A stretch of 64,000 nt of DNA from positions 1-64,000 of the forward strand of contig NZ_NWMV01000017.1 of assembly GCF_002837145.1 (NCBI RefSeq). The letters run 5' to 3'. Below, piece by piece: positions 1 to 64,000 of the stretch. This DNA comes from Macromonas nakdongensis. GTDB lineage: Bacteria > Pseudomonadota > Gammaproteobacteria > Burkholderiales > Burkholderiaceae_C. Position 1 is the first letter of the stretch. Each line of letters opens with the position of its first letter. The notes beneath the pieces are model-generated. The model was not told the DNA's origin. It saw only the letters and a program-made list of their open reading frames with translations, and searched no databases. The translations under genes and the position numbers were made by a program.

Positions 1-219
1 CAGGTCGCCGTCCAGCGGGGTGGCCAGGTGGCCCTGGGCGCGCAGTTGCTCGCACAGGGCCTGTGCCGCCGCGCCCGATTGCCGGTACTGGCAGACCACG
101 TGCCAGCCCGCCTGCGCGAACGCGGTGCAGACGGCCGCGCCCAGCCGCACCCCGCCGCCGGTGACGAGCACGGCGGACGCTGCGGTGGAAGACGGTGCGG
201 GGTGCAAGGCAGTGGGCAT
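1..219 (-). CDS. SDR-family oxidoreductase, N-terminal part (cut by window start)
   Basis: The first 73 codons of a short-chain dehydrogenase/reductase are read on the minus strand from an ATG at 217-219. A Rossmann dinucleotide-binding motif is visible after a short N-terminal tail (VLVTGGGVRLGAA), followed by a helix and a beta strand ending WHVVCQYR. This looks like the pteridine reductase/FolM-type branch, which is often found beside a MidA-type methyltransferase in Burkholderiales, but the catalytic Tyr-Lys region lies outside the window, so the substrate cannot be judged. It is divergent from the methyltransferase gene. Confidence 0.7.
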   Translation of the reverse strand, partial: MPTALHPAPSSTAASAVLVTGGGVRLGAAVCTAFAQAGWHVVCQYRQSGAAAQALCEQLRAQGHLATPLDGDL

Positions 220-295
220 GGAGGCGGTGGGCAGGGCCGGTGGGCGCGGCCGCCGTATGATGGCGCCGCCCCCAGTACCCAGAAGCGACCCCACC

Positions 296-1417
296 GTGAG
301 CGAACCCTCCCCAACCGACCGGCTGAAAGCCCATATTGTCCGCGAGCTGGCCGACGCCGGCGGCTGGCTGCCGTTTGACCGCTTCATGGCGCTGGCTTTG
401 TACACCCCGGGCCTGGGCTATTACGCCAACGACAGCGTCAAGTTCGGCGCCATGCCGGGCGGGGGCAGCGACTTCGTGACCGCGCCCGAGCTGTCGCCCT
501 GGTTCGGCCGCACGCTGGGCCATCAGGTGGCGCAGGCGTTGCGCGCCACCGGCACCGACGAGGTCTGGGAATTCGGTGCCGGCACCGGCGCGCTGGCGCA
601 CCAAGTGCTGAAGCAACTGCGTGCCGAGGGCGTGGCCGTGCACCGCTACCGCATCGTGGACCTGTCGGGCACCCTGCGCGAACGCCAGCGCGCGCGCCTG
701 GCCGAGTTTGCCGACGTGGTGGACTGGGTGGACCAACTGCCCGAGGCGCTGAACGGCGTGCTGCTGGGCAACGAGGTGCTGGACGCGATGCCGGTGCAAC
801 TGCTGGTGCGCCTGAACGGCGCGTGGCACGAACGCGGCGTGGCATTGGCCCCGGCGGCCGACGGCACCCCCGCCTTGGCCTGGGCCGATCGCCCGACCGA
901 CCTGCGCCCGCCGCTGGCCGTGCCCGGCCCGCACGATTACCTGACCGAAATCCACCCCCAGGCCGAAGCCTTTGTGCGCACCCTGGCCGAACGCTGGCGG
1001 CGCGGCGCGGCCTTTTTCATCGACTACGGCTTCCCCGAAGCCGAGTACTACCACCCACAGCGCCACATGGGCACGCTGATTTGCCACCGTGCCCACCGCA
1101 GCGATCCCGACCCGCTGACCGACCTGGGGTTGAAGGACATCACCGCGCACGTCAACTTCACCGGGGTGGCGCTGGCTGCACAGGACGCCGGCCTGCAGGT
1201 GATGGGCTACACCAGCCAGGGGCGCTTTTTGCTGAACGCGGGCCTGCTGGACCTGGCCGCCGAGGCCCCGCTGACCGACCGCGCCCACTTGGCCAAGCTG
1301 GTGAACGAGCACGAAATGGGCGAGCTGTTCAAGGTGCTTGCGTTGGCGCCGGCTGCCAGCGCCGACGACTGGCTGCCCCTGGGCTTTGCCCAGGGCGACC
1401 GCACCCACACCTTGTGA
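296..1417 (+). CDS. MidA-family (DUF185, COG1565) SAM-dependent methyltransferase
   Basis: The 373-residue product matches the usual length of the MidA/NDUFAF7 family of class I methyltransferases; the mitochondrial member methylates an arginine of a complex I subunit. The N-terminal family signature (YTPGLGYYANDSVKFG) is followed by the glycine-rich SAM-binding loop EFGAGTGALA and the family motif LLGNEVLDAMPVQ. I chose the GTG at 296 because homologues begin close to this point. In-frame ATGs at 257 and 260 are alternatives, and codons upstream of them lack family similarity. The bacterial substrate is not established. A DUF2905 gene follows after 10 bases, probably in the same transcript. 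Confidence 0.85.
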   Translation: MSEPSPTDRLKAHIVRELADAGGWLPFDRFMALALYTPGLGYYANDSVKFGAMPGGGSDFVTAPELSPWFGRTLGHQVAQALRATGTDEVWEFGAGTGALAHQVLKQLRAEGVAVHRYRIVDLSGTLRERQRARLAEFADVVDWVDQLPEALNGVLLGNEVLDAMPVQLLVRLNGAWHERGVALAPAADGTPALAWADRPTDLRPPLAVPGPHDYLTEIHPQAEAFVRTLAERWRRGAAFFIDYGFPEAEYYHPQRHMGTLICHRAHRSDPDPLTDLGLKDITAHVNFTGVALAAQDAGLQVMGYTSQGRFLLNAGLLDLAAEAPLTDRAHLAKLVNEHEMGELFKVLALAPAASADDWLPLGFAQGDRTHTL

Positions 1418-1427
1418 AAGCCGCCGC

Positions 1428-1622
1428 ATGATCCGCTGGGTCCTCGTCATCTTCCTGGCGTTGGTGCTGATCAGCTGGTTCACCCCTTTGTTGCAAAAGC
1501 TGGGTTTCGGCAAGCTGCCTGGCGACCTGCGCTTTCGCGCCTTTGGGCGCGAGTGGTTTTTGCCCGTCACCACCACGCTGCTGCTCAGCGGCGCGGCGAG
1601 CCTGATCCAGCGGCTCCTCTGA
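1428..1622 (+). CDS. DUF2905 small membrane protein
   Basis: A 64-residue protein with an N-terminal membrane helix (IRWVLVIFLALVLISW), a short soluble loop carrying the conserved LGKLPGD-like motif (FGKLPGDLRF) and a second hydrophobic helix (FLPVTTTLLLSGAASLI). This two-helix layout and central motif are typical of DUF2905. The function of the family is unknown. It begins 10 bases after the methyltransferase stop. Confidence 0.85.
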   Translation: MIRWVLVIFLALVLISWFTPLLQKLGFGKLPGDLRFRAFGREWFLPVTTTLLLSGAASLIQRLL

Positions 1623-1707
1623 CCCGCAGGCGATACGGTCGCCGGTATCTTGAAAAGGCCGGCAGGGCCTGCACATACATGGCCAGCCGTTACCGAAAGT
1701 CTTCGCC

Positions 1708-2148
1708 ATGACCGATCCCCTGCACCTCGTCTGCCCGCACTGCCACACCACCAACCGCGTCGCCCCGGCCCACCTGACCAGCGCGCCGGACTGTGGCAAA
1801 TGTCACCGCCCGCTGTTCACCGCGCGCCCGGTGGCGCTGGACGAGGGCAATTTCGACAAGCACATTGGCCGCAGCGACCTGCCGGTGCTGGTGGACTTCT
1901 GGGCGCCCTGGTGCGGCCCATGCCGCGCGATGGCGCCGGCGTTTGAGGCGGCCGCGGCGCAGCTGGAGCCCCAGGTGCGCCTAGCCAAGGTCAACACCGA
2001 GGAAGCGCAGGCCTTGGCCGCCCGGTTCCAGATCCGCAGCATTCCCACGCTGGCGCTGTTCCAGGGTGGGCGCGAAATCGCGCGCCAGCCCGGTGCCATG
2101 GGGCAGGCCGACATCGTGCGCTGGGTGCGCGCCCACCTGGGGCGCTGA
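1708..2148 (+). CDS. trxC: thioredoxin 2 (TrxC)
   Basis: A 146-residue cytoplasmic thioredoxin of the TrxC type. The N-terminal zinc-binding segment has two CxxC pairs (CPHC near residue 11 and CGKC near residue 30), followed by a thioredoxin fold with the redox motif WCGPC near residue 68 and the cis-proline segment IRSIPTLALF. It reduces protein disulfides, and TrxC proteins respond to oxidative stress through the zinc centre. Length and domain order are normal. The gene is convergent with the downstream DMT transporter gene, with 24 bases between the stops. Confidence 0.95.
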   Translation: MTDPLHLVCPHCHTTNRVAPAHLTSAPDCGKCHRPLFTARPVALDEGNFDKHIGRSDLPVLVDFWAPWCGPCRAMAPAFEAAAAQLEPQVRLAKVNTEEAQALAARFQIRSIPTLALFQGGREIARQPGAMGQADIVRWVRAHLGR

Positions 2149-2172
2149 TGCCGGCGGGGGCCGGTGTGCCGC

Positions 2173-3072
2173 TCAGGCGCCGCGGGTCCGCCAGCGCTGC
2201 AGCAGCCGCGCACCGAACAGGTTGACGCCCAGGCCCAGCATCAGCAGCGCGCCCCCGGCCAGGTGCACCGGCTGCAGGGCCTCGTCGAAGGCCAGCCAGC
2301 CCGTGGTCAGCCCCACCACCGGCACCAGCAGCGTGAACGGCGAGACCTGGTTGGCCGGGTAGCGCGACAGCAGGTAGGTCCACAGCCCGTAGCCCAGCAG
2401 GGTGGCGCCCCAGGCCAGGTAGGCCACCGCCCCGAGCGAGGCCAAGTTCAGCCCCGCCAGCGCGGCGTGCATGGCCTGCGGGCCTTCCAGCCACAGCGAC
2501 AGGGCCAGGAAGGGCAGCGGCGGCACCAGGCTGGCCCAGACCACGAAGGCGAACTGATTGATGGGCCCGAGCCGGCTGATCTGGCGCGAGACGATGTTGC
2601 CGCACGACCACGACAGCGCCGCGCCCAGGGTGAAGACAAAACCCAGCCAGGGCATGGCCGCGCCGTGCGCACTGCCGATGCAGCCCAGCCCCAGCGCCGC
2701 CAGCCCCAGGCCCACCAGCTGCGGCCGTTGCCAGCGTTCGCGCAGCCACCAGGCGCCCAGCAGCAGCGTGAAAAACGCCTGCGCCTGCAGCACCAGCGAC
2801 GCCAGGCCGGTGGGCATGCCCACGTACAGGGCGGTGAACAGCAGCGCGAACTGGCCGACCGAAATCGTCAGCCCATAGGCCAGGTACCAGCGCAGGGGCA
2901 CCTGGGGCGGGCGCACCAGCAGCACCGCAGGGAAGGCGGCCAGCACAAAGCGCAAGGCGCCCAGCAGCATCGGGGGCAGGCCGGCCAGCCCCACCTTGGT
3001 GATGGCGAAGTTCACGCCCCACACCAGCACGATCAGCCCGGCCAGCGCCAGGTCCCGGGGTTTCAGACCCAT
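2173..3072 (-). CDS. EamA/DMT-family transporter
   Basis: A 299-residue membrane protein with about ten hydrophobic helices arranged as two EamA repeats. The first begins LALAGLIVLVWGVNFAITKV, the typical DMT start with the WG(V/A)NF signature, and the second includes the FVVWASLVPPLP segment. The family exports amino acids, nucleobases or other small metabolites, and the substrate is unknown here. The ATG at 3070-3072 is used because it begins the family homology; it lies 4 bases after the cca stop, which suggests a cca-DMT transcription unit. The gene runs convergent to trxC. Confidence 0.85.
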   Translation of the reverse strand: MGLKPRDLALAGLIVLVWGVNFAITKVGLAGLPPMLLGALRFVLAAFPAVLLVRPPQVPLRWYLAYGLTISVGQFALLFTALYVGMPTGLASLVLQAQAFFTLLLGAWWLRERWQRPQLVGLGLAALGLGCIGSAHGAAMPWLGFVFTLGAALSWSCGNIVSRQISRLGPINQFAFVVWASLVPPLPFLALSLWLEGPQAMHAALAGLNLASLGAVAYLAWGATLLGYGLWTYLLSRYPANQVSPFTLLVPVVGLTTGWLAFDEALQPVHLAGGALLMLGLGVNLFGARLLQRWRTRGA

Positions 3073-3076
3073 GGCG

Positions 3077-4390
3077 CTACACCGTGGCGCCCGGGGCCTG
3101 TGCCACGGCCTGAGCCCGGGCCTGGGCAATGGCGCGGGCCACTTGCAGGCCGGCCTTGGCCGGGTCGGTGGCCTGTGCCAGCACCGCTTGCGCGATGGGC
3201 GCGGTGTCCACGGCCATCGCAGCGTCCAGCGCCGCTTGCAGGCGTGGAGCCTGGGGGTAGGCGTCGTCGGCGTGGCCCAGGCGGCCGCGTGCGTCGCATT
3301 CGCAGGCCAGCAACACCTCGGCAAAGCGCTGTGGCCGGCGGATCGCGTCGCAACGTTCCAGCAGGCGCAGCGTGGCCTCGGCGCCCAGGCCCAGGCTTTG
3401 GTGGATGTGGCCGTGTTCGCGTGCCACCACCTCGGCCAGTTCCTTGCAGTCGCGCGGTACGCGCCAGCGCTCGCACACCGCCTGCAGCAGTTTCACGCTG
3501 CGCGCTTCGTGGCCGATGTGGCGCGGCAGCACATCACGTGGGGTGGTGCCTTTGCCCAGGTCGTGGCACAGGCAGGCGAAGCGCACGGTCAGCGGGGCCT
3601 GCAGGCGCGCGGCCATGTCGAGTACCAGGTTCAGGTGCAGGCCGGTGTCGATTTCGGGGTGGTATTCGGCCCGCTGCGGCACGCCCCAGAGCCGGTCCAC
3701 CTCGGGCAGCAGCACCTTCAGGGCGCCGCAGTCGCGTAGCAGGCCGAGCATGCGCGAGGGGCGCGGCTCCATCAGTCCGCGCGACAGTTCCTGCCAGACC
3801 CGTTCGGGCACCAGGTGGTCCACCTCGCCGTGGTCCACCATCTGGCGCAGCAGGGCCTGGGTGTCGGGCGCCACGGTGAATTCGGGCCAGCGGGCGCAAA
3901 AGCGGGCCATGCGCAGCACCCGCACCGGGTCTTCGTGGAAGGCGTCGGTCACGTGGCGCAGCACGCGGGCCTGCAGGTCGCGCCGGCCGCCGTAGGGGTC
4001 CACCAGCGCGGGGTGCTGCGGGTCGAAGCGGCCGTTGGCGTCCAGCGCCGCGGCGGGCAGGGCCATGGCGTTGACGGTCAGGTCGCGCCGGGCCAGGTCT
4101 TCCTCCAGGGTGACGTTGGGGTGGGCCTGAAAGGCGAAGCCGTGGTAGCCGCGGGCGGTTTTGCGCTCGGTGCGGGCCAGCGCGTATTCCTCGCGCGTGA
4201 CGGGGTGCAGGAACACCGGGAAGTCGCGTCCCACCGGCAGAAAACCGCGCGCCACCATGGCTTCGGGCGTGGCGCCGACCACCACCCAGTCGCGGTCGGC
4301 GTGGGGCGTGCCATCGGCGCCTGGGTGCGGGGTGTGGTAGTGGCCGAGCAGGCCGTCGCGCACGGCCCCGCCCACAAGGTAAATGTCCAT
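3077..4390 (-). CDS. cca: CCA-adding enzyme (multifunctional CCA protein)
   Basis: A 437-residue tRNA nucleotidyltransferase that builds or repairs the 3' CCA end of tRNAs. It starts with the class II nucleotidyltransferase signature (MDIYLVGGAVRD), followed by the DRDWVVVGATPE catalytic strand and the ARRDLTVNAMA motif. Near residue 265 an HD phosphohydrolase motif (CLCHDLGKG) is present, as in the bacterial long form that also has phosphatase and phosphodiesterase activity. The length fits the multifunctional form. It shares a transcript direction with the GST gene upstream and the DMT gene downstream. Confidence 0.95.
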   Translation of the reverse strand: MDIYLVGGAVRDGLLGHYHTPHPGADGTPHADRDWVVVGATPEAMVARGFLPVGRDFPVFLHPVTREEYALARTERKTARGYHGFAFQAHPNVTLEEDLARRDLTVNAMALPAAALDANGRFDPQHPALVDPYGGRRDLQARVLRHVTDAFHEDPVRVLRMARFCARWPEFTVAPDTQALLRQMVDHGEVDHLVPERVWQELSRGLMEPRPSRMLGLLRDCGALKVLLPEVDRLWGVPQRAEYHPEIDTGLHLNLVLDMAARLQAPLTVRFACLCHDLGKGTTPRDVLPRHIGHEARSVKLLQAVCERWRVPRDCKELAEVVAREHGHIHQSLGLGAEATLRLLERCDAIRRPQRFAEVLLACECDARGRLGHADDAYPQAPRLQAALDAAMAVDTAPIAQAVLAQATDPAKAGLQVARAIAQARAQAVAQAPGATV

Positions 4391-4453
4391 CGACCGATTG
4401 TGCCGCGGTGCCGCGCTGCGGGGGCCGGATCGCTGTCGCGGCGGCGGCTGGGG

Positions 4454-5152
4454 TCAGCGGTGCAGGCGGTAGGGCTCCTCGAAGTCGAGGAAGTCCTGCT
4501 CGGCCAGGGCGCCGTCGATCCAGGCCTGCACGCCGGGCAGGGCACGCACCCGTGCCACGTAGGCGGCCACCGTGGGCGACACCGGCAGCGCGTAGCCGTG
4601 CAGCCGCAGGCAGACCGGGGCGTAGTAGGCGTCAGCGATGCTGAAGTCGCCGAACAGCATGGGGCCGCCGTGGCGGGCCAGGAGGCCTTCCCACAGGGCG
4701 CTCAGGCGGGCCACGTCGGCGCGCACGCCGGGCTGGTCGCGCCAGACCAGCGCGCCCACGTCGGGCAGGTGGGCTTCCACGTTCATGGGGCAGGCGTTGC
4801 GCAGCGCGGCAAAGCCGCTGTGCATTTCGGCGCAGGCGCTGCGGGCCACGGCGCGGACCGCCGGGTCGCGCGGCCACAGGGCGTGGTCGGCAAAGCGTTC
4901 GGCCAGGTACTCGGCCATGGCCAGGGTGTCCCACACCGTCAGCGGGCCCCCGGGGGCGGCGTGGTCCACCAGCACCGGCACCTTGCCGGTGGGGCTCACG
5001 CCGGCCAGCGTCTGCTTGAAGCGCGAATCGGCCTCGAACGAATCGAAGCGCACCATCACCTCGTCAAACGGCAGGTTGAACTGCCGCAGCAGCACCCACG
5101 GCCGCATCGACCAGGACGAGTAGTTTTTGTTGCCGATGTAGAGCTGCAGCAT
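4454..5152 (-). CDS. glutathione S-transferase family protein
   Basis: A 232-residue protein with an N-terminal thioredoxin-like domain (LQLYIGNKNYSSWSMRPW), in which a serine-rich active-site stretch near residue 11 resembles the zeta/YfcF-like GSTs. The glutathione-binding cis-Pro segment SPTGKVPVLVD comes at about residue 55, and an all-helical C-terminal domain follows. Glutathione conjugation or peroxidase activity is expected, with an unknown substrate. The start lies 4 bases after the stop of the upstream CsoR-family repressor gene, so the two are very probably co-transcribed and the GST is a candidate member of that regulon. Confidence 0.88.
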   Translation of the reverse strand: MLQLYIGNKNYSSWSMRPWVLLRQFNLPFDEVMVRFDSFEADSRFKQTLAGVSPTGKVPVLVDHAAPGGPLTVWDTLAMAEYLAERFADHALWPRDPAVRAVARSACAEMHSGFAALRNACPMNVEAHLPDVGALVWRDQPGVRADVARLSALWEGLLARHGGPMLFGDFSIADAYYAPVCLRLHGYALPVSPTVAAYVARVRALPGVQAWIDGALAEQDFLDFEEPYRLHR

Positions 5153-5156
5153 GGGG

Positions 5157-5468
5157 TCAGGCGTATTTTTCGAGGATGCGGGTGGAGCGTTCCACGTCGG
5201 CCTCGGCCTCGGTGCCGGTCACGGCCTCCATCACCGAGCAGGCCATCATCCGGTAGAAGGCTTTGTCCATGGCTTTGCGCGCGGCCGACATTTGTTGGGC
5301 CACATCTTCGCATGGGCGACCGGTTTCGACCATCTCCGCCAGGGCACGGACCTGGCCTTCGATGCGCCGCAGGCGGTTGATCACATCGCGCTGGTGCTCG
5401 CTGCGGTAGGCGTTGACGGCGCGGGCGGTGGCAGCGGGGGCCGCGGCGGTTTTCTTGGCGGTAGGCAC
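5157..5468 (-). CDS. CsoR/RcnR/FrmR-family transcriptional repressor
   Basis: A 103-residue all-helical repressor recognised by the family core (INRLRRIEGQVRALAEMVE, then PCEDVAQQMSAARKAM). I use the GTG at 5468 because a purine-rich GAAAGGG sits just upstream; an in-frame start at 5498 would add ten residues. The N-terminus carries a Lys/Ala-rich extension. The family's first cysteine is present (Cys53), but the positions of the CsoR His61 and Cys65 copper ligands hold Ser and Ala, and a second Cys (Cys77) sits one residue before the His position. The inducer, whether metal, aldehyde or sulfur species, therefore cannot be assigned. A matching operator lies upstream at 5574-5587. Confidence 0.85.
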   Translation of the reverse strand: MPTAKKTAAAPAATARAVNAYRSEHQRDVINRLRRIEGQVRALAEMVETGRPCEDVAQQMSAARKAMDKAFYRMMACSVMEAVTGTEAEADVERSTRILEKYA

Positions 5469-5572
5469 GGTGGACCCTTTCGGTGTGGTCTGAAACAACT
5501 AGGAGTGTGCCAAAAAAGCAACTCGGCTGTGCCAGCAGGCACCCCATTGTTTTGGTGAGCACCCATTAAACC

Positions 5573-5588
5573 CTACCCCCTAGGGTAG
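5573..5588. promoter_or_regulatory. candidate CsoR-family operator (TACC-N6-GGTA)
   Basis: The inverted repeat CTACCC-CCTA-GGGTAG has 6-base arms and contains TACC-CCCTAG-GGTA, the C/G-tract 4-6-4 layout known for CsoR/RcnR/FrmR-family operators. It lies between the divergent CsoR-family gene (GTG at 5468) and the DUF302 lipoprotein gene (ATG at 5683), about 100 bases from each, so it could control both. No clear -35/-10 pair was assigned. Confidence 0.6.
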
Positions 5589-5682
5589 ATACGGATGTGG
5601 TTGAGCAATCTGCTCGGTTACTGTTTGGGCGTCTGGAATGCGAGTTGCAACACCTGGGCTTGAGGGCCCGCGAGGAGATGGG

Positions 5683-6258
5683 ATGAAGACGTTCAAGCGC
5701 CTGGCGCTGGGAGCCGCGGTGACCGCGGCATTGCTGATCACCACCGGCTGCGGCACCCTGGGCACCATCGGCAAGCTGGAAGATGGGGCCGCCGCCGAGG
5801 CCGGCCGCATGTGGGACCGCTGGGTCGATGGCCAGGGCGACATCGCCGTGGCCACCACCTGGGAGCGCAAAGTCAAGGACGGCGTCAGCCCCAGCGACGT
5901 GGCCGAGATCCTGAAGCTGGTGGCTGTCGAGCGCAACATGCGCGACGTGGGCGTGCTGCCCCTGTCGAAAGAGCTGGAAGCACGCTCCGGCAAGAAGGAA
6001 AAGCACCTGACCGTCTATTCCTACTGCAGCCCGACCACGGCGCGCAAGATGGTGGATTTCAGCCCGCACATGGCGGCTTACCTGCCCTGCCGCATCAGCG
6101 TGGTCGAGAAGGAAGACGGCCTGTGGCTCTACACCCTGAACATGGACATGATGGTCAAGATGGGCCGTAAACTCCCCTCGCCCTTGAAGGAGGAGGCCAT
6201 GGCCGTGCGCGACACCATCTACGAAATGATGGAACGCGCCTCGCAAGGCCAGTTCTGA
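5683..6258 (+). CDS. DUF302 domain lipoprotein
   Basis: A 191-residue exported protein. It starts with a lipoprotein signal peptide (MKTFKRLALGAAVTAALL, lipobox ITTGC, lipidated Cys near residue 24). The C-terminal two thirds resemble DUF302: a YSYCSPTTARKMV segment, then AAYLPCRISVVEKEDG, with the family's typical C and LPCR motifs. DUF302 has no settled function, although such proteins occur often in sulfur- and metal-responsive gene groups. GAGGAG precedes the ATG at 5683. It is divergent from the CsoR-family gene across a shared operator, and the FadL-type porin gene follows after 50 bases. Confidence 0.8.
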   Translation: MKTFKRLALGAAVTAALLITTGCGTLGTIGKLEDGAAAEAGRMWDRWVDGQGDIAVATTWERKVKDGVSPSDVAEILKLVAVERNMRDVGVLPLSKELEARSGKKEKHLTVYSYCSPTTARKMVDFSPHMAAYLPCRISVVEKEDGLWLYTLNMDMMVKMGRKLPSPLKEEAMAVRDTIYEMMERASQGQF

Positions 6259-6308
6259 GGCCGCCTGGGCCGACACGCATTTTCACCACACGAACGAGGA
6301 GACGAGAG

Positions 6309-7517
6309 ATGGGCAAGCAGATTTCCTGGCAGCGCGCCGCCGTGGCCGTGGCCGTGCTGGCCGCAGGCGGGGCCGCGCACGCGACCAACGGCTACATGCC
6401 GCACGGTTTCGGCATCAAGGCCAAGGGCATGGGTGGCGCCAGCGTGGCCCTGGCCCACGACGGTTTTGCCGGAGTGAACAACCCGGCTTCTTCCGCCTTT
6501 GCCGGCAACCGCTGGGAGATGGGCGCCGAGATTTTCAACCCCAAGCGCTCGGCCGGTTACGACGGCACCCCGGCCCAGTCCACCAGCGGCCGCGAAACCT
6601 TTCTGATCCCCGAGTTTGGCTATAACGTGGCGCTGTCGAACAAACTGTCCCTGGGGCTCACGGTGTACGGCAACGGCGGCATGAACACCAGTTACGCCCC
6701 GTTTCCCGATGGCTCCAACCTGCTGGGGCCCGCAGGTTCCGGAAAGTTGGGCGTGGACCTGATGCAGCTCATCATCGCCCCCACCCTGGCCTACAAGGTC
6801 GCCGAGAACCATTCCATTGGCGTGTCGCCTTTGCTGGTGTACCAGCGTTTCAAGGCCTATGGTTTGCAAGCATTTGGGGTGAACAACCCCGGTAACGACC
6901 ACAGCCACGGTCTGGGTGTGCGCATCGGCTACTTCGGCAAACTGAGCGACATGGTCACGGTGGGGGCTTCCTACGCGCCCAAGATCAACATGTCCAAGTT
7001 CGACCAATACGCCAACCTGTTTGCCGAGCAAGGCGACTTCGACATCCCGGAAAACTACACCGTGGGCATGGCCCTGCAGGTGACGCCCACGGTGCAGGTG
7101 GCGCTGGATTACCAGGGCATCCACTACAGCAAGGTGGCGTCCATCGGCAATTCCAGTTCGGCGATGGCCCCGTTCGGCGCCGCCAATGGCCCGGGCTTCG
7201 GCTGGCAGGACGTCAACGTTGTCAAGCTGGGGGTGCAGTGGCAGATGAACCCGCAGTGGACCCTGCGCGCCGGCTACAACGATGGCGACAACCCGATCCG
7301 GTCCAGCGATGCGCAATTGAACATCCTGGCGCCGGGCGTGATCGAGAAGCACTACACCTTCGGTGCCACGTACGCACCCAGCAAAGACGAGGAGTGGAGC
7401 GTGGCCCTGTGGCATGGCAAGAACAACGCCGTGTCCGGCCCGGCCATGGGTGGGGGCACGGCCACCATCCAGATGAAGCAGAACGGTTTCGGCCTGCAGT
7501 ACGCCCGCAAGTTCTGA
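6309..7517 (+). CDS. OmpP1/FadL-family outer membrane transporter
   Basis: A 402-residue beta-barrel precursor. A cleavable signal peptide ends GGAAHA, and the mature start TNGYMPHGFGIKAKGMGGAS is the characteristic FadL/TodX plug region. The remainder is alternating amphipathic strands ending in an aromatic-rich segment with a terminal Phe (LQYARKF), as expected for BAM-dependent insertion. The family moves long-chain fatty acids or other hydrophobic compounds across the outer membrane. A strong AGGAG ribosome site precedes the ATG. It probably shares a transcript with the DUF302 lipoprotein, and a hairpin terminator follows. Confidence 0.92.
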   Translation: MGKQISWQRAAVAVAVLAAGGAAHATNGYMPHGFGIKAKGMGGASVALAHDGFAGVNNPASSAFAGNRWEMGAEIFNPKRSAGYDGTPAQSTSGRETFLIPEFGYNVALSNKLSLGLTVYGNGGMNTSYAPFPDGSNLLGPAGSGKLGVDLMQLIIAPTLAYKVAENHSIGVSPLLVYQRFKAYGLQAFGVNNPGNDHSHGLGVRIGYFGKLSDMVTVGASYAPKINMSKFDQYANLFAEQGDFDIPENYTVGMALQVTPTVQVALDYQGIHYSKVASIGNSSSAMAPFGAANGPGFGWQDVNVVKLGVQWQMNPQWTLRAGYNDGDNPIRSSDAQLNILAPGVIEKHYTFGATYAPSKDEEWSVALWHGKNNAVSGPAMGGGTATIQMKQNGFGLQYARKF

Positions 7518-7526
7518 CCCTGGGGT

Positions 7527-7546
7527 GCCGGCTTGGGCCGGCTTTT
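7527..7546 (+). terminator. Rho-independent terminator after the FadL-type gene
   Basis: The inverted repeat GCCGGC-TTGG-GCCGGC (7527-7542) is followed directly by TTTT, 10 bases after the porin stop codon at 7517. Confidence 0.65.
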
Positions 7547-7601
7547 GCCCCAGCCACCGCCCTGCGTCGCGTGCGTGTGGCGGTTTTATTTGTGCCCCGT
7601 G

Positions 7602-8552
7602 TCAGCGCGGGCCGACGTAGCGCTCGCGGATGCGCAGCAGCGGGTCGGCCCGGCCAGCGCTGTCCAGGTAGGCGGCGGCGATCGGTTCCAGCGCGCTCGG
7701 TTGGATGTGCAGCGCATGCAGGGTGGGCAGGGTGCCGCTGGCGACGTTGTCCACCTCGAGCGAGCGCAGGTTGTCCGTGCTCATCAGGGGCGCGCCGGGC
7801 AGCAGTTCCATGAACAGGGCCTGGAAGTAGCCCAACGCCACCGGCAGGCTCAGCACCGGGCGCTCGTGGCCCGACAGGCGGCCGGCGAGTTGCACCAGTT
7901 CGGCCAGGGTGAAGGTCTGTTCGCCCACGCCTTCGAAGGTTTGACACACGGTGTCGGGCCGTTGCAGGCAGCGCACCACGGCCTGGGCCACGTCGCCCAC
8001 CCACACCGGCTGGAAGCGGGTGCGGGCCCCGGCCAGGGGCATCAGCGGCAGGGTGGCCTGCAGGCGGGCAAACAGGTTCAGGAAACGGTCTTCGGCCCCG
8101 AAAATGACGCTGGGGCGCAGCACGGTGAGGTCCAGCCCGGCGGCGGCCAGCACCGCCTCGCCCTGGGCCTTGCTGCGCTGGTACAACGAGGGGCCGGTGG
8201 CCTGCGCGCCCAGGGCGCTCAGGTGCACCAGGCGGCGCACCCCACTGGCCTGCATGGCCCGTGCCAGGGTCTGGGGGAGTTGCACGTGCACCCGCTGGAA
8301 GGCCCGCTCGCTGCCGTGCAGGATGGCCACGAGGTTGACCACCGCGTCGTGGCCCGGCAGGAGCCGCCGCAGGGTGGCTTCGTCGTGCACATCGGCCTCG
8401 ACCACGTCCACCAGGGGCAGCATCTGCACCGCCTGGGCATGCGCGCTGCGGCGCGTGGGGACGGTGGCGCGCAGGCCTGCGCGGTTGAGTTGTTCGCACA
8501 CGTGGCGACCGACAAAGCCGGTGCCGCCCAGGACCAGGACTTTTTGCATCAT
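7602..8552 (-). CDS. NDUFA9-like NAD(P)-binding atypical SDR protein
   Basis: A 316-residue atypical short-chain dehydrogenase. An N-terminal Rossmann motif (VLVLGGTGFVGRHVCEQL) leads into VVNLVAILHG and LVHLSALGA, segments shared with the complex I NDUFA9-like and NmrA-like groups. The normal Tyr-xxx-Lys pair appears as YQRSKAQGE. Its exact role is unknown; it may bind quinone or NAD(P)H. I use the ATG at 8550-8552; an ATG one codon later is equally possible. It lies 25 bases downstream of the lytic transglycosylase gene on the same strand. Confidence 0.8.
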   Translation of the reverse strand: MMQKVLVLGGTGFVGRHVCEQLNRAGLRATVPTRRSAHAQAVQMLPLVDVVEADVHDEATLRRLLPGHDAVVNLVAILHGSERAFQRVHVQLPQTLARAMQASGVRRLVHLSALGAQATGPSLYQRSKAQGEAVLAAAGLDLTVLRPSVIFGAEDRFLNLFARLQATLPLMPLAGARTRFQPVWVGDVAQAVVRCLQRPDTVCQTFEGVGEQTFTLAELVQLAGRLSGHERPVLSLPVALGYFQALFMELLPGAPLMSTDNLRSLEVDNVASGTLPTLHALHIQPSALEPIAAAYLDSAGRADPLLRIRERYVGPR

Positions 8553-8577
8553 GTTCAAGCGGAAGGGGTGGAGTGTT

Positions 8578-10572
8578 TCAGGGGAGGTCGGTGTTCGGTG
8601 CCCGGGCGCTGGCCTGGCGCGGTCCGATGGGGGCCAACCGCGCGCTCAGGCGTTGCGGCTGGCCGGTGATGAGCGCGGCGTAGTTGGTGGTGTTGGACAG
8701 CACGCGGCGGACGTAGTCGCGGGTTTCGTCGAAGGGGATGTTCTCGATCCAGACGGCGGCCTCCAGCGTCGGCCCATTGCGCCAACTGCGGGGGCGGCCC
8801 GGCCCGGCGTTGTAGGCGGCCGCGGCCATGGCCATGGAACCTTCGAAGTCGTCGAGCGCGAGCTTGAGGTAGGCGGTGCCGATGGCGATGTTGGTGTCGC
8901 GTTCGGTGATCTGTTCGGGCTTGAAGTCGCGCAGACCGATGCGTTTGGCCGTCCAGCTCGCGGTGGCGGGCATGACCTGCATCAGCCCGGCCGCGCCGAC
9001 GTGCGACTGGGCGGCGGTTACGAAGCGGCTTTCCTGGCGGATCAGGCCGTACACGTAGGCCGGGTCCAGGCCGATCTCGCGGGCGCGCTGCACCACCGCC
9101 TGCCGGAAGGGCATGGGGAAGCGCTGGGCGTGGTCGATTTCGCCGCTGGTGCGTTTGCTGGTGTTGATGCAGCGGTCCCACACCTCGTGTTCGCAGGCCA
9201 GGTCGGCGGCGGCGAGCAGTTCGCGCTCGGTCATGCCGCCGGGGTGGTGCAGGGCGACGGCGTAGTTCCATTCGCGCACGCCTTCGCTGCGCAGCCCCAG
9301 GGCGATGGCGGCCAGGGCCCGTTGCAGGCTGGGGTTCTGGCGGGCGTCGGCCTTTTCAGCGGCGCTCAGGGTGGCGGGCGGCGGGGGTGTGGTGACGGTG
9401 CGGTTCAGGGCTTCGAGCGAGAGCTGCTCGTAGAAACCGGTGCTGCTGGCGGTGCGTTCGTACAAGGCGCGGGCCTGGGCGCGGGCCTCGGGGGTGCCGC
9501 GCGCGTCCAGGGCGCGGGCTTGCCAGTAGCGCCAGACCGGCTCGTCGCGCTGGGCCGGCTGCATGGCGGCGGTGGCGCCCAGCACCTGCTCCCAGTCACC
9601 GGCGCGCAGTGCGGCCCGGGCCTTCCAGGCCAGCAGGTCGTCGTTCAGGTGGCGGTTGTCGGCCTTGGCGAAATGGGCCATGGCCTCGGGCGACAGGCGC
9701 AAGGCGGCCCGCTTGCCGATCACGCCCCAGACCCAGCTTTGCTCTTCGTCGGTCAGCTGGGTCTTCCAGCGCAGTTTGGAGGCTTCGGCCGCGGCCGCGT
9801 CGGGGTTGCTGACGGCCAGGCGGACCAGGGCCAGCGTCACCAACTCCTTGGTGCGGCTGCGGATGGCGGTGACTTTCTCGTCCAGGTAACGGGCCGGGTC
9901 GCTGTGCACCGTGTTGACCAGGGGCAGCCAGGCCGGGTTGAGCAGGCCGATGGCCTGGGTGGCCACCGCGAGCTGGTTGTTCTCCATGGCCCAGCGGGCG
10001 CGCTGCCAGGCGGCGTCGGCGGGCAGCGCGCCGCTGGCCAGGAGGCGCTCGGCCAGGGTGGCGCAGCCGTCGTCGGCGCGGCGCTGCGCCAGCCACAGGG
10101 CCTTGGCTTGTGGTGCCAGGTCTGTCAGCGGGCGGTCGCGCTGCACCAGCAGCCCGTAGCACTTGACCTCGCGGTCGTCGTTCATGCGGAACAGCGGCAG
10201 TTCCTGGGCGAAGGTGGTCCAGTCCCGGGCCTTGCCCAGTTGCAGCAGCCAGTCGTTGCGCAGGCGGTCTTCGTGGTAGCTGCCGGCGTGGCGCTGCAGG
10301 AAGGCCCGGATCTCTTGCGGGCTGGCGGTGTTCAGGCGGGCGCGCAACTCCCAGTACGCGGCCTGGGGTTCCAGCAGGTGCCCTTGGGTGCGCGGCAGCA
10401 GGGCCGACAGGCGCTGGGCGTTGCCGGCCTGGAAGGCCTGGCGCATGTCCAGCAGGGCGCGTTCGGCGTCGGTTTGAGCCGAGGTGACCAGGGGACTCCA
10501 GGCGAGTGCCGCAGGCAGTAAGATGCGGGTGGCCACCGCCATCCAGTGCTTCGACATGAGTGTGAATCGCAT
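8578..10572 (-). CDS. slt: soluble lytic murein transglycosylase
   Basis: A 664-residue periplasmic Slt70-type enzyme that cleaves peptidoglycan glycan strands to 1,6-anhydromuropeptides. A signal peptide (ending near LVTSAQT) is followed by a long alpha-superhelical region and a C-terminal lysozyme-like catalytic domain. The catalytic Glu lies in YGLIRQESRF, and the downstream motifs GAAGLMQVMPAT and AAYNAGPGR are the SLT signature. The start is uncertain between ATG 10572 and ATG 10557, with no clear ribosome site for either. It is divergent from the cyclo-ligase gene, whose start is only 11 bases away. Confidence 0.92.
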   Translation of the reverse strand: MRFTLMSKHWMAVATRILLPAALAWSPLVTSAQTDAERALLDMRQAFQAGNAQRLSALLPRTQGHLLEPQAAYWELRARLNTASPQEIRAFLQRHAGSYHEDRLRNDWLLQLGKARDWTTFAQELPLFRMNDDREVKCYGLLVQRDRPLTDLAPQAKALWLAQRRADDGCATLAERLLASGALPADAAWQRARWAMENNQLAVATQAIGLLNPAWLPLVNTVHSDPARYLDEKVTAIRSRTKELVTLALVRLAVSNPDAAAAEASKLRWKTQLTDEEQSWVWGVIGKRAALRLSPEAMAHFAKADNRHLNDDLLAWKARAALRAGDWEQVLGATAAMQPAQRDEPVWRYWQARALDARGTPEARAQARALYERTASSTGFYEQLSLEALNRTVTTPPPPATLSAAEKADARQNPSLQRALAAIALGLRSEGVREWNYAVALHHPGGMTERELLAAADLACEHEVWDRCINTSKRTSGEIDHAQRFPMPFRQAVVQRAREIGLDPAYVYGLIRQESRFVTAAQSHVGAAGLMQVMPATASWTAKRIGLRDFKPEQITERDTNIAIGTAYLKLALDDFEGSMAMAAAAYNAGPGRPRSWRNGPTLEAAVWIENIPFDETRDYVRRVLSNTTNYAALITGQPQRLSARLAPIGPRQASARAPNTDLP

Positions 10573-10582
10573 AGGGAGAATT

Positions 10583-11206
10583 ATGGACAACAAAGCCCCC
10601 GCAGCCCAGTCCGATCAGAAAGATCTGAAGTCCCAATGGCGCAAACGCTTGGTCGAGGAGCGGTTGCATCTGGACGACCGCCTGGCCCGCAACGATGCCT
10701 TGCAGCGCGTCATGCGGGTGTGGCTGGTGGACCGCCCGGACGTGGTCATCGGGGCGTACTGGCCGATCAAGGGCGAGTTCGATCCCTTGCCGGCCCTGTT
10801 CCGCTGGCAGGAGGCGGGCATGGAGGCCGATGCCCTGGGGGCCAGCCGGCGCCGCCAGATCGGTTTGCCGGTGATCAACAAGCTCACCAAGACGCTGACC
10901 TTCCACACCTGGTACCCGGGCTGCCCGATGGAAGAGGACGCCTACGGCATCCCCAAGCCCAAGGACACCGAGATCATCGAGCCGACCCTGCTGTTCGTGC
11001 CCTGCGTGGGTTACGGCCTGGGGGGTTACCGCCTGGGCTACGGCGGCGGGTTCTACGACCGCACCTTGAGCGAACTGAGTCCGCGGCCGTTCACCGTCGG
11101 GCTGGGCTACACCCACGGTTTCCTGCCCGAGCTGGAGCCCGAGCCGCACGACGTGCCGCTGGACGCGATCCTCAACGACAACGGCGTGGTCTGGCCGCTG
11201 GGCTGA
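10583..11206 (+). CDS. 5-formyltetrahydrofolate cyclo-ligase
   Basis: A 207-residue enzyme that converts 5-formyl-THF to 5,10-methenyl-THF with ATP. Recognised motifs are RKRLVEERL near the N-terminus, the central IGAYWPIKGEFDPLP, and the C-terminal nucleotide-binding signature YGLGGYRLGYGGGFYDRTL, which is diagnostic for the family. The ATG at 10583 follows a good AGGGAGA ribosome site. It is divergent from slt, an arrangement common in Burkholderiales. Confidence 0.93.
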   Translation: MDNKAPAAQSDQKDLKSQWRKRLVEERLHLDDRLARNDALQRVMRVWLVDRPDVVIGAYWPIKGEFDPLPALFRWQEAGMEADALGASRRRQIGLPVINKLTKTLTFHTWYPGCPMEEDAYGIPKPKDTEIIEPTLLFVPCVGYGLGGYRLGYGGGFYDRTLSELSPRPFTVGLGYTHGFLPELEPEPHDVPLDAILNDNGVVWPLG

Positions 11207-11236
11207 ACGGCGGCGAGGCGCCGGACGCCCCGGCGC

Positions 11237-12157
11237 TCAGGGGTGTTCGGTGCTGGTGTGGATGTCGGCCTGGGCGTGCACCCGTTCGTGCCGCAGCAGG
11301 TAGATGCCGCTGGCCACAATGATGGCCGCACCCAGCAGGGTGTAGCCGTCGGGCAGGGTCTGCCAGAACACCCAGTCCAGCCCGAGGCCCCAGGCCAGGG
11401 CGGTGTACTCGAAGGGCGCGACGGCCGAGGCCTGCCCGTGGCGGAAGGCCTGGGTGATGGCCAGTTGTCCGCCGAAGCCGGTGACGGCCAACGCCAGCAG
11501 CAGCCAGCCGTCTGCTGCGCGCACCGGCACCCAGCCGGGCAGGGCCAGGGCGGTGCCGAACACGGCCATCATCACCATGGACCACAGCACCAGGCTTTCG
11601 GGGGCATCGCTGCGGCACAGCAGCCGGCCCGAGACGGCCGAGGCCGCGTAGCAGGCCGCCGCGCCCAGCACCGCCAGGCCGGCCCAGCCGACGAAGGCAC
11701 CGGGGCTGGGGCGCATGGCCACCAGCACGCCCGCCAGCCCCGCCGCAATCGCCCACCAGTGCGTGCGCGGCACGCGCTCGCCCAGCACCGGGATGGCCAG
11801 CAAGGTGATGAGCAGCGGTGCGATGAAAAACAGTGTGTAGGCGTTGGACAGGGGCAGGCCGTGCACCCCGTAAGTGAAGAGCGAGAGCATGGCCACCGCC
11901 AACACCCCGCGCAGCAGGTGCAGGGGCCAGCGCAGGTGCCACACCCGGGGCCAGGCGCGCCGCCATGTCAGGTAGGCGAACACCAGGGGCAGGGCCACCA
12001 GGCCGCGCAGGGCGGCCACCTGGACGGCGGGGTAATGGTCGGCCAGCGTCTTGAGGACGCTGTCCATCAAAGCGAAAAAGCCCACCGCCACGACCATGGC
12101 GGTGATGCTCTGCAAGTTGCCCGCGTGGGGCGAAAGGGGTGTCGTCGGCAGGGTCAC
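11237..12157 (-). CDS. DMT-family (EamA) transporter
   Basis: A 306-residue ten-helix transporter with two EamA halves. The first starts ITAMVVAVGFFALMDSVLK and carries the basic loop YLTWRRAWPRVW; the second includes PFEYTALAWGLGLDWVFW, a segment typical of the RhaT/S-adenosylmethionine-uptake-like branch. The substrate is unknown. I use the GTG at 12157; extending further upstream would overlap the icmF 3' end with non-family residues. It follows icmF on the same strand with about 50 bases between. Confidence 0.82.
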   Translation of the reverse strand: MTLPTTPLSPHAGNLQSITAMVVAVGFFALMDSVLKTLADHYPAVQVAALRGLVALPLVFAYLTWRRAWPRVWHLRWPLHLLRGVLAVAMLSLFTYGVHGLPLSNAYTLFFIAPLLITLLAIPVLGERVPRTHWWAIAAGLAGVLVAMRPSPGAFVGWAGLAVLGAAACYAASAVSGRLLCRSDAPESLVLWSMVMMAVFGTALALPGWVPVRAADGWLLLALAVTGFGGQLAITQAFRHGQASAVAPFEYTALAWGLGLDWVFWQTLPDGYTLLGAAIIVASGIYLLRHERVHAQADIHTSTEHP

Positions 12158-12206
12158 CGAACGACTATAGCCGCGGCCACGCCCCTTTCTGGTGCCATTT
12201 GGGCGC

Positions 12207-15200
12207 TCACATGTTGCGCCGGTACTGGCCACCCACTTCGAACAGGGCCTGGGTGATCTGCCCCAGGCTGCACACCCGCACCGCGTCCATCAGCACCTCG
12301 AAGACGTTGCGGTTGTCGATCACCGCGTCTTTCAGGCGCTGCAGCATGGCCGGTGACCGATCGGCGTGGCGGCGGTGGAAGTCGGCCAGGCGCGTGAGCT
12401 GGCTCTGCTTTTCGTCTTCGGTGGAACGCGCCAGTTCCAGGCTCTCCAGCACCTCGTCGCCCTTGGGGTTGCGGAAGGTGTTGACGCCGATGATGGGGTA
12501 CTCGCCGGTGTGCTTGAGCATTTCGTAGTGCATGGACTCGTCCTGAATCCGCCCACGCTGGTAGCCGGTTTCCATGGCGCCCAGCACGCCGCCGCGCTCG
12601 GCGATGCGCTCGAACTCGCGCAGCACGGCTTCTTCCACCAATTCGGTCAGCTCGTCGATGACGAAGGCGCCCTGGTTCGGGTTCTCGTTCTTGGCCAGGC
12701 CCCACTCGCGGTTGATGATGAGCTGGATCGCCATGGCGCGGCGCACCGAGTCTTCGGTCGGCGTGGTGATGGCCTCGTCAAACGCGTTGGTGTGCAGGCT
12801 GTTGCAGTTGTCGTACACCGCGATCAGCGCCTGCAGCGTGGTGCGGATGTCGTTGAACTGGATTTCCTGCGCATGCAGCGAGCGGCCGCTGGTTTGGATG
12901 TGGTACTTGAGCTTCTGGCTGCGTTCGTTGGCACCGTACTTGTCGCGCATGGTCACGGCCCAGATGCGCCGCGCCACCCGACCCAGCACGGTGTACTCCG
13001 GGTCCATGCCGTTGCTGAAGAAGAAGCTCAGGTTGGGCGCGAAGTCGTCGATGTGCATGCCGCGCGCCAAATAGGCTTCCACGAAGGTGAAGCCGTTGGA
13101 CAGCGTGAACGCCAGCTGTGAAATCGGGTTGGCCCCGGCTTCGGCGATGTGGTAGCCGCTGATGGACACCGAGTAAAAGTTGCGCACGTCGTGGTGCACA
13201 AAGTACTGGGCGATGTCGCCCATCACTTTCAGGCTGAATTCGGTGCTGAAGATGCAGGTGTTCTGGCCCTGGTCTTCTTTCAGGATGTCGGCCTGCACCG
13301 TGCCGCGCACATTGGCCAGCACCCATTCGCGGATTTTTTCGGCTTCGGTGTCGGTGGGCTCGCGGCCGTTGTCGGCCTTGAACTTGTCCAGGTTCTGGTC
13401 GATGGCGGTGTTCATGAACATCGCCAGGATGCTCGGGGCCGGACCGTTGATGGTCATGGACACCGAGGTGGTGGGGTTGCACAGGTCGAAGCCGCTGTAC
13501 AGCACCTTCATGTCGTCCAGCGTGGCGATGCTCACGCCGCTGTTGCCGACCTTGCCGTAGATGTCCGGGCGCGGGTCCGGGTCGGCGCCGTACAGCGTGA
13601 CCGAATCGAAGGCGGTGGACAGGCGCTTGGCCGGCATGCCTTCGCTCACCATCTTGAAGCGGCGGTTGGTGCGGAAGGCGTCGCCTTCGCCGGCGAACAT
13701 GCGGGTCGGGTCTTCGCCCTCGCGCTTGAAGGCGAACACACCCGCGGTGTAGGGGAAGCTGCCGGGCACGTTGTCCAGCATCAGCCATTTGAGGATTTCG
13801 CCGTGGTCCTCGTACTGCGGCAAGGCGACCTTGCGGATCTTGTTGCCGCTCAGCGTGGTGTGGGTGAGCTGGGTGCGGATTTCCTTGTCGCGGATCTTCA
13901 CCACGTACTCGTCACCGGCATAGGCCTGCTGCATGTCGGGCCACTGGGCCAGCAGTTTGCGGGCGGCGGGGTCCTGGTCGAGTTCGCGCGCCTGGGCCAG
14001 GTCGATCACGGCTTCGGCGGCCTTGGGGCGGTGCGCCTTGCCGACCTTGAGCATCTCGGCACTGGCGTAGAGTTGCTGGATCTCGCGCGCCAGCCGGGCC
14101 TGCTGCAGCGCTTTCTTCTTGTAGCCGCGCACGGTGTCGGCGATTTCGGCCAGGTAGCGGGTGCGCGCCGGCGGCACGATGGGGGTCTGGTTGCTGCTGT
14201 GGCGCACCGTCACGCGCGGCAGGCGGCCTTCTTGCAACCGCAGGCCCAGGTCGGCCAGACGCACCTTCAGGGCTTGGTAGAGCGCGGTCACGCCGTCGTC
14301 GTTGAAGCGGGCGGCCATGGTACCGAACACCGGCATCTGCTCGGTCGGGGTGCCCCAGGCTTCCTTGTTGCGTTGCACCTGTTTGGCCACGTCGCGCAGC
14401 GCGTCGCTGGCGCCCTTGCGGTCGAACTTGTTGATGGCCACGAACTCGGCAAAGTCCAGCATGTCGATCTTTTCGAGCTGGCTGGCCGCACCGAATTCGG
14501 GCGTCATCACGTACATCGGCACGTCCACGTGCGGCACGATGGCGGCATCGCCCTGGCCGATGCCGGAGGTTTCGACGATCACCAGGTCAAAACCGGCCAC
14601 CTTGCAGGCCGCCACCACGTCGGGCAGGGCGGCGGAAATCTCGGAGCCGAAGTCGCGCGTGGCCAGGCTGCGCATGTAGATGCGGCTGCCTTTTTGCCAC
14701 GGCGAAATGGCATTCATGCGGATGCGGTCGCCCAGCAGGGCACCGCCCGATTTGCGGCGCGACGGGTCGATGGAGATGACCGCCACGCGCAGTTCGTCGT
14801 CCTGGTCCAGGCGCAGGCGGCGGATCAGTTCGTCGGTCAGCGACGACTTGCCCGCGCCGCCGGTGCCGGTGATGCCGAGCACCGGCACCTGGGTGGTCTG
14901 GGCCGCGGCGCGCAGTTGCTCCACCAGGCCCGCGTCGGCCGAACCGTTTTCCAGCACGGTGATGAGCTGGGCCAAGGCGCGCCAGGCGCTCTCGGTCTGG
15001 CCCTGGATGGCGGTGATGGACGTTGGCGCGTAGCCCGAGATGTCTTGGTCGCAGCGCATCACCATCTCGCCGATCATGCCGGCCAGGCCCATGCGCTGAC
15101 CGTCTTCGGGGCTGTAGATGCGGCCCACGCCGTAGTCGTGCAATTCGCGGATTTCGCTGGGCACGATCACCCCGCCACCGCCGCCGAACACCTGGATGTG

Positions 15201-15500
15201 CGCGCCGCCCCGTGCCTTGAGCAGGTCCACCATGTATTTGAAGTACTCCACGTGCCCGCCCTGGTAGGAGCTGATGGCGATGCCCTGCGCGTCTTCCTGC
15301 AGCGCGGCCGTCACCACCTCGTCCACCGAGCGGTTGTGGCCCAGGTGGATCACCTCGGCCCCCATGCTCTGCAGGATGCGGCGCATGATGTTGATGGCCG
15401 CGTCGTGCCCGTCGAACAGGCTGGCGGCGGTGACGAAGCGCACCTTGTGCGTGGGGCGGTACTCGGCGAGGGCCTTGAATTCGGCGGACAGGTTGGTCAT
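12207..15500 (-). CDS. icmF: fused acyl-CoA mutase IcmF (isobutyryl-CoA mutase family)
   Basis: A 1097-residue adenosylcobalamin-dependent carbon-skeleton mutase with a built-in G-protein chaperone. Domain order is a B12-binding domain (residues about 20-150, with the [14 protein letters not shown] cobalamin His motif), a MeaB-like G3E GTPase (P-loop [12 protein letters not shown] near residue 215, then [20 protein letters not shown] and [14 protein letters not shown]), and a substrate-binding mutase TIM barrel with [17 protein letters not shown] and [14 protein letters not shown]. IcmF proteins interconvert isobutyryl-CoA and n-butyryl-CoA or isovaleryl-CoA and pivalyl-CoA; which one applies here cannot be told by eye. 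The size is normal. A perfect palindromic operator lies 64-79 bases upstream of the start. Confidence 0.95.
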
Positions 15501-15563
15501 GTCGCGGGTCTCCTGGGCTGTTGTGGGCGATGAACCTGGATTTTGAAGGCCCAGGCTTGCTTT

Positions 15564-15579
15564 ACGTTTACGTAAACGT
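15564..15579. promoter_or_regulatory. 16-bp perfect palindrome upstream of icmF (candidate operator)
   Basis: ACGTTTACGTAAACGT is its own reverse complement and lies 64-79 bases upstream of the icmF start, in an otherwise gene-free 141-base gap. The ACGT-TTACGTAA-type core resembles sites I associate with MerR-family LiuR regulators of branched-chain acyl-CoA breakdown, which would suit an acyl-CoA mutase. That regulator assignment is from memory of the motif and is tentative. Confidence 0.55.
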
Positions 15580-15598
15580 CAATCTTAACCGCAATCCA

Positions 15599-15622
15599 CA
15601 AAAAAGGGCGCCGAAGCGCCCT
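15599..15622 (-). terminator. Rho-independent terminator after dctM
   Basis: Read on the minus strand, the stem AGGGCGC with loop TTCG pairs with GCGCCCT (15605-15622) and is followed by a run of T (the A-tract at 15599-15604). It lies 20 bases beyond the dctM stop, ending the TRAP operon before the icmF control region. Confidence 0.8.
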
Positions 15623-15641
15623 GTGAGGGGAAGGGAATGCG

Positions 15642-17642
15642 TCACTTGTAGAGCACTTCGGGCAGCCACAGGCCGATGCCCGGGAACAGGTACAGCAGCA
15701 CGATGGCCAGCACCTGGATGCCCATGAACGGCAGCATGCCCGCGAAGATCTGGTTCAGCGTCACGTGCTTGGGCGCCACACCCTTGAGGTAGAAGGCGCT
15801 CATGGCCACCGGCGGGCTGAGGAAGGCGGTCTGCAGGTTCAGCGCCACCAGCAGGCCGAAGAACAGCGGGTCCACCCCGAAGTTGTCCAGCAGCGGGATG
15901 AAGATGGGCATGAAGATCACGATGATCTCGGTCCACTCCAGCGGCCAGCCCAGGATGAAGATGAGGACCTGGCTGAGGATGAGGAACTCGGTCTTCGTGA
16001 GGTTCATCGACAGCACCCAGGTCTCCACCAGTTCCTGTCCGCCCAGCAGCGCGAACGCCGCCGAGAAGATGGCCGAGCCGACGAACAGCCAGCACACCAT
16101 GGCACTGGTCTTGGCGGTGAGGAACACCGACTCCTTGACCACGCTGAAGGTGAGCTGCTTGTAGGCCGCCGCCAGCAGGAAGCCACCGAAGGCGCCGACC
16201 GCCGCCGCCTCGGTCGGCGTGGCCAGACCGAAGACGATGGAGCCCAGCACCGCCAGGATCAGCACCAGCAGGGGGAAGAAGCTGGAGAGCAGCATCTTGA
16301 ACACCTCCAGCCGGGTGAAGCTGAGCACGGCGTAGAACGCGGCCAGGGCCACCGCGCCGGCCCCCAGGCCGATCCAGTAGCTCTGCGGCGCCGGCTGGCT
16401 GGTGGCGGCAGGGGCTGTTTCGGCCGCGGGCGGGGTGTTGGCTGCCGCTTCGGTGGGTGCAGCCGGTGCCGCGGCACTGTCGCTGCCCGCGGGCTCGGCC
16501 ACGGCGGCACCGGCCTCGGCGCCCGGGGGAGGGCTCAGGCTGTCGCTGCTGTCGTCGGGCGGGGTGGCCAGGCCGTCTTCGGCGGCCGGCGGCTCGCTCA
16601 GACCGCCTTCTTCGGTGCTGCCCGATTCGGCCGCGCCCTCGCCCATGGCCTGCAGTTCGCTGTAGTTCTCTTCCACCACCACCCGGGTCACGGACTGGTA
16701 GCTGGCCAGCGCCACCACGGCGAACAGCACCGCCGGCAGCAGGGCAATGCCCAGCTGGCGCAGCAGGTAGCCGGTGGGCACGGCGGCGTTGTTGCGGCCT
16801 TTGAGGGCTTTGACCAGGCCGGCCAGGGCCGAGGCGCCGCCCTGGGCGCCGATCTTCAGCAGCGGTGGCGGCAGCGGTACGAAGCGCTGTTCCGCGGTCA
16901 GCGGCGGCGCCCATTGCGGCTTGAGCTTGGCGATGAGGATCACGTAGACGATGTACAGGCCCGCCAGCATGATGCCGGGGAAGAAGGCGCCCGCGTACAA
17001 CTGCACCACCGACACGCCGGCCGTGGCGCCGTACACGATCAGCAGCACCGACGGTGGGATCAGGATGCCCAGGCAGCCGCCCGCGGTGATGGCGCCGGCG
17101 GTCAGCCGCACGTCGTAGCCGGCGCGCAGCATCTGCGGCATGGCCAGCAGGCCCATCAGCGTCACCACCGCGCCCACGATGCCGGTGGCCGTGGCGAACA
17201 CGGCGCAGGTCACAAGTGTGGCCACGCCCAGCGAGCCCGGCACGCTGGCCAGGGCCAAGTGCAGGCTTTTGAACAGCTTCTCGATCAGGTTGGCCCGTTC
17301 CACCAGGTAGCCCATGAACACGAACAGCGGGATCGAGATCAGCACGTCGTTGCTCATGACCGAGTAGGCGCGTTGCACCATCAGGTCCAGCGTCTGCGTC
17401 ACCGCGCCGATGGCCGACTGGTCGCCCGAGTGGTAGGCGAAGAAGGCGAACAGCATGCCCATGCCCATCAGCGTGAACGCGGTGGGAAAGCCCAGCATGA
17501 TGGCGACGACCACCAGCGACAGCATCAACAGCCCGTAGTGGCCGTTGGTCATGGTGTCCACGCTCAGCATCATGGCCAGCGCGGCGCTCAGGATTAGCCC
17601 CATCAGGCTGAAGCCGAACCAGAGTTCTTTGCGGATTTTCAT
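15642..17642 (-). CDS. dctM: TRAP transporter large permease (DctM) with an enlarged central region
   Basis: A 666-residue inner-membrane subunit that drives sodium-coupled uptake of a carboxylate-type substrate. The N-terminal half has the usual SNDVLISIPLFVFMGYL and AGGCLGILIPPSVLLIVYG motifs; the C-terminal half has FGLATPTEAAAVGAFGG and FLSPPVAMSAFYLKG. Typical DctM proteins are about 430 residues. Here the two halves are separated by an insert that carries an extra predicted helix (LGIALLPAVLFAVVALA) and about 100 residues of acidic, Pro/Ala/Ser-rich low complexity (about residues 322-419), then another helix. The start overlaps the dctQ stop by 4 bases. Confidence 0.92.
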   Translation of the reverse strand: MKIRKELWFGFSLMGLILSAALAMMLSVDTMTNGHYGLLMLSLVVVAIMLGFPTAFTLMGMGMLFAFFAYHSGDQSAIGAVTQTLDLMVQRAYSVMSNDVLISIPLFVFMGYLVERANLIEKLFKSLHLALASVPGSLGVATLVTCAVFATATGIVGAVVTLMGLLAMPQMLRAGYDVRLTAGAITAGGCLGILIPPSVLLIVYGATAGVSVVQLYAGAFFPGIMLAGLYIVYVILIAKLKPQWAPPLTAEQRFVPLPPPLLKIGAQGGASALAGLVKALKGRNNAAVPTGYLLRQLGIALLPAVLFAVVALASYQSVTRVVVEENYSELQAMGEGAAESGSTEEGGLSEPPAAEDGLATPPDDSSDSLSPPPGAEAGAAVAEPAGSDSAAAPAAPTEAAANTPPAAETAPAATSQPAPQSYWIGLGAGAVALAAFYAVLSFTRLEVFKMLLSSFFPLLVLILAVLGSIVFGLATPTEAAAVGAFGGFLLAAAYKQLTFSVVKESVFLTAKTSAMVCWLFVGSAIFSAAFALLGGQELVETWVLSMNLTKTEFLILSQVLIFILGWPLEWTEIIVIFMPIFIPLLDNFGVDPLFFGLLVALNLQTAFLSPPVAMSAFYLKGVAPKHVTLNQIFAGMLPFMGIQVLAIVLLYLFPGIGLWLPEVLYK

Positions 17643-18271
17643 GCCTGGCCGCCTTTCTGTGCGCCTTGCTGGGTGACGAAGCGGTCCAGCGCCTCGATGT
17701 CGGCGTCTTTCACGTGCACCATGTCTTTCAATTTGTCCACGTCCACCTCTTCCACGTCTTCTTCACGCGCGGGCCAGGCGCCCTCGCGCAGGCAGATCAC
17801 GCAGCGCACGATTTCCACCAGACCCTGCAACAGCAGGATGCCGCCGGCCAGCGGCAGCACGAACTTGAAGGGGTAGAGCGGCAGGGCGTCGGCCGAGAAG
17901 GTCTGCTCCTTGATGGCCAGCGAGTCCTGCGCGAAATTCCAGCCGGCCCAGGTCAGGGCGATGATGCCGGGCAGGAAAAACACGATGTAGAGCGCCAGGT
18001 CGATGGCGGCCTGGGTGCGCGGCTGGAAAAAACCGTAGAGCACGTCGCCGCGCACGTGGCCGTTCTTCGACAGGGTGTAGGCCCCGGCGCACATGAACAG
18101 GGTGCCGTAGAGCATGATCTGCATGTCCAGCACCCAGGCGTGCGGCGTGTTCAGCATGTAGCGGGAAAAGACTTCCCAGGAAATCAGCAGGGTCAGGATG
18201 GCCGCCGTCCAGGCAGCCAATTGGCCGATCCAGGTGGACAGCCGGTCCACCGCCAGCAACAGGTTTTGCAT
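17639..18271 (-). CDS. dctQ: TRAP transporter small permease (DctQ)
   Basis: A 210-residue four-helix membrane subunit. Helices are visible at LAAWTAAILTLLISWEVFSRY, IMLYGTLFMCAGAYTL, LALYIVFFLPGIIALTWAGW and FVLPLAGGILLLQGLVEIVRC, and the conserved NGHVRGDVLYGF segment follows the second helix. The C-terminal tail is acidic (EEDVEEVDVDKLKD). I use the ATG at 18269-18271, preceded by GAGG, rather than a TTG 21 bases upstream. Translational coupling to dctM is likely because the genes overlap by ATGA. Confidence 0.9.
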   Translation of the reverse strand: MQNLLLAVDRLSTWIGQLAAWTAAILTLLISWEVFSRYMLNTPHAWVLDMQIMLYGTLFMCAGAYTLSKNGHVRGDVLYGFFQPRTQAAIDLALYIVFFLPGIIALTWAGWNFAQDSLAIKEQTFSADALPLYPFKFVLPLAGGILLLQGLVEIVRCVICLREGAWPAREEDVEEVDVDKLKDMVHVKDADIEALDRFVTQQGAQKGGQA

Positions 18272-18283
18272 TTTGGGTCGCCT

Positions 18284-18317
18284 CAAAAACAAGGCAGGGG
18301 CACGCCTGTGCCCCTGC
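18284..18317 (-). terminator. hairpin between dctP and dctQ (intercistronic terminator or attenuator)
   Basis: A 10-bp perfect stem, GCAGGGGCAC pairing with GTGCCCCTGC around a 4-base loop (18294-18317), is followed on the minus strand by CTTGTTTTT. It sits between the dctP stop and the dctQ start, where partial termination would give more binding protein than permease, as is common for TRAP operons. Confidence 0.7.
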
Positions 18318-18339
18318 GAGATGCGTCACAACGTTGGCC

Positions 18340-19473
18340 TCAGCCCTTCTTGGCACCCTTGCCGAAGTAGTGGTTGTAGGCCATCTTGAAGTCCACCATG
18401 TAGTCGTTCTGCCACTGGCCGGCGCGCTGGGCAAAGGCCTTTTGCGAGTCCAGCACTTTCTTGAACATCGGGTTTTCGGCCGATTTCTTGGCGATGGTCT
18501 TGTCCCAGGCGGCCAGTTGGGCGCGCAGCACGGCGTCGGGGGTCTTGTAGAACTTCACGCCCTGCTTCTTCAGCTCGCCGTAGTCCTTGGAGTTGCGCTC
18601 GATGGCTTTCCAGCTCATGTCGGCGCTGGCGGCCTGCACCGCGTAGTCGATGATGGAGCGCAGTTCCTGTGGCAACGCGCGGTACTTGGGGCCGTTGAAT
18701 AGGATTTCGAATTGTTCGCCGCTCTGGTGGAAGCTCTGCAGCATGCAGTTCTTCACCACGTCGGGGAAGCCCAGCACGCGGTCGGACGAGGCGTTGTTGA
18801 ACTCGGCCGCGTCGATCAGGCCGCGGTCCAGCGCCGGCACGATCTCGCCACCCGGCAGCGGGTTGACGGCGGTGCCCATTTCGGTGAACACGTCCACGGC
18901 CAGGCCCACGGTGCGGAACTTCAGGCCCTTCATGTCTTCCACTTTGGCCACCGGCTTCTTGAACCAGCCCAGCGGCTGGGTGGGCATCGGGCCGTACAGG
19001 AAGTTCTGCACGTCCATGTTCAGGCTCTTGTAGATCTCGGCCACCAGCTCCTTGCCGCCGCCGTAGTTGTGCCAAGCCAGCACCATGTTCGGGTCCATGC
19101 CGAAGGCCGGGCCGGAACCCCACAGCGCCAGCGCCGAGTTCTTGCCGTACCAGTAGGCGATCACGCCATGGCCGCCGTCCAGCGTGCCCTTGCTCACCGC
19201 TTCCAGCAACTGGAAGGCCGGCACCACCGCGCCGGAGGGCAGCACCTCGATCTTCAGGCGGCCACCGGCCATGTCGTTGACCTTCTTGGCGAAGTCGTTG
19301 GCGTACTCGTGGAAGATGTCCTTGGCCGGCCAGGTGCTCTGGAAGCGCAGGGTGGTGGTCTGGGCCGATGCAATCATCGGTGCCGACATGGCCCCGGCGG
19401 CCACGGCGGCGCCTTTGAGCAGTTTGCGGCGGGAGTTGGGCTGAGCGGGAGCGGTCACGGTCAATGTCTCCAT
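18340..19473 (-). CDS. dctP: TRAP transporter substrate-binding protein (DctP family)
   Basis: A 377-residue periplasmic binding protein. It has a twin-arginine-like signal (NSRRKLLKGAAVAAGAMSAP, cleavage near ASAQT), suggesting Tat export. The mature part begins LRFQSTWPAKDIFHEYANDF and contains GPMPTQPLGWFKKP and GLKFRTVGLAVDVFTEMG, typical of the mannitol/chloroaromatic-type subgroup of DctP proteins, which in practice bind small organic acids. The ligand is not identifiable. The ATG at 19471-19473 is used because it places the RR motif correctly. Confidence 0.92.
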   Translation of the reverse strand: METLTVTAPAQPNSRRKLLKGAAVAAGAMSAPMIASAQTTTLRFQSTWPAKDIFHEYANDFAKKVNDMAGGRLKIEVLPSGAVVPAFQLLEAVSKGTLDGGHGVIAYWYGKNSALALWGSGPAFGMDPNMVLAWHNYGGGKELVAEIYKSLNMDVQNFLYGPMPTQPLGWFKKPVAKVEDMKGLKFRTVGLAVDVFTEMGTAVNPLPGGEIVPALDRGLIDAAEFNNASSDRVLGFPDVVKNCMLQSFHQSGEQFEILFNGPKYRALPQELRSIIDYAVQAASADMSWKAIERNSKDYGELKKQGVKFYKTPDAVLRAQLAAWDKTIAKKSAENPMFKKVLDSQKAFAQRAGQWQNDYMVDFKMAYNHYFGKGAKKG

Positions 19474-19688
19474 GGGGTTGTGGTGCCGCCATGCAGACTG
19501 CCGACGGGGGTTTATACCGATATGGGGTCTTTTCCGAGACACCTCTGCCGCCGGTTTTGTGCTGCGCCTCTAGGGAGACGGGGGGCGATGGAAAAAATTT
19601 CAAACGCCGCGCCAAAAATCGTCATTGGGGTGGGGCGTGGCCGACTTTCTTTATCATCGGGGTCCGCACCCCCTGAGCGAGGCCCCGC

Positions 19689-20813
19689 ATGCGTCCGATC
19701 CAGCTGTTCGACCCCGATTCCTCCACCTACACCTACGTCCTGTTCGACGTGGCCACGCGCGAGGCCTTGATCATCGACCCGGTGGATCTGCAGCTGGAGC
19801 GCGACCTGGCCGTGCTGCGCGATTACGGCTTGCGCCTGGTCTGGACGGTGGAAACCCATGCCCACGCCGACCACATCACCAGCGCCGGCAAGCTGGCCGA
19901 ACACGCCGGCGCCCAGACCGCAGCACCGGCCGCGTGCGGCATCACCACCGCGGCGCGCCAGTTGCAGGACGGCGACACCCTGCGCTTTGGCGCGCACACC
20001 CTGTGTGCCCTGGCCACCCCGGGCCACACCGCCGGCAGCATGTGCTACACGTGGGAGGCCGGTGGCCAGCGCCACGTGTTCACCGGCGACACCCTGCTCA
20101 TCAACGGCTGCGGCCGCACCGACTTCCAGTCCGGCAGTCCCGAGGCGCTGTACCACAGCCTGACCGAGGTGCTGTTCCGCCTGCCCGACGACACCACCGT
20201 CTGGCCCGGGCACGACTACCAGGGCCGCACCCATTCCAGCATCGGCCAGGAAAAGGCCGGCAACGCCCGCGTGGCCGGCAAAACGCGCGACGAATTCGTG
20301 GCACTCATGAACAAGCTGCACCTGCCACGCCCCAAGCGCATGGACGAGGCCGTGCCGGCCAACCTCAGCTCAGGCCTGCGCCACGACGTGGACGGCGCAC
20401 TGCTGCAGGTGCCGCGCGCCGCCGCCGGTTACGCCGGGGACGTGCCGGCGCCCCTGGCCTGGCAATGGGTGCAAGCCGGCCAGGCCGTGCTGGTGGACGT
20501 GCGCACCGACGCCGAGCGCGAGTGGGTGGGCTTTGTGCCCGGCGCGGTGGCGCTGGCCTGGAAGCAATGGCCGGGCATGGCCATGAACCCGGCTTTTGAC
20601 GCAGGCCTGCAAGCTGCGGCCGCCGGTGGCCACAAGCTGGTGCTGCTGTGCCGCAGCGGGGTGCGCTCCATCGCTGCGGCCAAACGCGCCACCGAACTGG
20701 GGCTGGAGGCCTACAACATCCTCGAAGGCTTTGAAGGCGACCCCGACGGCGACGCCCACCGCGGCCAGCGCGGCGGCTGGCGCTTCCACGGCCTGCCCTG
20801 GCGCCAGAACTGA
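19689..20813 (+). CDS. persulfide dioxygenase-rhodanese fusion (ETHE1-like MBL fold)
   Basis: A 374-residue two-domain enzyme. Residues 1 to about 240 form an ETHE1-type metallo-beta-lactamase fold with the metal motif HAHADH (His57, His59, Asp61, His62), [15 protein letters not shown] and WPGHDYQG. Residues about 265-370 form a rhodanese domain with the active-site loop LCRSGVRS (Cys321) and the preceding VDVRTDAE strand. Burkholderiales carry natural persulfide dioxygenase-rhodanese fusions that oxidise glutathione persulfide to sulfite and exchange sulfane sulfur with thiosulfate, and the domain order here fits that group. Expected role: cytoplasmic sulfide detoxification. Confidence 0.88.
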
Positions 20814-20871
20814 GCGTCTGCTCAAACCGCCACCGGGTTTCTACCGAAACCGCCCCCGCTATCATCCGTAC

Positions 20872-21660
20872 ATGACTTTGCTGGCACTGGATGTGGGAAA
20901 CACGCGCCTCAAGTGGGCGTTGTACGAGGCGCCCGGTGTGGGCGCGCGCATGCTCGCGCACGGCGTGCAGTTCCTGGAAAACATCGAAACCCTGGCCGAA
21001 GGCGACTGGAGCAGCCTGCGCCCCCCCACCCACGTGCTGGGCTGTGTGGTGGCCGGCGACGCGGTGCGCCGCCGGGTGCAGGAGCAGCTGGAACTGTGGG
21101 ACGTGGCGCCGCAATGGGTGGTGTCCAGCGCTGCCGAGGCGGGCCTGAGCAACGGCTACGACCATCCCTCGCGCCTCGGCTCCGACCGCTGGGTGGCCAT
21201 GATCGGGGCGCGCCAGCGCCTGCTGGCCCGCGGTCAGCGCCGGCCCTGCGTGCTGGTCATGGTCGGCACCGCCGTCACGGTGGAAGCCATTGACGCCGAT
21301 GGCCGTTTCCTGGGTGGGCTGATCCTGCCGGGCCACGGCATCATGCTGCGGGCGCTGGAGTCCGGCACCGCCGGCCTGCACGTGCCCACCGGCGAGGTCT
21401 GCAACTTCCCCACCAACACCAGCGACGCGCTCACCAGCGGCGGCACCTTTGCCATCGCCGGGGCGGTGCAGCGCATGGTCGACAACCTGCGCCAGCACAC
21501 CGGCGAGGAGCCGGCCTGCATCATGACCGGCGGTGCCGGCTGGAAGATGGCCCCGAGCATGACGGTGTCGTTCGAACTGGTGGACAGCCTGATTTTCGAT
21601 GGCCTGCTGGCCATCGCGCATCAGCGCTTCAGCCAGCGCGTGGCCAGTTCCACCCAGTAA
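20872..21660 (+). CDS. coaX: type III pantothenate kinase
   Basis: A 262-residue kinase for the first step of coenzyme A synthesis. The ASKHA-fold phosphate loop is present at the N-terminus ([17 protein letters not shown]), followed by [12 protein letters not shown] and the [21 protein letters not shown] segment that binds pantothenate and potassium. Length is normal. The ATG at 20872 begins the conserved region. The last 40 bases overlap the 3' end of the convergent M20 amidohydrolase gene. Confidence 0.94.
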
Positions 21661-22829
21661 GTGCCGCCCAGCGGAATCAGCGCGTCGTTGAAGTCGTAGC
21701 GCGGGTTGTGCAGGGTGCAGGGCCCGGCGTCGTGGCCGCCGCCTTCGTAGCCGGCGCGGTGCGCACCGTCGCCGTTGCCGATGAACAGGTAGGCCCCAGG
21801 CCGGGCCTGCAGCATGTAGGCAAAGTCTTCCGCACCCATGGTGGGCTCCTGCGCCAGCACCATCGCGTCGCCCACCACCTCGCGCATCACCTGGCGGGCA
21901 AAGTCGGCCTCGGCCGGGCTGTTCACCGTGGGCGGGTAGTTGCGCTCGAACTCGAAGTCGCAGCTGGCGCCGAAAGCCGCACAGGTGTGCTGGGCGATCT
22001 CGCGCATGCGCCGTTCGATCAGGTCCAGCACCTCCAGCGTGAAGGTGCGCACCGTGCCCTGGATCTCGCAGCTGTCGGGCACCACGTTGGTGGCTTCGCC
22101 GGTGTGGATCATGGTCACGCTGATCACGCCCGCGTCCACCGGCTTCTTGTTGCGGGTGATGACGGTCTGGAAGGCCTGCACCATCTGGCAGGCGATGGGC
22201 ACCGGGTCGATGCCGTTGTGGGGCAGTGCGGCGTGGCTGCCCTTGCCGCGGATGACGATCTTGAACTCGTTGCTCGAGGCCATCACCGGCCCGGGGCTGA
22301 CGGCGAAGCTGCCGGCCGGGTAGCCGGGCCAGTTGTGCATGCCGAACACCGCTTCCACGGGGAAGCGTTCGAACAGGCCGTCCTTGATCATCTCGCGAGC
22401 GCCGCCGCCGCCTTCTTCGGCCGGCTGGAAGATCAGCACCACGGTGCCGTCGAAGTCGCGGTACCGGGCCAGGTGCTGGGCCGCGGCCAGCAGCATGGCG
22501 GTGTGGCCGTCGTGGCCGCAGGCGTGCATGCGCCCGGCGTGGCGGCTGGTGTGGGCGAAGGTGTTGAGCTCGGTCATGGGCAGGGCGTCCATGTCGGCGC
22601 GCAGGCCCACGGCGCGGCCGCAGGCACCGCCGTCGCGGCCGTGCACCACGCCCACCACGCCGGTGCTGCCCAGGCCCCGGTGCACCTCGACGCCCCATTC
22701 GGCCAGTTTGGTGGCCACGGTGTCGGCGGTGCGCACCTCCTGGAAGCACAGCTCGGGGTGGGCGTGCAGGTCGCGTCGCAGACGGGTCAGCTCGGCGGTT
22801 TGCGCCAGGATGGAGTCGTTCAGGTTCAT
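21621..22829 (-). CDS. M20 family amidohydrolase (hippurate hydrolase/aminoacylase-like)
   Basis: A 402-residue metallo-amidohydrolase. The catalytic-domain motifs are [12 protein letters not shown] near residue 20, [24 protein letters not shown] with metal-binding His/Asp, and the catalytic Glu pair in [11 protein letters not shown]. The lid domain includes [15 protein letters not shown], and the last metal ligand region is [10 protein letters not shown]. The family deacylates N-acyl amino acids or hippurate; the exact substrate is unknown. The gene overlaps coaX tail-to-tail by 40 bases. Confidence 0.9.
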
Positions 22830-22914
22830 GGCCGGTCTCTCTCGCGTGGAACGGCCATGTTAACGAAAACCCGCCGCTTTGTTCGGGTGGGCACGCGTGT
22901 CGCACAATGGTCGC

Positions 22915-25002
22915 ATGGATTTCACTGCCACCCCTGCCGTCCCTGAAACCGGTGTCCGCACCGTCGTCGGTGCCTGCCCGCACGACTGCCCCGACACCTG
23001 CTCCTTCGTCACTACCGTGCAGAACGGTGTGGCTGTCAAGGTGCAGGGCAACCCCCACCACCCGCAAACCGGTGGCGTGCTCTGCGCCAAGGTGTCGCGC
23101 TACCACGAGCGCACCCACCACCCCGAACGGCTGCTGACGCCGCTCAAGCGGGTGGGGCCCAAGGGCGCCGGGCGGTTCGAGCCGGTGTCGTGGGACGAAG
23201 CGCTGGACGACATCGCCGCCCGCCTGCAGGCCATCGCCGCGCGCGACCCGCGTGCCATCCTGCCCTACAGCTACGCCGGCACCATGGGGCTGGTGCAGGG
23301 CGAGAGCATCGCCGCGCGCTTTTTCCACCGCCTGGGCGCCTCGTGGCTGGACCGCACCATCTGTGCCTCGGCCGGAGCGGCCGGGCTGGAGTACACCCTG
23401 GGCACCAAACAGGGCATGCGGGTGGAGCATTTCGCCGAATCGCGCCTCATCCTCATCTGGGGCAGCAACTCGGTGGGCAGCAACCTGCATTTCTGGCGCC
23501 ACGCGCAGGAGGCCAAGCGCCGCAGCGCCCGGCTGGTGTGCATCGACCCGCGCCGCAGCGAAACCGCCGACAAGTGCCACGAACATATCGCCCTGCGGCC
23601 GGGCACCGACGCGGCACTGGCCTACGCGCTCATCCACGCCTGCGTCCAGCACGGCTGGGTGGACCACGCCTACCTGGCGCAGCACACGGTGGGCTGGCCG
23701 CAGTTGCGCGAACGGGCACTGCAATGGCCACCGGCGCGCGCGGCCGAGGTCTGTGGCGTGCCGGTGGCGCAGATCGAGGCGCTGGCGCGCGACATCGGCG
23801 CCTGCTTTGAGCAGCAGACGCCGGTGGCCATCCGCCTGAACTACGGCATGCAGCGGGTGCGCGGCGGCGGCAACGCGGTGCGGGCGGTGGCCTGCCTGCC
23901 GGCCGTGCTCGGGGCCTGGCGCCACCGGGCCGGGGGGCTGCTGCTCAGCAGTTCCGGCGCGTTTCCGGTGCAGCGCCAGGTGTTGCAGCGGCCCGATCTG
24001 TTCGCCGCCTCGGGTCAAGCGCAGCCGCGCGTGGTCAACATGAGCACCATCGGCGACGACCTGCTGCGGTCCACCTCGGCCGAATTCGGCCCGCGCATCG
24101 AGGCGCTGGTGGTGTACAACAGCAACCCGGTGGCGGTGGCGCCGGAATCGTCTAAGGTGGTGCAGGGCTTTGCCCGCGACGACCTGTTCACCGTGGTGCT
24201 GGAGCACTTCCAGACCGACACCGCCGATTACGCCGATTACCTGCTGCCCGCCACCACCCAACTGGAGCACTGGGATGTGCACGCCAGCTACGGCCACACC
24301 GACGTGTTGCTGAACCGCCCGGCCATCGCCCCGGTGGGGCAGGCACGGCCCAACACGCACATCTTCCGCGAACTGGCACGCCGCATGGGCTACACCGACC
24401 CCTGCTTCCAGGACGACGACGAAACCCTGTGTCGCCAGGCCTACGGCGACGCGGTGGACTTCAATGCCCTGTTGCGCGACGGTTTCGTCACCCTGCCGCT
24501 GCCGGAGGCGCCTTTCGCCCAGGGCGGCTTCCCCACGCCTTCGGGCAAGTGCGAATTCTTCAGCGAACGCCTGGCCGCGCAGGGGCTGGACGGCCTGCCC
24601 GAGGTGCTGCCCAACCACGAGGCGCCGGGCAGCGACCCGCGCTACCCGCTGGCCATGATCTCGCCGCCGGCACGCAACTTCCTCAACTCCACCTTCGTCA
24701 ACGTGCAGTCGTTGCGCGACGCCGAAGGCCAGCCGCTGCTGGAAATCCACCCGGCCGATGCCGCCGACCGTGGCATCGTCGACGGCAGCACTGTGCGCGT
24801 ATTCAACGACCGCGGCAGCTACGTGTGCGCCGCCCGCGTCAGCGAACGGGCCCGCCCTGGCGTGGTCAACGGGCTGGGCATCTGGTGGCGCAAATTGGGG
24901 CTCAATGGCACCAACGTGAACGAACTCACCAGCCAGCGCCTGACCGACCTGGGCCGGGCGCCCACGTTCTACGACTGTCTGGTGGAGGTGGCGCCGGCCT
25001 GA
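22915..25002 (+). CDS. molybdopterin-dependent oxidoreductase with N-terminal 4Fe-4S motif
   Basis: A 695-residue member of the DMSO reductase superfamily. The N-terminal iron-sulfur ligands are ACPHDCPDTC and, about 27 residues later, LCAKV. The molybdopterin domain follows (FEPVSWDEALDDIAARL, then LILIWGSNSVGSN), with an MGD-binding C-terminal domain (HPADAADRGIVDGSTVRVFN). There is no Tat signal, so it is probably cytoplasmic. No partner subunit gene is adjacent, as for stand-alone members of this group found in many Burkholderiales. The substrate is unknown. The ATG at 22915 is used because the homologous region starts there. Confidence 0.87.
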   Translation: MDFTATPAVPETGVRTVVGACPHDCPDTCSFVTTVQNGVAVKVQGNPHHPQTGGVLCAKVSRYHERTHHPERLLTPLKRVGPKGAGRFEPVSWDEALDDIAARLQAIAARDPRAILPYSYAGTMGLVQGESIAARFFHRLGASWLDRTICASAGAAGLEYTLGTKQGMRVEHFAESRLILIWGSNSVGSNLHFWRHAQEAKRRSARLVCIDPRRSETADKCHEHIALRPGTDAALAYALIHACVQHGWVDHAYLAQHTVGWPQLRERALQWPPARAAEVCGVPVAQIEALARDIGACFEQQTPVAIRLNYGMQRVRGGGNAVRAVACLPAVLGAWRHRAGGLLLSSSGAFPVQRQVLQRPDLFAASGQAQPRVVNMSTIGDDLLRSTSAEFGPRIEALVVYNSNPVAVAPESSKVVQGFARDDLFTVVLEHFQTDTADYADYLLPATTQLEHWDVHASYGHTDVLLNRPAIAPVGQARPNTHIFRELARRMGYTDPCFQDDDETLCRQAYGDAVDFNALLRDGFVTLPLPEAPFAQGGFPTPSGKCEFFSERLAAQGLDGLPEVLPNHEAPGSDPRYPLAMISPPARNFLNSTFVNVQSLRDAEGQPLLEIHPADAADRGIVDGSTVRVFNDRGSYVCAARVSERARPGVVNGLGIWWRKLGLNGTNVNELTSQRLTDLGRAPTFYDCLVEVAPA

Positions 25003-25015
25003 GCGGCGCGGCCGT

Positions 25016-25270
25016 TTATTCCAGCGTGTCGATCAGCTCGGTGTAGCGCTGCATCGCTTCGTCGGCGCTGGTGCCTTTGAGCAGGGCCCAGGCGTCCCAC
25101 TTGGCGCGGCCCACCAGGTCGGTGAAGCCCGGCTTGGTGGCGGTGTTGTCGCCCTCGGTGGCCTGCTTGTACAGGGCGTAAATCTTCAGCAGGGTCTGGT
25201 TGTCGGGGCGCTGCGTCAGCTCCTGGGTGGCGGACACGGCGGCTTCAAAAGCGGTTTTCAGGTCGGACAT
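25016..25270 (-). CDS. acyl-CoA-binding protein (ACBP)
   Basis: An 84-residue four-helix protein with the ACBP ligand motif (LLKIYALYKQATEGDN, then FTDLVGRAKWDAWALLKG). It binds medium- and long-chain acyl-CoA esters in the cytoplasm. The length is normal for a stand-alone ACBP. The ATG at 25268-25270 starts the family homology (MSDLKTAFEAA). It is convergent with the molybdopterin oxidoreductase gene and divergent from rmlB. Confidence 0.93.
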   Translation of the reverse strand: MSDLKTAFEAAVSATQELTQRPDNQTLLKIYALYKQATEGDNTATKPGFTDLVGRAKWDAWALLKGTSADEAMQRYTELIDTLE

Positions 25271-25403
25271 GCGGGTCAAGGGGGCAAACACAACAGACAT
25301 CCATTGTGCCTATTCCCCGGCCATTCGGCCGCCCGCCGGCCCGCATCGCCTGTCGCCTCATCGATAATTCGCTCGCTTCGTCCAACAACTCAGGGGTTTT
25401 CGC

Positions 25404-26468
25404 ATGATTCTCGTCACCGGCGGCGCCGGCTTCATTGGCAGCAATTTCGTGCTCGACTGGCTGGCCCAGTGCGACGAGCCCGTCGTCAATTTGGACAAAC
25501 TCACCTACGCCGGCAACCTGGAAAACCTCGCCAGCCTGCAGGGCGATGCACGCCACCTTTTCGTCCAGGGCGACCTGGGCGACCGCGCCTTGGTGGACCG
25601 CCTGTTGGCCGAAAACCGTCCGCGCGCCGTGCTGCACTTCGCCGCCGAAAGCCACGTGGACCGTTCCATCCATGGCCCGGAAGACTTCATCCAGACCAAC
25701 ATCGTCGGCACCTTCCGCCTGCTCGAAGCCGTGCGCGCCCACTGGTCCGCCTTGCCCGCAGACGAGAAAGCCGCCTTCCGCTTCCTGCACGTCAGCACCG
25801 ACGAGGTCTACGGCACCCTCAGCCAAGAAGCCCCCGCCTTTGCCGAAACCCACCCCTACGAACCCAACAGCCCCTACAGCGCCAGCAAAGCCGCGTCTGA
25901 CCACCTGGTGCGCGCCTGGCACCACACCTACGGCCTGCCGGTGCTCACCACCAACTGCAGCAACAACTACGGGCCCTACCACTTCCCCGAAAAGTTGATC
26001 CCGCTCATGATCGTCAACGCCCTGGCCGGCAAACCGCTGCCGGTCTATGGCGATGGCCTGCAGGTGCGCGACTGGCTCTACGTCCAAGACCACTGCAGCG
26101 CCATCCGCCGTGTGCTGGAGGCCGGCCGCCTGGGCGAAACCTACAACGTCGGCGGCTGGAACGAAAAGCCCAACATCGAGATCGTGCACACCGTCTGCGC
26201 GCTGCTCGACGAGTTGCGCCCCAAGGCCGACGGCAGCAGCTACAAAGCGCAAATCACCCATGTGCAAGACCGCCCCGGCCACGACCGGCGCTACGCCATC
26301 GACGCGCGCAAGATCGAACGCGAACTGGGCTGGAAGCCGGCCGAAACCTTCGACACCGGCATCCGCAAGACGGTGCAGTGGTACCTGGCCCACCCCGAGT
26401 GGGTGCAGCACGTGCAAAGCGGCAGCTACCGCGATTGGGTGAGTCGGCAATACGGAGCCGACGCATGA
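25404..26468 (+). CDS. rmlB: dTDP-glucose 4,6-dehydratase
   Basis: A 354-residue extended SDR that makes dTDP-4-keto-6-deoxyglucose, the second step of dTDP-L-rhamnose synthesis. NAD-binding [15 protein letters not shown] opens the protein; [20 protein letters not shown] and the catalytic [14 protein letters not shown] (Tyr-xxx-Lys) follow. It is the first gene of the polysaccharide locus, preceded by an AGGGG ribosome site. The stop overlaps the rmlD start by ATGA. Confidence 0.97.
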
Positions 26469-27436
26469 GCGCAGGGGGCGAGCCGGGCCTGCGCATCCTG
26501 CTGCTGGGCAAAAACGGTCAGGTGGGTTGGGAGCTGCAACGCAGCCTGGCACCGCTGGGCCACGTCATCGCGCTGGACCGCGAGGGCTTGACACCCCAGC
26601 AAGCCACCCACCTGCCCGCGTGGCAGGGCCTGCCCCTGCTGGACCAGCCCTTGTGCGGCGATCTCACCGACCTGGCTGGCCTGGCCCGCACGGTCCATGC
26701 CCTGCGCCCGCACGTCATCGTCAACGCGGCCGCCTACACCGCCGTGGACAAAGCCGAGTCCGACGTGGCCCTGGCCCGCCGCATCAACGACGAGGCCCCG
26801 GGCGTGCTGGCCCAGGCCGCGCACGCCGTGGGGGCCTGGCTGGTGCACTACAGCACCGACTACGTCTTCAACGGCAGCGGCCACACCCCCTGGCAAGAGG
26901 GCGATGCCACCGGCCCCCTCAACGCCTACGGCCTCACCAAGCTCGAGGGTGAGCAGCGCATCCTGCAGGCCGGACGCCAGCACCTCATCCTGCGCACCAG
27001 TTGGGTGTATGCAGCGCGTGGCGGCAACTTTGCCAAAACCATGCTGCGCCTGGCGCGCGAGCGCGAACGCCTCACCGTCATCGCCGACCAGTTCGGTGCG
27101 CCCACCGGGGCCGAACTCATCGCCGACGTCACCGCTCACTGCATCCGCCACCTGCTGCACACCGGTGAAGGGCAAGGCACCTACCACCTGGCCGCGGCGG
27201 GTGAAACCACCTGGCACGGCTACGCCAACCACGTCATCGCCCAGGCCCGGCGCCTGCGGCCCGAGGCCGACTGGACGGTTCAGGACGTGGCCCCCGTGCC
27301 CACCAGCGCCTTCCCCACGTCCGCGCGGCGCCCGCACAACTCGCGCCTGAACACCACCTTGCTGCAAGCCACCTTCGGTCTGCACCTGCCGCCGTGGCAG
27401 CAAGGGGTGGACCGGCTGCTGGCCGAAATTCTGTGA
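26465..27436 (+). CDS. rmlD: dTDP-4-dehydrorhamnose reductase
   Basis: A 323-residue SDR that reduces dTDP-4-keto-L-rhamnose to dTDP-L-rhamnose. Motifs: [15 protein letters not shown] cofactor loop, [26 protein letters not shown] and the catalytic YGLTKLEGE. It is coupled to rmlB by a 4-base overlap, and rmlA follows after 25 bases. Confidence 0.96.
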
Positions 27437-27461
27437 ATTTTTGACAGGGAGAAACTCGAAC

Positions 27462-28334
27462 ATGACCGCACGCAAAGGCATCATCCTCGCCGGGGGCTCC
27501 GGCACCCGGCTGCACCCCGCCACCCTGGCCATCAGCAAGCAGCTGCTGCCGGTGTACGACAAGCCCATGGTCTACTACCCGCTCAGCACCCTCATGCTGG
27601 CGGGCATGCGCGATGTGCTGCTCATCAGCACCCCGCAAGACACGCCCCGTTTCCAGCAACTGCTGGGCGACGGCAGCCAGTGGGGCATGAACCTGCAGTA
27701 CGCCGTGCAACCCAGCCCCGACGGGCTGGCCCAGGCCTTCATCATTGGCGAGCCCTTCATCGGCAACGCCTCCAGCGCGCTGGTGTTGGGCGACAACATC
27801 TACTACGGGCACGACTTCCAGCCGCTTCTCCAGGCGGCCGATGCGCAAACCACCGGTGCCACCGTGTTCGCTTACCACGTGCAAGACCCCGAACGCTACG
27901 GCGTGGTCGAATTCAACGCCCAGGGCCAGGCCATCAGCATCGAAGAAAAGCCCAAACAACCCAAAAGCAACTACGCCGTCACCGGCCTGTACTTTTACGA
28001 CCCGCAGGTGGTGGATATCGCCAAGGCCGTGAAGCCCAGCGCGCGGGGTGAATTGGAAATCACCAGCGTCAACCAAGCCTATTTGCAGCAAGGCCAGCTG
28101 AACGTGCAAACCATGGGCCGCGGCTACGCCTGGCTGGACACTGGCACCCACGACAGCCTGCTGGACGCGGGGCAGTTCATTGCCACGCTGGAGCGGCGCC
28201 AGGGCTTGAAGATTGCCTGCCCGGAAGAAATCGCCTGGCGCAACGGCTGGATCGGTGCCGAACAATTGCAACGGCTCGCGCAGCCCCTGGCCAAGAACGG
28301 CTACGGGCAGTACCTGCTGGGTTTGCTCAAATAA
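27462..28334 (+). CDS. rmlA: glucose-1-phosphate thymidylyltransferase
   Basis: A 290-residue nucleotidyltransferase joining dTTP and glucose-1-phosphate. The N-terminal signature [20 protein letters not shown] and [17 protein letters not shown] are both present, followed by [11 protein letters not shown] and [17 protein letters not shown]. Length is typical of the short RmlA form that is feedback-inhibited by dTDP-L-rhamnose. The ATG at 27462 follows an AGGGAGA ribosome site. Confidence 0.97.
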
Positions 28335-28342
28335 AGTTTGCC

Positions 28343-28900
28343 ATGCCCTACACCGTCACCCCCACCGCCATCCCCGAAGTGCTGGTGCTCGAACCCAAAG
28401 TGTTCGGCGACGCCCGCGGCTTCTTCTTCGAAAGCTTCAACCAGCGCGACTTCGAGCAAGCCACCGGCCTGCAAGGCGTGCAATTCGTGCAAGACAACCA
28501 CAGCAAATCCGCCCGGGGCGTGCTGCGCGGGCTGCACTACCAAATTCAGCACCCCCAGGGCAAGCTGGTGCGGGTGGTGCAGGGCGAGGTGTTCGACGTG
28601 GCGGTGGACCTGCGCCAAAGCAGCCCCACCTTCGGCCAGTGGGTGGGCGAGGTGCTGAGCGCCAGCAACCACAAGCAGCTGTGGGTGCCGCCGGGCTTTG
28701 CGCATGGCTTCCTGACCTTGAGCCAGTCGGCCGAATTCCTCTACAAAACTACTGACTACTGGTACCCCCAGCACGAGCGCAGTTTGCTGTGGAGCGACCC
28801 GCAGGTGGGCATTGCCTGGCCCTTGCAGGGCCAGCCCATCCTGGCAGAAAAAGATGCCGCTGCACCAGGTTGGGGCGATCAATTCCTGCCCTATCGGTGA
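28343..28900 (+). CDS. rmlC: dTDP-4-dehydrorhamnose 3,5-epimerase
   Basis: A 185-residue cupin epimerase that completes the rml set. Motifs: EPKVFGDARGFFFESFN, VQDNHSKSARGVLRGLHYQ with the catalytic His, KLVRVVQGEVFDVAVDLR and WVPPGFAHGFLTLS. It follows rmlA after 8 bases. The order rmlB-D-A-C is the usual one in proteobacterial O-antigen loci. Confidence 0.97.
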   Translation: MPYTVTPTAIPEVLVLEPKVFGDARGFFFESFNQRDFEQATGLQGVQFVQDNHSKSARGVLRGLHYQIQHPQGKLVRVVQGEVFDVAVDLRQSSPTFGQWVGEVLSASNHKQLWVPPGFAHGFLTLSQSAEFLYKTTDYWYPQHERSLLWSDPQVGIAWPLQGQPILAEKDAAAPGWGDQFLPYR

Positions 28901-28931
28901 GACAATGCCGGGAGGGAAAGGACAAGAAAAC

Positions 28932-29858
28932 GTGAGTTCAACCGTAGAAAATTGTGCATCGGCGTCCGTGGTCGATGACGAAATCAGCCTGCTCGATTTG
29001 CTTCTTGTCGTTGCCGAAAACTTCTGGCTTTTGGTCTTGGGTTCTTGTTCGGCTGCTGTTTTAGGTTTTGTAGCTGCTGGTTTTTTTCAGCCCACCTATG
29101 TAAGCAAGGCCGTACTCCATGGCGAGCGCTTGTTGGTTGTAGGCGGCAAAGAGGTTCCGCTGTTCAGTCCCGCAGAGGTGGCACAGCTGGCCACATCCGC
29201 TGCCACGCTCAGCGGTGCTGCCAGTGCACTGGCACAAACGGGCTTTGCGGCCGAAGCCCAAGGCCTCCAAGCGCAGGCAGCCAGTGGCTCATCAAGTGGC
29301 ACGGTCAAGGCTTCCGTCGTGCGCAACTCGCCTTCCATCAGTCTGGAAGTCTCTGCCTCCAATGCCCCGGCGGCGCAAGCCACGCTCCAGGCCGTGATTG
29401 ACGCTTTGCTGGCGCAGAGCCGCCCCCAAGGCGATGAGTTTGCAACGCTGCAAGCCAATTTGCAACGCGACATGGCCACGCTGGAGCGTTCCCGTGCCAT
29501 CGAGGCCTCCCTGGCGCAACAAATTTCGTCTGCAGGCGCATCTGGCCCCCAGGCCGCCAGCGCGTACGGCAATGTGCTGGCAGCCATCACGGCTTTGTCG
29601 GCTTCTGTGGCCGAGCAGCAAGCCCGCCTGCAAGGCCTGCCTGCCGATTCGGTTTTGGTGCCGCCCACCTTGCCCCAGCAACCTGCAAAGCCCAAACGCG
29701 CACTCATCACTGTGCTCAGTGGCCTGGTTGCAGGCTTTGTCCTCTTGCTCTGGGTGTTTGTTCGGCAGTCCTGGCGCAACGCCCAGGCCGATCCGGCCGC
29801 GCTTGAAAAAATCCAGCGCATACGCCTGGCCTTGACCCGGCAGAGGAGCGTGGCATGA
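28932..29858 (+). CDS. wzz: Wzz-type chain-length determinant protein
   Basis: A 308-residue inner-membrane protein of the polysaccharide co-polymerase type. One helix lies near the N-terminus (DLLLVVAENFWLLVLGSCSA) and one near the C-terminus (ALITVLSGLVAGFVLLLWVF), with a periplasmic, Ala/Gln-rich helical domain between and a short basic cytoplasmic tail. The Pro-rich stretch before the second helix (LPQQPAKPKR) is typical. There is no kinase domain. The GTG at 28932 follows GGAAAGGAC; an in-frame ATG at 28905 is an alternative. It sets the modal chain length with Wzy. The stop overlaps the next gene by ATGA. Confidence 0.83.
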   Translation: MSSTVENCASASVVDDEISLLDLLLVVAENFWLLVLGSCSAAVLGFVAAGFFQPTYVSKAVLHGERLLVVGGKEVPLFSPAEVAQLATSAATLSGAASALAQTGFAAEAQGLQAQAASGSSSGTVKASVVRNSPSISLEVSASNAPAAQATLQAVIDALLAQSRPQGDEFATLQANLQRDMATLERSRAIEASLAQQISSAGASGPQAASAYGNVLAAITALSASVAEQQARLQGLPADSVLVPPTLPQQPAKPKRALITVLSGLVAGFVLLLWVFVRQSWRNAQADPAALEKIQRIRLALTRQRSVA

Positions 29859-31783
29859 GACTCTCGCCCTCTGTGTTGCAGGGGGTGTTGGTCTGGCCCA
29901 GGCTGCTCAAGCAGTTGCTGGTCATGGTGTTGGACGTGGCGCTGTGCCTGTTCACCGTCTGGCTGTCGCTCAGCCTTCGGCTTGAAATTTGGTACCCACT
30001 GAACAGCGTCTTCTGGCGCACCTCGGCACTGTCCGTGCTCTTGCTGCTGCCGTTGCTGGCATTGGCGGGCACCTACCGTGCCATCTTCAGGTACACGGGC
30101 TGGAACGCCCTCATGTCGCTGGGCAAGGTGTGGTTGGTTTACGCCGCCGTTTTTGTCTCGCTGGTCACCGTGGCCAAGCTGGTGCCTGGGGTGCCCAGGT
30201 CGGTGGGCGTGGCGCAACCGGTCACCTTGTTGTTGTTCATGGTGATCGCGCGCTTGTTCGCCCGCGTGTTGCTCGACAGCACTTACCGTGCCTCGCGGAA
30301 GGCACGCCACGGCGTGCCGCGCGTGCTGGTTTATGGCGCCGGCTCGGCCGGCCGCCAGATCGCGGCCGCCATGGCTCGGTCCAGCCAGCAGTTGGTGGTG
30401 GGCTACCTCGATGACGATGCCCGCCTCCACGGGCATACCTTGGACAACCTGCGCGTTTTCAACCCCGCTCAACTCGATCGAGTGTTGGCCAAGACCCAGG
30501 CCGACGAGGTCCTTCTGGCCCTGCCTTCTGCCAGCCGCCAGCGCAAAAACGAGATCCTCAACGCCCTCCAGTCGTACCCCGTTCTCGTTCGCACCTTGCC
30601 CGCTTTGGCTGATCTCGCCAGTGGCCGTGTCACCTTGAGTGACGTGCGCGAGCTCGACATTGAAGACCTGTTGGGCCGCGACCCTGTGCCACCGTACGGC
30701 TTGCTGCTCAACCGAAACACGCACGGCAAGGTGGTCCTCATCACCGGGGCGGGGGGCAGCATCGGCAGCGAAATCGCGCGCCAGGTGCTCGCTTGTCAGC
30801 CCAAGGCCTTGCTGCTGCTCGATGTGAGCGAATACGCGTTGTACCAGATCGAACAGGAACTCTTGCCCAAGGCGCCATGCCCGGTGATTGCCTTGCTGGG
30901 GTCCGTGCAAGACGCTGCGCGCATTCGCAGTGTGTTGCATACATGGCGGCCGCAGACCGTTTACCACGCCGCCGCCTACAAGCACGTGCCTATGGTTGAG
31001 CACAACCCGCTGCAGGGCGTGCTCAACAACGTGTGGGGCACCTGGGTAGTAGCCCAGGAATGCATGGTGGCCCAGGTGCAGGAAATGGTGCTCATCAGCA
31101 CCGACAAAGCTGTTCGCCCTACCAACATCATGGGTGCCAGCAAGCGGTTGGCCGAGCTGGTGCTGCAATCGCTGCACGCCGCGCATCCCCAGTCAGCCAC
31201 CACACTGTGCATGGTGCGGTTTGGCAATGTGCTGGGCTCGAGCGGCTCGGTGGTGCCGTTGTTCCGGCAGCAAATTCAGCAGGGTGGGCCCGTCACGCTC
31301 ACCCATGCGGACATTACCCGCTATTTCATGACCATCTCCGAGGCCGCCCAGCTCGTCATCCAGGCCGGTGCCATGGCCAGCGGGGGCGATGTGTTCGTGC
31401 TCGACATGGGCGAGCCCGTTCGCATCCAAGACCTTGCCCGCCGCATGGTCGAACTCTCTGGCCTCACCGTGCGCGACTCGCAACACCCCCACGGTGACAT
31501 CGAGATCGTCACCACCGGCCTGCGTCCTGGCGAAAAGTTGTACGAAGAGCTGCTCATCGGCGACAACCCTACGCCCACGCAGCACCCGCGCATCCTCAAG
31601 GCGCACGAAGAATTTTTGCCCTGGTCGGCCTTGCAACCTTTGCTGCAACGCATCGAGCAAGCCGCCCAGCACCACGACGTCCCCACCCTCAAGGCCCTGC
31701 TGGCGCAATGCGTCAGCGGCTACCAGCCAGCCGAAGGGGTGGTGGACCACGTCTGGGTTCACGAACAGCAACGCACCGCCTGA
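29855..31783 (+). CDS. membrane nucleotide-sugar 4,6-dehydratase (WbpM/PglF/CapD family)
   Basis: A 642-residue two-part protein. Four N-terminal membrane helices (from VMVLDVALCLFTVWLSLSL) lead into a CoA-binding-like Rossmann region (VLVYGAGSAGRQIAAAM) and a C-terminal SDR domain with LITGAGGSIGSEIARQ and STDKAVRPTNIMGASKR, the family's altered Tyr/Met active site. Such enzymes dehydrate UDP-GlcNAc to the 4-keto-6-deoxy sugar. With the aminotransferase and acetyltransferase genes downstream it would feed a bacillosamine-type sugar, although WbpM-like enzymes also serve QuiNAc and FucNAc synthesis. Confidence 0.9.
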   Translation: MRLSPSVLQGVLVWPRLLKQLLVMVLDVALCLFTVWLSLSLRLEIWYPLNSVFWRTSALSVLLLLPLLALAGTYRAIFRYTGWNALMSLGKVWLVYAAVFVSLVTVAKLVPGVPRSVGVAQPVTLLLFMVIARLFARVLLDSTYRASRKARHGVPRVLVYGAGSAGRQIAAAMARSSQQLVVGYLDDDARLHGHTLDNLRVFNPAQLDRVLAKTQADEVLLALPSASRQRKNEILNALQSYPVLVRTLPALADLASGRVTLSDVRELDIEDLLGRDPVPPYGLLLNRNTHGKVVLITGAGGSIGSEIARQVLACQPKALLLLDVSEYALYQIEQELLPKAPCPVIALLGSVQDAARIRSVLHTWRPQTVYHAAAYKHVPMVEHNPLQGVLNNVWGTWVVAQECMVAQVQEMVLISTDKAVRPTNIMGASKRLAELVLQSLHAAHPQSATTLCMVRFGNVLGSSGSVVPLFRQQIQQGGPVTLTHADITRYFMTISEAAQLVIQAGAMASGGDVFVLDMGEPVRIQDLARRMVELSGLTVRDSQHPHGDIEIVTTGLRPGEKLYEELLIGDNPTPTQHPRILKAHEEFLPWSALQPLLQRIEQAAQHHDVPTLKALLAQCVSGYQPAEGVVDHVWVHEQQRTA

Positions 31784-31841
31784 GCCTGTGCTCAGGCACC
31801 GCCGCGGGTTCGATTTTTTGATGTTGTGCGCTGTACGGCAG

Positions 31842-31853
31842 GGCGGTAGCGTG
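31842..31853 (+). promoter_or_regulatory. ops element (RfaH recruitment site), exact core match
   Basis: GGCGGTAGCGTG is identical to the enterobacterial ops core and lies in the 108-base gap between the dehydratase gene and manC, 39 bases before the manC ATG and on the coding strand. The bases in front (CGGCAG) also resemble the 3' part of the JUMPstart sequence. In known systems RNA polymerase pauses here and loads RfaH through the exposed non-template strand. An RfaH-type gene lies at 45171-45665 in the same gene run. Confidence 0.75.
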
Positions 31854-31891
31854 CCCACACAAATTACAAGTTAACGCATCAGACCATCTCA

Positions 31892-33361
31892 ATGATTAAC
31901 GCGGTTCCTGTCATTCTTTGTGGCGGTTCAGGCACTCGCCTATGGCCCCTGTCGCGCACGGGATTTCCTAAACAGTTCTTGTGTCTGACGGGGGATGAGA
32001 GTCTGTTCCAGCAGGCGGCAAAGCGCTTGATGGGTGTGGGCAATAGTTCCATTCAAGTGGCTGCCCCTATCATCGTCACCGGGGAAGAACATCGCTTTCT
32101 TGCCGCTGAGCAACTGCGAGAGGGGAATATTCCCCTCGGGTCTGCTTTGCTGGAGCCTGTGGGTCGCAACACCGCTCCCGCCCTCACTCTCGCAGCTTAT
32201 GCTGCCATCCAAAATGGGGAGGATCCTGTTCTGGTTGTCGCCCCGGCAGACCAAACCGTGAAGGATGTTGCTGCCTTCATCTCTGCCATACAAAGTGCAA
32301 TAGAACAAGCCGCTCAAGGCAGCATTGTCGTTTTGGGTGTCACCCCCAGCCGGCCCGAAACCGGATATGGCTACATCCAAGTCGAAAAAGGTGATGTCCC
32401 AGCAGGTACTACGGCGGTCACTCACACCGTGAAGCGCTTTGTGGAAAAGCCCAATGTAGCCATTGCACAAGCCTATGTGAATGAGGGGGGTTACTTCTGG
32501 AACGCGGGCATGTTTGTCCTCAAGGCCTCGGTCTGGCTCAAGGCGCTCGAGCACTTCCGGCCCGACATTCACCAAGCCACAGCGCGGGCCTGGCACCATC
32601 GCCACACAGACCCAAACCTCAGCACTTCCTTCGTGCGTCCCAGGAAGTCGGAATTTGCCTCCATTCCAGCCGAGTCGGTGGACTACGCCGTCATGGAACA
32701 CTGCCCAGGCAGCACCTTCCCCATCCACATGGTGCCGCTGGACGCGGGCTGGAATGACTTGGGCGCCTGGGATGCCGTCTGGAACGTGCTGCCCAAAGAC
32801 CAATATGGCAACGCCCACGTGGGGGATGTGTTGACCACAGACAGCAGAGACAACTTGGTGCACGCCACGAGCCGCCTCGTCAGCCTGGTGGGCGTGAACG
32901 GTCTTATCGTGGTGGAAACCCCTGACGCCGTGTTGGTGGCCGACAAAGCACGAAGCCAGGATGTAAAACACATCGTTGCCCAACTGCAAAAATCACAGCG
33001 CGAAGAGTACTCAGCGCATCGCAAAGTACGACGCCCATGGGGCTGGTACGACAGCGTAGACGAAGGTGAGCGCTTCAAGGTCAAGCGCATCCAGGTCAAT
33101 CCCGGCGCCAGCCTCAGCCTGCAAAAACACCACCACCGCGCGGAGCATTGGGTGGTGGTGAAAGGCACCGCCGAAATTACCCGTGGCAGCGAAACACAGC
33201 TCTTAACGGAGAACCAGAGCACTTACATCCCTCTGGGTGAAGTTCACCGGTTGGCCAACCCCGGGAGCATTCCACTAGAGATCATCGAGGTGCAATCTGG
33301 CAGTTACCTGGGCGAAGACGACATCGTGCGCTTGCAAGATGCATATGGGCGCCGGAAATGA
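31892..33361 (+). CDS. manC: mannose-1-phosphate guanylyltransferase/mannose-6-phosphate isomerase
   Basis: A 489-residue bifunctional enzyme making GDP-mannose and interconverting fructose-6-P and mannose-6-P. The guanylyltransferase signature VILCGGSGTRLWPLSR opens the protein, with RFVEKPN and PLDAGWNDLGAWD further on. The C-terminal cupin domain with QKHHHRAEHWVVVKGTAEI is the type II isomerase. It supplies GDP-mannose to Gmd and Fcl. No phosphomannomutase gene is in the window. It is the first gene after the ops site, and its GC content is visibly lower than that of rmlBDAC. Confidence 0.96.
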   Translation: MINAVPVILCGGSGTRLWPLSRTGFPKQFLCLTGDESLFQQAAKRLMGVGNSSIQVAAPIIVTGEEHRFLAAEQLREGNIPLGSALLEPVGRNTAPALTLAAYAAIQNGEDPVLVVAPADQTVKDVAAFISAIQSAIEQAAQGSIVVLGVTPSRPETGYGYIQVEKGDVPAGTTAVTHTVKRFVEKPNVAIAQAYVNEGGYFWNAGMFVLKASVWLKALEHFRPDIHQATARAWHHRHTDPNLSTSFVRPRKSEFASIPAESVDYAVMEHCPGSTFPIHMVPLDAGWNDLGAWDAVWNVLPKDQYGNAHVGDVLTTDSRDNLVHATSRLVSLVGVNGLIVVETPDAVLVADKARSQDVKHIVAQLQKSQREEYSAHRKVRRPWGWYDSVDEGERFKVKRIQVNPGASLSLQKHHHRAEHWVVVKGTAEITRGSETQLLTENQSTYIPLGEVHRLANPGSIPLEIIEVQSGSYLGEDDIVRLQDAYGRRK

Positions 33362-33434
33362 AATCCCGCTTGTTTCCTTCTATTTGCTTCCGTTTTATTT
33401 CATGGGTTGCCAGGAGTGCCTGGAGGTATTTTCT

Positions 33435-34634
33435 TTGATTGCAAAAGAATTAAAAAAAATCTTTGTAGTGTCAATGCCAATGATATTGGCGCCCTTGTCT
33501 AGTTTGCTATTTTTGATCATTGTAGCGAAGGGTGTGGATGTTAAGTATTTTGGAGATTTTTCGTATGTGTTGGTGTTTTTTTCCTTGCTTGTTGGGTTTT
33601 CTGATCTTGGGTTAAAAGATTATTTCTTAAGTAAAGATGGATTGCTTGCGGGTTATGCGAGTGCATCTTGTTTGCTTGGTGTTTCCTCTTTTGTATTTTT
33701 GATAATATTGGCAATTCAAGTGCCTCTCGTGATTTACGGCGGCGGGAGTTTTTTGTTGTTTGCGGTTCTTGTTCTGGAGGCTTACGCACTCGGCGTAATT
33801 CATAAGTCTTTGTACTACAGCTATCAGTCAGATAATAGGTTGACAAGGTTTTCAGCGTTGGAGGTATTTGTTAGGCCGCTTCCTGTTTTGTTGAAAATCT
33901 TGATTTTTTTAACTTTTGATAATCTAGTGTTGGCGTTGCTTGTTGGATCAATTTCTTCGTTAGTTGTTTATGCTTCATGGTTGGGTTCCTTTGATTTTTT
34001 TTCTGGTTTGAGCAAGAAAAATTTAATTATTGATTTAAAGAGGGTTTTGTTGGATTGGAGGGGCTGGGGCTTATATAGCATTTCATTTTTCTCTTTCTTC
34101 CTGTACTTTGGTGCTGATAAGCTTGTGATTCAGTGGGGGTTGGGGGCTGAAAGCTTGGGTGTATATTCTGCTGCGATGGCATTTATGGGTGTGGGGCAAA
34201 TAGCTGTGAGTGTCCTATGGTCGTTGTACATGCCAAGGCTTTCTCGTGGCGAGAAAATATGGTCGCACCGCCAGCAAATATTTCTAATGAGCTGCCTTGG
34301 TTTGCTGGTGTCTTTGGTTTATCAGGTTTTTGCTTATTTCTTTTTCTCTCGAATTTATCCTTTGGGTTATGATGAGGGCGTGATTATTCTCTCGGTTGCG
34401 TCGGCTTACTTTGTATTCAGATTTCCTAACGTAGTGATGGAGATTTACTATATTTTGGATTGTAAGTATGTGGATTTTGTTAAAATGAGGGTCTCCTTTG
34501 GGTTGCTGTGCTTATTTCTGATTTCTGTTTTACTTCCGTTACTTGGTCTAAAGGGTGCGGCTATTTCACTGGTGGTTGCTGAGATGTCATTGATGTTTGG
34601 CTTGTTATTGAGTCGCAGGAGAAAGTTTTGTTGA
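33435..34634 (+). CDS. wzx: O-antigen/polysaccharide flippase (Wzx family)
   Basis: A 399-residue polytopic membrane protein with about 12 hydrophobic helices (for example [17 protein letters not shown] and [17 protein letters not shown]) and no soluble domain, the profile of a Wzx flippase that turns Und-PP-linked repeat units across the inner membrane. The gene is strongly AT-rich compared with its neighbours. The best start is a TTG at 33435, 8 bases after a perfect GGAGG; an ATG at 33402 lacks such a site. Its 3' end overlaps the gmd start. Confidence 0.85.
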
Positions 34635-35749
34635 AAAAAGCACTTATTACTGGTATCACCGGCCAAGACGGTTCCTATCTGGCCGAATTCCTGCTGGCCA
34701 AAGGCTACGAGGTACACGGCATCAAGCGCCGGGCGTCGCTGTTCAACACTCAGCGGATTGACCACATCTACCAAGACCCGCATGTGGAAAACGCCCATTT
34801 CCGCTTGCATTACGGGGACTTAACCGATACCTCCAACCTAATCCGCATTTTGCAAGAGGTGCAGCCAGACGAGGTATACAACTTGGGCGCTCAGTCGCAC
34901 GTGGCGGTGTCGTTCGAGTCGCCCGAGTACACGGCCGATGTGGACGCCATGGGCACCCTGCGCCTGCTGGAGGCTATTCGCATTCTGGGCTTGGAGAAGA
35001 AAACCAGGTTCTACCAAGCATCCACCAGCGAACTGTATGGCTTGGTGCAGGAAACCCCACAGAGGGAAACCACCCCCTTCTACCCCCGCAGCCCGTACGC
35101 GGTGGCCAAGCTCTATGCCTACTGGATCGTGGTGAACTACCGCGAAGCCTATGGTCTCTACGCCTGCAACGGCATCCTCTTCAACCACGAAAGCCCGCGC
35201 CGGGGTGAAACCTTCGTCACCCGCAAAATCACCCGTGGCTTGGCCAACATTGCACAAGGGTTGGAGACCTGCCTTTACATGGGCAACCTGGATGCCCTGC
35301 GCGACTGGGGCCATGCCAAAGACTACGTGCGCATGCAGTGGATGATGCTGCAGCGGGACCAGCCTGAAGACTTCGTCATTGCCACAGGCCTGCAGTACAG
35401 CGTGCGCCAGTTCATCGAATGGTCAGCCCGTGAACTGGGCATCACTTTGCGGTTTGACGGCTATGGCATTGATGAGCACGCCGTAGTGCAGGCTGTAGAA
35501 GGCGACAAAGCCCCTGCAGTGAAGGTAGGCGACGTGCTGGTGCGTGTGGACCCGCGTTACTTCCGCCCCACCGAGGTGGATACCCTGCTAGGTGACCCCA
35601 CCAAGGCCAAAGAAAAGCTCGGCTGGGTGCCCGAAATCACCGTGCATGACATGTGCGCCGAAATGGTGTCAGAAGACCTGAAGGCCGCGCAGCGCCATGC
35701 CCTGCTCAAGGCACATGGGCACAATGTCGTGGTTTCGATAGAAAACTGA
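34631..35749 (+). CDS. gmd: GDP-mannose 4,6-dehydratase
   Basis: A 372-residue SDR converting GDP-mannose to GDP-4-keto-6-deoxymannose. Motifs: [19 protein letters not shown], the GIKRRAS NADP-specificity loop, [10 protein letters not shown], the catalytic [12 protein letters not shown] and [17 protein letters not shown]. The start is a TTG at 34631 (or 34628) behind AGGAGA at 34617-34622, overlapping the wzx stop, so translation is probably coupled. Base composition returns to high GC within the first codons of this gene. Confidence 0.96.
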
Positions 35750-35751
35750 TC

Positions 35752-36723
35752 ATGACCAATCAGACCCCTGTGCACCCAACCATTTTCGTCGCGGGCCACC
35801 GTGGCATGGTCGGCTCGGCTATCGTGCGGCGCCTTCAGGCGCTTGGTGCGCAAAATATCATCACCCGAACGCACGCCGAACTCGAATTGTGCCACCAAGC
35901 GGAAGTACAAGCCTTTTTCCAGCAAGAGCGCATTGACCAGGTGTACTTGGCGGCGGCGAAGGTGGGTGGCATACACGCCAACAACACCTACCCGGCCGAT
36001 TTCATCTACGACAACCTGATGATTCAGGCTAACGTCATCCACGCTGCCCATATGGCCGGTGTGCAAAAGCTGTTGTTTCTGGGCTCCTCTTGCATTTACC
36101 CCAAACTTGCTGCGCAGCCTATGGCTGAAGATGCTTTGCTTACAGGTCCATTGGAACCCACCAACGAGCCATACGCGATTGCCAAGATTGCGGGCATCAA
36201 ACTGTGCGAAAGCTACAACCGCCAATACGGGCGCGACTACCGCAGTGTGATGCCCACAAACCTGTACGGCCCTGGTGACAACTACCATCCCGAAAACAGC
36301 CATGTCATCCCAGCGTTGATTCGCCGTTTTCACGAAGCCAAGCAGCGCGGCGACGCCGAGGTGGTGGTGTGGGGCAGCGGTACACCGCGCCGAGAATTTT
36401 TGTACGTAGATGACATGGCCGCTGCGAGCGTGCACGTGATGAACCTGCCCCCCGAGGTGTGGCAGTCACAGGTGCAGCTCATGTGCTCACATTTGAATGT
36501 AGGCAGTGGCCAAGACCACACCATTGGTGAATTGGCCCAGCAGGTGGCCCATGTCGTCGGCTACGAAGGAAGCATACGTTTCGACACCTCCAAACCCGAT
36601 GGCACACCGCGTAAGCTGATGCAGAGCAGCAAGCTGCATCAACTCGGTTGGCAAGCAGCTGTTGAACTGGACGACGGGCTTCGGCTGGCGTATGAAGACT
36701 TCAAACAGAGTGCGTTGGCATGA
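35752..36723 (+). CDS. fcl: GDP-L-fucose synthase
   Basis: A 323-residue epimerase-reductase turning GDP-4-keto-6-deoxymannose into GDP-L-fucose. Motifs: [28 protein letters not shown] with the family Cys, and the catalytic [15 protein letters not shown]. It follows gmd after 2 bases and overlaps the next glycosyltransferase by ATGA. Together with manC and gmd it completes GDP-fucose synthesis from fructose-6-phosphate, apart from phosphomannomutase. Confidence 0.96.
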
Positions 36724-37475
36724 CTGAATCAGCTACACCCACTATCAGCATCATCACGGCCACATACAACGCGGCAGAGCACTTGCCAAGGCTCATCGAA
36801 TCACTCGTTGCGCAAACCGACCAAGAATTTGAATGGGTGGTGGCTGACGGGGGATCTACCGATGGAACATTGGAGCTTCTGGAGAAGGCAAAGTCGCAAC
36901 TGAGAAATGTAGTGATTGATTCACGGCCCGATTTTGGGATTTATGATGCGTTGAATAAGGCAGTCAGACTTGCAAGTGGTGAATATTATCTCGTCAGCGG
37001 CGCCGATGATGAACTCGATCAAACTGCTATTGAGAATTTTAAGATATTAGCTTCTCGGACAGGGGCTGACATTTTGACGGCAGCAGTTGCAATAATGAAT
37101 GGACGTTATGTCGTTAGACGTCCCAGTGGAGCTTCATGGTTTCATGGGGGAATGGCTTACGTCACTGGACATGCTATTGGATCTGTGTTTCGGAAGTCGC
37201 TGCATAACCAAAAGTCAATTGGGTATTACTCGAAAGCCTATCCAATTGCTGCAGATCAACTATTTATCAAGCGTGCAGTACAATCCGGTGCATCTATTGC
37301 AGTTGGAAATTTTCTTGCCGGCCGGTTTGGTGACACAGGTGTGAGTTCTGTAAATTTGGCAGGCACTCTATCTGAGTTCTTTTGTGTTCAGCTCGAAACC
37401 GAACGCTTGAAAGGGCTACAAGTGGCGCTTTACATCTTGCGAATTATAAAAAACTACCCCAAACTCTTGCGATGA
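36720..37475 (+). CDS. glycosyltransferase family 2
   Basis: A 251-residue GT-A fold glycosyltransferase. The N-terminal nucleotide-binding strand is [36 protein letters not shown] and the metal-binding acidic motif GADDELD follow near residue 98. It resembles WcaA-like and colanic-acid-type GT2 enzymes, but donor and acceptor cannot be inferred. GC content falls from the first third onwards. No membrane helix is evident, so it is peripheral on the cytoplasmic face. Confidence 0.88.
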
Positions 37476-37583
37476 CGGTCTGTATATCTTTAAGGCGAAA
37501 AGTAGATGATTTAACTCTTATGTGTATAAATAAAAAATTCAAAACAACTGAAATTTAACTATTAAAAGAAAAGCAAAAAACCA
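37476..37583. other. AT-rich 108-base intergenic gap in the glycosyltransferase cassette
   Basis: Between the two GT2 genes there is an AT-rich gap without a convincing ORF, terminator or repeat. It is one of the few real gaps inside the otherwise tightly packed locus, and may be a scar of gene loss or exchange. Confidence 0.4.
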
Positions 37584-38405
37584 ATGAAGAAAATAAATAG
37601 ATCAATAGCTGATGTATCGACTATTATCCCGTGTTACAACTGTGTTGATACCATTAGGCGTGCCATTGAATCGATTGCGGCGCAAACAGTATTGCCGGCA
37701 GAGGTCATTCTGGTAAATGATTGCAGTAGTGACGGAACACTTGAGCTCCTCAAAAAAATTCAATCAAAATATTCGGATGAGTGGATTCAGGTAATCGATC
37801 TGCATAAAAATAGTGGGCCAGGCGAAGCACGAAATGCAGGTTGGTCAGTTGCCCGTCAAAATTACATCGCATTCCTCGATGCAGATGATGCTTGGCATCC
37901 ACAGAAAATAGAAATCCAGTATGGCTGGATGTCTAAGAATCCTGACATTTTATTAACAGGTCACAGCTGTGCACAATGGGATACAGGCAAATCTCTCCCT
38001 AATACAAATTACAACATCGATTCTATAAAGTGCCTCCGTATCACGAAGGTTAAATTGCTTCTTAAAAACTATTTTTCAACACGGTCAGTCATGCTGAGAC
38101 GAGACGTGCCGTATAGATTTGTTTCAGGCAAATTCCATGCCGAAGATTATTTGTTATGGCTGCAGCTTGCTTGTAAATCCAACTCGCTGATCACGATAGA
38201 TTTGCCACTTGCATACTTATTCAAGGCGCCTTACGGTGAAGGTGGGCTTTCAGCTCAGCTGTGGAAAATGCAGCGGGGAGAAATCGATGTATATCGAAGA
38301 ATAAGAGACGAGGGAGAGATAAATTTCGCAACCTATATGGCATTGACTTTTTGGTCGCTGATTCGTTTCTGTAGAAGATTGATGATTACTGCTCTCAGAA
38401 AATAA
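37584..38405 (+). CDS. glycosyltransferase family 2
   Basis: A 273-residue GT-A glycosyltransferase. Motifs: STIIPCYNCVDTIRRAIESI at the N-terminus, EVILVNDCSSDGTLELL and the acidic FLDADDAWHPQKIE, with the DxD equivalent as DAD. The C-terminal tail is basic and hydrophobic, fitting membrane association. The gene is AT-rich with codon use unlike the rml genes. The linkage it forms is unknown. Confidence 0.88.
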   Translation: MKKINRSIADVSTIIPCYNCVDTIRRAIESIAAQTVLPAEVILVNDCSSDGTLELLKKIQSKYSDEWIQVIDLHKNSGPGEARNAGWSVARQNYIAFLDADDAWHPQKIEIQYGWMSKNPDILLTGHSCAQWDTGKSLPNTNYNIDSIKCLRITKVKLLLKNYFSTRSVMLRRDVPYRFVSGKFHAEDYLLWLQLACKSNSLITIDLPLAYLFKAPYGEGGLSAQLWKMQRGEIDVYRRIRDEGEINFATYMALTFWSLIRFCRRLMITALRK

Positions 38406-38432
38406 TTTATTAAATATAAATAAATTTCTCTT

Positions 38433-39641
38433 ATGCAAATAAAGTTGACTGGAATCATTGCCGCTGTTGCCATAGGGTTGTCACCAGTTTATCTATGGTC
38501 AAGCGGCCTGCCGCAACCTTCGCACCTTCTGTTTTCAGTTGGGCTGATGTTGTGGATGATTTTAAATTTAAAAAATTTAAAATCCATGAGCATTCCACCG
38601 ATATCAAATTATGCATTGGCTTTTCTGTTTTACTCAATTGTCGTAAACACGACTGTATTTGTTTATCATCAAGATGGCAGTACAATTTTATCAAGCATCT
38701 ATTACGCTTTCAATATTATTTCGTTTATTTTTATAATAAAAATCGCATCCCAATATGGTTTAAAAATATTTCTAAAAATATTCTATATTGTTTTTTGGTG
38801 TGTATTGGTCGTTGTGCTGATGATAGCACTTTCTTGTTTGGGGCGTAGTTTCGGTGGATATAGGGTAATGTCTACATTTAACGACCCCAATCAATTCGCT
38901 CATTGGTTATTGTGGGTTGCATTGATTATTTCGGCAATTGGCTGGGCAATAAAGAAATCATGTATGCCTGGCGTGATTGCATTCAGTTTGGCTGCCTCTG
39001 GTATATTGGCTTCACTATCCCGAAGCGGGATGCTCGCTTTGGTTGTTGTCATGCTAGTAGGATTGCTTGTTCTACTCTATTCGAAATCAAGGTCTGAAAT
39101 TTTTCTAAAAGCCAATGATTTTCGGGTGGTCAAAGTGATCGGTGTAGCATTTATCTTATCAGCTCCTTTGTTGTTTGTAAATTTTATTACGCCATCGCTT
39201 TGCAGTCTGTTTGGAAATGAGCATATCTCACAAGCTTCGCGACACACGGCGCTTTACGATCGTGTTTCTGACAGAGGCTTAAACTCTTCATTTGAAGGGC
39301 GTGGATATGACAGACTGTGGAAATTTCCTGAGTATCTGTTTTATGGTGCTGGCGAAGGCGCAAACCATAGATGGGAGGCCGAGGCCATATTTCATGGAGA
39401 AGTTCATTCCACCTTTGCAGGTGTATGGTTTTATTATGGGATCCCTGGTTTGTTTTTCTTGCTCATTTTTCTGTATAAAATCTGGATGCGGCTTGATACA
39501 GTGTGGATGAAACTGCTGTTCTTTGCTCCATTGGCTTATAGCTTTGGCACTTATAATCTCAGAAATTGGATGTTTTGGATCGGATTGGCCTTTCTTTATC
39601 TTGCATCTGAGCATGCAAGGCAATTTCGCCATCAAGATTAG
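38433..39641 (+). CDS. wzy: O-antigen polymerase (Wzy-like)
   Basis: A 402-residue integral membrane protein with 10-11 predicted helices and one large polar periplasmic loop (roughly from SRHTALYDRVSDRGLNSSFEG to HSTFAGVWFYYG), the layout of Wzy polymerases and the O-antigen ligase superfamily. The motif SRSGMLALVVVM near mid-protein and GAGEGANHRWE fit Wzy_C-type proteins. Position between glycosyltransferase genes supports Wzy rather than ligase, and the separate ligase candidate lies at 45662. The gene is strongly AT-rich, as is usual for serotype-specific wzy. Confidence 0.83.
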   Translation: MQIKLTGIIAAVAIGLSPVYLWSSGLPQPSHLLFSVGLMLWMILNLKNLKSMSIPPISNYALAFLFYSIVVNTTVFVYHQDGSTILSSIYYAFNIISFIFIIKIASQYGLKIFLKIFYIVFWCVLVVVLMIALSCLGRSFGGYRVMSTFNDPNQFAHWLLWVALIISAIGWAIKKSCMPGVIAFSLAASGILASLSRSGMLALVVVMLVGLLVLLYSKSRSEIFLKANDFRVVKVIGVAFILSAPLLFVNFITPSLCSLFGNEHISQASRHTALYDRVSDRGLNSSFEGRGYDRLWKFPEYLFYGAGEGANHRWEAEAIFHGEVHSTFAGVWFYYGIPGLFFLLIFLYKIWMRLDTVWMKLLFFAPLAYSFGTYNLRNWMFWIGLAFLYLASEHARQFRHQD

Positions 39642-39654
39642 TAAGATAATTTAA

Positions 39655-40788
39655 ATGAAAAAGTTGGCCTTCATTGCTCATCATGCATCGGGAATAATTA
39701 ACTTCCGAGGCTCGTTAATTTCAGCCTTAAGCGATTTAAATTTAGAATTTATTGTGTATTCTTCGGAATGGAATGAAGGTGCGGTCGGTTTTGTAAAAAA
39801 CAGCAGGGGGCGGGCATTTTCATATCATCTTCAACGCACTGGATTGAATCCTTTGAGTGATTTAATTACTCTATGGGATTTGTGGCGCTCACTTAAGACA
39901 GAGAAGCCAGATATTGTATTTACTTACGCCGCAAAAACCAATGTGTGGGGCATGCTGGCCGCCGCGCTGGCAGGGGTGCCGCACCGCGTAGCCATGGTGG
40001 AGGGCATGGGCTACGCCTTTACCGAAAGTGCCAATGGTCGCACCTTCAAGCAGCGGCTGGTGGGTGCGGTGCTGGCTACGCTATACCGTCTGGCATTCAA
40101 GCTGGCGCACAAGGTGGTGGTGCTCAACCCAGACGACGCAGCTGACCTGCAGCGCTTGTGCGGCCTGGCGCCGCACAAAACGGTGATGTTGGGCGGCATT
40201 GGCGTGCCCCTGCCCGACTGGCCCTTGCACCCACCCCATACCCAGCCCATCAGCTTCACACTGATTGCCAGGCTGCTGCGCGAAAAAGGCATTTTGGAAT
40301 ATCTGCAAGCGGCACGGTTGGTGAAAGCGCAACACCCAGAGGTACGTTTTTACCTGCTCGGTGGGCTGGACGAAAATCCCGGTGCCATCAACCAAGCCGA
40401 CATACAGCCTTGGCTCGACGATGGCACCGTGGAATGGCCTGGCCAGGTGAATGTGAAGCCTTGGCTGGCCAAGACCAGTGTGTATGTATTGCCTTCATAC
40501 CGTGAAGGTGTGCCCCGGAGCACGCAAGAAGCAATGGCCATGGGCCGCCCCGTCATCACCACAGACGTACCGGGCTGCCGCGAAACGGTAGTGGATGGTG
40601 TGAACGGTTTCATGGTGCCTCCGCGCAATGTGCCTACGCTGGCAGCAGCCATGCTCAAGTTCGTCCAAAACCCCAGCCTGGTGGCCACCATGGGCACAGA
40701 AAGCCGTCGCTTGGCAGAGGAGCGTTTTGATGTGGACAAAATCAACCAGAGGTTGATGGAGGTCTTGGGTGTGAGGGAAGTGCGATGA
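39655..40788 (+). CDS. glycosyltransferase family 4 with internal composition break
   Basis: A 377-residue GT-B glycosyltransferase. The N-terminal domain starts LAFIAHHASGIINFRGSLI; the C-terminal donor domain includes FTLIARLLREKGILEYLQA and the retaining GT4 motif PSYREGVPRSTQEAMAMGRP. It resembles PglA/WbpX-like enzymes that add the second sugar to a bacillosamine-type or FucNAc primer. Bases up to about 39940 are AT-rich like wzy, while the rest is GC-rich, so the gene looks like a mosaic. The stop overlaps the next start by ATGA. Confidence 0.87.
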   Translation: MKKLAFIAHHASGIINFRGSLISALSDLNLEFIVYSSEWNEGAVGFVKNSRGRAFSYHLQRTGLNPLSDLITLWDLWRSLKTEKPDIVFTYAAKTNVWGMLAAALAGVPHRVAMVEGMGYAFTESANGRTFKQRLVGAVLATLYRLAFKLAHKVVVLNPDDAADLQRLCGLAPHKTVMLGGIGVPLPDWPLHPPHTQPISFTLIARLLREKGILEYLQAARLVKAQHPEVRFYLLGGLDENPGAINQADIQPWLDDGTVEWPGQVNVKPWLAKTSVYVLPSYREGVPRSTQEAMAMGRPVITTDVPGCRETVVDGVNGFMVPPRNVPTLAAAMLKFVQNPSLVATMGTESRRLAEERFDVDKINQRLMEVLGVREVR

Positions 40789-41393
40789 AGCGCATCTTTG
40801 ACGTTTGCGGGTCTGCGGTTGCGTTGACACTGCTCAGCTTGCCTTTGCTTTTGCTGGCATGGGCCGTGCGCCTAAAGCTGGGCAGCCCCGTCTTCTTCCG
40901 CCAGGTGCGCCCCGGCCTGCACGGCAAGCCGTTTGAAATGGTGAAGTTCCGCACCATGACCAGCGAACGCGGCCCCGACGGCCAGTTGCTGCCCGACGCC
41001 GTGCGCCTGACGCCGTTTGGTCGCTTTCTGCGCGCCACCAGCCTGGACGAACTGCCCGAGCTGTGGAACGTGCTCAAGGGCGACATGAGCCTGGTGGGCC
41101 CGCGCCCGCTGCTGATGGAATACCTGCCGCTCTACACCCCCGAACAGGCCCGCCGCCACGAGGTGCGCCCCGGCATCACCGGCTGGGCCCAGGTGAACGG
41201 CCGCAACGCCATCAGCTGGGAAGACAAGTTCCAGCTCGACGTGTGGTACGTGGACCACCGCAGCCTTTGGCTGGACATCAAAATCCTGTGGCTCACGGTA
41301 AAGAAAGTGCTGGTACGCGACGGCATCAGCGCGGCTGGCGAGGCCACCATGCCCCGGTTTACCGGCAGCAATACCCAGGAACCACAACCATGA
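40785..41393 (+). CDS. phosphoglycosyl transferase (PglC/WcaJ-type initiating sugar transferase)
   Basis: A 202-residue monotopic phosphoglycosyl transferase. A single N-terminal re-entrant hydrophobic helix (VCGSAVALTLLSLPLLLLAW) precedes the catalytic core with the Asp-Glu dyad in TSLDELPELWNVLKGDMSLVG, the PRPLL loop and RPGITGWAQVNGRN. The short form without extra N-terminal helices is PglC-like. It transfers a sugar phosphate, probably a bacillosamine-type sugar given its neighbours, to undecaprenyl phosphate and so starts the repeat unit. Confidence 0.9.
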   Translation: MKRIFDVCGSAVALTLLSLPLLLLAWAVRLKLGSPVFFRQVRPGLHGKPFEMVKFRTMTSERGPDGQLLPDAVRLTPFGRFLRATSLDELPELWNVLKGDMSLVGPRPLLMEYLPLYTPEQARRHEVRPGITGWAQVNGRNAISWEDKFQLDVWYVDHRSLWLDIKILWLTVKKVLVRDGISAAGEATMPRFTGSNTQEPQP

Positions 41394-42040
41394 AGCAAGT
41401 CGCCATCTTCGGCGCCAGCGGCTTTGGCCGCGAAGTGATGCCACTGGCCCGGCAGCAATGGGCCGCCGGTGGCGAACCGCACCAACTGGTGTTTGTAGAT
41501 GACCACCCCCCCGCCGCCGAATGCAACGGCCACCGCGTGCTCACCTACGCCGAATGGCTGGCCCAGCCCGCCAGCAGCCGGCACATCAACATCGCCATTG
41601 CCAACAGCGCGGTGCGCCAGAGGCTGGTGCAGCGCTGCCTGGCCGACGGGGTGCAGTTCTTCGAGGTGCGCGCCGCCAACGTGGTGCAGCTGGACGACGT
41701 GCAGCTGGGCGAAGGCGCCATCCTCTGCCCTTTCGTCACCCTCACCAGCAACATCCGCATAGGCCAACACTTCCACGCCAACATTTACAGCTATGTGGCA
41801 CACGATTGCGTGATTGGCGACTACGTCACCTTCGCCCCCGGGGTGAAGTGCAATGGCAACGTGGTGGTGGAAGACCACGCCTACATCGGTACCGGCGCCG
41901 TCATCAAACAGGGCCAGCCCGGCGAGCCCCTGGTGATTGGCCGTGGGGCGGTGGTGGGCATGGGCGCCGTTGTCACCAAAAGCGTGCCGCCCGGAGCCAC
42001 GGTGGTGGGCAACCCGGCGCGGCCGATGGTGCTGTCATGA
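41390..42040 (+). CDS. PglD/NeuD-type sugar O/N-acetyltransferase
   Basis: A 216-residue acetyltransferase. The N-terminal Rossmann-like substrate domain starts VAIFGASGFGREVMPLA; the C-terminal part is a left-handed beta-helix with hexapeptide repeats (GEGAILCPFVTLTSNIRIG to VVGMGAVVTKSVPPGATVVG). PglD acetylates the C4 amino group of UDP-4-amino-sugar in bacillosamine synthesis. The ATGA overlap with the phosphoglycosyl transferase gene supports that pathway. The substrate is inferred from context. Confidence 0.88.
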   Translation: MKQVAIFGASGFGREVMPLARQQWAAGGEPHQLVFVDDHPPAAECNGHRVLTYAEWLAQPASSRHINIAIANSAVRQRLVQRCLADGVQFFEVRAANVVQLDDVQLGEGAILCPFVTLTSNIRIGQHFHANIYSYVAHDCVIGDYVTFAPGVKCNGNVVVEDHAYIGTGAVIKQGQPGEPLVIGRGAVVGMGAVVTKSVPPGATVVGNPARPMVLS

Positions 42041-42048
42041 CAGGCTTG

Positions 42049-42057
42049 TGATATAGT
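42049..42057 (+). promoter_or_regulatory. extended -10 promoter ahead of the structured RNA and NYN gene
   Basis: TGATATAGT is a TG-N-TATAGT extended -10 element, 8 bases after the acetyltransferase stop. No good -35 is seen, which extended -10 promoters can tolerate. Transcription would start near 42064, just before the hairpin RNA. Confidence 0.45.
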
Positions 42058-42063
42058 AAAAAG

Positions 42064-42126
42064 TATCCCGCCCTTGGCAGTACGCCGTCCAATCATCCAG
42101 GACGTGCCGAACCCTAGGGCGTTTTT
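42064..42126 (+). ncRNA. short structured RNA with terminator-like end (leader or small RNA candidate)
   Basis: A nested hairpin is visible. CGCCC (42069-42073) pairs with GGGCG (42117-42121), GGCA (42076-42079) with TGCC (42105-42108), and CGTCC (42086-42090) with GGACG (42100-42104) around a 9-base loop. TTTTT follows at 42122-42126. It stands between the acetyltransferase gene and the NYN gene, behind its own promoter and 18 bases before the NYN ATG. It may be an attenuator, a regulatory leader or a free small RNA of about 60 bases. I do not recognise it as a known Rfam family. Confidence 0.45.
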
Positions 42127-42144
42127 GTTGGTTCGGGGAGAAAC

Positions 42145-42855
42145 ATGCCTACGGCGATTTTGATAGACGGTGGGTATTTTGTAAAACGTTTCAGGGCGCT
42201 TGAACCGCACAACGCCTACAACGCAGAACGGGCCGCTGACTGCATTTTTCGGTGGGCTGTTGCCCACCTGTCAGAGAGAGTGGCCTCCAAGCCGGCAGAA
42301 CAACGCTCTCGTCGACGAGAGTTGTACCGCGTCTTTTTTTATGATTGTCCGCCGCTCCAAAAAAAACTACACAACCCCCTTTCAAAAAAGGCGGTCGATT
42401 TCGCCAAATCGGCAGAGGCGGTATTTCGACTTGAATTGCATCAGCGTTTGCTGAAAAAGAGAAAGCTGGCCCTGCGCTTGGGGCACTTGACGAACGATTC
42501 GCCGTGGACCATCAAGCCGACCAAGGTGGCTGAATTGCTGGCAGGGAAGTGCGTTTTTTCTTCTTTGACGGAGGAGGACGTGATGCCGGCTATCCGTCAG
42601 AAAGGGGTAGACATGCGCATTGGTGTGGATGTTGCCTCGCTGGCTTTCAAACGACAGGTGGATCAGATAGTTTTGTTTGCTGGAGACGCAGACTTTGTGC
42701 CCGCAGCCAAGTTGGCCAGGCGAGAGGGCATTGATTTTGTACTTGACCCCATGTGGCGTTCCGTGTCAGACAGCCTGATGGAACACATTGATGGATTGCG
42801 GTCAACCTGCCCCAAGCCAAATGGCAGCAAACCAGCCGAGGTAGGCCCATGCTGA
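42145..42855 (+). CDS. NYN-domain protein (PIN-like nuclease, LabA/DUF88 type)
   Basis: A 236-residue protein with the acidic residues of an NYN/PIN nuclease: Asp8 in ILIDGGYF, Asp162 in RIGVDVASLAF, and Asp181/Asp183 in FAGDADFVPAAKLA. All the usual catalytic aspartates are kept, so RNase or other metal-dependent nuclease activity is plausible. A basic stretch (RLLKKRKLALRLGH) may bind nucleic acid. It has no obvious part in sugar synthesis, yet its last 7 bases overlap the aminotransferase gene. A structured RNA with its own promoter precedes it. Biological role unknown. Confidence 0.8.
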   Translation: MPTAILIDGGYFVKRFRALEPHNAYNAERAADCIFRWAVAHLSERVASKPAEQRSRRRELYRVFFYDCPPLQKKLHNPLSKKAVDFAKSAEAVFRLELHQRLLKKRKLALRLGHLTNDSPWTIKPTKVAELLAGKCVFSSLTEEDVMPAIRQKGVDMRIGVDVASLAFKRQVDQIVLFAGDADFVPAAKLARREGIDFVLDPMWRSVSDSLMEHIDGLRSTCPKPNGSKPAEVGPC

Positions 42856-44123
42856 ACACGCTATTTTCGCCTTGGCCCAACTTCACTGACGAAGAGGCTG
42901 CCGCCGTGCAGCGCGTGCTGCTGAGCAACAAGGTGAACTACTGGACCGGCACCGAATGCCGCGAGTTCGAAAAGGAATTTGCAGCCTGGGCCGGCACTCG
43001 CCATGCCGTGGCGCTGGCCAACGGCACGCTGGCACTGGATGTGGCGCTGAAGGCGTTGAAGATTGGCCCCGGCGATGAGGTGGTGGTCACCCCGCGTACC
43101 TTCATTGCCAGCGTGTCGTGCGTGGTCAATGCCGGCGCCACCCCAGTGTTTGCCGATGTGGATGCCAACAGCGGCAACATCACTGCAAAGACTATTGAGG
43201 CGGTGCTGACCCCCCGCACCAAAGCTGTGATTTGTGTGCACTTGGCCGGTTGGCCCTGCGACATGGACCCGATCATGGCGCTGGCCGAGCAGCATGGCCT
43301 GAAAGTGATTGAGGACTGCGCCCAGGCCCACGGCGCCCGCTACAAGGACCGCAGCGTGGGCAGCATGGGCCACGTGGGGGCCTGGAGCTTTTGCCAAGAC
43401 AAAATCATGACCACCGGCGGCGAAGGCGGCATGGTCACCACCAACGACGACGCCCTGTGGCGTGCCATGTGGAGTTTCAAGGACCACGGTAAGAGCTACG
43501 AGGCCGTGTACGAACGCCAGCACCCGCCCGGTTTCCGCTGGTTGCACGAAAGCTTTGGGACCAACTGGCGCATGCTGGAAATGCAGGCCGCCATCGGCCG
43601 CATCCAGCTGCGCCGCATGACCGAATGGACGGCGCGCCGCCAAGCCCATGCAGCGGCACTGGTGGCTGCCCTGCAGCCATTTGCCGGGGAGTGCGGGCCT
43701 GTGCGCTTGCCGCAACTGGGGTGCCATGGCTGCGCGGCGGGTTGCGGCCCCGGTGGCACCCGGCCCTGCGCCACGGGCTCTGCTGACTGCGTACACGGCC
43801 AGTACAAGTTCTACGCCTACGTGCGCCCGCACAACTTGGACCCCGGCTGGAGCCGCGACCGCATCATCGAAGCCATCAACGCCGAGGGCGTGCCCTGCTA
43901 CCAAGGCAGTTGCAGCGAGGTGTACCTTGAAAAAGCCTTTGACGATACCGGCTGGCGCCCCGCGCAGCGCCTGCCCGTGGCCCGCGAGCTGGGCGAAACC
44001 AGCCTGATGTTTTTGGTACACCCCACTTTGACCGAAGACGAGATCACCCGAACCGTCCACGCCATCACCACGGTGCTGAAGGCGTCGTCCAGCCAGGAAA
44101 CAACTTCACGGGTCCGCTCATGA
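42849..44123 (+). CDS. DegT/DnrJ/EryC1/StrS aminotransferase (PglE/WbpE-like) with Cys-rich insert
   Basis: A 424-residue PLP-dependent sugar aminotransferase. Family motifs: [32 protein letters not shown] and the PLP-lysine segment [17 protein letters not shown]. It would aminate the 4-keto sugar made by the WbpM/PglF-type dehydratase. It is longer than the usual 370-390 residues. Between about residues 292 and 316 there is an unusual insert with five cysteines (starting GCHGCAAGC) just before the conserved YKFYAYVRP strand. The start overlaps the NYN gene by 7 bases and the end overlaps galE by ATGA. Confidence 0.88.
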
Positions 44124-45151
44124 CCCGAACCATATTGGTCACTGGCGGTGCCGGCTACATTGGCTCGCACACCACCCTAGTGCTGCTGCAGGCCGGCTTT
44201 CAAGTGGTGGTGCTGGACAGCCTGTGCAATGCGTCGGCCGAGTCGCTGAAGCGAGTGGCGCAGCTGGCGGGCCGTGAGCCTGTGTTTGTGCAGGGCGACA
44301 TTCGCGACCGTGCCTTGCTGGATCAGTTGCTGGCCCACCACCCCGTGCAGGCCGTCATGCATTTCGCGGGTTTGAAGGCCGTTGGGGAAAGCGTGGCCCA
44401 GCCGCTGCGCTATTACGAAAACAACGTGGGGGGCACCATCAACCTGTGCCAGGCCATGGCGGCGGCAGGCGTGTTCACCTTGGTGTTCAGTTCGTCAGCC
44501 ACGGTGTATGGCGATCCAGCCACAGTACCTATCACCGAAGACCAGCCGGTAGGCCAGACGACCAACCCCTATGGCCGAAGCAAGTTCATGGTGGAGCAAG
44601 TGCTGGGCGACCTCGCGGTAGCGGACGCGCGCTGGCGGGTGGCGCTGCTGCGCTACTTCAACCCCGTAGGCGCTCACGAAAGTGGGCTGATGGGCGAAGA
44701 CCCGAACGGCATTCCCAACAACCTGTTGCCCTACATCACTCAAGTGGCGGTGGGCAAGCTGCCCGAACTGGCCGTGTTTGGCAACGACTACCCCACACCC
44801 GACGGCACGGGGGTGCGCGATTACATCCACGTGTTGGACTTGGCCGAAGGCCATCTGTGCGCACTGAAGGCACTGCAAACCCGCACCGGCGCCCATGTGT
44901 GGAACTTGGGCACTGGCCAAGGCTACAGCGTGCTGGAGATGGTACGCGCCTTTGAAGCCGCCAGTGGCAGGCCTGTACCGTACCGCATCTCCCCCCGCCG
45001 CTCAGGCGACATTGCCAACTGTTATGCCGACCCGACCAAGGCCAGGAAAGAGTTAGGCTGGGGAGCTCAACGTGGCCTGCCTGACATGATGAGAGATGCT
45101 TGGCGCTGGCAATCCATGAACCCCAATGGGTACAGTGGCGGCCGTAACTGA
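44120..45151 (+). CDS. galE: UDP-glucose 4-epimerase
   Basis: A 343-residue extended [22 protein letters not shown] at the N-terminus, [23 protein letters not shown] and the catalytic [14 protein letters not shown] are typical of GalE, which interconverts UDP-glucose and UDP-galactose or the N-acetylated forms (Gne-type). This indicates a Gal or GalNAc-type residue in the polysaccharide. It is followed closely by the RfaH-type gene. Confidence 0.94.
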
Positions 45152-45170
45152 TGCCTTCGCCAACAAACCC

Positions 45171-45665
45171 ATGCCCACCTGGTACCTCGTCTACACCAAA
45201 CCTCGCCAGGAGCAAATGGCGCTGGAGCATCTGCAACGCCAGGGCTACCACTGCTACCTGCCCACACTGCGCGCCGAAAAAATACGCCGCGGCAAAGCCG
45301 TGTGGGTGACCGAGGCGCTGTTCCCCCGCTACCTGTTCATTCAGCTCGACACCGGCATGAGCGCCAAAAGCTGGTCGCCCATCCGTTCCACGCAGGGGGT
45401 GAGCACCTTGGTGCACTTCGGTAGCCAGCCTGCCAGGGTGGACGACGCCCTGGTGCAGTGGCTGCAACAGCACGAGCTGGCCCTGCCCGAGCAGGCACGC
45501 TTCCAGCCCGGCGACGCAGTGCGCATTACTCAGGGCCCATTTGCCGGCCTGGACGCCGTCTACCAGATGACCGACGCCCAGCAGCGCGCCATCGTGCTCA
45601 TCGACATCCTCAGCCGCCCCGTGCAACTGCCCATCGAACCCGCAGCCCTGGAGGCCAACCGATGA
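45171..45665 (+). CDS. rfaH: RfaH-type transcription antiterminator (NusG paralog)
   Basis: A 164-residue NusG-family protein. The NGN domain begins TWYLVYTKPRQEQMALEHL, with the RfaH-like YHCYLPTLRAEKIRRGKAV and ALFPRYLFIQLD; a C-terminal KOW region follows (FQPGDAVRITQGPFAGLDAV). RfaH locks onto RNA polymerase at ops sites and suppresses Rho termination in long surface-polysaccharide operons. An ops match lies at 31842-31853 in the same gene run. An in-frame ATG at 45126 would add 15 residues and overlap galE; the ATG at 45171 matches the family start better. The 3' end overlaps waaL by ATGA. Confidence 0.87.
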   Translation: MPTWYLVYTKPRQEQMALEHLQRQGYHCYLPTLRAEKIRRGKAVWVTEALFPRYLFIQLDTGMSAKSWSPIRSTQGVSTLVHFGSQPARVDDALVQWLQQHELALPEQARFQPGDAVRITQGPFAGLDAVYQMTDAQQRAIVLIDILSRPVQLPIEPAALEANR

Positions 45666-46900
45666 CCATGAACAAGTTTTCCCGCGGATGCAACACCGCC
45701 GCCCAGTGGACCTTGGTGGCCGCCTTTGGCGCCTTCCCCATGGCCTTGGGTTTGGCCAACGCCTTGATGCTGCTCGCCGTGTTGTTGTGGTGCCTGGGCG
45801 GCCACTGGGCCGAGCGTTGGCAGGCCGTCAGCCGCAACCCCGTGGCCTGGCTGGTGCTGGCCCTGTACGGGCTGATGCTGCTGGGGGTACTCTACACCCC
45901 CGCGCCGGCTGACGACTGGCAACTGCACCTGAAGAAATACATCAAGCTGCCCATGGTGATGGTGTGGCTGGCGCTGTTGTGGCAGGCGGCCAGCATTCGC
46001 CAGCACGCGCTGAACGCGTTTGCCGCGGCCATGGCTTTCACGGCCGCCTCCACTTGGTTGAACGTATGGTACCAGCTGCCGTGGTCGCAAAGCCAAGAGC
46101 CGGGCTGGGGCGTGTCGCACCACGTGTTTGGCGATTACATCACCCAGAACGTGATGATGTCGTTGTTCGTGTTGTTGGCCCTGTTCCGGGCACACGCGGC
46201 GCAGGCATGGCAGCGATGGGGGTGGGCAGCGGTGGCGCTGCTGTCGGCCGTGACGATGACCCATTTGTCGATGGGCCGCACGGGTTACGTGCTGCTGGTG
46301 GTGGCGGTGGGGGTGTTCATCCTCACGCGGCTCACAGGGCGGGTCGCTTGGGGGGCCCTGGTGGGGGGCGTGTTGTTGCTGGGTGGCTTGTTGGCCACGT
46401 CAGACACCATGCGCGAGCGCTTTGCACTGGCCGTGACCGAAGCGCAGCAGCACGACACCAACAACGCGTCGTCCATCGGCCACCGCCTGTACAACTACAA
46501 AACCACGCCCAAACTGATTGCCGAAAAGCCGCTGTTGGGCTGGGGCACCGGGGCCTACCACACGGCCATTTGCCACGTGCTGGACAAGCCCGAGGAATGC
46601 CCCTCGTACAGCTGGCACCCGCACAACCAGTATTTGTTCTTTGCGGCCGACCACGGTGTGGTGGGTTTGGGCCTGTACCTGGCCCTGTTGGCCAGCATGG
46701 CGTGGGTGGCCTGGCAGTCTGCCGACCCGCAGGCCCGCACCCTGCTGTTGGGTCTGACGGCCCTGCTGGCGGTGAACGGTCTGTTCAATTCCGCCCTGTG
46801 GAGCGCCCGCGAGAGCCACTTCTTCAGCCTGATGGCCGCGCTGCTGGTCAGCATGGCCTGGGCCAGCCGGGAGGCTGGCCCATCCAAGCCGCTTACTTGA
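45662..46900 (+). CDS. waaL: O-antigen ligase family protein (WaaL-like)
   Basis: A 412-residue polytopic membrane protein with about 11 helices and a large periplasmic loop holding RHLYNYK-like polar residues and the [19 protein letters not shown] motif, whose His is characteristic of WaaL-type ligases. It joins finished O-antigen to lipid A-core on the periplasmic face. It is last in the cluster, and the second O-antigen polymerase/ligase-type protein in it. Its stop overlaps the convergent metK stop by 8 bases. Confidence 0.83.
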
Positions 46901-48074
46901 TCCCCGCCAGGTCCCGCAACACCTGCACCTTGTCGGTCCGCTCCCAGGTGAACTCGGGTTCGTCGCGGCCGAAGTGGCCGTAGGCGGCGGTCTTGCTGTA
47001 CACCGGGCGCAGCAGGTCCAGCATCTGGATGATGCCGCGCGGGCGCAGGTCGAACACCTCGCCCACGATCTTGGAAATCTGTTCGTCCGACACCACGCCG
47101 GTGCCTTCGGTGTACACCGTCACATTCATCGGGCGGGCCACGCCAATCGCGTACGCCACCTGGATCTGGCACTGCTTGGCCAGACCGGCGGCCACGATGT
47201 TCTTGGCCACGTAGCGCGCGGCGTAGGCGGCGGAACGGTCCACCTTGGTCGGGTCTTTGCCGCTGAAGGCGCCACCGCCGTGCGGGCAGGCGCCGCCGTA
47301 GGTGTCCACAATGATCTTGCGCCCGGTCAGGCCGCAATCGCCTTGCGGCCCGCCAATCACGAAGCGCCCGGTGGGGTTGATCAGGTACTTGGTGTCCTGC
47401 AGCCACTCTTTGGGCAGCACCGGCTTGATGATTTCTTCCACGCACGCCTCAATGAAGGCGGGCTTCATGTGCTTGCCGTCGCTCATTTCCGGGCTGTGCT
47501 GGCTGCTCAGCACAATGGTGTCGATGCTGTGCGGGCGGCCGTCCACGTAGCGCATGGTGACCTGGCTTTTCGCATCCGGGCGCAGGAAGGGCAGGCGCCC
47601 GTCTTTGCGCAGCTGGGCCTGGCGTTCCACGATGCGGTGTGCGTAGTAAATGGGCGCGGGCATCAGCTCCGGCGTTTCGTCGCAGGCGTAGCCGAACATC
47701 AGGCCCTGGTCGCCGGCACCGGTGTTCAGGTAGTCGTCGCTCGCGTGGTCCACGCCCTGGGCGATGTCGTTGCTCTGCTTGTCGTAGGCGACCAGCACCG
47801 CGCAGCCTTTGTAGTCGATGCCGTATTCTGTGTTGTCGTAGCCGATGCGCTTGATGGTGTCGCGCGCCACCTGGATGTAGTCCACGTGCGCGTTGGTGGT
47901 GATTTCACCGGCCAGCACCACCAGACCGGTGTTGGTCAGGGTTTCGGCGGCCACGCGGCTGCGCGGATCCTGCTCGAAAATCGCGTCTAGGATGGCGTCC
48001 GAAATCTGGTCCGCCACCTTGTCGGGGTGGCCTTCGGAGACCGATTCGGATGTGAAAAGAAAGTCGTTCGCCAT
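46893..48074 (-). CDS. metK: S-adenosylmethionine synthetase
   Basis: A 393-residue enzyme making SAM from ATP and methionine. Motifs: [20 protein letters not shown] at the N-terminus, [12 protein letters not shown] and the C-terminal [20 protein letters not shown] that closes the active site. Length and order are standard. It reads towards the O-antigen locus and away from the lipid A acyltransferase gene. A -10-like TACAAT lies 115-120 bases upstream of its start. Confidence 0.97.
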
Positions 48075-48188
48075 TTGAATACACTCCTATGAACTGCCTG
48101 GCGGTCGCCGGGCAAAGGGTGCTTGGCGAACGCTTTAGCTGAATTTTTGAATCGCCCGCAAGTTGTTCAGTAACTCGGCGATGCATCG

Positions 48189-48194
48189 ATTGTA
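48189..48194 (-). promoter_or_regulatory. candidate -10 element for metK
   Basis: TACAAT on the minus strand gives a predicted transcript start near 48182 and a leader of about 108 bases. No convincing -35 was found. A 10-base palindrome, CGATGCATCG (48179-48188), overlaps the expected start point. Confidence 0.35.
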
Positions 48195-48257
48195 ATTCCA
48201 ACCCGCCGGCGGTGTGGGGCACGGGCCCAGTCGCTGCCGCCCCCGTTTGGACGAACC

Positions 48258-49112
48258 ATGCTGTCTGTCTTCAAATTTCTGGCCCGTTGGCCCCTGCCGC
48301 TGCTGCACGCCGTGGGTTGGGGCCTGGGCTGGCTGGCCTGGTTGCTGGCGCCCAGTTACCGCCGCCGCTGGTTCCACAACACCGCCTTGGCGGGGGTGCG
48401 GGGCCGGGCCCGCTGGGCGTCCATCGGCGAAGCCGGCAAGCAGGTGGCCGAACTGCCGCGCCTGTGGTTTGGCGCACCGGTGCCGACCGGGTGGGAGGGA
48501 GCGTCCCATGTTGAAGCCGCGTTGCGCCACGACCAGGGCATCCTGCTCCTCACGCCGCACCTGGGCTGCTTTGAAATCACCGCCCAGGCGTACGCGGCGC
48601 GCTTCGGCGATGCGGCCGTTGAGGGGGCCCAGCCCATCACGGTGCTGTTCCGCCCGCCCCGCAAGGCCTGGGCCGCGGAGGTGCTGCGCACCGCGCGTGA
48701 ACGCCCAGGCCTGGCCACGGCGCCCACCACCCTGGCGGGGGTCCGCCAGCTCATCCAGGCGCTCAAGCAGCACCAGACCGTGGGCCTGCTGCCCGACCAG
48801 GTGCCGCCCGAGGGCCTGGGCGTGTGGGCGCCGTTTTTTGGCGAGCCGGCCTACACCATGACCTTGTCGGTGCGCTTCGCCCGCACCCCCGGCACGCAGG
48901 TGCTGTTCATCTGGGGCGAGCGCTTGTCGTGGGGCCGGGGCTTTGTGGTGCACGTGCAGCCCTGGCACGAGGTGGTGGGCGAGCCGCTGGCCGACGACAT
49001 GACCCAGGCCGCCACCCAGATCAACCGGGCGATGGAGTGCATGGTGCTGCGCCAGCCCGACCAGTACCTGTGGGGCTACGCCCGCTACAAGGCGCCGCGC
49101 AAGGGGGGCTGA
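48258..49112 (+). CDS. lpxL: lipid A biosynthesis acyltransferase (LpxL/HtrB family)
   Basis: A 284-residue inner-membrane acyltransferase that adds a secondary acyl chain to Kdo2-lipid A. One N-terminal hydrophobic segment (AVGWGLGWLAWLLAPSY) is followed by the catalytic HX4E motif as HLGCFE, then VLFRPPRK and LLPDQVPPEGLGVW. Many Burkholderiales carry two such genes in tandem beside metK; only one is present here. It is convergent with the hydrolase gene. Confidence 0.9.
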   Translation: MLSVFKFLARWPLPLLHAVGWGLGWLAWLLAPSYRRRWFHNTALAGVRGRARWASIGEAGKQVAELPRLWFGAPVPTGWEGASHVEAALRHDQGILLLTPHLGCFEITAQAYAARFGDAAVEGAQPITVLFRPPRKAWAAEVLRTARERPGLATAPTTLAGVRQLIQALKQHQTVGLLPDQVPPEGLGVWAPFFGEPAYTMTLSVRFARTPGTQVLFIWGERLSWGRGFVVHVQPWHEVVGEPLADDMTQAATQINRAMECMVLRQPDQYLWGYARYKAPRKGG

Positions 49113-49124
49113 ACCTGCGTCGGG

Positions 49125-50042
49125 TCAGCCTTGAACGAAGTCGGCCAGCAGCGCCTGCACCTGGGCCGGTCGTTCGTGCAGCAGCCAGTGCGAAGCGTCG
49201 GCCAGGCGCTCGATGCGCAGATCGGGCACGTGGGCGTCCAGTCCGTCCAGCAGGCCGGGCAGCAGCGCGTGGTCGCGCAGGCCCCACACCACCAGGGTGG
49301 GCACGGTGACGCGCAGCAAGGCGTCGGGCAGTTGCACGGCCTGGGCGCCCGGGTCCTGGGCAGTGGCTGGGCGCAGGGGCGAGGCGCGGTAGTAGTTCAG
49401 CGGGCCGTTCAGGCCCTGGCGCCAGGCGGCGCGGTACTGCTCGCGCAGCGGTTCGGTCAGCCAGTCGCAGCGCCCGCCATCGCCCATGTTCGTGAAAAAG
49501 GGCCAGAGGCGGGCAAAGTCGTTTTCGGCCAGCAGGGCTTCGGCGTCCGGGCGCACCAGGAAGTTCATGTAAGCGCTGGCCGCCTGTTGGGCGAGGTCGG
49601 CCTGCAGGTCGCGCAGGAAGGTGGCGGCGTGCGGGGCGTTCAGGATGGCCAGCCGTCGCACCTGCGCCGGGTGCTGGGCCGCCACGCCCCAGGCCACGGC
49701 GCCGCCCCAGTCGTGGGCGATCAGGGCGTGCACCCGTCCGGGGTCGGGGCTGTCGGCGGTGATGTCGGCGATCAGGGCGGCGATGTCCTGCACCAGGTGC
49801 TTGGCGCGGTAGGCGGCCACATCCGCTGGTGCACTGGAGCCGGCGTAGCCGCGCAGGTTGGGCGCCACGCAGTGGTAGCCGCCGTGTGCCGGCTGCGCAA
49901 AGTGCTGCAGCAGCTCGTCCCAGACGAAGGCGGCTTCGGGAAAGCCGTGCAGGAACAGCAGCACCGGCCGCCCGGCTTCCCCTGCGGTACGGCAGACCAG
50001 GTCGATGCCGTGGGGGAGTCGGACGGTGCGGGTGTGGATCAT
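49125..50042 (-). CDS. alpha/beta-hydrolase fold protein (epoxide hydrolase-like)
   Basis: A 305-residue alpha/beta-hydrolase. The oxyanion motif is FLHGFPEAAFVW, and the nucleophile elbow AHDWGGAVAW places an Asp as nucleophile, as in epoxide hydrolases and haloalkane dehalogenases. The second acidic member lies in VWGLRDHALLPG and the His in ADASHWLLHE. A cap domain with tyrosines (YYRASPLR) fits epoxide hydrolase. The substrate is unknown. The start overlaps the engB stop by ATGA. Confidence 0.88.
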   Translation of the reverse strand: MIHTRTVRLPHGIDLVCRTAGEAGRPVLLFLHGFPEAAFVWDELLQHFAQPAHGGYHCVAPNLRGYAGSSAPADVAAYRAKHLVQDIAALIADITADSPDPGRVHALIAHDWGGAVAWGVAAQHPAQVRRLAILNAPHAATFLRDLQADLAQQAASAYMNFLVRPDAEALLAENDFARLWPFFTNMGDGGRCDWLTEPLREQYRAAWRQGLNGPLNYYRASPLRPATAQDPGAQAVQLPDALLRVTVPTLVVWGLRDHALLPGLLDGLDAHVPDLRIERLADASHWLLHERPAQVQALLADFVQG

Positions 50043-50746
50043 GGTGTGTCGGGCGGCGGGGTGTCGGGGGCCGGGGCAGCGTGCGTCCAGTGCCACAGCG
50101 TGAGGGCGACTTCGTCGATGCCCTGTTTTTTCAGGGCAGAGAACAGTTTCGCCTCGCCGCCGCCGGCCTGCAGTCGCGCAATCGACAGGGCCTTGTTCGC
50201 TTCGGCGCGGGTGAGCTTGTCGGCTTTGGTGAGCAGCACCAGAAACTTCAGGCCCTGCGCCACCCGCGGGCGGATGACGTCGAGCAGGGCTTCGTCGAGC
50301 TCGGTCAGGCCCAGGCGCGGGTCGCACAGCAGCACCACGCCGGTCAGGTTGGGGCGACTGACCAGGTAGTTGGCCATGACCTGCTGCCAGCGGCGCTTGG
50401 CCTCCTGCGGCACCGCGGCGTAGCCGTAGCCGGGCAGGTCGGCGAGCACCGCGTCGGTGGCGCCTTGCTTGCCCAGGGCGAACAGGTTGATGCTTTGCGT
50501 GCGCCCCGGCGTTTTGGAGGCGAAGGCCAGCCGCTTTTGCTGCGTCAGGGTGTTGATGCAGGTGGACTTGCCCGCGTTCGATCGGCCGACGAAGGCGACC
50601 TCGGGCACGTCGAGGGCGGGCAGGTGGTGCAGCTGCGGGGCTTCGGTCAGGAAACGGGCCGTGTGCAGCCAGCCGTTGGCGGTTTTGGCGTCCACCAAAG
50701 GGCTGGCCGGAGGGGTGTTGGGGCTCATGGGAAAATCTGTGGTCAT
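50039..50746 (-). CDS. engB: ribosome biogenesis GTPase EngB (YihA/YsxC)
   Basis: A 235-residue essential GTPase of the TrmE-Era family that helps 50S subunit assembly. G1 GRSNAGKSTCINTL, G3 DLPGYGYA and G4 TKADK are all clear. The C-terminus has a short Pro/Ala-rich tail. Two starts are possible, ATG 50746 and ATG 50728. Neither has a Shine-Dalgarno site, and a TACAAT -10 lies only 6 bases upstream of 50746, so the message may be leaderless or nearly so. Confidence 0.93.
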   Translation of the reverse strand: MTTDFPMSPNTPPASPLVDAKTANGWLHTARFLTEAPQLHHLPALDVPEVAFVGRSNAGKSTCINTLTQQKRLAFASKTPGRTQSINLFALGKQGATDAVLADLPGYGYAAVPQEAKRRWQQVMANYLVSRPNLTGVVLLCDPRLGLTELDEALLDVIRPRVAQGLKFLVLLTKADKLTRAEANKALSIARLQAGGGEAKLFSALKKQGIDEVALTLWHWTHAAPAPDTPPPDTP

Positions 50747-50751
50747 CGGAC

Positions 50752-50757
50752 ATTGTA
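50752..50757 (-). promoter_or_regulatory. candidate -10 element directly upstream of engB
   Basis: TACAAT on the minus strand ends 5 bases before the ATG at 50746, placing the transcript start at or within the first codons. This fits a leaderless mRNA or initiation at ATG 50728. No clear -35 was found. Confidence 0.4.
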
Positions 50758-50835
50758 AAATCTGTTCGATTTGCCTCCGCACGGCCCTGTGCCAGGGGGG
50801 CGACTTCGTAGCAATCCACGCCCACTGCCCACGAA

Positions 50836-51450
50836 ATGAAATTCATCGCCTCTCTCATCGGTGCCGCCGCACTCGCCACGCTGTCTCTGTCTGTGCACGC
50901 GCAGGCCGCCAAACCCGACCTGAAGAAGGGCGCCGAGCTGTTCGGTCAGGTGTGCGTGGCCTGTCACGCCGCGGACGGCAACTCCACCGTGGCCGCCAAC
51001 CCCAAGCTGGCCCAGCAGCACCCGGAATACCTGGTCAAGCAGTTGCAGGAATTCAAGTCCGGCAAGCGCGCGAACGCCGTGATGGCCGGTTTCGCGGCCG
51101 CGATGTCGGAAGCCGACATGCGCAATGTGTCCTACTGGTTGGCCAGCCAGCCGGCCAAGACCGGCTTCTCGCGCGACAAAGACTTGGTGACCCTGGGCGA
51201 GCGCATTTACCGCGGCGGCATTGCCGACCGCAAGGTGGCCGCCTGTGCCGGCTGCCACGCGCCCAACGGCGTCGGCATCCCGGCGCAGTACCCGCGCCTG
51301 GCAGGCCAGCACGCCGACTACACCAGCACCCAGATGAAGGCGTTCCGCGCCGGCGAGCGCAAGAACAGCACGCAAATGGCCCAGATCTCCGCCTACATGA
51401 CCGACAAGGAAATCGCGGCCGTGGCCGACTACATCGCCGGCCTGCGCTGA
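50836..51450 (+). CDS. diheme cytochrome c4
   Basis: A 204-residue periplasmic protein. A signal peptide ends near SVHAQA. Two heme c sites are visible, CVACH near residue 40 and CAGCH near residue 139, each in a cytochrome c fold domain with a distal Met (for example VMAGFAAAM and TQMAQISAYM). Cytochrome c4 carries electrons from the bc1 complex to terminal oxidases. It precedes the resB-ccsB cytochrome c maturation genes. A strong terminator lies downstream. Confidence 0.94.
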   Translation: MKFIASLIGAAALATLSLSVHAQAAKPDLKKGAELFGQVCVACHAADGNSTVAANPKLAQQHPEYLVKQLQEFKSGKRANAVMAGFAAAMSEADMRNVSYWLASQPAKTGFSRDKDLVTLGERIYRGGIADRKVAACAGCHAPNGVGIPAQYPRLAGQHADYTSTQMKAFRAGERKNSTQMAQISAYMTDKEIAAVADYIAGLR

Positions 51451-51593
51451 CCCCATGGGGCCCCGTGCACGCGCCAGTGGCCCCAGCACCAAGTCGGGAT
51501 TCGGTACATCCATAAGCCAGCGTTAATATTCAGCCGGACAATCCTTTCGGCCCTGTGCATTGAACCGATTGCCGGCAATTGACTCACAGTCAG

Positions 51594-51622
51594 GGCAGGT
51601 CCTTTTCGGACCTGCCTTTTTT
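51594..51622 (+). terminator. strong Rho-independent terminator between cytochrome c4 and resB
   Basis: A 9-bp stem, GGCAGGTCC pairing with GGACCTGCC around TTTTC, is followed by TTTTTT (51617-51622). It is 143 bases after the cytochrome c4 stop, further than usual, and could instead end a short independent transcript. Confidence 0.85.
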
Positions 51623-51642
51623 CTTGCCATTTGCTTGTTGAC

Positions 51643-53787
51643 ATGACCGCATCCACCGCTGGTATCGAACTCAAAAGCGGCTCGCAACGGCTGAGCGCGG
51701 CGGTGGAACTGCTGTCGTCCATGCGCTTTGCCATCTCGCTGCTGACGGTGATCTGCATCGCCTCGGTGGTGGGCACCGTGCTCAAGCAGCACGAGCCGCT
51801 GAACAACTACGTCAACCAGTTCGGCCCGTTCTGGTCCGAGGTGTTCGGGGCCTTGAGCCTCTACTCGGTCTACAGCGCCTGGTGGTTCCTGCTCATCCTG
51901 GCGTTTCTGGTGGTCAGCACCAGCTTGTGCATCGTGCGCAACACGCCCAAGATCTTCACCGACCTGCGCCAGTACAAGGAAAACATCCGCGAGCAAAGCC
52001 TCAAGGCCTTCCCGCACAAGGCGCAGGCCACCCTGGCCGAAGGCACCGAAGCCGCTGCCCAGCGCATGGGCCAGGCGCTGATCGCCTCGGGCTGGAAGGT
52101 GCGTTTGCAGCGGCGCGACACGCCCGAAGGCCCGGGATGGATGGTGGCGGCCAAGGCCGGTGCGGCGAACAAGCTGGGCTACATCGCCGCCCACGTCGCC
52201 ATCGTGCTGGTGTGCATCGGCGGCCTGTTCGACGGCGACCTGGTGGTGCGCGCGCAGATGTGGTTCAACGGCAAGACGCCGTTCACCGGCGGTGGCCTGA
52301 TCGCCGATGTGGCGCCCGAGCACCGCCTGAGCGACCGCAACCCGACCTTCCGCGGCAACCTGCTGGTGACCGAAGGCACCCGTTCGGGCACCGCGCTGCT
52401 GGCGCAGCCGCAGGGCGTGATCCTGCAGGACCTGCCTTTCGATGTCGAATTGAAGAAGTTCGTGGTCGAGTACTACTCCACCGGCATGCCCAAGCTGTTC
52501 GCCAGCGACATCGTGATCCACGACCGCTACACCGGCGAAACCGAGGAAGCCCGGGTCGAGGTGAACCACCCGGTGAGCTACCGCGGCATCCAGATCTACC
52601 AGTCCAGCTTCGACGACGGTGGCTCGCGGCTCAAGCTCAAGGCCGTGCCCATGGGCGGGGCCTTCAAAGGTTTCGAGGTGCAAGGGCGTGTCGGCGAAAG
52701 CACCGCCCTGAGCAACGGCGATGCCCGCATGCAGTTGGAGTTCACCGGCCTGCGCGTGATCAACGTCGAGAACTTCGGCGGCGGCCAGGCCGGCAGCGGT
52801 GCCGATGTGCGCAAGGTGGACCTGCGCCAGGCCATCGAAGGGCGCCTGGGGTCGGCCCACAAGACCATGACCGAGAAAAAGCTGCGCAACGTGGGGCCGA
52901 GCGTGACCTACAAGCTGCGCGACGCGGCCGGTCAGGCCCGCGAATACCACAACTACATGCTGCCGATCGACCTGGACGGCACGCGCGTGTTCGTGCTGGG
53001 TGTGCGCGACACCCCGGCCGAGGCCTTCCGCTACCTGCGCCTGCCGGCCGACGAAAACGACGCGATGGACGGTTACGTGCGCCTGCGTGCTGCCCTGGAC
53101 GACGCCACGCTGCGCCGCGAGGCGGTGCGCCGTTACGCCAAGGACGCCACCCGCGGCCAGCGCGAAGAACTGGCGCAGGCCCTGAGCCTGTCGGCCCAAC
53201 GCGCCATCGACCTGTTCGCCGGGGTGGACCCCGAGCTGGCCAAGCTGCCGCACAACGGCCAGCCCAAACTGGGCGGTCTGCAGGCGGTGTCGGCCTTCAT
53301 GGAGGCCAACGTGCCCGAGGCCGAGCGCGATCGCGCCGGCGAAGTGCTGTTGCGCATCCTCAACGGCACCCTGTTCGAGCTGTACCAGTTGAGCCGCGAG
53401 CGCGCCGGCCTGAAGCCGGCCGAGCGCGGCGAGCAGAACGCCGCCTTCATGACTCAGGCGGTGCTGAGCCTGAGCGACGGCTTCTTCTACCCCGCGCCCC
53501 TGACTTTCCAGTTGACCGACTTCGAGCAGGTCCAGGCCAGCGTCTTCCAGGTGGCCCGCGCGCCGGGCAAGAACATCGTCTACCTGGGCTGCCTCTTGCT
53601 CATCCTGGGGGTTTTTGCCATGCTGTACGTGCGCGAGCGCCGCCTGTGGATCTGGTTGTCGCCCCAGGGCGGGGGCGCGCAGGCCAGCATGGCGCTGTCG
53701 TCCAACCGCAAGCTGATGGACAACGACCGCGAATTTGAAACCTTGAAACAACGCTTGCTGCAGAACCCGACCGAGGTGACACCATGA
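51643..53787 (+). CDS. resB: cytochrome c biogenesis protein ResB (system II)
   Basis: A 714-residue membrane protein with N-terminal helices (LLSSMRFAISLLTVICIASVV and WWFLLILAFLVVSTSLCIV), a large periplasmic domain and a C-terminal helix (IVYLGCLLLILGVFAMLYV). With CcsB it forms the heme-handling synthetase of system II, which attaches heme to apocytochromes such as the neighbouring cytochrome c4. The ATG at 51643 follows a terminator hairpin. The stop overlaps ccsB by ATGA. Confidence 0.93.
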   Translation: MTASTAGIELKSGSQRLSAAVELLSSMRFAISLLTVICIASVVGTVLKQHEPLNNYVNQFGPFWSEVFGALSLYSVYSAWWFLLILAFLVVSTSLCIVRNTPKIFTDLRQYKENIREQSLKAFPHKAQATLAEGTEAAAQRMGQALIASGWKVRLQRRDTPEGPGWMVAAKAGAANKLGYIAAHVAIVLVCIGGLFDGDLVVRAQMWFNGKTPFTGGGLIADVAPEHRLSDRNPTFRGNLLVTEGTRSGTALLAQPQGVILQDLPFDVELKKFVVEYYSTGMPKLFASDIVIHDRYTGETEEARVEVNHPVSYRGIQIYQSSFDDGGSRLKLKAVPMGGAFKGFEVQGRVGESTALSNGDARMQLEFTGLRVINVENFGGGQAGSGADVRKVDLRQAIEGRLGSAHKTMTEKKLRNVGPSVTYKLRDAAGQAREYHNYMLPIDLDGTRVFVLGVRDTPAEAFRYLRLPADENDAMDGYVRLRAALDDATLRREAVRRYAKDATRGQREELAQALSLSAQRAIDLFAGVDPELAKLPHNGQPKLGGLQAVSAFMEANVPEAERDRAGEVLLRILNGTLFELYQLSRERAGLKPAERGEQNAAFMTQAVLSLSDGFFYPAPLTFQLTDFEQVQASVFQVARAPGKNIVYLGCLLLILGVFAMLYVRERRLWIWLSPQGGGAQASMALSSNRKLMDNDREFETLKQRLLQNPTEVTP

Positions 53788-55145
53788 ACGCTGCGACCCA
53801 CACCCTGGACCTGAAACGAGGCGGCGGCACCGTCGGCCTGCGCCCGGGCTACTTCGCCCGCCGCAACCTGTGGGACTGGCTGTATGCCCTGCTGGTTGCC
53901 GCCGCCGGTGCCGGTGCGCTGTTCCTGTACGGCGACCACATGGACGGCTACGAAAAAGCCATCCTCGTCGGTACCGTGCCCAGCCTGACCGCGCTGGCCT
54001 GGTTCTGGCGGCCGGTGCGCCTGCTGACGGTGGCCGCTGCCGGTCTGGCCCTGCTGGCCATCTGGCTCTACCAGGTCGATGGGGCGCCGCAGGTGGCCCG
54101 CGCCGACGAGGCCTTCCTGCTCAAGTACTTCCTCTCCAGCCAGTCCGCCATCTTGTGGATGAGCATGCTGTTCTTCATGAGCACCGCGTTTTTCTGGGTC
54201 GGGATTTTCTCGCGAGCCAACGCCGACGCCTTCGAAAAACTCGGCTCGCGCCTGGCCTGGGTGGCGGTGACGCTGGCCTTGGTCGGCTCGCTGGTGCGCT
54301 GGTATGAAAGCTACCTGCTGGGTCCGGACATCGGCCACATCCCAGTGAGCAACCTGTACGAAGTGTTCGTGCTGTTCTCCTGGCTCACCGCCGCCTACTA
54401 CCTGTACTACGAAGACCGCTACCAGACCCGCCGCATGGGTGCTTTCGTGATGCTGGTGGTCAGCGCCGCCGTGGGCTTTTTGCTGTGGTACACCGTGGTG
54501 CGCGAAGCCCACCAGATCCAGCCGCTGGTGCCGGCGCTGCAAAGCTGGTGGATGAAGCTGCACGTGCCGGCCAACTTCATCGGCTACGGCACCTTTGCTA
54601 TCGCCGCCATGCTGGCCTTTGCCTACCTGATCAAGCAAAGCGCCGGCGAAACCCGCTGGTACAAGCTCGCGCCTCTCTGGTTGCTGGGCGTGGTGCTGTG
54701 CTTCGAGCCCCTGGTGTTCCGCCAAGGTGCCACCAGCGGCGGCGGCAGTTATTGGTTCGTGTACTTCGGCGTTTCGGCCCTGATCGTCGGCGGCATCCTG
54801 GCTGCGCGCGGCCGCATCGCCGAGCGCCTGCCCGCGCTGGAAGTGCTGGACGACGTGATGTACAAGGCCATCGCCGTCGGCTTTGCCTTCTTCACCATCG
54901 CCACCGTGCTGGGCGCGCTGTGGGCGGCCGAGGCCTGGGGCGGTTACTGGAGCTGGGACCCGAAGGAAACCTGGGCCCTGATCGTCTGGTTGAACTACGC
55001 CGCCTGGTTGCACATGCGCCTCATGAAAGGCCTGCGCGGCACCGTGGCGGCCTGGTGGGCGCTGGTGGGCCTGGTGGTCACCACCTTCGCCTTCCTCGGC
55101 GTGAACATGTTCCTGAGCGGCCTCCACAGCTACGGCGAGTTGTGA
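53784..55145 (+). CDS. ccsB: cytochrome c biogenesis protein CcsB/CcsA (system II)
   Basis: A 453-residue polytopic protein with the tryptophan-rich WWD heme-binding segment WGGYWSWDPKETWALIVW and conserved His residues in flanking loops (for example LHVPANFIGYG). The protein moves heme across the inner membrane and presents it to apocytochromes. It is translationally coupled to resB. A strong palindrome follows 21 bases after the stop. Confidence 0.94.
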   Translation: MNAATHTLDLKRGGGTVGLRPGYFARRNLWDWLYALLVAAAGAGALFLYGDHMDGYEKAILVGTVPSLTALAWFWRPVRLLTVAAAGLALLAIWLYQVDGAPQVARADEAFLLKYFLSSQSAILWMSMLFFMSTAFFWVGIFSRANADAFEKLGSRLAWVAVTLALVGSLVRWYESYLLGPDIGHIPVSNLYEVFVLFSWLTAAYYLYYEDRYQTRRMGAFVMLVVSAAVGFLLWYTVVREAHQIQPLVPALQSWWMKLHVPANFIGYGTFAIAAMLAFAYLIKQSAGETRWYKLAPLWLLGVVLCFEPLVFRQGATSGGGSYWFVYFGVSALIVGGILAARGRIAERLPALEVLDDVMYKAIAVGFAFFTIATVLGALWAAEAWGGYWSWDPKETWALIVWLNYAAWLHMRLMKGLRGTVAAWWALVGLVVTTFAFLGVNMFLSGLHSYGEL

Positions 55146-55166
55146 TGCCGTCTGCGTGACTGGGCA

Positions 55167-55192
55167 CACGGGGGTTCCGCGGAACCCCCGTG
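55167..55192 (+). terminator. hairpin after ccsB (terminator-like)
   Basis: A 26-base near-perfect palindrome (CACGGGGG to CCCCCGTG arms around TTCCGCGGAA) follows ccsB after 21 bases. The T-run behind it is weak (CCATTTCT), so terminator strength is uncertain. Confidence 0.55.
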
Positions 55193-55241
55193 CCATTTCT
55201 GGGCTCTGATGCTGCACCCCACCGCACGAAAGGAAGTCGCC

Positions 55242-56234
55242 ATGAGGATCCGCACCGGACAAGACGGATTTCAGCACCCCATTCCCAGTGAGATCACCCC
55301 GCGCGCGGTCTACCAGGAACGGCGTCGCTGGCTGCAGCAGGCAGCCTGGGGGCTGGGCGGTGTCACGCTGGTTGCCTGGGCCGGGCGCCAGGCCTGGGCC
55401 GAGGGCCGGCCGGGGCGCTTACCGGCCTTGGCCGGTGTGCCTTCGGACGTCCCGGGGGCGCTCACCGCCGAAGCCCCCACTCCCTACCGCGACGCCAGCA
55501 CGTACAACAACTTCTACGAGTTCGGTCTGGACAAGGCCGATCCGGCCCGCCTGGCCGGCCGCATGAAAACCCGGCCCTGGACCGTCCAGGTCGAGGGGCT
55601 GGTGGCCAAGCCCCGCACCTATGACCTGGACGAGCTGCTGCGGCTGGCGCCCATGGAGGAGCGGATCTACCGCCTGCGTTGTGTCGAAGGCTGGTCCATG
55701 GTGATTCCCTGGGTGGGCTATTCGCTGGCCGCCCTGGTGCGCCAGGCCCAGCCCCTGGGCAGTGCCAAGTTCGTCGAATTCCACACCCTGGCCGACCGCG
55801 AGGCCATGCCCGGTCTGCGCTCCAGCGTCCTGCTGTGGCCCTATGTGGAAGGCCTGCGCCTGGACGAGGCCCTGCACCCGCTGACGATGTTGGCGTTCGG
55901 CATGTACGGCGAGGTCTTGCCCCAGCAGAACGGCGCGCCCGTGCGCGTGGTGGTGCCGTGGAAATACGGCTTCAAGAGCGGCAAATCGCTGGTGAAGATC
56001 CGTTTCGTGGACAAACAGCCGGCCACCGCCTGGAACGTGGCGGCTCCGCAGGAATACGGTTTCTATTCCAACGTCAATCCCGACGTGGCGCACCCGCGCT
56101 GGAGCCAGGCCAGCGAGCGCCGCATCGGCGAGGGAGGCCTGCTGGCCAAGCGCCGCAAGACCTTGCCCTTCAACGGTTACGGCGAGCAGGTTGGCCAGCT
56201 GTACGCGGGCATGGATTTGCGCCGTTTTTACTGA
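55242..56234 (+). CDS. msrP: protein-methionine-sulfoxide reductase catalytic subunit MsrP
   Basis: A 330-residue periplasmic molybdoenzyme that repairs oxidised methionines. The Tat-type signal has [11 protein letters not shown] before a hydrophobic stretch ending AWAEG. The molybdenum-ligand Cys lies in [15 protein letters not shown], and [17 protein letters not shown] is the SUOX-fold signature. The start at ATG 55242 follows AGGAAG. msrQ follows after 13 bases, giving the usual msrPQ pair. Confidence 0.94.
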
Positions 56235-56247
56235 GCGCAAGCCCGCC

Positions 56248-56892
56248 ATGTGGCAACGCCGTCTGGCCGCCCCCTGGGTCAAGCCCACGCTGCTGGTCCT
56301 GTGCGCGCTGCCGGCCATGTGGCTCTGGTGGGCCGGTTTCACCGACCGCCTGGGGGCGAATCCGGCCGAGGCCCTCATCCGCGGGCTTGGCGACTGGACC
56401 CTGCGCCTGCTGTGCCTCACCTTGCTGATCACCCCATTGCGGCAGGCGTTCGGCCTGGCGGCGTTGGCCGCTTGGCGGCGTGGCCTGGGGGTGTGGACGT
56501 TTGCGTACGCCAGCCAGCACGCGCTGGCCTACGCCTGGCTCGACATGGGCCTGGGCTTGGACGAGGTGGCCAGCGACGTGGCCCAGCGCCCGTTCATCGC
56601 CCTGGGGTTCGTGGCGTGGCTGTGTCTGCTGCCCCTGGCCGCCACCTCATTCAACCGCGCCATGCGCTGGCTGGGTGCCGCCCGATGGAGGCGCCTGCAC
56701 CAGGCGGTGTACGCGGTGGCGGGCCTGGCCATTGCGCATTTTTACTGGATGCGTGCCGGCAAGAACCACTTCACCGAGGTGTATGTTTACGCCGGTCTGC
56801 TGGCCCTGCTGCTGGGCTGGCGTGTGGGGCGGTGGGCACGCGCCCCGCGTTCTGCGGGTGGCGCGCCAGTGGGTTTGCGCCCCCGTGACTGA
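56248..56892 (+). CDS. msrQ: heme-binding membrane subunit MsrQ
   Basis: A 214-residue inner-membrane protein with about six helices and conserved heme-ligand histidines (ASQHALAYAW, RLHQAVYAVAGLAIAHFYW). It passes electrons from the quinone pool or flavin reductase to periplasmic MsrP. The ATG at 56248 places the first helix correctly. It is convergent with lysA, with 6 bases between the stops. Confidence 0.92.
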   Translation: MWQRRLAAPWVKPTLLVLCALPAMWLWWAGFTDRLGANPAEALIRGLGDWTLRLLCLTLLITPLRQAFGLAALAAWRRGLGVWTFAYASQHALAYAWLDMGLGLDEVASDVAQRPFIALGFVAWLCLLPLAATSFNRAMRWLGAARWRRLHQAVYAVAGLAIAHFYWMRAGKNHFTEVYVYAGLLALLLGWRVGRWARAPRSAGGAPVGLRPRD

Positions 56893-56898
56893 ACGGCC

Positions 56899-58197
56899 TC
56901 AGCCCAGCGACAGCTGGGATTCGAGGCGCAGCTGGTCGTCCACGGTTTCGCGGGTGCGGATCAGTTGCGCCCGGTCGCCGCGTACCAGCACCTCGGCCGC
57001 CCGGCCGCGGGTGTTGTAGTTGCTCGACATGCTCATGCAATAGGCGCCGGCCGAACAGACCGCCAGGAGATCGCCGGGCTGCACGTTCATGGCCCGGTCG
57101 CGGCCCAGCCAGTCGCCGCTTTCGCAGACCGGCCCGACCACGTCCCAGACCGTGGGCTCGCCCGCGCGCGGCTGCAGCGGGACGATGGCGTGGTAGGCCT
57201 CGTACATGGCGGGTCGGGGCAGGTCGTTCATGGCCGCGTCCACCACCAGGAAGTTCTTCTGCTCGCCGGGTTTCAGACACACCGTTTCGGTCACGCAGAG
57301 GCCGGCGTTGCCCACCAGGGAACGGCCCGGCTCGATCAGCAGCTTGCGCTGGCCGTGGCCGCGCGCGTCCAGCTTGGCCAGCAGGGCCTGCCACAGGGCG
57401 TCGGCCGCGGGCGGCGTGTCGCCCTGGTAGTCGATGCCCAGGCCGCCACCGAAGTCGATGTGTTCCAGCGCAATACCGCTGGCTTCGATCGCGTCCACCA
57501 GGTCCAGGATGCGGTCCATGGCGTCGAGGTAGGGCGACATCTCGGTGATCTGTGAGCCGATGTGGCAGTCGATGCCGACCACCCGCAGCCCGGGCAGCTG
57601 GGCCGCGTGCCGGTAGGCTTGCAGCACCGCGTCGTGGGCGATGCCGAATTTGTTGCCCTTGAGGCCGGTGGAGATGTAGGGGTGGGTCTTGGCGTCCACG
57701 TCGGGGTTGACGCGCAGGCTGACCGGCGCACGCCGGCCCAGGGCCGCGGCCACCTCGTTCAGCACATCGAGTTCGGCCAGGCTTTCGACGTTGAAGCAGC
57801 CGATGCCGGCCTCCAGCGCCTGGCGCATCTCGGCGCGGGTTTTGCCCACGCCGGAAAAAATCACTTTTTCCGGGGCCACCCCGGTGCGCAATGCGCGGGC
57901 CAGTTCCCCGCCCGAAACGATGTCCAGGCCGCAGCCGGCATTCACGAAGGTCTGCAGCACCGCGAGCGAGGAGTTGGCCTTCATCGCGTAGCAGATGAGG
58001 GCCTGGCGCCCGGCAAAGCCTCGCTGGTAGGCGGCCAGGGCCGCCAGCATGGCGGATTGCGAGTAGACGAACAGAGGCGTGCCGTGCGTGCGCGCCAGCG
58101 CCGACACGGACAGGTCTTCCACCATCAACTCGCCGTTGCGGTAGGCGAAGTGCGGGTGGCCGGGCAGGCGGAGATCGGAAGGGGAGGGCTGGGCCAT
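56899..58197 (-). CDS. lysA: diaminopimelate decarboxylase
   Basis: A 432-residue PLP enzyme for the last step of lysine synthesis. The PLP lysine is in CYAMKANSSLAVLQ near residue 72; GGGLGIDYQGDTPP and GPVCESGDWLG are the substrate- and PLP-binding signatures. The ATG at 58197 is used in preference to a TTG two codons upstream. It is downstream of the small lipoprotein gene lptM, an order widely conserved in proteobacteria. Confidence 0.96.
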   Translation of the reverse strand: MAQPSPSDLRLPGHPHFAYRNGELMVEDLSVSALARTHGTPLFVYSQSAMLAALAAYQRGFAGRQALICYAMKANSSLAVLQTFVNAGCGLDIVSGGELARALRTGVAPEKVIFSGVGKTRAEMRQALEAGIGCFNVESLAELDVLNEVAAALGRRAPVSLRVNPDVDAKTHPYISTGLKGNKFGIAHDAVLQAYRHAAQLPGLRVVGIDCHIGSQITEMSPYLDAMDRILDLVDAIEASGIALEHIDFGGGLGIDYQGDTPPAADALWQALLAKLDARGHGQRKLLIEPGRSLVGNAGLCVTETVCLKPGEQKNFLVVDAAMNDLPRPAMYEAYHAIVPLQPRAGEPTVWDVVGPVCESGDWLGRDRAMNVQPGDLLAVCSAGAYCMSMSSNYNTRGRAAEVLVRGDRAQLIRTRETVDDQLRLESQLSLG

Positions 58198-58215
58198 GGG
58201 CAAGCGGGATGGAAA

Positions 58216-58383
58216 TCAGGGGCGGCGGGGGGCGGTCGCGTCGGGCTGGGGTGTGGGGGTGCGGGACGCGTCCGGCACCGCGGCGGTCGGGGTGGTGGGG
58301 GCAGGCAGGTAGAGCGGACCTTTCTGGCCGCACGCCGCGAGGGCCAGTGCCAGGGCGGCCGCGCACCCTCCACGTCCCCACAT
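58216..58383 (-). CDS. lptM: small outer-membrane lipoprotein LptM (YifL)
   Basis: A 55-residue lipoprotein with the diagnostic CGQKGPLYLP directly after the signal peptide (lipobox LAAC near residue 18). LptM assists maturation of the LptD LPS translocon in E. coli. The C-terminal half is Pro/Thr-rich and variable. The start is uncertain: the ATG at 58383 gives a normal lipoprotein signal, while an ATG at 58464, right after a TACAAT -10, would add 27 residues. It sits between lysA and the divergent cyaY, as in many proteobacteria. Confidence 0.8.
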   Translation of the reverse strand: MWGRGGCAAALALALAACGQKGPLYLPAPTTPTAAVPDASRTPTPQPDATAPRRP

Positions 58384-58440
58384 GCCCACGGCCGCGGCCC
58401 GGTCAAGTGCTGCATCCGGGGTGGTGGCCGAACGCCGGCC

Positions 58441-58446
58441 TAAAAT
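58441..58446 (+). promoter_or_regulatory. candidate -10 element for cyaY
   Basis: TAAAAT lies 31-36 bases upstream of the cyaY ATG, with the transcript start expected near 58453 and GAGGA acting as ribosome site. No clear -35 was found. Confidence 0.35.
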
Positions 58447-58470
58447 TTGGCGAAATGTGAACATCGAGGA

Positions 58471-58476
58471 ATTGTA
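58471..58476 (-). promoter_or_regulatory. candidate -10 element for lptM-lysA
   Basis: TACAAT on the minus strand overlaps the cyaY leader. It would start transcription near 58464, the position of the alternative lptM ATG. Confidence 0.35.
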
Positions 58477-58806
58477 ATGACCGACCTGGAATACATGGAC
58501 CGCGCCGAAACCGCCCTGCAGGCGATCGAGGCGGCGTGCGACCGCATCAACGACGAAACCGATGCCGACGTCGACAATCAGCGGGTGGGCGGCATGATCA
58601 CGCTGGTGTTCCGCAACGGCAGCCAGATCGTGATCAACCTGCAGAAACCCTTGCACGAAATCTGGATGGCGGCCCGTTCCGGCGGCTACCACTACAAATT
58701 CGACGGCCAGTGCTGGATGGACACCAAGGGCGCCGGTGAATTTTTTGCCCACCTGAGCCGGGAGGCCTCGGCCCAGTCGGGGCAGGCTCTGGTCTTCAGT
58801 TCCTGA
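58477..58806 (+). CDS. cyaY: iron donor protein CyaY (frataxin)
   Basis: A 109-residue frataxin homologue that modulates iron-sulfur cluster assembly. The acidic first helix ([20 protein letters not shown]) is followed by the beta-sheet core with [17 protein letters not shown] and [15 protein letters not shown]. The ATG at 58477 follows GAGGA. The last 11 bases overlap the 3' end of the convergent penicillin-binding protein gene. Confidence 0.95.
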
Positions 58807-61165
58807 ACAGGTCGAGGATGTTGCGCTTTTCCTGGGACTCGGCTTCGGGGGCTCCGGCTTCGGCGCTGCCCGCGTTCATGCCCAGACTGGCCACGCCCGA
58901 GCCGGGCTGGTATTCCTCGTAGAACCATTCCCCCTGGGTGAACACCACCCCGGCCGGGGCCACCGGTTCCTGCACCGGCACGTTGCGCAGGGCTTCGCCC
59001 ATGAACTGCACCCACACGGGCAGGCTCAGGGCGCCGCCGGTGGCCTGGCGGCCCAGGTTGCGCGGCGTGTCGTAGCCCATCCAGACCGCGGCCGACAGGG
59101 TGGGGTGGTAGCCCACGAACCAGGCGTCGATCGAGTCGTTGGTGGTGCCCGTCTTGCCATACAGGTCTGGGCGTTTGAGCGTGGCCTGGGCACGGGCCGC
59201 GGTGCCCGAACGCGTGATTTCCTGCAGCAACTGGCTCATGATGAAAGCGTTGCGCTCGGGGATGACGCGCTGCGACTCGTCCGGTAGGTGGGGCGGGGAC
59301 GCCATCAGCACCTTGCCGCGCTGGTCGGTGATGCGGGTGATCAGCATCGGCGGCACGTAATGCCCCCCGTTGGCGAACACGGCGTAGGCGCTGGCCATCT
59401 GCAGCGGGGTGACCGAGCCCGCGCCCAAGGCCATGGTCAGGTAGGGGGGGTGTTTTTCGGCTTCGAAGCCGAAGCGCGTCACCCACTCCTGCGCACTGGT
59501 GGTGCCCACCGCCTTCAGGATGTTGATGGACACCATGTTCTTCGATTTGGCCAGGGCGGTGCGCACCGTCATCGGGCCTTCGAACTTGCCGTCGTAGTTC
59601 TTCGGCTCCCAGGGTTTGCCGCCGGTGACCGTGGCGCTGAAGAACAGCGGCGCGTCGTTGACCACGGTGGCCGGGGTGATGCCTTTTTCCAGCGCGGCCG
59701 AGTAGATGAAGGGCTTGAAGCTGGAGCCGGGCTGGCGCTGCGACTGGGTGACCCGGTTGAACTTGTTGCGGTTGAAGTCGAAGCCCCCGACCAGCGCCCG
59801 GATTTCGCCGGTGCGCGGGTCCAGCGCGACGAAGGCCGTCTCCACCTCGGGCGTTTGGGTGATGTACCAGCCGGCGCTGCCCTTGACGGCGCGCACCACG
59901 GCCCCGGGGCGCAGTTTCAGGTGCGGTGGGGCGTTGTCGGCCAAGCCGGAGCGCACCGGTTCCAGTCCGGCGCCGGTGACTTCAAACGGGGTGTCGTCGC
60001 CCCGCACCAGCAGCACCCGGCGCGGTGTGGCTTCGAGCACCACCGCGGTCAGCAGCGTGCCGTTGTCGGGCAAGGCAGTCAGTGCCTGGTCGATGGCCTC
60101 CTCGCGGGCCGTCTTGTCGGCGGGCAGGTCGATGAAGCGCTCCGGTCCGCGGTAGAACTGGCGCCGCTCGAAGTCGAGCACGCCCTGGCGCACCACCTTG
60201 TGCGCCAGGCGCTGGGCCTGGGCATCGACCGAGGTGTGAACCTGCAGGCCGCGGGTGTAGGCCTCGTCGCCGTACTGCTCAAACACCGATTGGCGCACCA
60301 TTTCCGTCAGGTAGTCGGCGTGGATGAACTGGTCCGGGTCGATCTGGCGCAGTTTCAGCGGTTCGTCCTTGGCGGCCCGGGCCTGCTCGGCGGTGATGAA
60401 ACCGTTCTCCAGCATCCGGTCGATGATGTACAGCTGCCGCACCCGGGCCCGCTTGGGGTTGCTGATGGGGTTGTAGGCCGAAGGGGCTTTGGGCAAACCG
60501 GCCAGCATCGCGGCTTCGGCGACCGACACCTGCTTGAGCGGCTTGCCGAAGTAGGTCTGCGAGGCCGCGGCAAAGCCGTAGGCCCGGTGTCCCAGGAAGA
60601 TCTGGTTCATGTAGATCTCCAGGATCTGCTCCTTGGTCAGCAGGTGTTCCAGCTTGAAGGTCAGCAGCACCTCATAGATCTTGCGCAGGTAGCTTTTTTC
60701 ACTCGACAGGTAGACGTTGCGTGCCACCTGCATGGTGATGGTGGACGCACCCTGGCTCTTGGCCTCGGCCAGGTTGGCCAGCGCGGCCCGCAGCATGCCG
60801 CGGTAATCGATGCCGTTGTGCTCGAAGAAGCGGGCATCCTCGATCGCCAGCACGGCATTGACCATGACCGCCGGTATGTCCTCGAACGGCAGCAGGTTGC
60901 GGCGCTCTTCGCCGAATTCGCCGATCAGCTCGCCGCCCCGGGCGTACACCCGCAACGGCAGCTTGGGGCGGTAATCGGCCAGCTCCGTCACGTCGGGCAG
61001 GTTCGGGTAGGCCATCGCCAGCCCCAGGCCGATCACCAGCGCCAGACCCAGGGCGCCCGCCGCGGCCAACCCCACCAGCCAGGTCAGAAGCCGGCCCGGC
61101 CCCCCCCGGCGGGGCGATGGGTTCGGGCGGTCGGGGGCGGGTTGGGGGTGGGAGCGTTGGGTCAT
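58796..61165 (-). CDS. mrcA: penicillin-binding protein 1A (bifunctional)
   Basis: A 789-residue class A PBP. An N-terminal Pro/Arg-rich cytoplasmic tail and one membrane helix ([18 protein letters not shown]) lead into the glycosyltransferase domain (catalytic Glu in [26 protein letters not shown]) and the transpeptidase domain (SxxK as GSSFKPF, SKN as [12 protein letters not shown] as YGKTGTTND). It polymerises and crosslinks peptidoglycan. It is divergent from pilM, a conserved arrangement. A TATAAT -10 lies 25-30 bases upstream of its start. Confidence 0.96.
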
Positions 61166-61189
61166 GCAGGCCTTGGAATGCTGGCCACG

Positions 61190-61195
61190 ATTATA
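61190..61195 (-). promoter_or_regulatory. candidate -10 element for mrcA
   Basis: A consensus TATAAT on the minus strand ends 24 bases upstream of the mrcA ATG, giving a short leader of about 18 bases. No good -35 match was seen. The rest of the 258-base gap up to pilM holds no ORF or hairpin I could support. Confidence 0.45.
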
Positions 61196-61423
61196 AAAAC
61201 CGGGCCTCAGCCCGCCGCTTTTTCGCCGGATTCCCTGTGAAAGTTTGTAAACACGGCCAAAAAATGGCGGATACTGTGTCCGTGAGCGAGTGAGGCAACG
61301 TGTGTTTTTGACAACGTCGGGGCTGGCAGCCGCAGCGCTTTTGTTTGTGGACGAAGCCGGCTTGCTGCTAGTATTGAAACAGGACGTTCACAGGTGACGT
61401 GAAACGAACACACACATTTGGGG

Positions 61424-62512
61424 ATGGAATTGATCTCACTGGGGTCTATGTTCAGCCGGGAGCCCGCGCCGCTTCTGGGCATTGATGTCAGCTCCACCAC
61501 GGTCAAACTGGTCGAGTTGGGGCGTGGCCGGGACGGCGGCATGGTGCTGGAGCACTGTGCCATTGAGCCTTTGGAGCGGGGCTGGATCAACGAAGGCAAC
61601 GTCGAAAAGTTCGACGAAGTGGCCGAGGCCTTGCGGCGTCTGGTGCGCAAAGCCGGTACCAAAACCAAGAACGTGGCCCTGGCCCTGCCCGGTTCGGCCG
61701 TCATCACCAAAAAAATCAACCTGCCGGCCGGTCTGAGCGACGCCGAGTTGGAGCTGCAGGTCGAGTCCGAGGCCACCCAGTACATCCCCTTCCCACTGTC
61801 TGAGGTCAGCCTGGACTTCTGCGTGGTGGGTCCGGCGGCCAACGTGCCGGACTACGTCGAGGTGCTGCTGGCCGCTTCGCGCAAGGAAAAGGTCTCGGAC
61901 CGCCAGGGGCTGGCCGAGGCCGCGGGCCTGAACCCGGTGGTGTTGGACGTCGAGTCCTACGCCTCCCGCCTGGCCGCCTCGCGCCTGATCGAGTCCCTGC
62001 CCAACAAGGGGCGGAACATGCTGATCGCCCTCTTCGAAGTCGGGTCGCAGGCCACCAGCTTGCAGGTGATCCGCAACGACGAGATGATTTACGAGCGCGA
62101 CCAGGTGTTCGGTGGTGTCCAGCTGTCGAACCAGATCGCGCGCCAGTACGGCATTTCCTTTGACGACGCCGAGGCCAAGAAAAAATCCGGCGCCGGTTTG
62201 CCCACCGATTACCAGGACACGGTCCTGGCCCCCTTCATGGAAGGCCTGGGCCAGGAACTGGGCCGTGCCCTCCAGTTCTTTTTCACCAGCACGCCGCACA
62301 ACAAGGTGGACCACATCCTGTTGTCGGGCGGGTCGGCTGCCCTGCCGGGGCTGGCCGAGGCCGTCATGGGGCAGACCTCCTTCCCCTGCAAGGTCATCAA
62401 CCCCTTTGATGGCATGTCGATCTCGCCGTCCATCCCCGCCAGCCGCCTGAGCATGGAGGCGACGTCCTACCTGGTGGCCACGGGTCTGGCACTGCGGAGG
62501 TTCAGCCAATGA
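61424..62512 (+). CDS. pilM: type IV pilus assembly ATPase-like protein PilM
   Basis: A 362-residue actin-like cytoplasmic protein of the pilus alignment subcomplex. LLGIDVSSTTVKLVEL is the phosphate-1 loop, GSQATSLQVI the second phosphate region and ILLSGGSAALPGLAEAV the adenosine motif of the FtsA/PilM fold. I use the ATG at 61424, which gives the common ISLGSMFSREPAPL start. The stop overlaps pilN by ATGA. Confidence 0.94.
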   Translation: MELISLGSMFSREPAPLLGIDVSSTTVKLVELGRGRDGGMVLEHCAIEPLERGWINEGNVEKFDEVAEALRRLVRKAGTKTKNVALALPGSAVITKKINLPAGLSDAELELQVESEATQYIPFPLSEVSLDFCVVGPAANVPDYVEVLLAASRKEKVSDRQGLAEAAGLNPVVLDVESYASRLAASRLIESLPNKGRNMLIALFEVGSQATSLQVIRNDEMIYERDQVFGGVQLSNQIARQYGISFDDAEAKKKSGAGLPTDYQDTVLAPFMEGLGQELGRALQFFFTSTPHNKVDHILLSGGSAALPGLAEAVMGQTSFPCKVINPFDGMSISPSIPASRLSMEATSYLVATGLALRRFSQ

Positions 62513-63123
62513 TCACCATCAACCTCCTGCCGCACCGCGAGGCGGCACGCAAGAAGCGGCGCGAGCAGTTCTTTGTGCACCTGGGGCTGGCTGCGGTGGC
62601 CGGTCTGGCGGTGGCGGCGGCCATCTATGCCTTTTACGAAGCCCGCATCGCCGAACAGCAGCGGCGCAACGAGTTCCTGCAGACCGAAATCCGCAAGCTC
62701 GACGTCCAGATCAAGGAGATCGCGACGCTGCAACAAGAGCTCAACAGCCTGAAGGCGCGGCAGGCTGCGGTGGAAAGCCTGCAGGCCGACCGCAACCTGC
62801 CGGTGCACCTGCTCAACGAAATGGTGACCCAGTTGCCCGAGGGCGTGTACCTGCGGACTTTGAGGCAGGAGGGCATGACCATCAGCCTCACCGGCCTGGC
62901 CCAGTCGCAGGAGCGGGTGTCTGAGTTGCTGCGCAACCTGGGTGGCCACAGCGATTGGCTGACCCAGCCGCAGTTGATCGAAATCACCGCCACGACCGCC
63001 ACCTTGGGTGCGCGGGGCCAGCGTCGTGTCTACAACTTTTCAATGCGCGTGACCTTGACCAAAGGGCCGGCCCCGGCCGAACCCACCCCGGCGGCGGCCA
63101 AGCCCGCGGCAGGCAAGGCGTGA
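62509..63123 (+). CDS. pilN: type IV pilus assembly protein PilN
   Basis: A 204-residue bitopic protein. The cytoplasmic N-terminal motif INLLPHREAARKKRR binds PilM in known systems. One membrane helix (FVHLGLAAVAGLAVAAAIYAF), a coiled coil and a small periplasmic ferredoxin-like domain follow. The C-terminus is Ala/Pro-rich. It works with PilO and PilP to link the inner-membrane motor to the secretin. Confidence 0.94.
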   Translation: MITINLLPHREAARKKRREQFFVHLGLAAVAGLAVAAAIYAFYEARIAEQQRRNEFLQTEIRKLDVQIKEIATLQQELNSLKARQAAVESLQADRNLPVHLLNEMVTQLPEGVYLRTLRQEGMTISLTGLAQSQERVSELLRNLGGHSDWLTQPQLIEITATTATLGARGQRRVYNFSMRVTLTKGPAPAEPTPAAAKPAAGKA

Positions 63124-63149
63124 GGCGGCGGTTTCGTCGGACAAGCACC

Positions 63150-63818
63150 ATGGCCAAAACCTCCAAAAAATCCTCGATCGACTTCGCGGCTCTGCAGCAA
63201 AAGGTCCGCACCCAGTTCACGGGACTGGATCCCAACGATCCATCCTTGTGGCCGAACCTGCCCCGGTTTCTGCTGCTTGGCGTGGTGGGTGTGGCGGTGG
63301 TGGTGGCCTTGTGGTACCTCTGGTTGACCGACCTGGATGTCCGGTTGGAGTCCGAGCGCACCCGCGAGACGGAGTTGCGCGCCCAGTACACCAAGAAGCT
63401 GGGCCAGACGGTCAATTTTGAAATCCTGAAAGCCCAGTTGGAACAGGTGCGCCAATACGTGGCCCAGTTGGAAAAGCAGTTGCCCAGCAAGGCCGAGATG
63501 GACGCCTTGTTGTCCGACATCAACCAGGCCGGCTTGGGCCGGGGGCTGCAGTTCGAGCTGTTCCGGCCGGGCCAGGAAACCGTGCGTGACTACTACGCCG
63601 AGCTGCCCATCACCGTGCGCGTCACCGGCAGCTACAACGACGTGGGGCTGTTCGTGTCCGACGTGGCCCACCTGTCGCGTATCGTGACCTTGAACAACCT
63701 GTCGCTCAACCCGAACCGTCCGGATGTGCTGACCATGGACGCCACTGCGAAGACTTTCCGTTACCTGGATCCCGACGAAGTCAAGACGCAGCAAAAGAAC
63801 CAGGGGGCGAAGAAATGA
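63150..63818 (+). CDS. pilO: type IV pilus assembly protein PilO
   Basis: A 222-residue bitopic protein: short cytoplasmic tail with a Lys-rich start (MAKTSKKSS), one helix (FLLLGVVGVAVVVALWYLW), a coiled coil (LKAQLEQVRQYVAQLEKQL) and a periplasmic domain with YYAELPITVRVTGSYNDVG. It pairs with PilN. It starts 26 bases after the pilN stop and overlaps pilP by ATGA. Confidence 0.94.
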   Translation: MAKTSKKSSIDFAALQQKVRTQFTGLDPNDPSLWPNLPRFLLLGVVGVAVVVALWYLWLTDLDVRLESERTRETELRAQYTKKLGQTVNFEILKAQLEQVRQYVAQLEKQLPSKAEMDALLSDINQAGLGRGLQFELFRPGQETVRDYYAELPITVRVTGSYNDVGLFVSDVAHLSRIVTLNNLSLNPNRPDVLTMDATAKTFRYLDPDEVKTQQKNQGAKK

Positions 63819-64000
63819 CATCCGCTCTGCACCGTGTCCGAGGGCTGGGGGGCTTGTTGCTGTTGGTTGCCTTGGTGTCCGCCTGCGGCACCTCTGGCAA
63901 CGAGGAGCTGAGCCAGTGGATGGCCGAGCAGCGCAACACCGTCAAACCCAAGGTGGAGCCCGTTTCCGAGCCCAAGCCTTACGTGCCGCAGGAATTCACC
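63815..64000 (+). CDS. pilP: type IV pilus lipoprotein PilP, N-terminal part (cut by window end)
   Basis: The first 62 codons are present. A lipoprotein signal (LGGLLLLVALVSACGTS, lipidated Cys near residue 24) is followed by the conserved EELSQWMAEQRNTVKPKVEP region that contacts PilN/PilO. The rest, including the HR domain that contacts the PilQ secretin, is outside the window. Confidence 0.92.
   Translation, partial: MTSALHRVRGLGGLLLLVALVSACGTSGNEELSQWMAEQRNTVKPKVEPVSEPKPYVPQEFT

What the first reader, a model, noticed from the sequence alone, without database searches (positions are those of the whole stretch)
42049..42145. Promoter plus compact hairpin RNA with terminator directly ahead of an NYN nuclease gene
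Seen: extended -10 TGATATAGT, then a three-stem nested hairpin (42069-42121) and TTTTT, with only 18 bases from the T-run to the NYN ATG. This layout means most transcripts should end as a roughly 60-base RNA, and the nuclease is made by read-through. A nuclease gene behind its own terminator recalls attenuation, or the RNA antitoxin-terminator-RNase order of type III toxin-antitoxin systems, although no tandem RNA repeats are present. I know of no named RNA family for this element.
Basis: partly seen in the sequence, partly recalled or inferred. Interest (0 to 1): 0.6.

Follow-up and report, generated by a model that had tools for sequence, protein, structure and literature searches.

The report
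Hairpin RNA paired with NYN nuclease
A tiny hairpin RNA that ends in its own stop signal sits directly in front of a predicted RNA-cutting enzyme gene in bacteria, plasmids and phages from many groups, and is sometimes carried without the enzyme, which suggests an undescribed self-poisoning defence module in which the RNA keeps the enzyme in check.

Summary
Confirmed. Window 42065-42128 holds a roughly 60-nt RNA element (extended -10, two-stem hairpin, T-run) 18 bases before an NYN gene (42145-42855). The same element precedes NYN homologues across bacterial phyla, plasmids and prophages: the model finds it at 72 of 80 bacterial loci (43 of them training rows) and 71 of 80 viral loci. In a test blind to RNA sequence, 64 of 75 viral leaders hold a hairpin plus T-run, against 6.9 in shuffles. 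Fourteen of 15 pairs show two-sided changes. The internal loop is AGUA/GA. Rfam has no match. In the window, promoter, RNA and gene form an 806-bp low-GC insert, absent from two of four related loci. No other protein is consistently linked. Model-only scans give 23 strong hits: 15 before NYN, one before a remnant, seven without. Six viral-contig copies also lack NYN, three beside head or packaging genes. Best reading: an RNA-neutralised NYN ribonuclease, a toxin-antitoxin or abortive-infection module that works like ToxIN and AbiF/RCd22 but belongs to neither. Function is inferred; there are no transcript, toxicity or binding data.

The parts
42049..42057 (+). extended -10 promoter element TGATATAGT (TGn plus TATAGT at 42052-42057); predicted start of transcription near 42064-42065
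   Evidence: sequence; -10-like hexamers at this place in 52 of 69 leaders against 18.9 shuffled
42065..42128 (+). hairpin RNA element (model R1 positions 1-65): outer stem 42070-42077/42113-42120, inner stem 42084-42090/42100-42107, terminal loop 42091-42099
   Evidence: R1 77 bits (a training row); two-sided changes at 14 of 15 pairs; RNA-blind test on other loci
42079..42082 (+). AGUA strand of the conserved internal loop (bulged-G / loop-E-like signature; name recalled)
   Evidence: 59, 59, 61 and 59 of 61 distinct rows, taken from the 63 best-scoring of 81
42109..42110 (+). GA on the opposite strand of the internal loop
   Evidence: 61 of 61 at both positions, same rows
42122..42126 (+). 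T-run that gives the hairpin the form of an intrinsic terminator
   Evidence: sequence; T in 38 to 54 of 61 rows over five tail columns
42135..42140 (+). possible ribosome-binding site GGGGAG before the NYN start
   Evidence: read by eye in the sequence
42145..42855 (+). NYN-domain gene, predicted ribonuclease, 236 aa; PHROG family phrog_5783 (unknown function)
   Evidence: PF01936 E 5.3e-9; phrog_5783 E 3.7e-90; AlphaFold2 mean pLDDT 92.9, MARF1 NYN Z 16.6; D8, D162, D181, D183 invariant in 46 of 46 aligned proteins
42041..42846 (.). probable inserted cassette (promoter, RNA, NYN) between an acetyltransferase-like gene (41390-42040) and an aminotransferase-like gene (42849-44123); the NYN stop overlaps the aminotransferase start (gene names from sequence reading, not from a family search)
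   Evidence: GC 0.533 against 0.662 and 0.643 in the flanking genes; in L313 and L314 the two genes are adjacent without the insert

Best explanation
This is a mobile two-part module: a self-terminating hairpin RNA of about 60 nt and an NYN-fold endoribonuclease. Shown here: conserved RNA structure, its fixed place between a promoter-like site and the gene, joint change of RNA and protein, insertion of both as one unit in the window, no other constant neighbour among those scanned, and RNA copies without the gene. Inferred: RNA polymerase usually stops at the T-run, so RNA is in excess; occasional read-through makes the nuclease; the RNA binds the nuclease through the AGUA/GA internal loop and blocks it in trans. 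When phage infection or loss of the element upsets RNA supply, the nuclease is freed and cuts cellular or phage RNA, giving abortive infection or addiction. In 6 of 72 leaders a ribosome-site-like word lies inside the 3' stem strand, so there the fold may also repress translation.
For: Structure and association. Model-only scans of 398 Pseudomonadota genomes (window genome included) and 398 genomes of a clostridial genome's phylum give 23 places of at least 34 bits: 15 lead into NYN (at least two of them, the window and L204/L068, are training rows), 1 into an NYN remnant, 7 into no NYN. Twelve of the 13 NYN-less copies (7 genomic, 6 viral) were aligned: each keeps AGUA, and all but L210 keep CGA; the thirteenth, L102, reads ACTA. 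Six of 18 confirmed viral copies lack NYN downstream and anywhere on their contig, three of them beside head or packaging genes. Joint change: Mantel r 0.453, 0 of 2000 permutations as high, 69 loci. Mobile setting: 163 plasmid records, 15 phage records, two lambdoid-type phages with NYN next behind the repressor-like gene, a Thermus plasmid with NYN between a helicase and an N-6 methylase gene. No constant protein partner: the commonest Pfam family is found in 6 of 128 neighbours. Precedent: RCd22/AbiF, same order, read-through, RNA active in trans (PMC12373285, abstract and section 7 read).
Against: No transcript, toxicity, binding or phage data. Of 80 bacterial NYN loci, 4 (L038, L069, L077, L087) show no such hairpin and no strong copy elsewhere in the genome although their NYN is related; 3 more (L080, L081, L086) carry a variant that the model misses, and L042 lacks the gene start. 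AGUA/GA is not universal: coliphage, Proteus phage and sphingomonad leaders have other internal loops. NYN-less copies may be relics: only 3 of 12 have a -10-like site at the usual distance, about the shuffled rate of leaders, and 4 of 12 fold hardly better than shuffles. Neighbours show only a few mobile or defence genes, with no background control. PADLOC holds only weak generic matches.
Confidence: 0.6

Rival explanations
1. Cis-acting leader only: the hairpin is an attenuator and, in some loci, a mask over the ribosome site that NYN or a host factor binds to set NYN expression. The RNA has no function of its own.
For: In 72 leaders the start codon lies -3 to 46 nt from the element, and in 6 a ribosome-site-like word overlaps the 3' stem strand. 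A structured internal loop is a natural protein-binding site. Most neighbours carry no shared family, so many loci may sit among ordinary genes. NYN-less copies may be relics, with promoters uncertain.
Against: Conserved NYN-less copies on phage contigs and in bacterial genomes, five of the latter in genomes where the NYN profile finds nothing. No antiterminator signal. Patchy distribution and carriage on plasmids and phages.
Confidence: 0.2
2. The RNA is an activating or structural cofactor: NYN and hairpin form a ribonucleoprotein in which the RNA positions or activates the nuclease.
For: Tight pairing and joint change of RNA and protein. Invariant basic residues besides the acidic ones (R62, R111, K189, R192).
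Against: No long variable segment that could serve as a guide. RNA copies without the nuclease have no obvious role under this model.
Confidence: 0.1
3. An ordinary intrinsic terminator of the upstream gene that happens to lie before a horizontally acquired NYN gene.
For: The hairpin has terminator form, and short terminator-like hairpins reach about 20-32 bits with R1.
Against: A promoter-like site lies before the hairpin in 52 of 69 leaders. The same fold and internal loop recur behind unrelated upstream genes in many phyla. The whole cassette is absent from two related loci. The terminator-like hits are 30-41 nt long and lack the inner part.
Confidence: 0.03

Closest known systems
AbiF (Abi_2, HEPN) with abiF RNA / RCd22, Rfam RF03085
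   Same: Promoter, small structured RNA ending in a terminator, then a ribonuclease-type toxin gene made by read-through; prophage carriage; for RCd22 the authors report neutralisation in cis and in trans by direct RNA-protein interaction (PMC12373285, abstract and section 7 read). In L091 an abiF-RNA-like match (34.6 bits, below the gathering score 37) lies 6 nt before this hairpin.
   Different: The protein is NYN, not Abi_2/HEPN. No abiF match in the window even at E 10. Here the hairpin itself is the terminator; RCd22 has two abiF motifs plus a separate terminator.
Type III toxin-antitoxin systems (ToxIN, CptIN, TenpIN)
   Same: RNA element first, RNase gene second, one promoter; plasmid and phage setting. 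A phage can carry an RNA mimic of the antitoxin (pseudo-ToxI, PMC3475682, abstract read).
   Different: One hairpin, no tandem repeats; a nested fold explains the covariation without a pseudoknot. NYN fold; the fold of ToxN-type toxins is recalled and was not compared.
NYN-domain proteins with solved structure (MARF1 NYN, Vibrio VPA0982)
   Same: Fold: 5yaa Z 16.6, rmsd 2.5 over 143 residues; 6fdl Z 16.2; 2qip Z 15.8.
   Different: Pfam NYN matches only residues 150-200; about 90 of 236 residues are not aligned to these structures; no PDB chain is found by sequence profile at E 0.01. I recall no RNA partner of this kind for them.

Membership tests
Type III toxin-antitoxin system (ToxIN/CptIN/TenpIN) | antitoxin RNA made of tandem repeats (recalled as defining; 'tandem RNAs' cleaved to single repeats in PMC5086642, passages read) | tested here: not met
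   Tandem Repeats Finder: 0 arrays in 41800-42300; one full element in the leader
Type III toxin-antitoxin system (ToxIN/CptIN/TenpIN) | pseudoknotted RNA (PMC5086642, passages read) | tested here: inconclusive
   a nested hairpin explains the covariation; pseudoknots were not searched for
Type III toxin-antitoxin system (ToxIN/CptIN/TenpIN) | toxin of the ToxN/AbiQ fold | tested here: inconclusive
   Pfam gives NYN only and the best fold matches are NYN; absence from that list is no test
Type III toxin-antitoxin system (ToxIN/CptIN/TenpIN) | RNA neutralises the RNase by direct binding | not testable with these tools
   needs expression and binding assays
AbiF / abiF RNA | abiF RNA motif RF03085 | tested here: not met
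   no Rfam match at E 10 in 41980-42200
AbiF / abiF RNA | Abi_2 (HEPN) protein downstream | tested here: not met
   only PF01936 NYN at E 0.1
NYN domain family PF01936 | Pfam score above the curated cutoff and NYN fold with conserved acidic residues | tested here: met
   37.2 against 24.2 bits; fold; D8, D162, D181, D183 invariant in 46 of 46
PHROG family phrog_5783 | full-length profile match | tested here: met
   E 3.7e-90, residues 2-221 of 236
any of the 4227 Rfam 15 families | score at or above the gathering score | tested here: not met
   window: 0 matches, none at E 10 around the element; 14 homologous loci: only tRNAs
transcription attenuator with antiterminator | conserved alternative pairing that disrupts the terminator | tested here: not met
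   mean longest complement 4.13 against 4.36 shuffled, 72 leaders; limited to exact complements in the next 60 nt

The most novel reading that the evidence does not exclude
The hairpin is a free-standing, trans-acting immunity RNA. Hosts pair it with an NYN ribonuclease toxin, phages and defence islands carry it alone as a decoy that disarms the toxin, and other effectors may adopt it (in L208 it precedes a Schlafen AlbA_2 gene). Its AGUA/GA loop has the bulged-G signature that is also found in the sarcin-ricin loop of 23S rRNA (recalled) and could mimic the toxin's substrate.
Probability: 0.25. Interest if true: 0.9.

Novelty: new variant of a known kind. Interest (0 to 1): 0.77.

Why it matters
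If right, this is a new RNA-protein toxin-antitoxin or abortive-infection class with an RNA family absent from Rfam 15 and, as far as I recall, a new toxin fold for such systems. It is widespread: by record titles Pseudomonadota, Acidobacteria, Bacteroidota, Planctomycetes, Clostridia and others, 163 plasmid records, 134 of them Campylobacter, and 153 stretches of viral contigs. It would give a function to phrog_5783, which in two lambdoid-type phages lies behind the repressor-like gene, where exclusion genes are known to lie (recalled). NYN-less copies beside phage head and packaging genes make the decoy idea directly testable. The unit is about 0.8 kb, so a two-plasmid test in E. coli K-12 is simple.

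Tried and rejected
Antiterminator attenuation: tested, no signal. In the window GAACC and GGTTC could pair across the T-run, but this is not generally shared. Guide RNA: no variable segment seen. A DUF3800 partner for L091, suspected by eye, was not supported by Pfam at E 0.01 or E 10 and is dropped. R1 hits of about 22-32 bits and 30-41 nt (L090, L108-L114, L116-L119, L212, L214, L215) read as ordinary terminators and are not counted; L115 and L213 are full length but below 34 bits and are not counted, nor is a 33.9-bit hit that does precede an NYN copy (G378 contig 40). blastn of three hairpins against isolated phages gave only short chance-like matches, so the NYN-less phage copies rest on IMG/VR contigs, which may be fragments. 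Two further viral pattern scans gave 4 and 12 places; only L166 and L218 score above 50 bits with R1, and both contigs hold NYN. Literature: nine searches of the held open library listed no paper that I could recognise as an NYN-RNA module; in PMC12557735 NYN is a codon pattern (passages). The 2017 NAR paper on 224 candidate RNAs is not held, and subscription papers and preprints are not covered, so an earlier report cannot be excluded. Rows dropped: of 56 hairpins found by script, 44 went into A1; left out were L018 and L019 (mis-called) and L013, L016, L026, L033, L034, L035, L073, L076, L078, L085 (near copies, cut by the script, or long loops). L023 and L027 stayed in although their outer stem is shifted by one column. 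Counts use the 63 best-scoring of 81 rows. For the neighbour scan 128 of 141 listed proteins were given, and 7 of 80 loci were skipped beforehand. The viral-library fold search was not run.

Full report
WHAT IS THERE. The window holds an extended -10 (42049-42057), a hairpin element (42065-42128) with outer stem 42070-42077/42113-42120 and inner stem 42084-42090/42100-42107, a T-run (42122-42126) and, 18 bases on, an NYN gene of 236 codons (42145-42855). The hairpin alone is moderately unusual (z -2.59, 6 of 200 shuffles). Rfam 15 has no match, even at E 10 around the element.

HOMOLOGUES. A scan of genome contigs with the protein kept 80 of 123 relatives; by record titles they are Pseudomonadota, Acidobacteria, Bacteroidota, Phycisphaerales, Gracilinema, Clostridia and others. 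Their leaders show the same architecture. From 56 leaders picked by a script that asked for AGTA, GA and at least 6 of 8 outer pairs, 44 were aligned. Counting on a structure that I wrote down gives two-sided changes at 14 of 15 pairs, 109 two-sided cells, and 0 of 500 shuffles as high. Because the choice used outer-stem pairing, the 93.2% paired cells of the outer stem are partly built in; the inner stem (83.7%, two-sided changes at 6 of 7 pairs) was not used. RNAalifold on its own predicts 12 pairs of the same fold.

TESTS THAT DO NOT LEAN ON THE CHOICE. Leaders selected only by the downstream protein contain a hairpin plus T-run in 64 of 75 distinct viral leaders against 6.9 in dinucleotide shuffles, and in 28 of 35 bacterial leaders outside A1 against 6.0. 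Inner stems inside these elements are longer than in shuffled interiors (means 4.30 against 3.59, and 5.82 against 3.67; longer in 43 of 64 and 22 of 28). Model R1 at E up to 0.1 finds the element at 71 of 80 viral NYN loci, none of them a training row. At E up to 1 it finds it at 72 of 80 bacterial loci, 43 of them training rows; the weakest (L051, L053, L054, E about 0.5) count only because of their position. Of the 8 bacterial misses, L080, L081 and L086 show another hairpin by eye, L042 lacks the gene start, and L038, L069, L077 and L087 show none and have no strong copy elsewhere in the genome. Of the 9 viral misses several show variant hairpins by eye; I did not count them.

ANATOMY. Over 61 distinct rows (from the 63 best-scoring of 81) the internal loop is A-G-U-A (59, 59, 61, 59) opposite G-A (61, 61). 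By recall this is the core of the bulged-G, or loop-E/sarcin-ricin, motif. Escherichia and Proteus phages and sphingomonads have other internal loops in the same frame. A -10-like hexamer starts at -17 to -6 in 52 of 69 leaders (mononucleotide shuffles 18.9), peaking at -14 to -11, which puts the predicted RNA start at the start of the element. In 72 leaders the start codon lies -3 to 46 nt after the element (median 16.5); a ribosome-site-like word lies after it in 41, within the stem in 6, and is not found in 25. No antiterminator-like complement stands out (4.13 against 4.36 shuffled).

PROTEIN. AlphaFold2 gives mean pLDDT 92.9. The best matches are NYN domains: 5yaa Z 16.6, 6fdl Z 16.2, 2qip Z 15.8. 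D8, D162, D181 and D183 are invariant in 46 of 46. RNase activity is inferred from the family. PHROGs has it as phrog_5783, function unknown; PADLOC gives only weak matches (NYN, HEC-09 and, for one of seven proteins, PycC).

MOBILITY. Of 199 genomes (window genome included) 8 have a match, 3 of them weak (E 4e-4 to 9e-4). In the window the insert has GC 0.533 between genes of 0.662 and 0.643. In two of four related loci examined (L313, L314) the two flanking genes are adjacent, so the window's insert is promoter, RNA and NYN and nothing else; in L315 the genes are about 470 bases apart, and L312 has no close acetyltransferase there. The gene is on 163 plasmid records, 134 of them Campylobacter, and in 15 phage records. 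It lies next behind a repressor-like gene in an Escherichia and a Proteus phage, between a regulator and the integrase in a streptococcal phage, and between a helicase and an N-6 methylase gene on a Thermus plasmid. Of 128 neighbouring proteins the commonest Pfam family is phage integrase, 6; type I restriction specificity subunits match 2-3. No background rate was measured.

COPIES WITHOUT NYN. Model-only scans of 398 Pseudomonadota genomes and 398 genomes of a clostridial genome's phylum give 18 and 5 places of at least 34 bits. Downstream there is NYN at 12 and 3, a remnant at 1 (L094), and none at 5 (L091, L093, L095, L097, L102) and 2 (L208, L210). The NYN profile found nothing in the genomes of L091, L095, L102, L208 and L210, only a weak 63-residue match in that of L093, and in that of L097 an NYN copy with a stop or frame break near its start on another contig, where a 33.9-bit copy of the element also lies. 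L091 lies 6 nt behind an abiF-RNA-like match of 34.6 bits, under the gathering score, and L097 beside a series of CRISPR-repeat matches, also under the gathering score. In viral contigs a pattern scan gave 68 places, 18 confirmed by R1 at 39 bits or more: 9 with NYN, 1 with a broken NYN (L168), 2 at contig ends (L157, L121) and 6 without (L128, L153, L132, L180, L164, L183). The six contigs show no NYN at all; they may be fragments. Next to three of them are prohead protease, capsid and portal genes (L200), terminase subunits (L201), and terminase and portal genes (L202). Twelve NYN-less copies were aligned: all keep AGUA, and all but L210 keep CGA; L102 was not aligned and reads ACTA. Eight of the 12 fold clearly better than shuffles (z -2.7 to -4.8); L201, L095, L097 and L210 do not (z -0.8 to -1.4). 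Their promoters are uncertain: 3 of 12 have a -10-like word at the usual distance.

MECHANISM. The anatomy predicts an abundant short RNA and rare read-through to a ribonuclease. RNA copies that survive without the gene, insertion as a unit, and the lack of a protein partner argue for an RNA acting in trans on the nuclease. AbiF/RCd22 in Clostridioides difficile shows experimentally that such an arrangement can be a toxin and an RNA antitoxin (PMC12373285, abstract and section 7); a review describes AbiF with its RNA as a type III toxin and an antitoxin ribonucleoprotein (PMC12737573, passages). Pseudo-ToxI shows that a phage can carry an RNA mimic (PMC3475682, abstract). I therefore give 0.6 to an RNA-neutralised NYN toxin or abortive-infection module, 0.2 to a purely cis leader, 0.1 to an activating cofactor and 0.03 to a plain terminator. 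Joint change of RNA and protein (Mantel r 0.453, 69 loci) fits the first three alike, since closely linked parts are inherited together in any case.

NOVELTY. It works like type III and AbiF modules but fails features of each that could be tested (repeats; abiF motif; Abi_2 protein). Nine searches of the held open library found no description; subscription papers and preprints are not covered.

Noticed in passing
window 41390-44123: The NYN cassette sits between an acetyltransferase-like and an aminotransferase-like gene of what reads as a glycan cluster, and its stop codon overlaps the aminotransferase start, so NYN read-through transcripts may also feed that gene.
   Followed up: partly
L208 675-1563 (minus strand): A strong copy of the RNA (57.8 bits) directly precedes a Schlafen AlbA_2 gene (PF04326, E 1.2e-16), behind what reads by eye as an XRE-type repressor: possibly an exchange of effector.
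   Followed up: partly
L091 1501-1620 (minus strand): The hairpin (71 bits) follows 6 nt behind an abiF-RNA-like match, ahead of a short frame without a Pfam match; neighbouring frames look by eye like type I restriction-modification genes.
   Followed up: partly
L097 and L210: Two NYN-less copies lie beside CRISPR-like arrays (L097 by Rfam matches below the gathering score, L210 by eye) and near type II toxin-antitoxin-like genes (by eye).
   Followed up: no
L262 3940-4002: A viral contig with an NYN pair carries a second copy of the RNA (47 bits) directly ahead of what looks by eye like an integrase gene.
   Followed up: no
Escherichia coli genomes: 274 of 5426 genomes match the phage leader plus NYN region, 73 over at least 80% of it. 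In the spread listing 28 of 40 rows, many O157:H7, hold only the leader and roughly the first half of NYN.
   Followed up: no
L198, L199, L154, L173 upstream of the RNA: Some Clostridia-type copies appear by eye to have the -10 further upstream and a small inverted repeat between it and the hairpin.
   Followed up: no
L200 3226-3528: A small phage-contig protein matching the RNA polymerase alpha C-terminal domain (PF03118, E 2.4e-19) follows an NYN-less RNA copy.
   Followed up: no
L315 (G123): About 470 bases separate the acetyltransferase and aminotransferase genes; whether a remnant of the cassette lies between them was not examined.
   Followed up: no
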